A DNA stretch of 33,953 bases from a virus. The position numbers and the translations under genes are program-made. The first letter of the stretch is position 1. Every line of letters begins with the position of its first letter. The notes under the pieces are model-generated. The model saw only the letters and a list, made by a program, of their open reading frames with translations, had not been told where the DNA came from and ran no database searches. Of this stretch, positions 1 through 33,953 are shown piece by piece. The stretch is from positions 1 to 33,953 of IMG/VR virus record IMGVR_UViG_3300023116_007080. One strand, 5' to 3'.

Positions 1-433
1 CGTGCTTCTTGCTGTCGTCTGCCAACATACACTCGAACACAGGAACCTTCATCGTAGAATGCTTATTGATTGTCTTGTGTGTGACCCCACATCTTAGATC
101 TTTTATCAAGATCCTACGATACCAGTCGTTCCATTCTTCCATGTTTGATCTATCACAAAGGTCTTGGATCACATCTCGCATTTCATTGCCTGTGAGAGTT
201 CTGTCTTCCAATCTTCTCAAGACATCATCGAATTCGGTCTGTGTGATTCCTGTGCCATCCTTCTTTGATACGGGCACCTTCTGTACACCAAAAGTCCTGA
301 ATCCATCCAAGGCCGCACCAACGCCGTTGAAGAACCTGATGTTCTCCGCGTCTGACTCACGCCTTATGATGGCTTCTTTCTTCAGTCTCGAATTGTCCGC
401 TTCCAGTTCTTGTATGATTTTCCAGGGTTTCAT
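1..433 (-). CDS. ATP-dependent DNA ligase, N-terminal part (cut by left edge)
   Basis: The first 144 codons of a phage ATP-dependent DNA ligase are visible; the rest lies beyond base 1. The readable part is the N-terminal helical DNA-binding region. It contains the segment WNDWYRRILIKDLRCGV and, later, VPVFECMLA, which in T4-type ligases lies shortly before the adenylated lysine motif (KxDG). That motif is off the window, so activity cannot be judged. The start is the ATG at 433 because AGGAG lies 7-8 nt upstream and the ATG overlaps the previous stop (ATGA). It is the last visible gene of a minus-strand run with the HNH-like and ParB-like genes. In T4-like phages the ligase seals nicks in replication and repair. 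The family assignment is fairly sure. Confidence 0.75.
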   Translation of the reverse strand, partial: MKPWKIIQELEADNSRLKKEAIIRRESDAENIRFFNGVGAALDGFRTFGVQKVPVSKKDGTGITQTEFDDVLRRLEDRTLTGNEMRDVIQDLCDRSNMEEWNDWYRRILIKDLRCGVTHKTINKHSTMKVPVFECMLADDSKKH

Positions 434-972
434 TTTATTACTCCTAACATTGTAAAATGATTTTCAATAGACCACAAGTCTAAATCAATGGGTTCTCCTC
501 TTAAATTTTTAATTGTTTTGGTAAATCCTGCCATTTTATATCTTCGAAATGGATATTGCCATGTGGCATTGTATTGCCATTCTCCTTCCAGGATGTGTTT
601 GTCAGCATCTGATATAAGGCACAAAGGCATATGGATTGCTTCGATCTCAGATATATGACCTTCCAGGTATGCTTGTAGTATCCTATTTTGTGGTATTGGA
701 TGCTCGAGATGTGCTTTGCCCTCATTGGCACCTTCCGCCACATAATGGGCCTGTCCAGGACATCGTGCCTTTTGTGTGTCCCTCAAGTATCTCTGTAAAA
801 AATAAAAGTACTTGCCTTTGACTTCTCTGTTGACATTTTCACTTAATAAATCGTTTTTGAATCTATTTAGAATTTCTACATCTGCCTCAAGCGATACTTT
901 GTTGGCAGATTTAAATTGTAACTTACCTACCAATTCGCGATCTAATCGCATATATCTATCTAGTTCAAACAT
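430..972 (-). CDS. Hypothetical protein with possible HNH-like motif
   Basis: This 180-residue soluble protein has no signal peptide or membrane segment. I do not recognise the family. Around residues 70-97 it has a cysteine followed by HLEHPIPQN (H88, H91, N96), which resembles the core of an HNH nuclease, but the second half of a zinc finger is not evident, so this is a weak guess. Its start overlaps the stop of the ParB-like gene by 8 nt and its stop overlaps the ligase start (ATGA), so the three genes are probably translated from one mRNA. Pairing of a ParB/DUF262-like protein with an HNH-like protein would fit a nuclease pair acting on DNA. Confidence 0.5.
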   Translation of the reverse strand: MFELDRYMRLDRELVGKLQFKSANKVSLEADVEILNRFKNDLLSENVNREVKGKYFYFLQRYLRDTQKARCPGQAHYVAEGANEGKAHLEHPIPQNRILQAYLEGHISEIEAIHMPLCLISDADKHILEGEWQYNATWQYPFRRYKMAGFTKTIKNLRGEPIDLDLWSIENHFTMLGVIK

Positions 973-2071
973 TGTTTTTCATTTTACAATAAGGAACAAA
1001 CTCTGCACAGATGTCATTTTTCAATAAACCCATGGACACCTTAGGTTCGTGTGGTGGATTGAACTGATCATCTTCTGATGCGTGTGAAAGATATGCTTCT
1101 CTCATAAGAGTACTCATTGCCACTGGTGCGTCCCATGATGTGCCTCGGCAATGTTGCCATTGCTTTTTAGAGGCAGAATGTATTCCTTGTGCATTCCTTC
1201 CACATATATCGATCAGTGCCGATAGAATTTTATCTATCCAATCTTTGGGTAGAAATTTAGTTGCACCGTCTTCTTTTGCTAATGCGTACATTTTTACAAG
1301 TCCTATGTAGATACCTTGATTGATTTCTCCTCCGTCCTCATCTCCGTAATATTGTTTGATTCCCAACAATATCTTTTCAAGAACATCAGCATCGCCGGTC
1401 ATTTCTAAACCTTTGTATGCATAATCAAAATGTGAGAAATAGTGTTTGTTTGGACCACACTTGCCCGGGCTCTTTCTCACTCGCTTGGGTTCTAAATCTA
1501 TAGCACATTTTTTGAATAGGGTATCAACAGTGTAGGCATTTTTTACCCTAGGATTATTCCTATCGTTTTCAGAATGGACATCGTTGTGCCATCTGTGTAA
1601 TAGACCCCTGTGTATCTCTTCTGTGCCTGCCCTCAATATACCTGTATCATTCAATATCTCAAATGCGATGGCATCAAAAGATTGATGTGATGTCTCAACA
1701 TAGGTCATGGGCACTGCCTTGAAACCCAATACCGATAATGCGACAGACGTGTGTTGTCCATCAAACAAAAAGTATTTTCCGTCTCTTTTGACTGCCGATG
1801 CGGGTCTTACCACCCGGGGATCAAATTTTTCACATATACGAACCACGTGTGAAGGTCTCAAGTCTCGTTGTACAGAATAATTGAAACATAGATCGTCATT
1901 GATCTCCACTTGTGAAATACCTTGCGGTAATATCATTTCAGGATCTTTTTGTAATTCTTTCAGCCTATCTCTGGCTGTTTCTAATCTTGTTTTGAAATTG
2001 GCTACTTCGTCTTCGCCGTCTTTGTAGAATTCCTCAACCACTTGATTGAGAGTTTTCACTTTGTTTTCCAT
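965..2071 (-). CDS. ParB/sulfiredoxin-fold (ParB-like nuclease domain) protein
   Basis: The protein has 368 residues counted from the chosen start. Residues about 50-130 look like a ParB-like N-terminal domain: a first beta strand with Q68-R69, then FLFDGQHTSVAL (residues 101-112), where GQHT replaces the usual GxHR/GERR phosphate-binding turn. The C-terminal two thirds are unassigned. ParB-fold domains bind or hydrolyse nucleotides and occur in phage nucleases, DndB-like proteins and regulators, so the exact role is unknown. An in-frame ATG lies upstream at 2095, but the ATG at 2071 has AGGAG 5 nt upstream, so I chose it. It follows a long structured leader (2072-2189) and a TTGACA-type promoter, and heads an operon with the next two genes. 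Confidence 0.6.
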   Translation of the reverse strand: MENKVKTLNQVVEEFYKDGEDEVANFKTRLETARDRLKELQKDPEMILPQGISQVEINDDLCFNYSVQRDLRPSHVVRICEKFDPRVVRPASAVKRDGKYFLFDGQHTSVALSVLGFKAVPMTYVETSHQSFDAIAFEILNDTGILRAGTEEIHRGLLHRWHNDVHSENDRNNPRVKNAYTVDTLFKKCAIDLEPKRVRKSPGKCGPNKHYFSHFDYAYKGLEMTGDADVLEKILLGIKQYYGDEDGGEINQGIYIGLVKMYALAKEDGATKFLPKDWIDKILSALIDICGRNAQGIHSASKKQWQHCRGTSWDAPVAMSTLMREAYLSHASEDDQFNPPHEPKVSMGLLKNDICAEFVPYCKMKNNV

Positions 2072-2098
2072 ATCATCTCCTGTATGTTGACTCAATTA

Positions 2099-2155
2099 CA
2101 CCCAAAGGGTGCGGAGTCGTGTGTTCCGCCGAATATAAGCGAGATCCGACGGAAC
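2099..2155 (-). promoter_or_regulatory. Two hairpins in the 5' leader of the ParB-like gene
   Basis: On the minus strand the leader first forms a 9-bp stem (GTTCCGTCG with CGGCGGAAC, one G-U pair, 15-nt loop; 2123-2155). It then forms a 5-bp stem CACCC/GGGTG with an AAA loop (2099-2111). They sit between the promoter at 2196-2223 and the SD of the gene at 2071, so a leader of roughly 118 nt is predicted. A regulatory role is inferred. It matches no riboswitch I know. Confidence 0.5.
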
Positions 2156-2195
2156 AAGTTTATAGACATTTACTTTAATATGTCTTGTTAATTTA

Positions 2196-2223
2196 ATTTT
2201 AACACATTATCAAAATATGTCAA
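2196..2223 (-). promoter_or_regulatory. Sigma70-like promoter for the ParB-like operon
   Basis: On the minus strand TTGACA (2223-2218) is followed after 16 bp by TAAAAT (2201-2196). Transcription should begin near 2189 and read the structured leader into the ParB-like gene, the HNH-like gene and the ligase. Confidence 0.6.
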
Positions 2224-2233
2224 CCGTCTGTTT

Positions 2234-2533
2234 TTAAACAACAATATTACTTTTTGGTGGTGTTTTGATAGGTGAAGTTGCATTCTTGTACTCGTTGATC
2301 ACTTTTTCATTGGCCAATCCAATTACCACAATATTCCTAGTTTCTATTTCTATATCTTTTGATTGATCCATTGTGGGCACAAATGTACCAAAAGCCAGTC
2401 CCTGTGGGCTCATCATGATTACCAAAGGTTTCTGTATGGTGATTTTATTTTGATCGTGATCAGTTACTTTGGCAATGACTTCTTCCCCAGTGACCAATTT
2501 TATAGTTGCTATTTTTTCTTTTTCTATTATCAT
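2234..2533 (-). CDS. Small conserved phage protein, possible Sm-like barrel
   Basis: The protein has 99 residues. Its N-terminus (IATIKLVTGEEVIAKV, then NKITIQKPLVI) has the alternating pattern of a strongly bent small beta barrel, as in Sm/Hfq-like folds: 'level of X: gene product with a G-E/D turn'. The C-terminal 25 residues are polar and probably disordered. The fold is inferred from pattern only, and the function is unknown. The start is the ATG at 2533. There is no SD; the promoter -10 box ends 6 nt upstream, so the mRNA is expected to be leaderless. It is divergent from the PP-loop gene at 2595. Confidence 0.6.
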   Translation of the reverse strand: MIIEKEKIATIKLVTGEEVIAKVTDHDQNKITIQKPLVIMMSPQGLAFGTFVPTMDQSKDIEIETRNIVVIGLANEKVINEYKNATSPIKTPPKSNIVV

Positions 2534-2539
2534 TGTTCT

Positions 2540-2568
2540 ATTGTATATGACAAATATTTTTTTGTCAA
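2540..2568 (-). promoter_or_regulatory. Sigma70-like promoter giving a leaderless mRNA
   Basis: On the minus strand TTGACA (2568-2563), a 17-bp spacer and TACAAT (2545-2540) lie so that exactly 6 nt separate the -10 box from the ATG at 2533. The expected first transcribed base is therefore at or next to the A of the start codon. Confidence 0.65.
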
Positions 2569-2579
2569 ATGAACTGCTA

Positions 2580-2587
2580 TATAAATA
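2580..2587 (+). promoter_or_regulatory. T4-type late promoter box
   Basis: The sequence is an exact TATAAATA, the T4 late promoter consensus, 7 nt before the ATG at 2595. In T4 the start of transcription lies about 6 nt after this box, so this mRNA too would begin almost at the ATG. The 8-mer is common by chance in AT-rich DNA, so its position is the evidence. Confidence 0.5.
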
Positions 2588-2594
2588 TTGAAAA

Positions 2595-4067
2595 ATGAAA
2601 ACCTATACTCCCACCGATCAGAACACAAAAGACTTATTAAAAAATTGGACAAGGAAAAATGGCCAGCTCTGGGAGATATTTTTAAAATATGGTCCAGACA
2701 ATACCATCACTGCAAAAACACTTGAACAAATAGAGCAAGATACAAATACCACTGTCAAGACTAAAGGTAGAGTAAATTTTCAATGTTATCCGTTCATTGA
2801 AAAACACAACATCAAAGAAACAATATTCCATGGGTGGGAATCTAGCACATTTTATCAAAATTTTCAATTGAACAGTGAGGGGTTGATTGAAGTTAGAGAC
2901 CTACCTCGAAACACGATACCATACGAAGAATTTGAGAAATTTGCAGTAGAAAAACTTGATAAAAAAATAAAAGACTTTATCGATTCGCATGATGACATAG
3001 TTTTAATGTACAGCCAAGGCATAGACTCGATACTATTAATGGCTTATTTGCACAAATACAACGCTCTAGGTAAAACAGAACTCGTATATGTGAATAATCA
3101 GGAGCCTGACTATGAACCAATAATAGTCGATGGAGAAATATTTTTGCCTTTGTGGAATAAAAATCCTTACGCCGAGACATATTGGAAAGACCGTCTTAGC
3201 AATCCACCTTTAGAATACAAAAATCATCATGAGAATAAGCATAATCCCAATAAGTCACACGTTCTCAGTGAAGGTGCAATTCTGAAATTTGACAACAACC
3301 TTGACCTGAGTTTCGAAAAAACACTTGGTTTTAAGAAAATCACCGAATTAAAAATGAACGAGGACACGCTGATCAAATGGGCGAACAATAGAGATCCAGA
3401 ACCATTTTTTAATTATCAATCTTATGAGGTCGCCGAACATTTCAAAGATAGACCTGTAATAATCGGCCACGAAGGGAATTCTGTTTTATTTCATAAATGG
3501 GAATGGGTCAGACGTATCGGAAAACGCATACCTATCGATGAAAATTATTATACAAAAACTGTAAACGGCATAGATTGGGATTTGGAATGGGACAACGACT
3601 GGGGAATCATAACACTTTTTCAACCAAAACAAAGAGGGTATGATAATAAAGACATAGGCAACGAATTCACTCCAATTTCTGATTTTGAATTGATGTCAAT
3701 GTTGCCTTTTATTGACACAGAAACTATAGATCCTTTAGATGTAGCGAACGCAACAATGATTAAAAAAATGATACATCAAATGGTTGGAGATAAATTTGAT
3801 CACTTGATAGTCAAAGAAGGTAACAATTGGATGAATTTTTGGACTCTGGCAAGGATACCCGTTTCAAAACTTGATCCTGAAAATTTAAATTTATATGTGA
3901 ATAAAAAAAGCAACCTTCATAATGTATCTTTTTGTAAGAAAGCATTACAGGTGGCAAAAAGAACGGGTTGGATATTTGCATCAGATCTACTACAAATGAA
4001 ATTCACAAACAAAGTGACCTTGCTATATGCAGATAACTTTCCTACTGCTGTTGTAAAAATAAATTAA
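2595..4067 (+). CDS. PP-loop ATPase / asparagine-synthase-like protein (copy 1)
   Basis: This 490-residue protein carries a PP-loop for ATP pyrophosphate binding at residues 138-145 (MYSQGIDS), after a strand (DDIVL) and before a helix, as in N-type ATP pyrophosphatases. The usual SGGxDS has Gln in place of the first Gly, while the key Ser, Gly and Asp are kept. It lacks the N-terminal Cys glutaminase domain of true asparagine synthase. The family adenylates a carboxyl, carbonyl or tRNA base and then swaps in ammonia or sulfur; the substrate here is unknown. It stands alone on the plus strand, with an upstream T4-late-like box and no SD. Its 3' end overlaps the convergent gene at 4064 by 4 bp. 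Two further PP-loop genes lie at 8339 and 9937. Confidence 0.7.
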   Translation: MKTYTPTDQNTKDLLKNWTRKNGQLWEIFLKYGPDNTITAKTLEQIEQDTNTTVKTKGRVNFQCYPFIEKHNIKETIFHGWESSTFYQNFQLNSEGLIEVRDLPRNTIPYEEFEKFAVEKLDKKIKDFIDSHDDIVLMYSQGIDSILLMAYLHKYNALGKTELVYVNNQEPDYEPIIVDGEIFLPLWNKNPYAETYWKDRLSNPPLEYKNHHENKHNPNKSHVLSEGAILKFDNNLDLSFEKTLGFKKITELKMNEDTLIKWANNRDPEPFFNYQSYEVAEHFKDRPVIIGHEGNSVLFHKWEWVRRIGKRIPIDENYYTKTVNGIDWDLEWDNDWGIITLFQPKQRGYDNKDIGNEFTPISDFELMSMLPFIDTETIDPLDVANATMIKKMIHQMVGDKFDHLIVKEGNNWMNFWTLARIPVSKLDPENLNLYVNKKSNLHNVSFCKKALQVAKRTGWIFASDLLQMKFTNKVTLLYADNFPTAVVKIN

Positions 4068-4354
4068 AATTTATATTTTCCGTGTTTGAAAACGTCGTCC
4101 ACTAATTTTTGACATTCGTCATGCCAGTACTGTCCGCTTTCTCTCAATTGCTCGTTCATTGTTCGTAGTCTTTCCATTTTCTTTTTCAATGTTTTTAATT
4201 GAGCGGGAGATATTATTTTTTCCAGTTCTTTGATTTTGGTTATCTTGTCGATCACATCATCAATGACCGGGCAGGTTATGTCAGGAACTTTGGGAGCCTT
4301 TTTCCTTATTTTCATCCAAACCTGTTTGTGCTTTGGTAGTCTACGTTTTTTCAT
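4064..4354 (-). CDS. Small basic coiled-coil protein
   Basis: The 96-residue protein is rich in Lys and Arg at the N-terminus (MKKRRLPKHKQ) and then has a probable coiled coil from about residue 38 to 75, with Leu/Ile/Met at heptad spacing. I do not recognise it. A basic start plus coiled coil would suit a nucleic-acid-binding or scaffold role, but nothing shows this. The start ATG at 4354 is preceded by GGGGTG at a suitable distance. It converges on the PP-loop gene, sharing 4 bp. Confidence 0.55.
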   Translation of the reverse strand: MKKRRLPKHKQVWMKIRKKAPKVPDITCPVIDDVIDKITKIKELEKIISPAQLKTLKKKMERLRTMNEQLRESGQYWHDECQKLVDDVFKHGKYKF

Positions 4355-4435
4355 TCACACCCCTGTTTAATATCAAATATTTAAGGTTAGGATGACAAAT
4401 GAATATACGACATTATAAGTTATACGATCGTATTA

Positions 4436-4741
4436 TGTTGGGGGAACTTCTGTTCCCAGGTGTCCCCAAACCCGCAAGATTGTTGGCTATTAAGCCGCTA
4501 ATCTTAGTTGAGATTGACCAACTGTTAGGTCAGCAAATCCCAATGCTTTTTTATTAGCATTTATAAAATAACCCGATTACGTCGGAATAATCACGATGAA
4601 CTCCAGATAGTTTTAACTGTCAATCGATCCTAGTTCACCCCCTCAAAGCACAAATCTATTGTGTGTGTTTCAAGTGAGTGGTGGAGGTGGTCGGTACTGC
4701 CCCGACGTCTTGTCCAGGTATTGTCTACCCATCAACGTCCA
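4436..4741 (-). ncRNA. ssrA: Circularly permuted two-piece tmRNA
   Basis: On the minus strand the acceptor piece comes first (about 4741 to 4679) and ends in CCA. It is followed by an internal spacer (4678-4643) and then the coding piece (4642 to about 4436). The acceptor stem is 7 bp (4642-4636 GGGGGTG with 4689-4683 CACCTCC), and its third pair is G-U, the alanine identity element of tmRNA. A T-arm of 5 bp (GTCGG/CCGAC, 4706-4690) with a 7-nt loop abuts it. GGATCGA follows in the D-like region. The tag frame runs 4558-4490. This permuted order is known from alphaproteobacteria and marine picocyanobacteria. The mature piece ends are estimates. The RNA would rescue stalled ribosomes and tag nascent peptides. 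Confidence 0.9.
4490..4558 (-). other. tmRNA proteolysis-tag reading frame
   Basis: The resume codon is read as GCT at 4558. The tag is 22 codons, begins ANKKALG, ends LRLAA, and stops with TAA followed at once by TAG. The LAA end matches the ClpXP degron of bacterial tags. The length is above the usual 10-15 residues. A resume point a few codons later (GCA at 4546) cannot be excluded. Confidence 0.75.
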
Positions 4742-4747
4742 TGCTAG

Positions 4748-4777
4748 TATTTAAACACATTAATGGTATTTTGTCAA
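4748..4777 (-). promoter_or_regulatory. Sigma70-like promoter of the tmRNA
   Basis: On the minus strand TTGACA (4777-4772), an 18-bp spacer and TAAATA (4753-4748) place the transcription start near 4741, at the 5' end of the acceptor piece. It stands back to back with the promoter at 4782-4810, with only 4 bp between the two -35 boxes. Confidence 0.65.
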
Positions 4778-4781
4778 TAGG

Positions 4782-4810
4782 TTGACACTTGTTTTTTTGG
4801 ATGTTAATAT
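4782..4810 (+). promoter_or_regulatory. Sigma70-like promoter giving a leaderless mRNA
   Basis: TTGACA (4782-4787), a 17-bp spacer and TAATAT (4805-4810) are followed after exactly 6 nt by the ATG at 4817. Transcription should therefore start at the initiation codon. Confidence 0.7.
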
Positions 4811-4816
4811 AAGTTT

Positions 4817-5035
4817 ATGCCAAAAAACAGAAAATTTATTTTTACAGATAAAACAGCACCCGCTGAAGAACAGGTCAAAGAAGTTGAAGCACTCGGATAT
4901 AGACGAGCAGTGAAATCTTATCAGTCCGGTTCCAAAGCAAAATTTGTGGAAGTGGAATGGACTACCAAAAGTGGTGAGGAGTTCTACAAACTACAAAAAT
5001 TACCGTTGGGTAGATCAAAAAAACTAGGTAGATAG
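4817..5035 (+). CDS. Small basic hypothetical protein
   Basis: The protein has 72 residues, a basic start (MPKNRKF) and a basic end (GRSKKLGR). I do not recognise it. The pattern of the middle part (KFVEVEWTTKSGEEFYKL) suggests two short beta strands. It has a strong early-type promoter with no room for an SD, so a leaderless early transcript is expected. That suits a host-takeover peptide made soon after infection, but this is inference. Confidence 0.55.
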   Translation: MPKNRKFIFTDKTAPAEEQVKEVEALGYRRAVKSYQSGSKAKFVEVEWTTKSGEEFYKLQKLPLGRSKKLGR

Positions 5036-5057
5036 TTTTTAACACGTCTATCAAATC

Positions 5058-5065
5058 TATAAATA
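5058..5065 (+). promoter_or_regulatory. T4-type late promoter box upstream of the ABC operon
   Basis: An exact TATAAATA lies about 135 bp before the binding-protein gene and downstream of the small gene at 4817. If used, it would add late transcription of the transporter operon on top of the early promoter at 5133. The rest of the 5036-5132 gap shows no gene; it contains a weak hairpin CACT/AGTG. Confidence 0.35.
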
Positions 5066-5132
5066 CGATTACAGCGCCACTCCAGTAGTGACGTCGGAAT
5101 TAACAGGACGCTTGAGTTTTACTCTTTACTGT

Positions 5133-5162
5133 TTGACAGAACGCCCTTCCGTATGGTATAAT
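5133..5162 (+). promoter_or_regulatory. Sigma70 promoter of the ABC transporter operon
   Basis: TTGACA (5133-5138) and a perfect TATAAT (5157-5162) are spaced by 18 bp, and TGG just before the -10 box makes it an extended -10. Transcription should start near 5169. This is among the best host-type promoters of the window. Confidence 0.8.
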
Positions 5163-5165
5163 AAA

Positions 5166-5192
5166 CCTAGTAGTTAAACTTAAAACTAGGAG
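5166..5192 (+). promoter_or_regulatory. SD site inside a small inverted repeat
   Basis: The SD AGGAG (5188-5192) ends 8 nt before the ATG at 5201. Its first bases form part of ACTAGG (5185-5190), which can pair with CCTAGT (5166-5171). A transcript starting near 5169 lacks part of the left arm, whereas one from the late box at 5058 would carry it. The stem is short, so any effect is uncertain. Confidence 0.35.
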
Positions 5193-5200
5193 AATATTAT

Positions 5201-6136
5201 ATGAAGAAAATGATTCTGACGTTGTTGATATCTATCATAACAACAACAATATCGGCCAAGGAATTTACAATGGCCATTCAACCCACCTTTGGTGCTCATC
5301 AGCATATAGGATATGAAATAATCGAGAGATTAGAAGCACGAGGCATAACAGTAAACACAGTACCAACAAAATCATCCATCAAAGGCAATTCCTTACTGAT
5401 GAATAAACAGATAGATGTCAACGTGGGGTCTATCACATCGTTCATTGTTTTAAATGATAAGATGCCTGAGCAAAGTTTGTTGCTATCTGCCATTGGGCAT
5501 TACAAGTATTTCTTACAATGTACACCTGACATCAAAACAATGGAAGATGTTAAAACTACAAAAATTGTCACTTCTGGTAGAAACACCTTGGAACATCACA
5601 CAATCAGGTGGTTGGCAAAAGAACACTTTGGAGACCCTTATGCACTTGATGAAAATTTTATTACCATGAAAAGACCTCAAATATGGCAAATATTGCAGGC
5701 CGGATCTTCTGACGTGAAATGCGTGATGACCGGAGCACCATTACAGAACAAGATACAGGACGAACTGGGTTTTGTTACAGTTGCCACAAGTGATGTTGAA
5801 AAAGGTATAGCAGGATCATACAATGCCTATTGGACAAGGAAAGATTGGGTTGATCAGAATCCCGATTTGGCTTATGCTTTCATAACAACAGCGGTAGAAG
5901 TTATACGTGATTACAACAAGGATCCTATAACAATTTTAGAAAAATTTATTCAGAAAGACAAAATGGACACAACTGCGGAGTATCTACAAAAGGGACACAT
6001 AAAAAATCAAGCAATATTCCATTCCGATCTAAGGGGATCAGAGTATTTTAATAATTTTTTATACGAAATAGAATATCTCAAAGATAACAAAGGCGACATA
6101 TCAAAAATGATCTATCGTGCAGAGGCGTTGAAATAA
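5201..6136 (+). CDS. ABC importer periplasmic substrate-binding protein (NMT1/TauA-like)
   Basis: The 311-residue protein starts with a clear signal peptide: two Lys, a hydrophobic stretch of about 15 residues, and ISA before the likely cleavage after residue 19. The mature part follows the NMT1/THI5-like or TauA/SsuA binding-protein plan, with an early strand (FTMAIQPTFGAHQHIGYEII), a DVNVGS segment near residue 73, and the hinge region after residue 110. Such proteins capture taurine, sulfonates, nitrate or the thiamine pyrimidine HMP in the periplasm; the ligand cannot be told here. It heads an operon with ATPase and permease genes, and its stop shares one base with the next start (TAATG). 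A full binding-protein importer is very unusual in a lytic phage. Confidence 0.75.
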   Translation: MKKMILTLLISIITTTISAKEFTMAIQPTFGAHQHIGYEIIERLEARGITVNTVPTKSSIKGNSLLMNKQIDVNVGSITSFIVLNDKMPEQSLLLSAIGHYKYFLQCTPDIKTMEDVKTTKIVTSGRNTLEHHTIRWLAKEHFGDPYALDENFITMKRPQIWQILQAGSSDVKCVMTGAPLQNKIQDELGFVTVATSDVEKGIAGSYNAYWTRKDWVDQNPDLAYAFITTAVEVIRDYNKDPITILEKFIQKDKMDTTAEYLQKGHIKNQAIFHSDLRGSEYFNNFLYEIEYLKDNKGDISKMIYRAEALK

Positions 6137-6687
6137 TGCAATTGATTTCTGTTGCTCCTCTCAGAAACGATGTAGAGTTATTTAGACCTATAACTCTACA
6201 TCTACGACCTGGCGAAGTAAACACATTGATGGGAGCATCGGGTATTGGAAAAACTAGTCTTCTCGAATGTATCTCCGGAGGTTGTGAATACACAGGAAAG
6301 ATCATAGACAATTCAAATATTTTCAGGGTATTTCAAGATACAGAACAACTATTTCCTTGGATGACCGTGAGGGAAAATTTAAGACTGGTTACAGATATAA
6401 ATTGGAACAAGATTGCTAAAAAATTAAAATTAGAAAAACATTTGGATAAAATGCCCAACGAGTGTTCAGTTGGTCAGAAACAACGGTTTACTCTGATGAG
6501 AGCTCTATATAGTGATAGATCAATATTGTTATGTGACGAACCCATGAGCGGTGTTGATGGTGCCACAGGAAAAGAAATAGTGAGAGAATTTAAAAAATTA
6601 GTTAAAAGCACAAACAAAAAAGTTTTATGGGTTACACACAATCAAACAGAAGCCAAACAATTAGGAAAAGTTATCAAAGTAAAATGA
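6136..6687 (+). CDS. ABC transporter ATPase subunit (compact)
   Basis: All nucleotide-binding motifs are present in 183 residues: Walker A GASGIGKT (33-40), Q-loop Q67, signature SVGQK (111-115, in place of LSGGQ), Walker B ILLCDE (130-135) and H-loop H168. The usual length for TauB/SsuB/ThiZ-type subunits is about 240-260, so the protein lacks the C-terminal extension and some of the helical domain, yet looks functional. It energises import through the permease encoded next. The start overlaps the preceding stop by one base and its stop overlaps the permease ATG (ATGA), so coupling is tight. Confidence 0.85.
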   Translation: MQLISVAPLRNDVELFRPITLHLRPGEVNTLMGASGIGKTSLLECISGGCEYTGKIIDNSNIFRVFQDTEQLFPWMTVRENLRLVTDINWNKIAKKLKLEKHLDKMPNECSVGQKQRFTLMRALYSDRSILLCDEPMSGVDGATGKEIVREFKKLVKSTNKKVLWVTHNQTEAKQLGKVIKVK

Positions 6688-7412
6688 ATAGTATAAAAAG
6701 TTTTGTAATTATTTTAATAGTTTGGCAATTACTATCAATGTCTATAGGTAACAATTATATTTTACCAGGCATCGATACATTGATAGTCGAATATCCTCAA
6801 TTACTAACTGATATAAGATTTATAGGTGCCTTAACAGACAGTATTTTATTCCTAATTAAAACTTGGTTTTTGATATTGAGTCTATTGTTTGTTGTGATTA
6901 TAATATCTGTTTTAAATAAACAATTTAGATTTATCTTCAAGAGCCTTTGTGCATCTTTACAACCCACACCAACTTTTGCATGGTTGCCGGTCTTCATGCT
7001 CGTGTTTGGAGTGAATGAATTAACAATAATTTTATTAATGATCTTTGCTACCGTTTGGATGGTGGGATTAAACATGATCGTTTCCTTGGAGGAATCTCTG
7101 ACAAAATGGTCTAAACACTGTGGCAATCTAAGATTGGGAGTAATAGAAAGTATAATAAAAGTTTATCTTCCTAGTTTAAAACCTTTATTGGTTGCTAATT
7201 TCAAAACGTGTTGGAATTTGAGTTGGAGGATATTGATAGGTATAGAAGTTGTGTTTGGCACTATAGGCAGTCATTGGGGTATAGGCACTTACATGACAGA
7301 TGCCAAAGACATAATGGAAACATCTACCATGTATGCTGTCTTTTTCATTATTATATTAATAGGTATTGTTGTAAACGAGTTATTTGATAAAATTCTAAAG
7401 GAGAAAAATTAA
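6684..7412 (+). CDS. ABC transporter permease (TauC/SsuC/ThiX-like)
   Basis: The 242-residue protein has about six hydrophobic segments and an EAA-like loop near residues 140-170 (HCGNLRLGVIESIIKVYLP), with the conserved G and the LP that docks onto the ATPase. This is the BPD_transp_1 family in the inner membrane. I chose the ATG at 6684, which overlaps the ATPase stop (ATGA). An upstream in-frame start would lie inside the ATPase gene and add an unlikely polar tail. With the two genes before it, this makes a complete type I importer. The gene is followed after one base by the oxygenase gene. Confidence 0.85.
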   Translation: MNSIKSFVIILIVWQLLSMSIGNNYILPGIDTLIVEYPQLLTDIRFIGALTDSILFLIKTWFLILSLLFVVIIISVLNKQFRFIFKSLCASLQPTPTFAWLPVFMLVFGVNELTIILLMIFATVWMVGLNMIVSLEESLTKWSKHCGNLRLGVIESIIKVYLPSLKPLLVANFKTCWNLSWRILIGIEVVFGTIGSHWGIGTYMTDAKDIMETSTMYAVFFIIILIGIVVNELFDKILKEKN

Positions 7413-7413
7413 A

Positions 7414-8028
7414 ATGAATAAGAAAGTACACAAATTTCAAGTAGTGGGTGGCAATTTTGACAAAGAATTATCATACTATAAGGCAAACTTTGGCAGAGAA
7501 TATTTGGAACAGGTGCTTGAAAAGAAAGATTATAAAAAGTCACTTAAAATGGGACAAGCAAATATCGATTACAAAAAAATTGGTATAAAAAGAAATTCTC
7601 GAGGTTATATAGATCCTGTTAAAATGCCAACATTAGAGAAACTAAGAAAATTGCTAGGTTGGAAAAATACTCAAATGATCATAATGAAATACGAACAAGG
7701 CGAAATACAACTAAGACACATAGATCATATGCCCGATTACGATATAGCAGAGAGAAAAGAATTATATGTCAAAGCAAATGAGTTTAAAAATCCAGAGTAC
7801 CATAGAATGTTATTAATGTTGAATGATCGAAAGCCTGGACAGTTCATGCACATCGAAGACAAAATTATTAATAGTTGGAAACAAGGCGATATGTTTTATT
7901 ATAATAGCAAGGAAGTATATCACGGAGCAGGAAACTGCGGAAATGAACCTCGTTGGATATTGAGAATAACAGGTATCCCAACGAAGAAGTTTGAAAAATT
8001 TAAAAAGAAAAAAATTATAAAGTTATGA
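7414..8028 (+). CDS. 2-oxoglutarate/Fe(II)-type oxygenase-like protein
   Basis: The protein has 204 residues. A double-stranded beta-helix pattern is seen with HID at H102-D104 (HxD iron ligands), a GD turn at 158-159, distal H170 (VYHGAGN) and an Arg at 180 or 184 (RWILRITG) that could bind 2-oxoglutarate. These match the HxD...H...R set of aspartyl/asparaginyl hydroxylase-like oxygenases; they are not specific for TauD. The substrate is unknown. The gene lies one base after the permease, has an SD-like AAAGGAG upstream, and overlaps the next gene (ATGA), so it belongs to the importer operon. It might process the imported compound, but a protein or sugar substrate is equally possible. Confidence 0.6.
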   Translation: MNKKVHKFQVVGGNFDKELSYYKANFGREYLEQVLEKKDYKKSLKMGQANIDYKKIGIKRNSRGYIDPVKMPTLEKLRKLLGWKNTQMIIMKYEQGEIQLRHIDHMPDYDIAERKELYVKANEFKNPEYHRMLLMLNDRKPGQFMHIEDKIINSWKQGDMFYYNSKEVYHGAGNCGNEPRWILRITGIPTKKFEKFKKKKIIKL

Positions 8029-8342
8029 GCGAAATAATATTAGAGCTAGTACATCAGGCCCCGGGGGAGTTTGAAATACCATCAACCAACTATAAGGGTA
8101 TGAACTATAGAACTGTGTATTTTATAGATAAATGGGAGCAGGCTCAGGTGTACGAAGTTGATAATAAAATAGTATCCAATTGGAAAAAACACTCTATGCA
8201 CACAACAAAATTTGGACAATCTTATTGTTCTTTGAATTTAAGCAGACAGCATCGTAGGTTTGTTGTTCTGTATCATAATAAAAAGTTAAACAAAAATATC
8301 GTGCAAAAATTATTAGATAAAAAATTAAAGGATTTTACATGA
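8025..8342 (+). CDS. Hypothetical protein in the importer operon
   Basis: The 105-residue protein has no signal or membrane segment and I do not recognise it. It is rich in aromatic and basic residues (for example NWKKHSMHTTKFGQSYCSL) and ends in a Lys-rich helix. It overlaps both neighbours by 4 nt (ATGA at each end), so it is co-translated with the oxygenase before it and the PP-loop ATPase after it. It may be a partner or accessory subunit of one of these. Confidence 0.55.
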   Translation: MSEIILELVHQAPGEFEIPSTNYKGMNYRTVYFIDKWEQAQVYEVDNKIVSNWKKHSMHTTKFGQSYCSLNLSRQHRRFVVLYHNKKLNKNIVQKLLDKKLKDFT

Positions 8343-9376
8343 TTGATGTTCACTGGACGGCTAATGGAAAAAAACATCTAAGCAAAGTGATCGCTGTGGA
8401 GTCCGATCCTAATTGTAAATTTTATTATAAAACAGATGCATTGACGAATTATGATTTTAAAAATTGTCCAGACATCACTTTAGATGAATTGATAAAAAAC
8501 AGACTTCTAAAATTAAAACAACAAGATACTAGGTTGATCTTGTGGTACAGTGGAGGAACAGACAGCAAGACAATATTAGATTGTGCGTATCGTCATAATA
8601 TTGAATTTGATGAACTAGTTTTTTATGACAAATTATATGATCCTTATCCATTGTATAAAGAAGAAAAAAGATTAGTAATGAAGGATATACAAAATTACAA
8701 TAAAAAATTCAATAGTAAAATAACAGTATTGGATGTGGGATACGAGACTGCCAAAAGTTTTTATTTAAAACACAAAGAAGATTGGGTTAGGCAACCTTTT
8801 ATCACAGATAGATTTAGCAAACATATGAGATATAATATTTTAGATACTCACCCAATAGAGAAAGAAAGATTAATCAACGACAAAACAATTCATATAACTG
8901 GAAACGATCATCCTCGTCTTTACCTTGACGATAATAAATGGTATTTAATTTATTTTGATACACAAGAATATTGCACATACTATCTACCTCAATTTTTTAA
9001 TCTATTTTGGGACGATTTTGAAATTCTCAATTGGCAAACACACAAAGCCATTGCTTTTTATGAACAACACACAGATTTAGATAATGAAAAAGTACAAAAA
9101 TTCCAAGGGCACAATCCTGTATTTGATCACAAAGAGTTTAAAAAATCTCTAGGACTTGTTATGCCGGATAACGATGATATTGCTTATAAAAGACAAAATG
9201 CCTTTTTATCCACAACTCATGTTAATTATGAATGTGCATCTATGGAAAGATATGCCAAAGAAAATGATAAAGAAGTTTTTGACATCTATCAAGAAGGAAT
9301 GAAAGTATTAAAAAGTATTAATTTTGAAAAAGCAATTTATAGTGATTTGATCTACATTAAAGATCAAAATTTTTGA
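8339..9376 (+). CDS. PP-loop ATPase (copy 2)
   Basis: This 345-residue protein has a canonical PP-loop SGGTDS at residues 71-76 after the strand RLILWY, then a helix and a second strand (ELVFYD), as in N-type ATP pyrophosphatases. Such enzymes activate a substrate by adenylation. There is no glutaminase, THUMP or zinc-binding part, so it is not QueC, ThiI or TtcA as usually built. It is the last gene of the plus-strand importer operon and overlaps its 5' neighbour by 4 nt and the convergent gene at 9357 by 20 bp. The loop sits at the same residue number as in the third copy (9937-10854), suggesting a common ancestor with a similar N-terminal extension. Confidence 0.7.
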   Translation: MIDVHWTANGKKHLSKVIAVESDPNCKFYYKTDALTNYDFKNCPDITLDELIKNRLLKLKQQDTRLILWYSGGTDSKTILDCAYRHNIEFDELVFYDKLYDPYPLYKEEKRLVMKDIQNYNKKFNSKITVLDVGYETAKSFYLKHKEDWVRQPFITDRFSKHMRYNILDTHPIEKERLINDKTIHITGNDHPRLYLDDNKWYLIYFDTQEYCTYYLPQFFNLFWDDFEILNWQTHKAIAFYEQHTDLDNEKVQKFQGHNPVFDHKEFKKSLGLVMPDNDDIAYKRQNAFLSTTHVNYECASMERYAKENDKEVFDIYQEGMKVLKSINFEKAIYSDLIYIKDQNF

Positions 9377-9731
9377 GAAAATAGTAAGAATAAGGACTGT
9401 TCCACTTTAGGATAATTTCGTTGTCGGGTTTCATAATAATTTCATTTTTATCATTAGTTAACAAAGAAAAATAAGATAAACAACTAAAATCATTTATGGT
9501 CATGTCGGCGATGTTAATATAATGTTGTTTATAAGCATTTTTTACTTCTAAAATAGATTGTGTGATCGATGTGGGTTCTTGGACACTAAATTTGACCACG
9601 ATTCTTTTGTTGTTGTACTCCATTGTATAATTTGTGACTTTGTTGTTATTAAACTTTATTTCAACAGGATTCTCGTTTGTTTTTTTTAAAGTGTCTATGT
9701 AGATTGATATATCTAAATGTTTATTCATCAT
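9357..9731 (-). CDS. Hypothetical protein
   Basis: The 124-residue protein is probably all-beta in its first half (repeated short strands such as RIVVKFSVQ). It has no recognised motif, signal or membrane segment. There are two adjacent ATG codons (9731 and 9728), and either could be used. It overlaps the small membrane gene upstream by 11 nt and ends 20 bp inside the convergent PP-loop gene. It is the last gene of the Rieske/PP-loop operon. Confidence 0.5.
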   Translation of the reverse strand: MMNKHLDISIYIDTLKKTNENPVEIKFNNNKVTNYTMEYNNKRIVVKFSVQEPTSITQSILEVKNAYKQHYINIADMTINDFSCLSYFSLLTNDKNEIIMKPDNEIILKWNSPYSYYFLKNFDL

Positions 9732-9936
9732 CGTCCTTGAATCTATCTTTCAATTCTTCTGCTTTTTTATAACTCCAATAGTATAAGGCATCAAGCCATA
9801 TCAGATTTACAACATATCCCAACATTGTAAACCGTATTCCCATTATGCTTGGCAACAGATACAACCCCAAGAACATGAAAAATATATAATTGAACACTCT
9901 CTCGTTGGGTACCCACCAGTTCAGCCAATTGTACAT
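9721..9936 (-). CDS. Small membrane protein with two membrane segments
   Basis: The 71-residue protein has two hydrophobic stretches (about residues 16-36 and 39-53) separated by a short turn, then a charged cytoplasmic-looking tail ending in DDDE. It has no signal cleavage site. The function is unknown. It starts right after the PP-loop stop (TAG ATG) and may anchor the operon's products at the inner membrane. Confidence 0.6.
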   Translation of the reverse strand: MYNWLNWWVPNERVFNYIFFMFLGLYLLPSIMGIRFTMLGYVVNLIWLDALYYWSYKKAEELKDRFKDDDE

Positions 9937-10854
9937 CTATATTCCTTTCGACAACAGATCAATTAATTTTTCTGTTGTTCCTAAATAATAACTTTTTGTT
10001 GTGCCCACGTGTCTTATCAGTGTTGTAAAATTTTTGTATTTTTTTGAATCAATGATTCTTCTGTCCATGGGTAGAGCGATCTTTGGTCTGGGAGAGCAAT
10101 TAAATATCTTGAACCTATTTTCTTCTGTTGTCATTCTTGGATCTCTTGCGGCTATGTAACTCAAGGTCACTTCCGGATTCCAATTTAAAACAGTCATTGG
10201 ATGTTTGCCATCGGCAATCAATAATTTTACAAGATCTGCTTCACTTTGTAGGTATCCGTGTTTCATATTTCCCTCGCTGTCTTTTAGTGTGGCATCGTAT
10301 TCCTCTTCGTACATGATAGGATCGGGTATGTACAATTCATTGAACCCCATCCCCGTCAATAATATCCCATCGCGATCATTCACATAATCCAACACAAATT
10401 TCACAGTGACAGAACCTGCTGTCATTATGCTACAATATTTTTTCGAATGAGCAATCAGATTATCAATATATTGATCCTCGTTGATGTTGATCACGTGAGG
10501 TTCGATGTTGTTTTGTTTGCACCAACGAAATGCCCACCAGGTATCTAACGAGTTCTCTTTGTTGAGAGTTACCACTATTGGTGTGAATTTAATTTTTTGT
10601 TTGACCAATATGTCCGCAACATACTCGCTATCTATTCCCCCACTCATGGCAAGATAGATTTTTTTATTGTAAGTTTCGTGTATGTCTGATACTGCGTTTC
10701 TTGTGGCGACATCTATAGGAACAATTTTATTGGTTCCTTGAGGTCTTAAAAAACATTCAAAATCATTGCTTGGATATGGATTTTCATAACTTCTGTTCCA
10801 TTTATATTTTATCCAATTATCTTTACCGTATCCTGGCAGAGAATCATAATCCAT
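9937..10854 (-). CDS. PP-loop ATPase / asparagine-synthase-like protein (copy 3)
   Basis: The 305-residue protein has SGGIDS at residues 71-76 after the strand KKIYLAM, followed by a helix and the strand FTPIVVTL. Later, GILLTGMGFNELY resembles the second conserved region of asparagine-synthase-like C-terminal domains, which have a 'G.GADE.F'-type motif, so this copy is closest to that family. No glutaminase domain is present, so ammonia or another nucleophile must come from elsewhere. Its start overlaps the Rieske gene by 11 nt, so oxygenase and ATPase are co-translated. I infer that they act on the same substrate. Confidence 0.72.
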   Translation of the reverse strand: MDYDSLPGYGKDNWIKYKWNRSYENPYPSNDFECFLRPQGTNKIVPIDVATRNAVSDIHETYNKKIYLAMSGGIDSEYVADILVKQKIKFTPIVVTLNKENSLDTWWAFRWCKQNNIEPHVININEDQYIDNLIAHSKKYCSIMTAGSVTVKFVLDYVNDRDGILLTGMGFNELYIPDPIMYEEEYDATLKDSEGNMKHGYLQSEADLVKLLIADGKHPMTVLNWNPEVTLSYIAARDPRMTTEENRFKIFNCSPRPKIALPMDRRIIDSKKYKNFTTLIRHVGTTKSYYLGTTEKLIDLLSKGI

Positions 10855-11722
10855 TATTTCGTAACCAATTTATGTAATGTGTTTTTTGTTTTTCCAAAAA
10901 TTTAGATTGAAAGTGAGGTACGACCGATTCGGATTGTGTTTTATCTTGGCTCCAGGCAGTTTCCCATATGTGACAGTTCAACTCCCAATTCTTTTCGGAA
11001 TATCTTGTGTCTCTGTATTTGTAAACAGTCACATTGGTTTCTTTATCGTTGATTGGGTTACAAACGGTGTTGAACCAAGCACCAGGAAAGTATTCCATCA
11101 TTGTGTATGGATACACACAGAACCAAGCGGCACCGTGTTTCCTTTCTCGATCTTCTTGTAGCATTGTCTGTCCAAAATCATTATCTAATTTTTCTTTGTT
11201 GTTGGGAGCATACTGCACTGACGAATTTTCTAAAATCTCCCATTCAACTTCTTCCACAGATAGTTGATCATATATTTTTGGATGAACTACTGGAAGATGA
11301 TCCATGTCTAAAAAAATATTAACAATATCAATATAATTTGCCTTCACATTATCTACACGCATTTCTTCCAACACAAGATGATCGCTCTTGATATAATCTA
11401 TTGTGGGCAAGTCGTGTTTTTCAGAAAACAAATAGCCATTCCATTCAAAAACTTCTTTATTTTCTAAATTCTCTTCATTCTTACACCAATGTGAAGTGCT
11501 ACCGGAACCAACAGGTTCTCCTTTGCTTGTGAATGACCAACCATGATATGGACATAGTCTGGTATTTTGTCCTTGTGTTCCTTTAAAATAAGAACCCTGA
11601 TGTGGACAGATATTGCTGTAAAGAGTGTACAGGTCTTTGTTTTTATTTAATGACCAATCTTTTAAATGTGGTAAAACTTTCCACGAATTATTTTCCAAAT
11701 CGTTTTTGTGTCCGAGCAACAT
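10844..11722 (-). CDS. Rieske non-heme iron oxygenase
   Basis: The Rieske [2Fe-2S] motif is complete: C39-P-H41, 15 residues, then C57-x2-H60 in CPYHGW. The mononuclear iron site is seen at H142-x4-H147 (DMDHLPVVH), with an acidic residue near 260 (SQDKTQSE) as the likely third ligand. At 292 residues it is shorter than typical ring-hydroxylating alpha subunits (about 350-450) but has both domains. No reductase or ferredoxin is encoded nearby, so host electron carriers would be needed. The substrate is unknown; ring hydroxylation, demethylation or CMP-sugar/choline oxidation are family reactions. It is first in an operon with a PP-loop ATPase. Confidence 0.8.
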   Translation of the reverse strand: MLLGHKNDLENNSWKVLPHLKDWSLNKNKDLYTLYSNICPHQGSYFKGTQGQNTRLCPYHGWSFTSKGEPVGSGSTSHWCKNEENLENKEVFEWNGYLFSEKHDLPTIDYIKSDHLVLEEMRVDNVKANYIDIVNIFLDMDHLPVVHPKIYDQLSVEEVEWEILENSSVQYAPNNKEKLDNDFGQTMLQEDRERKHGAAWFCVYPYTMMEYFPGAWFNTVCNPINDKETNVTVYKYRDTRYSEKNWELNCHIWETAWSQDKTQSESVVPHFQSKFLEKQKTHYINWLRNNGL

Positions 11723-11730
11723 AACAATTT

Positions 11731-11738
11731 TATTTATT
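11731..11738 (-). promoter_or_regulatory. Possible late promoter box for the Rieske operon
   Basis: AATAAATA on the minus strand, one base off the T4 late consensus, lies 8 nt before the ATG at 11722. No SD is visible between them, so a near-leaderless mRNA is again predicted. Confidence 0.35.
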
Positions 11739-11743
11739 GGGTG

Positions 11744-12958
11744 TTAAGAAAGCGTATTGACGTCTTGAAACAATGCAAGTTCTTTCTTTATTATCTCAAT
11801 ATCGTTGTTGTTCATATTTTCCAAAAGAACTTTTGATTTTGCATATACACTGCCAGGAACAGATAGTCCTAATATGTTCAATGAATCATTTATGATTTGT
11901 TCTGCGGTTTTTCCGGAATCCGAAATCTTATTTTTGATTCTAACATCTTTTAATGCCTTACGTGTGACTGATCTTATATCTGTATAATCAACGACATCCG
12001 GTAATCCTCTCAATCTCATAACACTTTCTATTATTTCATTTGCCGACGAATCAGATGCAGGATTGTGATATAATGCATTATCGTAACTGGAATTTGTTTC
12101 ATACTCGTCAAAGTATTTTTTCCAATCGGCGTTCTGACTCAACCTAGATAGCAACTGTGCTATTGTTTTGTCAGAAGCAAAACTTTGATATATGTTGTGT
12201 GTGGTCAATGATTCGCTGTAGGTAAAAATAGATCCTAAGTTAGATGTTTCAAGTGCAATTTGTGTTTCGATCGTATTTTTAACAGATACAAGATTATTAT
12301 AATATTCAGTATATATACCGGTCGACAAATTGTTGTGAAAGTTTGTTGATGTTGAAATGATGGAACTAACTAAAGAATTAAATGTGGACACGTTCAAATC
12401 TGTGCTGTCTTCTAATGTATCTATCAAATCACTCATATTTTGCAATGCTGTCTGATATGCTGTGTCTGTTGACATAATTTGTTGATTTATAAAAGTCATT
12501 GTTCTCGTTAAGGTTTCTAGGGTGTTATCCAAGTAACCGGCTATAGAGCCAAAGTGTCCATTTATTCCTCTGTTCATAGAATCTGCAGTCACTCCGTACA
12601 ATGTGGGTATGGTCAAAATGAATCCTTGCACTTCGCTTAGATGTTGTAAGAATGTTCCTGTGTTTGGCCTGTCGTCGTCTGGATCTTGTTCACCTAGGCT
12701 ACCATCTAAAATTTTTACAGTGTGTGCATCTAGTTCGTCCAGATATTTGACATTTAGATACGTGTTTGTGTTTATGGCATCTTTTATGCTGTTCTTTTGT
12801 GAGTTGGTCAAAACTTCGTTGACATCTGTTTTTGAAAGCAATGTTCTCGTTTTGGAAATAAATCCTGTGTTACAGTTTGTTATTCCATTTTGAACTCCTT
12901 GATTAGAGAAATTTGGAGATGTGTTAACTAATGTTTTTAAACCTTTTAAAACTGCCAT
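11744..12958 (-). CDS. Probable tail/baseplate-associated structural protein
   Basis: The 404-residue protein is mostly helical, Ser/Thr/Asn-rich and nearly free of Cys, as is common in phage structural proteins. I do not recognise a family. It begins one base after the PAAR stop and shares its late-type promoter, so it is probably a tail-tip or baseplate component or a protein delivered with the spike. The length and low complexity of the central part (residues about 130-260, repeated STxxx helices) suggest an elongated helical body. Confidence 0.5.
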   Translation of the reverse strand: MAVLKGLKTLVNTSPNFSNQGVQNGITNCNTGFISKTRTLLSKTDVNEVLTNSQKNSIKDAINTNTYLNVKYLDELDAHTVKILDGSLGEQDPDDDRPNTGTFLQHLSEVQGFILTIPTLYGVTADSMNRGINGHFGSIAGYLDNTLETLTRTMTFINQQIMSTDTAYQTALQNMSDLIDTLEDSTDLNVSTFNSLVSSIISTSTNFHNNLSTGIYTEYYNNLVSVKNTIETQIALETSNLGSIFTYSESLTTHNIYQSFASDKTIAQLLSRLSQNADWKKYFDEYETNSSYDNALYHNPASDSSANEIIESVMRLRGLPDVVDYTDIRSVTRKALKDVRIKNKISDSGKTAEQIINDSLNILGLSVPGSVYAKSKVLLENMNNNDIEIIKKELALFQDVNTLS

Positions 12959-12959
12959 T

Positions 12960-13256
12960 CTATGATCCTACAAATACATTGGGCGAACCTTGTATTACTC
13001 TAGTACAGGTCGGGTCACCCACCCTACCAACTCTTATACCTTCCGCATACACAGATCGAGTGGTTGCTTTCAAGGTTGCCGAATGAGGACAACAACACGG
13101 CGGACATCTACACGGTAAGAGATGTCTTGTGTTCCTATGACCGTTTCCGGACACTCTTATACCATTGGCAAACACACTTCTAAATGCACCTTTTCTATAA
13201 GGTGTTGAACAGTGTGTTGCTTCTCGATCACCTTTTCTTGCAATTGGTCTAGACAT
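12960..13256 (-). CDS. PAAR-domain spike-tip protein (T4 gp5.4-like)
   Basis: The protein has 98 residues. The N-terminus MSRPIARKGD, the repeated GIRV segments near residues 32 and 74, and a Gly/His/Cys-rich core (PCRCPPCCCPH) fit the PAAR fold. This fold caps the central membrane-piercing spike and binds a metal ion at its tip. About 95 residues is the usual length of such a protein (T4 gp5.4). The ATG at 13256 is 5 nt after a late-type box. The gene is followed directly by the 404-residue tail gene. Confidence 0.8.
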   Translation of the reverse strand: MSRPIARKGDREATHCSTPYRKGAFRSVFANGIRVSGNGHRNTRHLLPCRCPPCCCPHSATLKATTRSVYAEGIRVGRVGDPTCTRVIQGSPNVFVGS

Positions 13257-13261
13257 ACCAA

Positions 13262-13269
13262 TATTTATG
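13262..13269 (-). promoter_or_regulatory. T4-like late promoter box for the PAAR operon
   Basis: CATAAATA on the minus strand, 5 nt before the PAAR start codon, is one base from TATAAATA. The same variant precedes the tail spike (21425) and the small abundant-type gene (26096), which supports its use. Confidence 0.5.
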
Positions 13270-13289
13270 GCTGTGAAATATGTGCGTTT

Positions 13290-14096
13290 TTAATGTTTAA
13301 TGATAGAGTCGATGTCGTGTAATTTACGTAACAACGGTTCTAGATCTTTCAAATTTAAGTTATTGGGACCATCTGAATATGCCTGATCGGGATTGTCATG
13401 AACTTCCATGAAGATCGAAGCAACACCAACGGCAACACCTGCCTGTGCGATCACCGGAATGTGTTCTCTATTTCCTCCGGATGTTGTTCCTTGTCCTCCC
13501 GGTTGTTGACAAGAGTGTGTGGCATCTAGACACACAGGGTATCCTGTCTTCTTCATTTCGTATAAAGATCGCATATCAGTGACCAGTGTGTTGTATCCAA
13601 AAGACACTCCACGTTCACATAACATTATTTTATTGTTGCCCGTGGATGCTATTTTTTCTGCCGAATGCTTGATGTCCCATGGTGCCATGAATTGTCCTTT
13701 CTTAAGGTTGATCCATTTGTTTGTTCTGCCAGCCGCTAATAACAGATCAGTCTGTCTGGAAAGGAACGCAGGTATCTGTAACATATCTACAACTTCTGCG
13801 ACAGGACCACACTGCTCGGCCGTGTGTATGTCTGTTACCACAGACACATCAAATTCTTTTTTTAATTTTTCAAATATCTTTAGTCCTTCTTCAAGTCCCA
13901 CACCTCGCTTACCTTGTAGAGAAGTACGATTGGCCTTATCAAAAGATGATTTATATATAAAGTTCCAGTTATTTTTGTCACAAATACTTTTAATGGATTC
14001 ACACATTCTAAATGCATGGCTCTCTGATTCTATTTGGCAAGGTCCTAACACAGCAAATAATTTTTTATCGTTGCCTAGCATTGAGTCTATATTCAT
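13290..14096 (-). CDS. kdsA: 3-deoxy-D-manno-octulosonate 8-phosphate synthase
   Basis: The 268 residues match KdsA along the full length: GPCQIES near 18-24, KSSFDKANRTS near 49-59, VVTDIHT, and LCERGVSFGYN. The enzyme joins phosphoenolpyruvate and arabinose 5-phosphate to give KDO-8-phosphate for lipopolysaccharide. The length is slightly below the usual 275-285 residues and no key part is missing. The C20 in GPC and later His/Glu/Asp residues fit the metal-dependent type. It overlaps the nucleotide-sugar dehydrogenase by one base (TAATG), so the two are co-translated and probably both serve surface-sugar synthesis during infection. Confidence 0.88.
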   Translation of the reverse strand: MNIDSMLGNDKKLFAVLGPCQIESESHAFRMCESIKSICDKNNWNFIYKSSFDKANRTSLQGKRGVGLEEGLKIFEKLKKEFDVSVVTDIHTAEQCGPVAEVVDMLQIPAFLSRQTDLLLAAGRTNKWINLKKGQFMAPWDIKHSAEKIASTGNNKIMLCERGVSFGYNTLVTDMRSLYEMKKTGYPVCLDATHSCQQPGGQGTTSGGNREHIPVIAQAGVAVGVASIFMEVHDNPDQAYSDGPNNLNLKDLEPLLRKLHDIDSIIKH

Positions 14097-14893
14097 TATT
14101 GTTTTTCCCTTCTTAAATTATTATTGATATCTATTGTTTTTTCCAATTGAGTGAATGGTGTCTTTAGTATTTCTCGAGCAAAGTAAGCCAAAGCCGAAGT
14201 ATCTTTTGGAAAACAGGATCCCGCATATCCTCTTTGTCCGTCATTGCCTGGTACTTTAAGATGTGTTGCTCCAATACGAGGATCTGTTGCGATAATTTTT
14301 GCAAAAGTTTCCCAATCAGCACCACCGGCAGATTTTAATACATCATACATCTCGTTCATGAAAGTAACTTTGGTTGCCAAAAAACTATTGATACAATATT
14401 TGATCATGGACGCTGTTATTATATCTGTTTTAAAAACAGGACAAGGTTTACAGATTGAATGATTCTTATATAAGTTTTCGACCCAATCTGTGCTCTCGTG
14501 TTCTCCGCCAAAAATATGCATAGATGGATTACAAAAATCATTTATATAATTTTTTTCAGTGAGAAATTCTGGATTATATACTAATCTTATATTTGAAAAT
14601 TGTTTTATTATTTTTTCTATCATGTAAGACGGTACTGTGCTTTTTAATATTACAAATTGTGTATAGTTGTTTAATTGTTTCATGACATCGAAAAGAATAG
14701 AAACATCACATTCCCCTGTAACCGACTGTGGAGTGGGAACACAAACAAAGGTTGCGTCTGGCTTGAAATTAATTAAATCTTGTATTGAATTGTTATTGTG
14801 TTTTGGATCAACTATCAATTTATCAATATTATGCGTGAATCCATGATCCACTGCTGATCCTACAAATCCATGTCCGATAATACCCAGTTTCAT
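14096..14893 (-). CDS. Short UDP-glucose/GDP-mannose dehydrogenase family protein
   Basis: The 265-residue protein has the NAD-binding GxGxxG (G7, G9, G12), YNPEFLTE (106-113), K165/N169 in the central helix, and catalytic Cys227 in GSCFPKD. The third, UDP-sugar-binding domain of normal 400-450-residue enzymes is missing. The core catalytic site is intact, as in short versions known from other marine T4-like phages. The family oxidises a nucleotide sugar to a uronic acid. With kdsA it suggests acidic sugars for lipopolysaccharide or capsule. It has its own promoter with the ATG about 9 nt from the -10 box. Confidence 0.82.
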   Translation of the reverse strand: MKLGIIGHGFVGSAVDHGFTHNIDKLIVDPKHNNNSIQDLINFKPDATFVCVPTPQSVTGECDVSILFDVMKQLNNYTQFVILKSTVPSYMIEKIIKQFSNIRLVYNPEFLTEKNYINDFCNPSMHIFGGEHESTDWVENLYKNHSICKPCPVFKTDIITASMIKYCINSFLATKVTFMNEMYDVLKSAGGADWETFAKIIATDPRIGATHLKVPGNDGQRGYAGSCFPKDTSALAYFAREILKTPFTQLEKTIDINNNLRREKQ

Positions 14894-14902
14894 ATGTTGT
14901 AT

Positions 14903-14931
14903 ATTATACTTGGAAATTGTGACGATGTCTA
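14903..14931 (-). promoter_or_regulatory. Sigma70-like promoter of the sugar-dehydrogenase/kdsA operon
   Basis: TAGACA (14931-14926), 17 bp, TATAAT (14908-14903) on the minus strand, with the ATG 9 nt further. The expected start lies only 2-3 nt before the ATG, and no SD is present. Confidence 0.6.
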
Positions 14932-14938
14932 TATCTGA

Positions 14939-15022
14939 TTACAGCAGAACAAAGGCCAACACAGACACTACCACCATTACCACCGCCATCACTCCGGCGA
15001 CCGTGTACATTTTATTTTTCAT
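14939..15022 (-). CDS. 27-residue single-pass membrane peptide
   Basis: This very short frame begins MKNKMYTVAG and continues as an uninterrupted hydrophobic run rich in Val, Met, Leu and Ala to a TAA stop. It would be a single transmembrane helix with a basic cytoplasmic start. Its ATG overlaps the stop of the gene before it (TGATG), which argues for translational coupling and hence a real gene. Its function is unknown. Short membrane peptides of phages often act in membrane remodelling or exclusion, but nothing here shows which. Confidence 0.5.
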   Translation of the reverse strand: MKNKMYTVAGVMAVVMVVVSVLAFVLL

Positions 15023-15282
15023 CAATAACTTCTGTTACGTCCTATTTCTTTTCCGGTTTCCTTGTCTATGCATCTGTGGCCAGCAAGCCTGTATCTCTTA
15101 CCATCTTCACCCAGCCAGTAATCACCTTCTGCCCAGAACTCCGGTGGATCTATCTTGCTGAAGTGTTCCAAACCGTTCTGTTGGTATATCAGGTTTGCGT
15201 TTTCATGACACTTGCCCACGTTTGGGTCATAAGGAAATTCTAAAATTCCTAGACCGTATATTAAAATTTCTATTACTTGCAT
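15022..15282 (-). CDS. Hypothetical protein in the suf operon
   Basis: The 86-residue protein has two Cys and several His (GKCHEN, GHRCIDK) and the segment EGDYWLGEDGKRYRLAGHRC, which looks like a beta hairpin. I do not recognise it. It starts 4 nt after the DUF59 gene and overlaps the membrane-peptide gene by one base. The Cys/His content could suit metal binding, which would match the Fe-S context, but this is a guess. Confidence 0.5.
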   Translation of the reverse strand: MQVIEILIYGLGILEFPYDPNVGKCHENANLIYQQNGLEHFSKIDPPEFWAEGDYWLGEDGKRYRLAGHRCIDKETGKEIGRNRSY

Positions 15283-15286
15283 GACT

Positions 15287-15685
15287 TCATAGACCTAAAA
15301 GATCTCTCATTCCGGGTTCTATCATTTCTCTGCTCCATTGTGGAGTCATTGTGATCCTCACTTTGCATCTCAATCCGGGTATGCTCTCAATCTTTTGTTG
15401 TATCTCTCTGGGCATGGAATCAGCGGCAGGACAGAATGCCGAGGTCAGACTCATTAACACAAACACATATCTGTCACTGGTAATTTTTACATCGTAGATC
15501 AATCCCAGTGTGTAAATATCCACAGTTATCTCTGGATCATACACAGTTTTTAATTTTTCTTTTACTATATCTATAAATTCTTGATGAACTTCTGTGTCTT
15601 CTTTTATATCTTCAAGTGTTACGTGTAGGCTAGGATCCACTGATGCATTGTCTTGAGGAATCCAGCCTGGGGGTGTGCTATGCAT
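15287..15685 (-). CDS. SufT/PaaD-like (DUF59, MIP18 family) Fe-S maturation protein
   Basis: The 132-residue protein holds a DUF59 domain from about residue 35: VYDPEITVDIYTLGLIYDV, then LTSAFCPAAD with the conserved Cys85, and later MTPQW. Members help to mature or deliver Fe-S clusters. The first 34 residues are an extra Pro-rich stretch. The start overlaps the sufE end by 8 nt, so SufE and this protein are made together. That pairing is known from bacterial suf loci, from which the phage probably took it. Confidence 0.8.
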   Translation of the reverse strand: MHSTPPGWIPQDNASVDPSLHVTLEDIKEDTEVHQEFIDIVKEKLKTVYDPEITVDIYTLGLIYDVKITSDRYVFVLMSLTSAFCPAADSMPREIQQKIESIPGLRCKVRITMTPQWSREMIEPGMRDLLGL

Positions 15686-16079
15686 TGGCGATCCTTATAA
15701 TTCTTAAAATTAATTCGCCCAATCCGTTTTGTCTTTGAAGTGTTAACAATTCTTTGATTCCTAGTTCTGTAAAATTTTCTACTGTCAAGTTTGCAACTTC
15801 GCTACGATGAGCTCCGTTTACTATGTCCGTGACAACTTTAGCAGTTCCTTTAGTAATAAAGGCATCACCATCAACTCTGTATTGCATTTTATTTTCTGCA
15901 TCTGCACCGCCTACTATCCACAACTTACTGGCACAACCGTGTATTCTATTTTCTTCTGTTTTAACGGCGTCTGGTAACGGCTCTACTTCTTTTGCTTTGT
16001 CAACAAGATATTGTAGACGATCGTGACCTTCTAACATTTTTAGATCATTACCAAATTCTTTTATTTTTTCTAGTATCAT
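15678..16079 (-). CDS. sufE: SufE-like sulfur-transfer protein
   Basis: The 133-residue protein matches SufE in length and motifs: the sulfur-accepting Cys49 in HGCASKLW, and the C-terminal helix with LTLQRQNGLGELILRI. SufE takes persulfide sulfur from the cysteine desulfurase SufS and stimulates it; the phage carries no SufS, so it must work with the host enzyme. A leaderless promoter lies upstream (-10 box 6 nt before the ATG) and no SD is seen. It leads an operon with the DUF59 gene and two small genes. Possible clients are host enzymes or the phage Rieske protein; the class Ia reductase nearby uses di-iron, not Fe-S. Confidence 0.85.
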   Translation of the reverse strand: MILEKIKEFGNDLKMLEGHDRLQYLVDKAKEVEPLPDAVKTEENRIHGCASKLWIVGGADAENKMQYRVDGDAFITKGTAKVVTDIVNGAHRSEVANLTVENFTELGIKELLTLQRQNGLGELILRIIRIANA

Positions 16080-16085
16080 GTTCTT

Positions 16086-16114
16086 ATGGTAACACGAAAT
16101 AATTTAAAAGTCAA
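16086..16114 (-). promoter_or_regulatory. Sigma70-like promoter giving a leaderless sufE mRNA
   Basis: TTGACT (16114-16109), a 17-bp spacer and TACCAT (16091-16086) lie on the minus strand with exactly 6 nt to the ATG at 16079. The geometry is identical to the promoters at 2540, 4782 and 31044. Confidence 0.65.
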
Positions 16115-16121
16115 TATTGAT

Positions 16122-17222
16122 TTATAATGAAAACTTTTTGAATGAGTCTTTCTTGACATCTTGCTTGATGCCACCCACGATATAACTTTCGACTTCTGTC
16201 TCCTGTGGAGCCACCTGCATACCTTTTGATGACAACCAATGCTGTGTCCAAGGTAAAGGATTTTGTGATGCTGATATATCGTAAATTGGATCAAAGCCCA
16301 ATGCTCTCAATCGTTTGTTTGCTGTCCACTCAACATAAGATCCTAATAATCTTTCGTTCAATCCAATAATCGACCCGTCTCTGAATAGATATTTCGCCCA
16401 GGCTTTTTCTTCTTCTACACAGTCTTTGAACATCTGGAGCACAGTTTTTTCTGTGCCTTTCATTGCTTTGGTCATTTCAGGATCATCACCTTTTTGCCAT
16501 GCTTTGATCACGTGTGTTGAAAGGTTCAAGTGTGTGGCTTCGTCTCTAGCGATCAGTGAGAGGATCTTGGCCGATCCCTCCATCAATTTCAATTCACCAA
16601 ATGCAAAGGTACAAGCAAATGAAATATAAAATCTCAAACCCTCCAGCAAGTTCACGGTCATCATTGCCAGATACAGTTGTTTCTTAAGTTCAATCATGTC
16701 TACTTTTTTGCCCACAGCATAATCCATGGCCATTGCTCCGAACTTGTCATACTCACCTGTTACACTTTCTGCTCTTTTTAATATTTCCTTGTCATCTAAT
16801 ATTGTGTCAAACACTTCTGATGGATCCGAATACACATTCTTCATGATGTGTGTGTATGATCTTGAGTGTATGGTTTCGAAGAAATCCCAAGTCACAATAC
16901 AGCCTTCCAGTTCCGGATTAGAAACATATGGTAGGAACATAAGACTTGGTCCTCTGCCCTGCACTGAATCCAACAGTGTTTGATATTTTAGATTGCTGGT
17001 GAATATGTGTTTTTGTTCTGGCCTGAATCCTTGATAGTCTGCTCTGTCTTTTTGTAATGAAACTTCTTCTGGTCTCCAGAAGTAACCAATCATGGTTTGG
17101 TTCAGTTTATCAAACTGTGGATATTTAAAATCGTCATACCTCTGTACGCCACCGTCCTCACCAAAGAACATGGGTTGTTTTGTGAAATCTATTTTTTGTT
17201 TATTGAATACTGTCTTTGTCAT
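16122..17222 (-). CDS. nrdB: Class Ia ribonucleotide reductase beta subunit
   Basis: The 366-residue protein carries the full di-iron/tyrosyl radical site: D85, E116, H119, radical Tyr123 (ETIHSRSYTHI), E194, E228 and H231 (RDEATHL). Spacing matches E. coli NrdB throughout. The C-terminal tail (KKFSL) is the usual kind that docks to NrdA. It supplies the radical for NDP reduction by the neighbouring NrdA and so dNTPs for phage DNA. The gene begins 8 nt after nrdA ends. A TATAAATA box overlaps the nrdA stop, so extra late transcription is possible. Confidence 0.95.
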   Translation of the reverse strand: MTKTVFNKQKIDFTKQPMFFGEDGGVQRYDDFKYPQFDKLNQTMIGYFWRPEEVSLQKDRADYQGFRPEQKHIFTSNLKYQTLLDSVQGRGPSLMFLPYVSNPELEGCIVTWDFFETIHSRSYTHIMKNVYSDPSEVFDTILDDKEILKRAESVTGEYDKFGAMAMDYAVGKKVDMIELKKQLYLAMMTVNLLEGLRFYISFACTFAFGELKLMEGSAKILSLIARDEATHLNLSTHVIKAWQKGDDPEMTKAMKGTEKTVLQMFKDCVEEEKAWAKYLFRDGSIIGLNERLLGSYVEWTANKRLRALGFDPIYDISASQNPLPWTQHWLSSKGMQVAPQETEVESYIVGGIKQDVKKDSFKKFSL

Positions 17223-17227
17223 TGGGT

Positions 17228-17235
17228 TATTTATA
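17228..17235 (-). promoter_or_regulatory. Possible late promoter box overlapping the nrdA stop
   Basis: TATAAATA on the minus strand covers the TAA stop of nrdA and ends 5 nt before the nrdB ATG. It may be functional or a chance result of an AT-rich junction; the same arrangement occurs at 24044 and 25148. Confidence 0.3.
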
Positions 17236-19663
17236 TTGCACAGGCGTCACAGGCTTCTTCGTCCTCACTGTTCCCATTTACTCCAAGATCGGTTAGTTGT
17301 ACGTCTTCGCCATCTGCGGTCTCTGTGGTCTCTATACCCGATGGTTGTACATCTTCTTCGTCACCTTTGAAATCATAAGTGTTTTGATAGTAAGAAGTTT
17401 TCCAACCGTATTTGTATGAATTTAATAAATCTGAAGCCATTACTGACAACGGTACTTCGTTATTTTCATAGTTGAGTGGATTGTAACTCCAGTTGCCCGA
17501 TATGGCTTGGTCAAAATATTTCTGCATCATTGCCACAACATTGATGTAACCTTCATTTGATGGCATATCCCACAACAGAGTGTAGGCATTTTTAAGTTTA
17601 GGAAAGCCCGGCACAATCTGTTTGAGTGGACCTTTCTTGCTTTTCTTAATGGATAACAATGCTCTTGGTGGTTCGATGCCGTTGGTTTCATTACTGACAA
17701 CGGAAGAACTTTCCGATGGCATCTGTGCTGATAGTGTGGAATGTCTTAGTCCGTATTTTATAATGTCTTTTCTCAGTGACTCCCACGCATATCTTTGTTT
17801 GTGTGGCACAATTTTATCTATATCTTTTTTGTATGTGTCTATAGGCAGTATTCCGTCTGCATATTTTGTTTGAGAGAAACCTTCGCAGGCACCACGTTCT
17901 TCTGCCAGTTTGTTGGATGCTTTAAGTAGATTGAATTGAAATGCTTCGGATAGTCTATCCACTGAGTCCCATGCTTCTGGTTGTGAATAATTAAAACCTA
18001 GTTTGGCTAGATAATGTGCCAACCCAATATAGCCAACACCCAAACTTCTTCTTTTCTTTGTGCTGGTCTCTGCCGCTTTGACAGGATACTCTTGATATTC
18101 TATAATTTCTTCCAAGGCTCTCACAGCCAGGTCACATAAGTTTTCTAACTCTTCTAAATTATTGAGGGCACCCACATTGATTGCAGAAAGAATACATAAA
18201 GCAATCTCACCTTTGTCGTCGTCGATGTGTTGTATGGGTGTTGTTGGCAATGTTATTTCTTGGCAAAGGTTTGACATACTAACTTTATCTTTAAAGGACG
18301 AATGTGAATTACAATGATCTATGTTCATTATGTAGATACGTCCTGTCTCTGCTCTTTCTTTCAATAGATCAAAAAATAGTTCTTGTGCTGAAATAGTTTT
18401 TTTAGGAATATTTTTATCTTTTTCATATTTTACATATAAATCATCAAACTTGTCTGTGCCGAACGCATCATACAGTCCCGGGGTTTCGTGTGGAGAGAAC
18501 AAAGTTATTTCTTCGTCGTTAATGAATCTTTCGTAAAACAGTTTAGATAACTGTATTGAATAATCTAATTTTCTAACCCTGTTGTCTTCTGTGCCTTTGT
18601 TGTTTTTCAGAACTAATATGTCTTCGATTTCTTGGTGCCATATTGGGAAGTGTACAGTTGCTGAACCACCTCGCACACCGTTCTGTGTGCAACACCTTAC
18701 TGTGCTTTCGAATTTTTTGAGGAACGGGACGACACCAGTGTGTTGAACTTCACCACCACGTATCTTAGAATTGATACCACGAATTCTACCAGCATTAATA
18801 CCAATTCCTGCACGACGAGCCACGTAAAGACCAATAGCCATGTCAGTACTAAAAATGCTAGGAAGAGTGTCGTCGCTGTCAACGAGAACACAACTTGCAA
18901 ACTGTCTGATAGGCGTACGTACACCGGCCATGACCGGAGTTGGGATATTAATTTTGAATTGAGAAATTGCGTCATAATATTTTTTAACATAGCTCATCCT
19001 TTTGTTTTTTGGATAATCGGCAAACAGTGTTGCTGAGATCATCATGTACATATCTTGTGGAGTTTCGTACAACTCGCCCGACGATCTGTCTTGTACAAGA
19101 TACTTATCTACCACTTGTCTTAAACCAGCATAGGCAAAATTTAGATCTCTGTCTCTTCTTATCCAAGTGTTAAATTTTTTTAATTCGGTTTTATTGTATT
19201 TTTCAACGATGCCTTTGTCATACACACCCAATCTGATATTTCTCAAAATTAATTTCAAGAGTGGCATATATTCATATTGACCGTGTGCTTCTTTTCTCAC
19301 ATCATAAAGCAGTAACCTTGCCGCGGCATATTGATAATTGGGATTTTCCAGAGTGGTCAGGTCATTGGCCGAACGCACAAGAACATTTTGAATGTCCTTC
19401 GTCGACATTCCGTCATAAAATTGTAAGTTGGCATTGATTTCTATCTGTGATGCTGATACCCCAGACAAATCTTCACAGGCTTCTTCAACAACAAAATGAA
19501 TTTTATTGATGTCCAATGGCTCCAACCTGCCATCTCTTTTTGCGACATTGATGGCGGAGGTATTAGTATTGGTCATTACAGTATTATTCAAATTGGATTT
19601 TGTTTTTTTTGTATGGGTATTTATCAGAGTTTTTTGTTCTTGTACTGAAATGTTTGCTGTCAT
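17231..19663 (-). CDS. nrdA: Class Ia ribonucleotide reductase alpha subunit
   Basis: The 810-residue protein has an ATP-cone from about residue 38, then the catalytic barrel with the cysteine pair C258 (QFASC) and C490 (ALCILSAINVGAL), the radical site N465-C467-E469 (NLCQEI), the tyrosine pair in SYYQNT near the end, and the C-terminal redox pair C805-x2-C808. Every residue needed for NDP reduction is present. The first 37 residues are a polar Thr/Asn-rich stretch not typical of the family; a second Met at residue 30 could be the true start, but neither has an SD. A TAGACT/TATAAT promoter lies upstream. It works with nrdB. Confidence 0.95.
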   Translation of the reverse strand: MTANISVQEQKTLINTHTKKTKSNLNNTVMTNTNTSAINVAKRDGRLEPLDINKIHFVVEEACEDLSGVSASQIEINANLQFYDGMSTKDIQNVLVRSANDLTTLENPNYQYAAARLLLYDVRKEAHGQYEYMPLLKLILRNIRLGVYDKGIVEKYNKTELKKFNTWIRRDRDLNFAYAGLRQVVDKYLVQDRSSGELYETPQDMYMMISATLFADYPKNKRMSYVKKYYDAISQFKINIPTPVMAGVRTPIRQFASCVLVDSDDTLPSIFSTDMAIGLYVARRAGIGINAGRIRGINSKIRGGEVQHTGVVPFLKKFESTVRCCTQNGVRGGSATVHFPIWHQEIEDILVLKNNKGTEDNRVRKLDYSIQLSKLFYERFINDEEITLFSPHETPGLYDAFGTDKFDDLYVKYEKDKNIPKKTISAQELFFDLLKERAETGRIYIMNIDHCNSHSSFKDKVSMSNLCQEITLPTTPIQHIDDDKGEIALCILSAINVGALNNLEELENLCDLAVRALEEIIEYQEYPVKAAETSTKKRRSLGVGYIGLAHYLAKLGFNYSQPEAWDSVDRLSEAFQFNLLKASNKLAEERGACEGFSQTKYADGILPIDTYKKDIDKIVPHKQRYAWESLRKDIIKYGLRHSTLSAQMPSESSSVVSNETNGIEPPRALLSIKKSKKGPLKQIVPGFPKLKNAYTLLWDMPSNEGYINVVAMMQKYFDQAISGNWSYNPLNYENNEVPLSVMASDLLNSYKYGWKTSYYQNTYDFKGDEEDVQPSGIETTETADGEDVQLTDLGVNGNSEDEEACDACAI

Positions 19664-19695
19664 AATTTTATTTTTATTTTTGTTTATTATAGACT

Positions 19696-19724
19696 ATTAT
19701 AATAAAAAAATAATGACAAGTCTA
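19696..19724 (-). promoter_or_regulatory. Sigma70-like promoter of nrdA
   Basis: TAGACT (19724-19719), 17 bp and a perfect TATAAT (19701-19696) on the minus strand predict a start near 19689 and a leader of about 26 nt. An inverted repeat ATCACA/TGTGAT (about 19740-19760) lies further upstream. No NrdR box was found. Confidence 0.55.
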
Positions 19725-19788
19725 TGACAAAATGTGTAAATCACACATACAACTTGTGATATTATTATATTATTTTGGAAAAAAATAA

Positions 19789-21399
19789 TTAAACACCAAC
19801 TGTGACTTGGTAGTTTAATGTGCCGGCAACACTGTTGTCGGTGTTGTATCTAATTACCACAGAATCGCTTGATCCTGAAGAATCTAGATCATCCCACGAA
19901 GGTATCAAATCAACCTGCACATCACTGTTTTCTTCAAATTCGTCACTGTAGGAAACGCCAGTGGTATATGCGTTGATGATTAATTTTCCAACTCTATGAT
20001 TAGAACCTCTTTCAATTTTGTATTCAATTGTGATCTTTTTGTTTTCGGCCGCCGGGATCATTATTCCTGTTGATGCCAATGACTGATTGTTTTGCAGAGT
20101 TGCAACTCTAACAGGACTGGTCACATTGCAAATTCCTTGCACTTCATCTAGAGGAACCAGTGTGTTACTTCTTCTACCGCTGATGTCAAAATAGTCAAGT
20201 ACAGAAGAACATTCATCTGCGTCAAACTGCACGATCGGGTATGTCGTTATGTTATCAACACCTCCGGAATTGGCCAAACCAACTGTTCGATCAAAAAAGT
20301 TATTGAAAGTTACCACATTTCTAACTTCTCCTGGGGAGTTAGAAACTTTTACAGCACTCTCATGAATTTGTTTAAATTGATTAGATAAAAACTGAATATT
20401 TTTTGGACCAGTTGTTTGTCCTGACGACGATCCATCTCCCAGCGTACCTATTACCGCTCCAAACCTAGCCAGTGTAAAATCTGAATTGATAAATTTCACA
20501 GATACAACATCATGATCCAATTGTACCAATCTAGCAAATTTTGTGAAAGTACATTTGTCAAATGTTATGTTTGAAGATGTTAATGCAGTTGTGGATCTAA
20601 TCGTGATACCTTTGCCGATAGAAGAATCTATCGAAGGAACAACATCACTACCACCTAAAGTGTATGCACCTTCAAATCCACAATCATAAAACGAAACATT
20701 TTCTGCACAGTCTATAGATATCCCACCATAAGATGTACCTGTTTTAAAAGTGATTCCTTCTACGGAAATATTTTTAGGTGTTGTTGCTGATCCAGTCATG
20801 CTTCCAAATCCTACGCCATCTTGATCGACTGTTTGTGCTATTGAACCTGTACCTATGTTATGAATAATTGTCTTGCCGTTACCTTCTCCCACCAATTGGG
20901 CATAAGGTGGAATCTTTAATGTTGAATTTATTTTGTAAATGCCTGCAGGAAAAAGAATTATTCTTCTGCTTTGAGCATCACCTTGATCCACTATGTCGGA
21001 ATAAATTTCGTCTAGGGCTCTTTGAATAGCCTGTGTGTTGGTGGTAGCAATTGAATCATTACCGTTTCCTATTGCTCCAAAACTTTTTATAGAAACAATA
21101 TCGTCGAGTCTTGCCTGTAGAGATCTTGTTGTTGGAGAATTGACATTTGCACCAGTTAATATTGTGTCATCTTGTCTATAACCCTTGTAGATATATTGTA
21201 AAGCAGAAGCAAATCCTGTGGAATTTTCTGTGATGATTTCTGTGTTGCCCACAGCCGGTGCACCATCGGCCACTGTGCCATTACCTATGTAGAGTTTTTG
21301 TTCGTCAATCACCCAACCCAGTTCTCCCGCGGCAAGTTGTGGCAAGTCGGTTGCTTTACCCCTACGGTGTTGGATTCTTGAAATTTGCACTATTGGCAC
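19789..21399 (-). CDS. Tail spike/fibre protein with beta-helix
   Basis: The 536-residue protein begins with the phage tail N-terminal module (IQHRRGKATDLPQLAAGELGW, then KLYIGNG). It continues from about residue 105 (SIKSFGAIGNGNDS) as a pectate-lyase-like right-handed beta-helix with PAGIYKI and repeated NISVEGITF / NITFDKCTF rungs. The C-terminal 100 residues form a separate beta domain. Such proteins bind and often cut host surface polysaccharide; a catalytic site cannot be named. An SD (AAGGAG) precedes the ATG, and a late-type box lies at 21425. The base-rich repeats and its position suggest a host-range determinant. Confidence 0.85.
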   Translation of the reverse strand: MPIVQISRIQHRRGKATDLPQLAAGELGWVIDEQKLYIGNGTVADGAPAVGNTEIITENSTGFASALQYIYKGYRQDDTILTGANVNSPTTRSLQARLDDIVSIKSFGAIGNGNDSIATTNTQAIQRALDEIYSDIVDQGDAQSRRIILFPAGIYKINSTLKIPPYAQLVGEGNGKTIIHNIGTGSIAQTVDQDGVGFGSMTGSATTPKNISVEGITFKTGTSYGGISIDCAENVSFYDCGFEGAYTLGGSDVVPSIDSSIGKGITIRSTTALTSSNITFDKCTFTKFARLVQLDHDVVSVKFINSDFTLARFGAVIGTLGDGSSSGQTTGPKNIQFLSNQFKQIHESAVKVSNSPGEVRNVVTFNNFFDRTVGLANSGGVDNITTYPIVQFDADECSSVLDYFDISGRRSNTLVPLDEVQGICNVTSPVRVATLQNNQSLASTGIMIPAAENKKITIEYKIERGSNHRVGKLIINAYTTGVSYSDEFEENSDVQVDLIPSWDDLDSSGSSDSVVIRYNTDNSVAGTLNYQVTVGV

Positions 21400-21424
21400 T
21401 GTATTTTCTCCTTAAAATTTACAG

Positions 21425-21432
21425 TATTTATG
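21425..21432 (-). promoter_or_regulatory. T4-like late promoter box of the tail spike
   Basis: CATAAATA on the minus strand lies 25 nt before the start codon, with an SD between them, as expected for a strongly expressed virion gene. Confidence 0.55.
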
Positions 21433-22137
21433 CTAAAGGATAGACTTATAATATTGCTCTAGTCGACGATACCATTGGTCAGACCATTTATCATAATCGT
21501 CAATTTCAAAGGTTTGATACTCGTTGTTTTGTGTGCAGATAAAAATACGTCCTGTTTTTATATCAGTATCAAATAGTTTGTTGTGTGCTTCTGCATAAGC
21601 CACTAATTGAAGATAGTAATCTTCCACCCATTCTTTCTTTTTCAATTTACGTGCTTGTTTGAAATCCATTATGGCAGGTGCTCCTTTGTACACTCCCACA
21701 AGATCTGTGGTACCTGCATATAGCTCGGGATAATAAAGCGAAACCTCAGATCCCCAAACCTCCGAAACATTGTTCAACCCATTGTCAATTATTATGTTGG
21801 CCATGGCATGTGCCTTCTGCTGTATGAGATTAGACCCTGGAGTTCGATCTTCGCCTTTCACGTGCTTCTCTAGGCTACGGTGCATCACTGTTCCTATGTT
21901 GGCACTCTCTGTCGTGATCTGCTGTGCCTTCTCCACACCAATCCTTTTACGCCAGGCGTGTAGGTGTGTCATATCCTTTGTGGCGCTCAGTACAGTTGTG
22001 ACCGATGGCACCTGTCTTCCGTCGGGTGTTTCGTAATGACGTTTACCGTTACGAGATGCTCGACTGAGTTCATTATATTCAAAACGTTGAATATATTCTA
22101 TACCTTTGCTTTTGAATGTTTCTGTTGGTATTTTCAT
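21433..22137 (-). CDS. PD-(D/E)XK exonuclease (RecB/Cas4-like)
   Basis: The 234-residue protein has the nuclease core: H86 (GTVMHRSLEKH), E131, D145 (AGTTDLVGVY), D158-F-K160 followed by Q161, and Q177/Y in DYYLQLVAYA. This set is typical of RecB-family/Cas4-like 5'-3' exonucleases common in T4-like marine phages, where they process DNA ends in recombination or degrade host DNA. There is no Fe-S cysteine set. It has its own promoter with the ATG 9 nt after the -10 box. Confidence 0.82.
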   Translation of the reverse strand: MKIPTETFKSKGIEYIQRFEYNELSRASRNGKRHYETPDGRQVPSVTTVLSATKDMTHLHAWRKRIGVEKAQQITTESANIGTVMHRSLEKHVKGEDRTPGSNLIQQKAHAMANIIIDNGLNNVSEVWGSEVSLYYPELYAGTTDLVGVYKGAPAIMDFKQARKLKKKEWVEDYYLQLVAYAEAHNKLFDTDIKTGRIFICTQNNEYQTFEIDDYDKWSDQWYRRLEQYYKSIL

Positions 22138-22146
22138 ACAGTAAAA

Positions 22147-22175
22147 ATTATATAGTATATTAGATTATATTACAA
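22147..22175 (-). promoter_or_regulatory. Sigma70-like promoter of the exonuclease
   Basis: TTGTAA (22175-22170), 17 bp, TATAAT (22152-22147), then 9 nt to the ATG at 22137. There is no SD, so a leader of at most a few bases is predicted. Confidence 0.5.
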
Positions 22176-22193
22176 TAAAATTCTGATTATGAA

Positions 22194-22553
22194 TTATTGT
22201 CTGTGTTTCATAGCAGACTTGGCCATCTGCTTAACTTTATCCGTGGACCCTTGGTCGTCAAAATCCATTTCTGGATCTTTTTCGGCTTGTTTCTCAGTTT
22301 TCAATATGACTTTTTCTTGATCAAAATCATCAACAACACTTTTTAAAACATCGGAACTGTCGTACATGGACTTGAAAAGATTATAGTTGAACATGGGATA
22401 TCCTGTGTTTTTCAATATCTGCTCCAAGGCATCAAAACTGATTTCCGAAGTTTGATCAACATCGTCGGCTGAACCTCTAAGGTTGGTCAACGTATTCATG
22501 ACTGCGGATTGCAATTCTTGTGTTTTGGGATCTTGAAATTCTCGGAATCTCAT
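22194..22553 (-). CDS. Conserved T4-like marine phage protein
   Basis: The 119-residue protein starts MRFREFQDPK and is acidic and helical in the C-terminal half. I recognise the general style of a marine T4-like virion-region protein but not a function. It begins 5 nt after the stop of the 281-residue gene and is probably co-expressed with it. Confidence 0.55.
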   Translation of the reverse strand: MRFREFQDPKTQELQSAVMNTLTNLRGSADDVDQTSEISFDALEQILKNTGYPMFNYNLFKSMYDSSDVLKSVVDDFDQEKVILKTEKQAEKDPEMDFDDQGSTDKVKQMAKSAMKHRQ

Positions 22554-22558
22554 CGGGA

Positions 22559-23404
22559 TTACTTCCCGGCAAGTTTTGCGTATATTCTTGATGATGATTC
22601 AAAAACTTCACGCGATTCTCTTTGTTCTCTGCCTTCTGGTTCTGTGCCACCTGCTTCTGCATCTGTGGTTCCAAACTCGTCTGTTTCTGAATCTAATGAA
22701 TCCAATTCAGTGTCCAATTCTGCTGTGTCATCGGCACCCATTGGTTCCGAAGCAGTTTCCTCACCAGTCAAAATTCTCACACCGTTGTCAAGGTCTTGCC
22801 TTGTTTGTGTCAATGTGGATTCTGCTGTTTCCAGTGCTGGTTGAACAGTTGAGATAAATGCATCTGCCTTGTCGGCACCCATCTCATCTCTGATTCTGTC
22901 TGCCAGTTCTAACATACTTTCAGTTTTCATTGTGGCCAGATCTTCTAGATAACCTGTTACCTTGTCCATCATGTCTTTGGCGGCCAGGATCAATTCTGAT
23001 TGTTGCTCCACACCTTCTTGAACAGACTCTTTGCTTAATAGATCACCCACCACTGCTTTTTTCTCTATGTCGGTCAGTTGAGGTGTTCTTTCAATTTTCT
23101 TGATCATCTGTTGTGTCTTGGGATCGCTTAATGCTTTTTTTGTAAATCCTGCATCAACTTCTTTGATTGCTTGATTTATCACGTCCAACATCATTTGATG
23201 TTTTTGATAATTTGCATCATTTAGCTCTCTGCCAAAATGTGTGTTGTCTGTGATTGTATGAATTTTAGTCCTAACCATGTTGGCCATGTTTTCCAGTTGG
23301 ATCTTGCTTAACCCAGAAAGGTCAAGTGTTTGTCCGAATCTAGATTCAAATTCTTTCAATAAAGATTCTGTGGTTACTTTCTTAGTTAGATCTAATGCTT
23401 TCAT
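22559..23404 (-). CDS. Helical protein with acidic Ser/Glu/Asp-rich tail
   Basis: The 281-residue protein is predicted to be almost wholly helical up to about residue 210, then has a very acidic, disordered stretch (residues about 210-260, rich in D, E, T, S) and a basic end. No enzyme motif is visible. Its position among virion genes and the acidic tail suggest a scaffold or head-core-like role, but this is a guess. It starts just after the stop of the 99-residue gene. Confidence 0.5.
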   Translation of the reverse strand: MKALDLTKKVTTESLLKEFESRFGQTLDLSGLSKIQLENMANMVRTKIHTITDNTHFGRELNDANYQKHQMMLDVINQAIKEVDAGFTKKALSDPKTQQMIKKIERTPQLTDIEKKAVVGDLLSKESVQEGVEQQSELILAAKDMMDKVTGYLEDLATMKTESMLELADRIRDEMGADKADAFISTVQPALETAESTLTQTRQDLDNGVRILTGEETASEPMGADDTAELDTELDSLDSETDEFGTTDAEAGGTEPEGREQRESREVFESSSRIYAKLAGK

Positions 23405-23406
23405 TA

Positions 23407-23706
23407 TTAAACTGTTTCTGTTGTTCTTTCAGATTTTGTAATACCTTGCTCACCGTTGTAGGCATCTATTTGATCTGCTATTGTTTCTACGAATGCGTCA
23501 AATTTATCTAATGCCGCTTGATTAGGCCAAACGTTTACAATCTTTAATGCATGTGAACCATCTGCGTTTGCAGTCACAGTTTTTTCAGTTTGTATCTCTC
23601 CTGCTTCCATCATTCTCATGATTTCAGTTCTCAAAGGAGCATATGTTTTGAAAAAACGGACAGAACCTGCTGGTATATTAAAAGTTTGTGTTGTTCTTAT
23701 CGCCAT
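23407..23706 (-). CDS. Small conserved protein, tandem paralogue B
   Basis: The 99-residue protein shares its plan with the next gene upstream (23722-24024): a start of the type TxTFxIPxGxVRxFK, a middle helix, a strand ending in VWPNQA, and a final helix with AYN. The order beta-alpha-beta-beta-alpha resembles a ferredoxin-like or ABM fold, but this is pattern only. A GGAG SD precedes the ATG. The function is unknown; the late-type promoter at 24044 suggests a virion or assembly role. Confidence 0.6.
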   Translation of the reverse strand: MAIRTTQTFNIPAGSVRFFKTYAPLRTEIMRMMEAGEIQTEKTVTANADGSHALKIVNVWPNQAALDKFDAFVETIADQIDAYNGEQGITKSERTTETV

Positions 23707-23721
23707 TTTTTTTCTCCAAAT

Positions 23722-24024
23722 TTAAAGTTTTTCAATAACTCTTGTTACTTGTATGTTATTTATTCTATTGTACTCATTAATAGCGTCAGTATGACTACTG
23801 ATTTTAGACTCAAAATCTTTGTAATCAGCATCGTTTGGCCAGTGTGTGGTTAATACGAGCTTGTTTGCACCATCCATGCTAGTGACTTCTTTTGTTGTTA
23901 TGACTTTTGTGTCTATGGTTGTTAAACAATAGGTTCGCCATAACTCTTCTAGTTCAGGACTAGATTTGAAATATCTTACCTTGCCAACAGGTATAATAAA
24001 TGTATATGTTACTTTAGTAGCCAT
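23722..24024 (-). CDS. Small conserved protein, tandem paralogue A
   Basis: The 100-residue protein is a diverged copy of the following gene: TYTFIIPVGKVRYFKS at the start, HWPNDADYKDF in the middle and INEYNRINNI at the end line up with it. The two clearly arose by tandem duplication, but identity is low, so they have probably split roles. It is first after an exact TATAAATA late box. Confidence 0.62.
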   Translation of the reverse strand: MATKVTYTFIIPVGKVRYFKSSPELEELWRTYCLTTIDTKVITTKEVTSMDGANKLVLTTHWPNDADYKDFESKISSHTDAINEYNRINNIQVTRVIEKL

Positions 24025-24042
24025 GATAATATATATTTACTG

Positions 24043-24573
24043 TTATTTATAATCATTTAAAAACCTAAATGTGTGATCGAATATTTGATGTATTTCTGAC
24101 TTTATCTCGTCTGCTCGCCTGTTGGTCTCTATCAATTTGTTAGAATAAACAAACTCCTTGTCGTCATCGTTTTCTTTGACTGCCATTTTATAGAACCTCT
24201 TGAAGTTCTTTATATCAAATAGTTTTGATGCGAATTGTTCATCCAATGTTAATATTTGAGAAGGTATGTTTTTTTGATCTGCCAGATAATGTGCAACCAA
24301 TATGGCAGTCTGTTTGAGGAAAATACTGTCATACAAAATCTTTGCCTGTGTCATGTCCGCTATCACATAAACATATCTGGTTGGATCTATCTTCTTGGGA
24401 ACGATTGCGATATTACCAATTAAGATACCTTTGGAAAACTGTTTTGGTAAATGTCGAAAAGGTCTTTGCTTTTCGTCGTTTTTGGCCAGTTCATTTAATT
24501 TGTTTTTGAGATTGTAGGATTTTATTTGACTCTCAAGTATCTCATTTTTATTATCAACAATTTTTTTTGCCAT
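24043..24573 (-). CDS. Hypothetical T4-like marine phage protein
   Basis: The 176-residue protein has a charged helical N-terminus and a core with ILIGNIAIVPKKIDPTRYVYVIADM, probably two beta strands, then helices. I do not recognise it. Its C-terminal codons are built into the late promoter of the next gene. It follows the 73-residue gene by 11 nt, so they are one transcription unit. Confidence 0.55.
   Translation of the reverse strand: MAKKIVDNKNEILESQIKSYNLKNKLNELAKNDEKQRPFRHLPKQFSKGILIGNIAIVPKKIDPTRYVYVIADMTQAKILYDSIFLKQTAILVAHYLADQKNIPSQILTLDEQFASKLFDIKNFKRFYKMAVKENDDDKEFVYSNKLIETNRRADEIKSEIHQIFDHTFRFLNDYK
24044..24051 (-). promoter_or_regulatory. T4-type late promoter box
   Basis: An exact TATAAATA on the minus strand lies 19 nt before the ATG at 24024. 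It also encodes the last two residues and stop of the preceding gene (Tyr-Lys-TAA), so promoter and coding sequence share the same bases. Confidence 0.6.
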
Positions 24574-24584
24574 AGAAATTCATA

Positions 24585-24806
24585 CTACTTAACTAAACGT
24601 ATGCTTCTATTTAATGCATATTGGGTATCATCAACAAGTTTTTTTCTTACCAGAGCACCCTTGCTGGCCAATATCCTTGCAGTTTCTATGTCTTCCACAT
24701 CGAGGTTGCTTTGTAGGATTGGTAATTTACTTTTATATTTTTTTATAAAAGCAATTTGTCTTTGTGTTATGTAGACTCGAGCATATCGAGATAATTGTAT
24801 GAACAT
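24585..24806 (-). CDS. Small basic hypothetical protein
   Basis: The 73-residue protein has many Arg and Lys and two predicted helices (QRQIAFIKKY, ETARILASKG). The start MFIQLSRYARVYITQRQ has the look of a conserved marine T4-like protein. The function is unknown. It lies between the membrane protein and the 176-residue gene on the same strand. Confidence 0.5.
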   Translation of the reverse strand: MFIQLSRYARVYITQRQIAFIKKYKSKLPILQSNLDVEDIETARILASKGALVRKKLVDDTQYALNRSIRLVK

Positions 24807-24829
24807 TTTTTAAAGTTTAAGTTTGAATT

Positions 24830-25060
24830 CTATGAGGGCATCTTCATCAGGATCACAACAATCGTTGATAGTAATCCTGCCACCACGGTACCCGCGGTCA
24901 TGATCAAAGTTTTATTGGAACTCTTGTGATTGTTCAACAAGTCGTCGTTGATTCTTTTCAATGCCAGTTCAATTGACGACAGGCGATCGTGTAGGCCTTT
25001 ATACCTTTCGGCGCAAAGGTCCACGTGTGCTTCCAAATTTGTTTTTTCTAAATCACTCAT
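24830..25060 (-). CDS. Small tail-anchored membrane protein
   Basis: Counted from MSDLEKTN the protein has 76 residues: a helical soluble part (LERI-type heptads from about 15 to 45) and a C-terminal membrane segment (MTAGTVVAGLLSTIVVILM). This is the plan of phage hemolysin-XhlA-like or spanin/holin-associated proteins, but the family is not certain. An in-frame ATG at 25084 would add eight residues, but it lies inside a palindrome with no SD. I chose 25060, which has AAGAGA upstream. Confidence 0.55.
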   Translation of the reverse strand: MSDLEKTNLEAHVDLCAERYKGLHDRLSSIELALKRINDDLLNNHKSSNKTLIMTAGTVVAGLLSTIVVILMKMPS

Positions 25061-25076
25061 AATAGTTCTCTTTTTC

Positions 25077-25092
25077 GCATCCATATGGATGC
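25077..25092. repeat. Perfect 16-bp palindrome
   Basis: GCATCCATATGGATGC is its own reverse complement. It lies in the leader just before the membrane-protein gene and covers the alternative ATG. As RNA it could fold only with a tight loop, so it may be an operator for a dimeric protein. Its function is unknown. Confidence 0.45.
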
Positions 25093-25146
25093 AGTTTTTG
25101 TTGCCTGTTTGAGAAGTTGATCTGCCTATTTGAGCCTAATATACTA

Positions 25147-25620
25147 TTATTTATCTGTTGGGCCTATATCAATAAAGTATGTATTTTTAAATTTTGGATC
25201 CTGCGTGTTGAAGCAATTGGCCGGAAATGTGACTGTTTCCTGTAAAAAGCCGTGTGTTGGTATCAGGTCAAAATCTGTTATCAATCCAGCCACTCCGTTA
25301 TCGCCATCACTGTAAGCACCAGTCTGCTCGGTCCTCCATGTGAAGGACCATATGTTCTGTTTGCCTTCTTTGTAGAAAGATCCAAAATGGAACTCCTTTA
25401 GATCAACTGATTGTTTTACAGGATCGTGGTCCCAATCCACGTTGGCCCTCAACTGTATCAGTTGTTGCACCGTGACAAAATTGGCTTTCTGCAATCTCAC
25501 AGTTTCCAGTGTGTCTTTGCTATCCACCAACACTCCTGTGGGGGAGGTGAAGGGAAAAGGTAATGTTGTGTTCCCGGGATTACCAATGTCTACCAAAGTT
25601 ATGATACAAAAGTTGTGCAT
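25147..25620 (-). CDS. Conserved T4-like marine phage protein
   Basis: The 157-residue protein is rich in beta-prone residues and aromatics (KQNIWSFTWRTEQTG, FDLIPTHGFLQETV) with no signal or membrane segment. Its start MHNFCIITLVDIGN is that of a conserved marine T4-like family of unknown role, probably virion-linked. A hairpin and a TGTAAATA box precede it. Confidence 0.55.
   Translation of the reverse strand: MHNFCIITLVDIGNPGNTTLPFPFTSPTGVLVDSKDTLETVRLQKANFVTVQQLIQLRANVDWDHDPVKQSVDLKEFHFGSFYKEGKQNIWSFTWRTEQTGAYSDGDNGVAGLITDFDLIPTHGFLQETVTFPANCFNTQDPKFKNTYFIDIGPTDK
25148..25155 (-). promoter_or_regulatory. Late-like promoter box overlapping a stop codon
   Basis: GATAAATA on the minus strand covers the final Asp-Lys-TAA codons of the 157-residue gene and lies upstream of the membrane-protein gene. 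It is one base from TATAAATA. Confidence 0.35.
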
Positions 25621-25633
25621 GATGTTTACAAGG

Positions 25634-25641
25634 TATTTACA
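25634..25641 (-). promoter_or_regulatory. Weak late-like box
   Basis: TGTAAATA on the minus strand, 13 nt before the ATG at 25620, differs by one base from TATAAATA. Position is the only support. Confidence 0.25.
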
Positions 25642-25647
25642 AAAGAC

Positions 25648-25679
25648 GAAAGGGTGAACAAATAAATGCTCACCCTTTC
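25648..25679 (-). terminator. Hairpin terminator after the 105-residue gene
   Basis: A 10-bp perfect stem (GAAAGGGTGA with TCACCCTTTC) and a 12-nt loop lie 37 bp after the stop at 25717. The run of T after it on the minus strand is short and interrupted (GTCTTTTGT), so termination may be partial, or the stem may protect the mRNA 3' end. Confidence 0.5.
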
Positions 25680-25716
25680 TAATTGCTTGAACTAATTTAA
25701 ATTTAATAAATTACAA

Positions 25717-26034
25717 TTAGTCTAAAGTTATTACTGATGTAATATCTACGTTAGCAAAGTATTCTTGTGCTGTTGTGCTTGGAGTACCAGTACCTTGTAC
25801 TACTACTGTGATAGCCGCATCACCAACTGCACCTTTCATGCCCACTACTGTGAAAGCATCAGATTGTGTGTTACCGTTAACAAGTGAATTACCTGCCGCG
25901 ATTCCTTGTAAGAAACCATCGATAGTTGCTTGTGTGTGATTACCACCACCGTTTAAGTCAACAGTACAGATGTGTGTTTTACCACCTAGACCATTGCCTG
26001 CTTTTGCTACTGCGTTATTTGTTATTGAAGCCAT
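25717..26034 (-). CDS. Small, probably abundant virion protein
   Basis: The 105-residue protein is Gly/Ala/Thr/Val-rich, low in charge and beta-prone (DAAITVVVQGTG), like decoration or tail-tube-type proteins, though no family is recognised. The expression signals are the strongest of the late class here: CATAAATA, a GC-rich leader hairpin, a near-perfect SD (AAAGGAG) and a 3' hairpin. These point to a highly made product. Confidence 0.6.
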   Translation of the reverse strand: MASITNNAVAKAGNGLGGKTHICTVDLNGGGNHTQATIDGFLQGIAAGNSLVNGNTQSDAFTVVGMKGAVGDAAITVVVQGTGTPSTTAQEYFANVDITSVITLD

Positions 26035-26068
26035 TGTTTTTCTCCTTTTTTCTCTTCGTTAATGGCGA

Positions 26069-26085
26069 GTCACCGCTCCGGTGAC
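26069..26085 (-). promoter_or_regulatory. Leader hairpin
   Basis: GTCACCG-GAG-CGGTGAC forms a 7-bp stem with a 3-nt loop between the late box (26096) and the SD of the 105-residue gene. A stem near the mRNA 5' end often protects it from decay; that role is inferred. Confidence 0.5.
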
Positions 26086-26095
26086 ACGTTGCAAT

Positions 26096-26103
26096 TATTT
26101 ATG
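26096..26103 (-). promoter_or_regulatory. T4-like late promoter box
   Basis: CATAAATA on the minus strand, about 60 nt upstream of the small virion-type gene, in a short gene-free gap. Confidence 0.55.
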
Positions 26104-26128
26104 GTAAACTATGGTAATTTATGCTGTA

Positions 26129-26857
26129 TTATAATGATTTTAACCAAACTTCATCACTTCTGGTACGTTTTTTGATTTTATAACCCAGTTTTTTCAATAT
26201 GTCTTCTGCTACTCGCACCACGTGTGGTCTTTTTGCTCTTTTCATTTCTATGTTGATCACAGGACTGTTGTTGGCAACAGTTTCCACAGCACCTTTCATT
26301 AACAGGTCTTCGTATCCGTCCACATCTATCTTTATGAAATCGATGTTGGTCAGTTCAAAACTGTCCAGGGTCTTGATGTGTATGCTACCAGGAGTACGAT
26401 CAAGCATTTGGTGTAGTGGTTCATGGAAGGTGGCCGTGCTCTCAACATCTCCCAGTCCAACTTCATGCAAGATGGCATTTTGGTCATGAGGTATGTTCTT
26501 TTTCCAACATTCCACAAATATCGGGTTGGGTTCAAAACAGTGTACTATCTCAAAATCTTTCATTAGGTTTCGTGTCCACATACCCACATTGGCTCCTGCG
26601 TCTATGCACCCTCTCCAACTTTTGATGTGTGAGTAGGCTTCTCTTCTCAGTTCAGATTGTCCATCACCGGCATCCTTGACGAATGTGGGTTGGGTATGTT
26701 GACCATTGTATGCCACCCAAAAGTCTTTGCCTGTCGGATATACATTATCTTTTTGAAGGCAGTTGGAGCAGTCGCAATGATCACAATTCTCACAGTTGGC
26801 ACAAGCATTTCCACAGTGTGTATCACAAGCACATCTAAAACATTTTGCTTTTTTCAT
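26129..26857 (-). CDS. FkbM-family methyltransferase with cysteine-rich N-terminus
   Basis: The 242-residue protein has two parts. Residues 1-35 hold ten Cys (6, 9, 11, 15, 19, 22, 25, 28, 30, 33) and two His, spaced as CxxC, CxC and CxxxC, like a small metal-binding domain. The rest is an FkbM-type SAM methyltransferase: CIDAGANVGMWT near 84-95 (SAM loop), HCFEPNP, a LHEVGLGD segment, and IDFIKIDVDGYE. FkbM enzymes O-methylate sugars and other small molecules. The join of the two parts is unusual. It is last of an operon with two conserved genes upstream. Confidence 0.78.
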   Translation of the reverse strand: MKKAKCFRCACDTHCGNACANCENCDHCDCSNCLQKDNVYPTGKDFWVAYNGQHTQPTFVKDAGDGQSELRREAYSHIKSWRGCIDAGANVGMWTRNLMKDFEIVHCFEPNPIFVECWKKNIPHDQNAILHEVGLGDVESTATFHEPLHQMLDRTPGSIHIKTLDSFELTNIDFIKIDVDGYEDLLMKGAVETVANNSPVINIEMKRAKRPHVVRVAEDILKKLGYKIKKRTRSDEVWLKSL

Positions 26858-27139
26858 TTAATCTCTGCCCATGTAATCATCTTCCCATGCCTGATAATGT
26901 GACTTGGTGTGATATCTTTTATGATTTATTTTTTTCAATCCTTCCAGCATGGCTTCATGCATACTGATATTGATTTTATATAGCACGGGTGCTCCTTTGT
27001 ACCAACGCCAGGTGGTTTCTTTTTCCATGTAATCGGTGAGCCAAACATACGATCCGTTTTTTAAACGTGTTGGTATCCATGCAAACTTTTTATTGTAATA
27101 GTTTTCCGGGGGACCTAATATTGCACCTATGTGTTTCAT
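26858..27139 (-). CDS. Hypothetical protein
   Basis: The 93-residue protein is rich in Trp, Tyr and His (KFAWIPTRL, YVWLTDYMEKETTWRWY). The first half is probably a small beta barrel and the second helical. I do not recognise it. It overlaps the upstream gene by 4 nt (ATGA) and its stop directly touches the FkbM start, so the three are co-translated. Confidence 0.55.
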   Translation of the reverse strand: MKHIGAILGPPENYYNKKFAWIPTRLKNGSYVWLTDYMEKETTWRWYKGAPVLYKINISMHEAMLEGLKKINHKRYHTKSHYQAWEDDYMGRD

Positions 27140-27708
27140 TGTCCCAGCAGTTGTTTTATTTTTTTTGTTATATCTGTGGCGTGTAATTTATTTTGTAATA
27201 GTTTTGCCATTCTGTGATTGACATTGTTCTTATCTGTTTTTTTGAGATTTGAATAATCACTGATGCTTCTACGTAGGTTTTTGTATTCGACGTTGCTGAT
27301 GTTGAGTGTGTTTTCTAATTTTGTGAGGAAGTCATAATCATCAGACAATTTCCTTAGGTAACGTTTCACAGCCAGTGTCGGCAAGGTGGACCTTTGTCTC
27401 AACGCCTCTGCCTGTTTTGGATTTCTCAATTTTTTGACTATGTCTTCTTTACCATCCACGACCGATAGCATATTGTATAAATCGTTTCCTGATGTTCTCA
27501 CGATTTTAAAATCACCATAAGTCAGTGTGCTTTGAGCATACATTTTTGCCCACTGTTTTCCTTCGTTGTTGATATTTTTTAGTAGAGACAAACCCAAAAA
27601 TGTTAGATATATACGCTCTTGTATATCTTGGAACGTGAAGCGTTGTAGGTCGTTTTGTCTTCGAACCACTCTTGCTTCAGATACATACTGTATGAAGGGC
27701 ATTAACAT
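27136..27708 (-). CDS. Helical hypothetical phage protein
   Basis: The 190-residue protein (from MLMPFIQYVSEARV) is basic and helical. A GTG start at 27735 would add nine residues but would lie upstream of the likely transcription start. The ATG at 27708 is 5 nt after a GGTAAATA box, as for other late-type genes here. The opening IQYVSEA is like the N-termini of several T4-like marine proteins that begin with a short conserved motif. The function is unknown. Confidence 0.5.
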   Translation of the reverse strand: MLMPFIQYVSEARVVRRQNDLQRFTFQDIQERIYLTFLGLSLLKNINNEGKQWAKMYAQSTLTYGDFKIVRTSGNDLYNMLSVVDGKEDIVKKLRNPKQAEALRQRSTLPTLAVKRYLRKLSDDYDFLTKLENTLNISNVEYKNLRRSISDYSNLKKTDKNNVNHRMAKLLQNKLHATDITKKIKQLLGQ

Positions 27709-27713
27709 AGAAA

Positions 27714-27721
27714 TATTTACC
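27714..27721 (-). promoter_or_regulatory. Late-like promoter box
   Basis: GGTAAATA on the minus strand lies 5 nt before the ATG at 27708. It differs from TATAAATA at two positions, so support is mainly the spacing. Confidence 0.25.
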
Positions 27722-27726
27722 GTAAA

Positions 27727-28773
27727 ATGGAACACAACTTAATATTAACCGATATACTCAAGACTGGAAACCATCAACAGTTACAATCTTTTATCGATAT
27801 GCATTCGTTGAATGATCAAACATTTGAATGCACCGGTGATTGGTACTCCATACCCTCTTATGATTTAAAAAAGTATAAAAGAAAGTTTGCTGTGATAGAT
27901 CATCGAATGGGAAACTACAAATTATGGGAAAATGATTTTTATTGGAAAGACTTGTACGATCGAATCGAATATCTTGTCAAAAACAAGTTTGTTATGATAG
28001 TTTCAAATCCCTGGGAGTCCAAGCACACAATCATAAAGCAATTAAGAAAAATCGTCATAGAAGAAAACAGATATACCTACTGGACCGGGGGATCAAGTTG
28101 GTTTTGGTGGATGATGTTTGAAAGGTACAAAGATCAGAAATTTGACATAGATCATTCAAAAAAAATATTTGATTTTTTTTATCTAAACAAACAGGAAAGA
28201 CCTCACAGGATAAAATTGTTTAAAAAGTTACAGTCAGAGGGATTATTGGCCGATAGTTTGTACAGTTTCCTTAGCGAAAACAAAAACTTAGATCCAAAAT
28301 ATGAATTACCATGGGTAGATGTCAACAATTATCCAAAGTACGGAAAAGATAGAGACATCTATGAACTTCCGTACAATCATTCTTCCTACAATATAGTTTC
28401 GGAAACACACGACTTTGGTGAGACATTCATAACAGAAAAAATATGGAAACCCATATTAATGAAACAGATATTCATAGTACACAGCAAACCAAATTATCTA
28501 CAGGAGTTAAATGAGATGGGATTTAAAACTTTCAGTACCTTGTTCGACGAGAGTTATGATAAAGAAAATGACAGTGATAAAAGAATTGATGCCATTGTTA
28601 AGTTGTGTAAGTTTTTGAAAGATCAGAAAGCCGAAGAGTTATACAAAGAGTCAACACTTATCAGAGACCACAATTCAAAACATTTTTTTAATAGATCTGC
28701 TCTACAGAATGAAATAAACAAAACCTTATTGGGTTTTATCAAATTTTTTGATGGCACTCAAGTTTCTTCTTGA
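27727..28773 (+). CDS. Glycosyltransferase-like protein
   Basis: The 348-residue protein resembles phage and bacterial glycosyltransferases near its C-terminal third: YNIVSET (221-227), then FITEKIWKPILMKQIFIV (234-251) and LNEMGFKTF. These correspond to the nucleotide-sugar-binding region of GT10-like or related enzymes, with a conserved EK pair. The N-terminal half is aromatic-rich and unassigned. It may modify host surface glycan, phage DNA or virion proteins. It is the only plus-strand gene between 9.4 and 31 kb, divergent from the gene at 27708, and overlaps the convergent DUF6267-like gene by 48 bp, which suggests recent insertion. Confidence 0.6.
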   Translation: MEHNLILTDILKTGNHQQLQSFIDMHSLNDQTFECTGDWYSIPSYDLKKYKRKFAVIDHRMGNYKLWENDFYWKDLYDRIEYLVKNKFVMIVSNPWESKHTIIKQLRKIVIEENRYTYWTGGSSWFWWMMFERYKDQKFDIDHSKKIFDFFYLNKQERPHRIKLFKKLQSEGLLADSLYSFLSENKNLDPKYELPWVDVNNYPKYGKDRDIYELPYNHSSYNIVSETHDFGETFITEKIWKPILMKQIFIVHSKPNYLQELNEMGFKTFSTLFDESYDKENDSDKRIDAIVKLCKFLKDQKAEELYKESTLIRDHNSKHFFNRSALQNEINKTLLGFIKFFDGTQVSS

Positions 28774-29946
28774 GAATGTGAGCCTGTCCACTAATTTGAC
28801 TGCACCACCGTCCGATCCAACAGCAACAAAACCTTCCGGGTCTGTGACTTCCAAACCATTCTCAGTCTGAGCAAATGTGCCAACCTGCATGGCTTGGTTC
28901 ATTTTTTGGAGTGCTTCTGCTTTTAGTATTTGTACTTGTTTGTAAAAAGTCAGCATGGCCTGTAATGGTTTTTTTATTGTGTTCATAAATGCCGGCATCT
29001 GTTTCATTTTTTGTTGTCTTAGTTGAATGGCCTTTTGTGCTTTCAGTCCAGCCATTTGTTGATTCATTCTTGCAACATAGAATTCTTGAAAACCTTTTAG
29101 AAATTGATTGACGTTATCAGGCAAACGTCCTTGTTTGACTTCTGAGTTTATAAACATCTGGAACATCGGAATGAACTCTTTGTTGGTTGATAACATGGCT
29201 GATAAATTTTGTGGAACGTTTGACAAAAGTTTTTTTAGTGTTTGGATACCACTGGCAAAACTTTTAGATTCAGATGCTGTAAAAGTGGCCGAGCCCGAAA
29301 CATTTTTATAAGTGGCGTTGTCATACCATACATCGTTAGTTTTAACGAACGAAGATATATCTGCGCCTGCTTGGGCGTTCATTTCTCCCAATGATTCACC
29401 TGTGTATGTTGTGTGAAAAATAATTCCTACTTTTGCTTGTGATATCGTTTTGCCTATTTCGGAATTTTCGGGAACAGCATAAACAATTTCGTTGGGTTTG
29501 AATGTGATAAAGTTTTCTCCGTTGATCTTTTGTCTCACAAGATCGTTGTCGGTAAACATCATATCTCCCTGTACAACTCCTTGTATGTTCAATTTGGACA
29601 AATGCACCAAACATTTTAATAGTTTCTCTCCCAAATCTCCAGTTCCGTGATTTGTTGCGATATCTTTTTTGGTATAATTTATTTTTGGTGATTTGGCAAA
29701 TACTGATTTGGTACCAACGAAAAATTTTCCATTTGCAGGATTGATGCCACAAATAACAGCAGGAGCACCATCCCATTTCACTGACATCTGTAATGCTGTT
29801 GAACTCTGTCCTTTCAGCATATTATATATGTCAGTGAAATAGCCGACTACTGCTTCACCTCCTTGATATCCGGATGTGAGGATAATATCTTCAATGTGCT
29901 CTAGGTGTGTTCTTTTGAACTCTCTAAGGACTTCTTCAATTAACAT
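28726..29946 (-). CDS. DUF6267-like protein with nucleotidyltransferase (ligase) motifs
   Basis: The 406-residue protein is a known type of conserved marine T4-like protein. Residues 57-60 read KWDG within SVKWDGAPAVICG, which matches motif I (KxDG) of DNA/RNA ligases. GVVQGDMMF resembles motif III. Near the C-terminus PEGFVAV and AVKLVDR resemble motifs IV and V (EGxV, KxxxR). A Gln/Met-rich helical insert (about residues 270-360) separates III from IV. If active, it would form a lysine-AMP intermediate. No OB-fold is obvious. The substrate is unknown. It overlaps the upstream gene by one base (TAATG). Confidence 0.65.
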   Translation of the reverse strand: MLIEEVLREFKRTHLEHIEDIILTSGYQGGEAVVGYFTDIYNMLKGQSSTALQMSVKWDGAPAVICGINPANGKFFVGTKSVFAKSPKINYTKKDIATNHGTGDLGEKLLKCLVHLSKLNIQGVVQGDMMFTDNDLVRQKINGENFITFKPNEIVYAVPENSEIGKTISQAKVGIIFHTTYTGESLGEMNAQAGADISSFVKTNDVWYDNATYKNVSGSATFTASESKSFASGIQTLKKLLSNVPQNLSAMLSTNKEFIPMFQMFINSEVKQGRLPDNVNQFLKGFQEFYVARMNQQMAGLKAQKAIQLRQQKMKQMPAFMNTIKKPLQAMLTFYKQVQILKAEALQKMNQAMQVGTFAQTENGLEVTDPEGFVAVGSDGGAVKLVDRLTFSRRNLSAIKKFDKTQ

Positions 29947-30251
29947 TAGTCGTCCTCTTCTTGTAATTCACCCTCTTTGATAGTTAAAGACTTCTTGACT
30001 TCTTTTAGATCTTTTAGTTTGTTGACACCTCTTGTGAACTTACTGGCATCGAGATTCTTTATCGACGAATTAAACTTTTTTTCTAGGATGTAAGCAGTCT
30101 CCGGGGTAAAATTTTCTCTTATGAAATATATCAAATTTATGGCAGAGTCGATGATATGCGATGCTCTAGACTCCACAAAATGCTCAGATTCATCTTTGTT
30201 AATTCTTACTGAACTTAATTCTTCGAGGATACTTTTTGTTCTTCTTTTCAT
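29946..30251 (-). CDS. Small helical hypothetical protein
   Basis: The 101-residue protein has a basic start (MKRRTKS), a central helix pair (HIIDSAINLIYFIRENF, ETAYILEKKFN) and an acidic end (EEDD). I do not recognise it. It precedes the ligase-like gene with a one-base overlap, so it may be its partner. It has its own promoter at 30261. Confidence 0.55.
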   Translation of the reverse strand: MKRRTKSILEELSSVRINKDESEHFVESRASHIIDSAINLIYFIRENFTPETAYILEKKFNSSIKNLDASKFTRGVNKLKDLKEVKKSLTIKEGELQEEDD

Positions 30252-30260
30252 AATTTTAAT

Positions 30261-30288
30261 ATATTAACACATTTTTGCTTGTTGTCTA
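30261..30288 (-). promoter_or_regulatory. Sigma70-like promoter for the ligase-like operon
   Basis: TAGACA (30288-30283), 16 bp, TAATAT (30266-30261), then 9 nt to the ATG at 30251. No SD is present. Confidence 0.5.
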
Positions 30289-30304
30289 TATATTTAACTG
30301 ATAT

Positions 30305-30490
30305 CTACTTTATTTGTGCCTCTAAATTTTTAATTTTTTGTGAAAGTTCTACAACAATCTGTTTATAATCTGCTATTTGAACTTCTAGATTACCTATCTG
30401 TGCCGATAGTAATTTAATTTGTATTTGTAGTTCTTCATTGGTCAGTGTGTATTCTTCGATTTTGTTTTTGTGTTTGATTTCTAACGCCAT
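30305..30490 (-). CDS. Short coiled-coil protein
   Basis: The 61-residue protein is a near-continuous heptad coiled coil from about residue 15 (LQIQIKLLSAQIGNLEVQI and onward), with Leu/Ile at a and d positions. It would form a parallel dimer or trimer. The function is unknown. It starts 1 nt after the GNAT stop, with SD GGAGAGG. Confidence 0.6.
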   Translation of the reverse strand: MALEIKHKNKIEEYTLTNEELQIQIKLLSAQIGNLEVQIADYKQIVVELSQKIKNLEAQIK

Positions 30491-30491
30491 G

Positions 30492-31037
30492 TTAGCCTCT
30501 CCATCTTTCTTTAGTGATGTCTTTCCATTCTTTTTTTAATTTGATTTGCATATAAGTTTTTCTTTTTTCTAACTCATTGGAAAGATCTTTGTACAATCGA
30601 AGATATTGTGGATGCATTCCTTCCCTGGCTCCTGCCTTGATTCTGGGTTCGTTGTCCTTGTGTGCCAGACTGGCTATGCTGGTACCACCCAACTTGATGG
30701 TCTCATCTTCGAGTGCTTTTTGTAGTAGACTGTAAATATGTCTGCCTCTGAATTCGTCCGCTGTGAAAATTAACACGATCCATCCTTGCTTATTCCATGG
30801 ATGGTATTCATACACAACTCCTCCCATGGGTCGTCCATCCTTGTTCTCTGCAAATATAACCTTGTGATCGGACTTTATGAGTCCTGATGGATTCATTGCC
30901 CAGCCTTTCTCCATCATGAAGGCTATTGATTTTTCATATATCGTGTAAAGTTCTTTGTTTTGTACGAAACAATCAGAATGCCATATCGAAACAGGTTCTC
31001 CTGTTTTGTCTACTGTGTCCTCAATTTTGTACTTCAT
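30492..31037 (-). CDS. GNAT-family acetyltransferase-like protein
   Basis: The 181-residue protein has the GNAT core: a strand pair PMGGVVYEYHPW and GWIVLIFTADEF, then the acetyl-CoA loop FRGRHI (96-101) followed by helix YSLLQKAL, and a later strand (TSIASLAH). The substrate is unknown; amines on proteins, sugars or small molecules are possible. The C-terminus is a Lys-rich helix. The ATG at 31037 lies 6 nt after the -10 box, so a leaderless mRNA is predicted. It is divergent from the DUF1178 gene. Confidence 0.68.
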   Translation of the reverse strand: MKYKIEDTVDKTGEPVSIWHSDCFVQNKELYTIYEKSIAFMMEKGWAMNPSGLIKSDHKVIFAENKDGRPMGGVVYEYHPWNKQGWIVLIFTADEFRGRHIYSLLQKALEDETIKLGGTSIASLAHKDNEPRIKAGAREGMHPQYLRLYKDLSNELEKRKTYMQIKLKKEWKDITKERWRG

Positions 31038-31043
31038 GTAATA

Positions 31044-31072
31044 ATACTAATATAATATTGACTTGTTGTCAA
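31044..31072 (-). promoter_or_regulatory. Sigma70-like promoter giving a leaderless GNAT mRNA
   Basis: TTGACA (31072-31067), 17 bp, TAGTAT (31049-31044), then exactly 6 nt to the ATG at 31037. Its -35 box is interlaced with that of the opposite promoter. Confidence 0.65.
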
Positions 31073-31086
31073 ATTGCTTTTATAAT
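31058..31086 (+). promoter_or_regulatory. Sigma70-like promoter of the DUF1178 gene
   Basis: TTGACT (31058-31063), 17 bp and a perfect TATAAT (31081-31086) predict a start near 31093, 4 nt before the chosen ATG at 31097. It interlocks with the minus-strand promoter: the two -35 boxes form TTGAC-N5-GTCAA. Confidence 0.7.
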
Positions 31087-31096
31087 AAGTATGTAT

Positions 31097-31558
31097 ATGA
31101 TAAAATATCGACTTATCTGTGATTTGGATCACGAGTTTGACGGTTGGTTTCCAAATAGTAAAGAATTTACCAAACAAAAGAAAAAAGGACAACTGCTTTG
31201 TCCTGTGTGCGACAGTCCCTATGTCAACAAGGCCATCATGGCGCCCAATGTCAAGAAAACAAAAACAAAAACAAGATCTGAATCCAAGAAAGAAAGACTA
31301 CAACAAATGAGAGAGGAATCTGTGTCTTCTGAACAAATGATGCCGGCTTCACAGGCTTCCAATGTACTGAGACGTATTGGCAAATACATTACCAAAAATT
31401 TTGAGAACGTGGGCAATAGATTCTACGAGGAAGCCATCAAATGTGATCAAGGTGAAAGAAATGATCAGTTTTTTGGCACAGCCACAGAAGAAGAAACAAA
31501 CAAATTGCTAGATAAAGGCATAGATTTATTTCATGTGCCCAAAGTCAAGGACAATTAA
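31097..31558 (+). CDS. DUF1178 family protein
   Basis: The 153-residue protein begins MIKYRLICDLDHEFDGWF and continues LLCPVCDSPYVNKAIMAP, the two halves of a zinc-ribbon typical of DUF1178, a family of about 150 residues widespread in alphaproteobacteria. A polar linker (residues about 52-85) and a conserved C-terminal part ending in IDLFHVPKV follow. The function of the family is not known. I chose 31097 because the promoter places the mRNA start between 31091 and 31097; the ATG at 31091 would be upstream of the transcript. It was probably taken from the host. Confidence 0.78.
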   Translation: MIKYRLICDLDHEFDGWFPNSKEFTKQKKKGQLLCPVCDSPYVNKAIMAPNVKKTKTKTRSESKKERLQQMREESVSSEQMMPASQASNVLRRIGKYITKNFENVGNRFYEEAIKCDQGERNDQFFGTATEEETNKLLDKGIDLFHVPKVKDN

Positions 31559-31585
31559 TTCCATTTTTACAGCCTTTTTTAAAGG

Positions 31586-31614
31586 TTGACCAAAACAACT
31601 TTTTAGTGTAAAAT
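31586..31614 (+). promoter_or_regulatory. Sigma70-like promoter of the 124-residue gene
   Basis: TTGACC (31586-31591), 17 bp, TAAAAT (31609-31614). The leader of about 55 nt contains an SD-like AGAGG just before the ATG at 31674. Confidence 0.55.
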
Positions 31615-31673
31615 ATATTTTAATATGATGTTGAAAATAAATTCTTCATCTAAATTAACAGAAAGAGGCAACT

Positions 31674-32048
31674 ATGTTTTTTAATCTATTTGGTAAAAAA
31701 ACAACCTCTTCTAAAACTACAAAGGAAGAGAAAATGGCAAAAAGCACACAATACGTTGTATACACTAGAGAGTTCAAATCAAGAGCTAAACAAATCGGTG
31801 TATTCGCGGAGCCGGCTAAGGCTTACACAGTGAACGGTTCAGTTCATGGTGGTAAAATCAAGTTCAAAAACCTAGCAGTTAAAAACACTGCAAGAAAAAC
31901 AGCGACTAACAAGTTGTTATCTAAAGGTATTGACTTTAATGTTAATGTATTAGGAGTTGCTCCTCAATCATCAGCATTAGAAATGAAATCAAACATTATT
32001 TCATTACTTAAAAAGTCTGGAAGAAAAGTAATTAACTTTTCTGCATAA
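31674..32048 (+). CDS. Basic hypothetical protein, separate transcription unit
   Basis: The 124-residue protein is strongly basic (many Lys; RKTATNKLLSKG, SGRKVINFSA) with a beta-rich centre (VYTREFKSRAKQIGVF, GGKIKFKNLAVKN). I do not recognise it. It could bind nucleic acid. Two starts are possible: 31674 (SD AGAGG) adds a 20-residue hydrophobic-then-Lys/Thr stretch; 31734 (MAKSTQY) has the better SD (AAGGAAGAG). It has its own promoter and a strong terminator at 32073, so it is expressed alone and probably at high level. Confidence 0.6.
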   Translation: MFFNLFGKKTTSSKTTKEEKMAKSTQYVVYTREFKSRAKQIGVFAEPAKAYTVNGSVHGGKIKFKNLAVKNTARKTATNKLLSKGIDFNVNVLGVAPQSSALEMKSNIISLLKKSGRKVINFSA

Positions 32049-32072
32049 TCTAATCGTTTAGATTTAGTTGTT

Positions 32073-32104
32073 AAAGGGCGGTAGGAAACTATCGCCCTTT
32101 TTTT
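32073..32104 (+). terminator. Rho-independent terminator
   Basis: AAAGGGCGGTA, a GGAAAC loop, then TATCGCCCTTT followed by a T-run make a classic intrinsic terminator just after the 124-residue gene. It separates that unit from the cold-shock gene. Confidence 0.85.
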
Positions 32105-32223
32105 AAGGCATAAGTAAAGATGAGACAAGAGTAACAAGACAAGACGCAGAAGACATAATAAACCTCCCGCCCTATTTTAGATACAGACTACCTCATAACA
32201 TAAACAATAAAGAAAGAGCAAAC

Positions 32224-32424
32224 ATGAGCAATCAAGGAACAGTGAAATGGTTCAACGCCTCTAAGGGTTTTGGATTCATAGCACATGAAGACAAGGATGT
32301 GTTCGTACACATCTCAGCAGTAGAGGCCGCAGGCCTTAACTCGTTGAATGAAGGTGACACAGTTACGTTTGAAACACAGGATGGTCCTAAAGGACCTAGT
32401 GCTGTGAATCTATCAGTAGCATAA
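32224..32424 (+). CDS. Cold-shock domain protein (CspA family)
   Basis: The 66-residue protein is one cold-shock domain: the start [15 protein letters not shown] contains RNP1 (KGFGFI), VFVHIS is RNP2, and EGDTVTFE follows. These proteins bind single-stranded RNA or DNA and melt RNA structure. It is a bacterial-type full-length Csp and probably came from a host. The 120-nt gap before it (32105-32223) shows no gene; it is A-rich and may be a leader. No SD is clear (AAAGAAAGAG is the closest). A terminator follows, so it is its own unit. Confidence 0.92.
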
Positions 32425-32434
32425 TTTAGAGTAT

Positions 32435-32470
32435 AAAAAGGGCAGTACAGAAATGTGTCGCCCTTTTTTT
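32435..32470 (+). terminator. Rho-independent terminator after the cold-shock gene
   Basis: AAAAAGGGC and GCCCTTTTTTT flank a loop of about 17 nt, immediately after the csp stop and before the convergent gene at 32477. The stem also has an A-run on its left, so it could work in both directions. Confidence 0.75.
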
Positions 32471-32476
32471 ATGACT

Positions 32477-32854
32477 TTAAAATAGATGAGGAGCGTCGTG
32501 TGTGATTTTTGTTGGATGATTGAACCACGAACCCCGATCTGTCAACATCTGTTTGGTATCTTTCCAGCAGTCGGCCCAGGGTTTTTCATTGGGATTTTCG
32601 GGCACACCAAAATCAATTGTCCAGTGTAATGAATAATTGTCAATCAACTTTTTTTCAAATCTATGACAGTATTTGTAACTTGCCAGTGCCTCTGGAGTAA
32701 AAAAATAATCCAATGCTTCCTCGACTGTTTTGAAATGTATCCTGTAAACTCTGCCTTCAAATATGAAACTTTTTCTGTGTGGGGAATAGATCTTACTCAT
32801 CTTGTTGAAAGTTCCGAACTTTCTCATTACCGTTTTACTGGGTAGTCTCGCCAT
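32477..32854 (-). CDS. Hypothetical T4-like marine phage protein
   Basis: The 125-residue protein has an N-terminal stretch with basic residues (RLPSKTVMRKFG), then FEGRVYRIHFKTVEEALDYFF. The latter is a strand-helix motif seen in small phage proteins of unknown role. The end (WADCWKDTKQMLTDRGSWF) is Trp-rich. I do not recognise the family. It overlaps the sugar dehydrogenase by 20 nt and is co-transcribed with it. Confidence 0.5.
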   Translation of the reverse strand: MARLPSKTVMRKFGTFNKMSKIYSPHRKSFIFEGRVYRIHFKTVEEALDYFFTPEALASYKYCHRFEKKLIDNYSLHWTIDFGVPENPNEKPWADCWKDTKQMLTDRGSWFNHPTKITHDAPHLF

Positions 32855-33953
32855 AATAAATCACGTTGTCTGCTTTGGGGTACGTCCTCCATGGATCGAA
32901 GATAATCACTTTGTCGTCTGTTGTGAATTGATCTGTTTCATGCACTCTCACAATTACTTCCACAGGATTATCAAACCCGTTAACCAACTGTCCTCCATGT
33001 TTATTTACATAATGTTGAACCAAAATACTGTATGATCCATCGGTGAGATTTGTTCCGGGTTTGTAACTGTCGGAAGTGAAATGTATATTGTTTCCATACT
33101 TCAATATTTCCAATGCCATGTTTTCCGCCTGACGTTCACGAGCAGTCATCACAGCATCAAAAAGATCATAACCCAATTTCAGTTCTTTGGATAACCATCT
33201 CAGGGCGATGTTGTCTCTGGGATGACAGGCTCCACCATCTCCCATGCCTGCTTTCATGTACTTTGAACTTATTATACGTTTGGTGCTGTTGGCCAATGCT
33301 GTGGTCACTCTATCAACATTGGTGTTGCCCAACTTCTGTGCCACGTCTTGTATCATATTGACCAGAGCGATCTTTGTGGATATGAATGTGTTGTAGAATA
33401 TCTTTATGGCTTCCGCTTCTTCCCATGTGCCTGTTTCTATCCTGGGAAAATATCCCAAAACTTTTTGATAAAAATTGATCAGGGTATTTGCTTCCTCTGT
33501 CATGCTACCATTCTTGGTGCCCACTATCAACATCTCTGGAGATAGGAAATCTGCTTTCACTGTTCCCATGGCGATCAAATAAGGATTATATACAAAGCGA
33601 GTGTTTTTTATCAAAGGATCAAACTCTCTGCGAGTGGTTCCAGGCAACACTGTTGATATCAATACCAGTATCTGATCTTTGTTCATGTGTTGATCACATT
33701 GTTTCAGAACTTCTATCACGGCGTCGTAATTGAAGTCACGTGGCTCTAGATGACTGGTTGGATTCCTTCCATCATAGCCTTCTGTGTGTGGAGTGGGTGT
33801 GGCCACGAACACTATGTCCTGTCCTTCCACTGCTTCTCTGATGTTAGACTTTATATCAATGTATTCACTGACTTTTGGCACTATGTCATAGCCACTCACT
33901 GTTGTACCACGTTCGGCCATGGCTTCCGCACAAGGCATACCCAATTTACCAAG
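32835..33953 (-). CDS. UDP-glucose/GDP-mannose dehydrogenase family, second copy (5' cut by right edge)
   Basis: Base 33953 lies inside the gene; about 372 residues are visible and only a few N-terminal residues with the first part of the NAD loop are lost (LGKLGMPC is at the edge). The sequence shows VFVATPTP, ISTVLPGTTRREF, RFVYNPYLIAMG, the helix with FYNTFISTKIA, catalytic Cys in GGACHPRDN, and a C-terminal domain with VIIFDPWRTY. Unlike the copy at 14096, this one keeps the third, nucleotide-sugar-binding domain. The second acidic residue of the usual NPEF motif is changed (NPYL), so its substrate may differ. It probably makes a uronic acid for surface glycan. Confidence 0.82.
   Translation of the reverse strand, partial: LGKLGMPCAEAMAERGTTVSGYDIVPKVSEYIDIKSNIREAVEGQDIVFVATPTPHTEGYDGRNPTSHLEPRDFNYDAVIEVLKQCDQHMNKDQILVLISTVLPGTTRREFDPLIKNTRFVYNPYLIAMGTVKADFLSPEMLIVGTKNGSMTEEANTLINFYQKVLGYFPRIETGTWEEAEAIKIFYNTFISTKIALVNMIQDVAQKLGNTNVDRVTTALANSTKRIISSKYMKAGMGDGGACHPRDNIALRWLSKELKLGYDLFDAVMTARERQAENMALEILKYGNNIHFTSDSYKPGTNLTDGSYSILVQHYVNKHGGQLVNGFDNPVEVIVRVHETDQFTTDDKVIIFDPWRTYPKADNVIYYGETTQ

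Follow-up and report, generated by a model that had tools for sequence, protein, structure and literature searches.

A phage-encoded permuted tmRNA with a long, conserved peptide tag

The window, a 33,953-nt stretch of the IMG/VR record IMGVR_UViG_3300023116_007080 whose positions serve as coordinates here, contains one complete permuted tmRNA gene. ARAGORN called it at 4399-4774 of the minus strand and read its tag as ANKKALGFADLTVGQSQLRLAA, followed by two stops. In a cmscan of the window, RF01849 (alpha_tmRNA) matched at 4439-4797 with 112.1 bits (E 5e-30, gathering threshold 50) and RF04321 (tmRNA_permuted) at 4525-4741 with 93.4 bits (E 4.8e-17, gathering threshold 47). An earlier note on this DNA had proposed a permuted, alphaproteobacterial-type, phage-encoded tmRNA with a 22-residue tag at 4436-4741 and suggested a covariance-model check. 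With both models far above their gathering scores, the proposal is borne out by ARAGORN and Rfam, and the proposed coordinates agree with the limits of both.

The gene order is that of the permuted type, with the acceptor piece encoded ahead of the coding piece. The acceptor piece (4679-4741, minus strand, as are all parts of the gene) consists of inter-piece helix strands, the T stem-loop, the acceptor 3' strand and ACCA, and was defined by the RF01849 and RF04321 alignments, base-by-base pairing and covariation. Direct reading of the sequence places the T stem-loop GTCGG-GGCAGTA-CCGAC at 4690-4706, the acceptor 3' strand CACCTCC at 4683-4689 and the encoded ACCA at 4679-4682. The 36 nt that separate the encoded CCA from the acceptor 5' strand (4643-4678) form an intervening segment which, by analogy with known permuted tmRNAs, would be cut out during maturation. 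The coding piece starts with the acceptor 5' strand GGGGGTG (4636-4642), placed by model alignment, pairing and covariation. Together with CACCTCC it forms a 7-bp stem whose third pair is the G-U of alanine identity. The piece order, the stem with its G-U pair, the T-arm and the CCA had all been claimed before, and all were read in the sequence.

The tag frame (4487-4558) begins with GCT at 4558, encodes ANKKALGFADLTVGQSQLRLAA and closes with TAA TAG at 4492-4487, and it shows a resume codon, a hydrophobic C-terminus and a stop. It is supported by ARAGORN, by relatives and by codon-level conservation; the ending LRLAA and the two stop codons, noted earlier, are the same in the ARAGORN call. 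The 3' part of the coding piece (4439-4486) ends in ...CACCTGGGAACAGAAGTTCCCCCA and is covered by the RF01849 match up to the last model position.

We aligned the tRNA-like domains of 23 viral genes with several tag types and obtained the structure with RNAalifold. It has 30 pairs in 5 helices, and at least one compensatory double change was found in 19 of the 30 pairs. On this structure 95% of the cells were paired, compared with 82% in shuffles and 37-45% when the partners were slid by 1-3 columns. Cells changed on both sides numbered 84, against a shuffled mean of 23. Inter-piece helices 1-3 had 16 pairs with changes on both sides, and all seven pairs of the acceptor stem were invariant, the G-U third pair included. 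The tmRNA structure is not due to chance.

The window is a fragment in which no capsid or terminase gene was identified; a cold-shock protein and an exonuclease gave PHROG matches. Its NrdA is T4-like/Kyanoviridae-like, with Pelagibacter phage Mosig as the best match (72% at the amino acid level) and many cyanophages at 70-71%. Adjacent SufE-type and iron-sulfur assembly (PF01883) genes lie next to the ribonucleotide reductase at 15287-16079. Genes for a Rieske-domain protein and a DAHP-synthetase-I family (KdsA-like) enzyme are found at 10844-11722 and 13290-14096. At 5133-7412 are genes for an ABC transporter (an NMT1-like binding protein, an ATPase and a permease), directly preceded by a TTGACA-18-TATAAT promoter.

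A pattern scan of IMG/VR gave 46 stretches with a similar tmRNA motif, and a scan with a stricter T-arm pattern gave 84. Many of the viral tags were ordinary, such as ADENLALAA and the 14-residue ANDNFA..LAA types; 24- and 30-residue forms also occurred. The window belongs to a group that we call type A, with 22 or 25 residues of the form AN(K/T)(K/R)ALGFADLTV-linker-LRLAA. An unrelated type B has 23 residues, A(N/K)AFKPEVTVP-..FAD.ELVAA. By comparison, the commonest tmRNA tag length is 10 residues (tmRNA database paper). A type B variant with an unusual degron C-terminus, LVAV in place of LVAA, was found in seven genes that had no ARAGORN call (L005, L006, L018, L020, L031, L043 and L045). 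The 30-residue viral tag ANDNALDNVSFVNFGTQKDVRLNEDFALAA (L016 and L042) resembles an ordinary tag with an insertion.

The 22 type A coding DNAs specify 20 peptides, and their lengths differ by three codons, only within the linker that follows the core. In core codons 5-13 we counted at least nine synonymous changes and one nonsynonymous change, while linker codons 14-17 had at least four synonymous and at least ten nonsynonymous changes. Taking 0.28 as the fraction of changes that are synonymous under neutrality, we obtain P ~9e-5 for the core, an approximate value, as it comes from a minimum-change count without a tree or transition bias. The pN/pS ratio was 0.28 for type A and 0.26 for type B. 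Judged from these codons, the inner core ALGFADLTV is under protein-level purifying selection while the linker varies, and the type B core (AFKPEVTVP) is conserved at the protein level in the same way. Since the core changes synonymously and the length changes fall only after it, the core is held as protein, apart from the C-terminal degron. This implies that it acts beyond the LRLAA end signal, which itself should act as a ClpXP-type degron.

The same contrast bears on a simpler explanation, in which the tmRNA only boosts rescue during infection, its end is an ordinary degron, and the long conserved form reflects recent ancestry or RNA constraints. Other marine phage tmRNAs carry ordinary tags of 9-14 residues (ADENLALAA, ANDNFASEELRLAA and the GEDNFALAA of Mosig). 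Some bacteria also have long tags, up to 30 residues, and tags of 21-30 residues were present in some of the host alphaproteobacteria that we sampled. However, the synonymous sites of the core change while its residues stay, and the adjoining linker changes freely, which neither recent ancestry nor RNA structure predicts. We therefore consider this explanation possible but rather unlikely.

Downstream of the tmRNA, at 4064-4354 on the minus strand, lies a gene for a 96-aa protein with a KKAPKVPDITCP..ID motif that is linked to the long-tag tmRNAs. The protein is predicted to be all-helical with moderate confidence (mean pLDDT 77), and it had no meaningful match in Pfam, PHROG or PDB. Relatives of the gene occurred in 80 viral loci, and a tmRNA was present in 67 of the 77 tested. 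Most of these tmRNAs immediately preceded the gene on its own strand, and some type A loci had the two on opposite strands. We also looked at loci picked by the tmRNA pattern, and thus independently of the 96-aa gene. Those of type A or B with enough flanking sequence had the gene in 45 of 46 cases; of the loci whose tags were of another type or unread, 0 of 42 had it. One locus (L271, 2477-2931) has a relative of the gene and no tmRNA in the stretch; it has a tRNA and a glutamine riboswitch instead, an arrangement that echoes a published remark that these phages use one or the other.

It is conceivable, albeit a long shot, that the tag core (ALGFADLTV or AFKPEVTVP) serves these phages as an address of their own, sending tagged proteins to a chosen partner and so turning host quality control to the phage's ends. 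The partner would perhaps be the helical protein encoded next door. The linkage of gene and long tag fits such an address; it fits shared ancestry too, and common phage descent may explain it.

Upstream of the tmRNA we found a sigma-70-type promoter on the minus strand. Its -35 element TTGACA is at 4772-4777, and its -10 element TTTAAA (in the context TGTTTAAATAC) is at 4750-4755, 60 nt upstream of the acceptor strand. The TGTTTAAATAC context, or TATAAA/TATAAT, recurs upstream of the tmRNAs of relatives. We scored non-redundant genes for a TTGACA-16/17-TATAAT-like promoter with at least 10 of 12 matches and no more than 140 nt upstream. Such a promoter preceded 43 of 55 viral representatives but only 1 of 78 host genes; when the viral upstream regions were shuffled, about 5% had one. 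In nearly all promoter-bearing viral genes the -10 element ended 55-62 nt before the acceptor strand. Since single-site matches are common in the AT-rich window (37 found versus 23 expected by shuffling), the support for the promoter comes from this fixed position across relatives. That the promoter is of the sigma-70 type and keeps a fixed distance suggests that the tmRNA is expressed early. We had suspected a T4-type late promoter (TATAAATA) ahead of the viral tmRNAs but rejected it as the main reading: in most of them the -10 element in question is preceded, at 16-17 nt, by a TTGACA box, as in an early sigma-70 promoter.

The near-consensus promoter makes high early expression plausible, as would suit a decoy, an RNA that occupies SmpB and stalled ribosomes and damps host trans-translation while its tag is secondary. 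A precedent is the tag-less tmRNA of mycobacteriophage DS6A, which is reported to inhibit the endogenous tmRNA in E. coli (cited in PMC11915505). But a decoy needs no tag, and here the frame is open, has two stops and keeps both core and end at the protein level. A decoy or inhibitor is thus improbable.

The likely host order would be a SAR11-like one of small-genome Alphaproteobacteria. Host tags in this order have 9 residues, mostly ANDELALAA or ANNKLALAA, and the comparison with host tags suggested in the earlier note showed that the 22-residue tag of the window is not host-identical. Since the tag is unusually well conserved in uncultured relatives and unlike those of likely hosts, it is probably the tag as such that is important for the virus. 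All 20 genomes of the SAR11-like order that were searched for SmpB had it; none was found in the 12 viral records searched, most of which are fragments. No SspB was found in the same number of genomes of this order (20), so SspB is an unlikely reader of the tag core if this order is the host. In SAR11-like genomes the tmRNA 3' end (GGCACCTGGCAACAGAACGCCCC, the last 23-29 nt) recurs beyond the intact gene in near-perfect direct repeats, spaced 0.2-1.6 kb apart on its downstream side, as if a series of small elements had inserted in succession at this end. Four extra copies of this repeat were seen in L383 at 1032-4320 (G497:C7:18031-21320), and L385 has two repeated tmRNA segments too.

In a tree of the tRNA-like part the viruses were apart from the hosts and the window was on a long branch between them, in an alignment too short for firm placement. 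Searches of phage-collection DNA and proteins with the tmRNA gene, the tags and the neighbour protein gave nothing usable, the short tag queries having little power. As the same gene occurs in dozens of uncultured viral contigs and the host tags differ, the tmRNA is, on this comparison, phage DNA. A stray piece of host DNA or a pseudogene would agree with the match to a host-type Rfam model, but this explanation is refuted, to the point of being practically negligible, by near-identical loci in two other viral contigs (L223/L328 and L224/L362), by related copies in dozens more, by helices that are all intact with compensatory changes, and by a tag unlike those of hosts.

For the locus observed here, with its gene, fold, viral location, promoter and conserved tag, the likely reading is a working phage-encoded permuted tmRNA that writes its own 22-residue tag with host machinery. 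The earlier note proposed that such an RNA could replace or compete with the host tmRNA and that its long tag may lead to a different choice of protease. We infer its course as follows. Host RNA polymerase would probably transcribe the gene early from the sigma-70 promoter, and host tRNA-processing enzymes would cut the precursor into acceptor and coding pieces, which the acceptor stem and inter-piece helices would hold together. Host alanyl-tRNA synthetase would charge the RNA via the G-U pair, and host SmpB would bring it to stalled ribosomes. The products of these ribosomes would then receive the phage tag, whose LRLAA end would lead to ClpXP-type degradation by the borrowed host protease.

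Phage-borne tmRNA is a known but uncommon trait, and its tag has mostly been discussed as a generic degron. Our results bear on why phages carry a tmRNA. Two unrelated long tags of uncultured marine phages, each conserved inside at the protein level and each encoded next to the same small protein, suggest that a phage may choose its tag for a purpose. The promoter, the tag family and the neighbour gene also give a sequence handle for tracking these phages in metatranscriptomes.

Among 133 unique phage tmRNA structures, 53 are of the two-piece form, and marine or aquatic phages account for 50 of these; the form was reported in Methylophilales phage Melnitz and Pelagibacter phage Mosig (PMC9004378; Mosig record MT647606, in which SsrA is annotated). 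The two-piece phage tmRNA is therefore already known. We found no report of conserved long tags in phage tmRNAs in the open-access literature; new, as far as we found, is the conserved long-tag family of 22-25 residues. Like Melnitz and Mosig, which are marine T4-like phages, the window has a permuted alphaproteobacterial-type tmRNA for which early expression is expected, and our promoter reading is in line with Melnitz, for which an early promoter was inferred (PMC9004378). However, the Mosig tag has 9 residues and that of the window 22. Melnitz and Mosig have a glutamine riboswitch, whereas none reached the threshold in the cmscan of the window. The gene downstream of the Mosig tmRNA encodes a late-promoter accessory protein, whereas that of the window encodes a small helical protein without visible similarity.

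The window tmRNA shares its gene order, acceptor stem, T-arm, CCA and inter-piece helices with the host RF01849 tmRNAs, but scores 112 bits with this model compared with 212-244 for nearly all intact copies of the SAR11-like order. The RF01849-type genes of that order differ by their 9-residue tags, and the host genes, with one exception in 78, have no phage-type promoter at that distance. The DS6A tmRNA, as cited in PMC11915505, is also phage-encoded but has no tag frame, whereas the tmRNA of the window carries a long and conserved tag.
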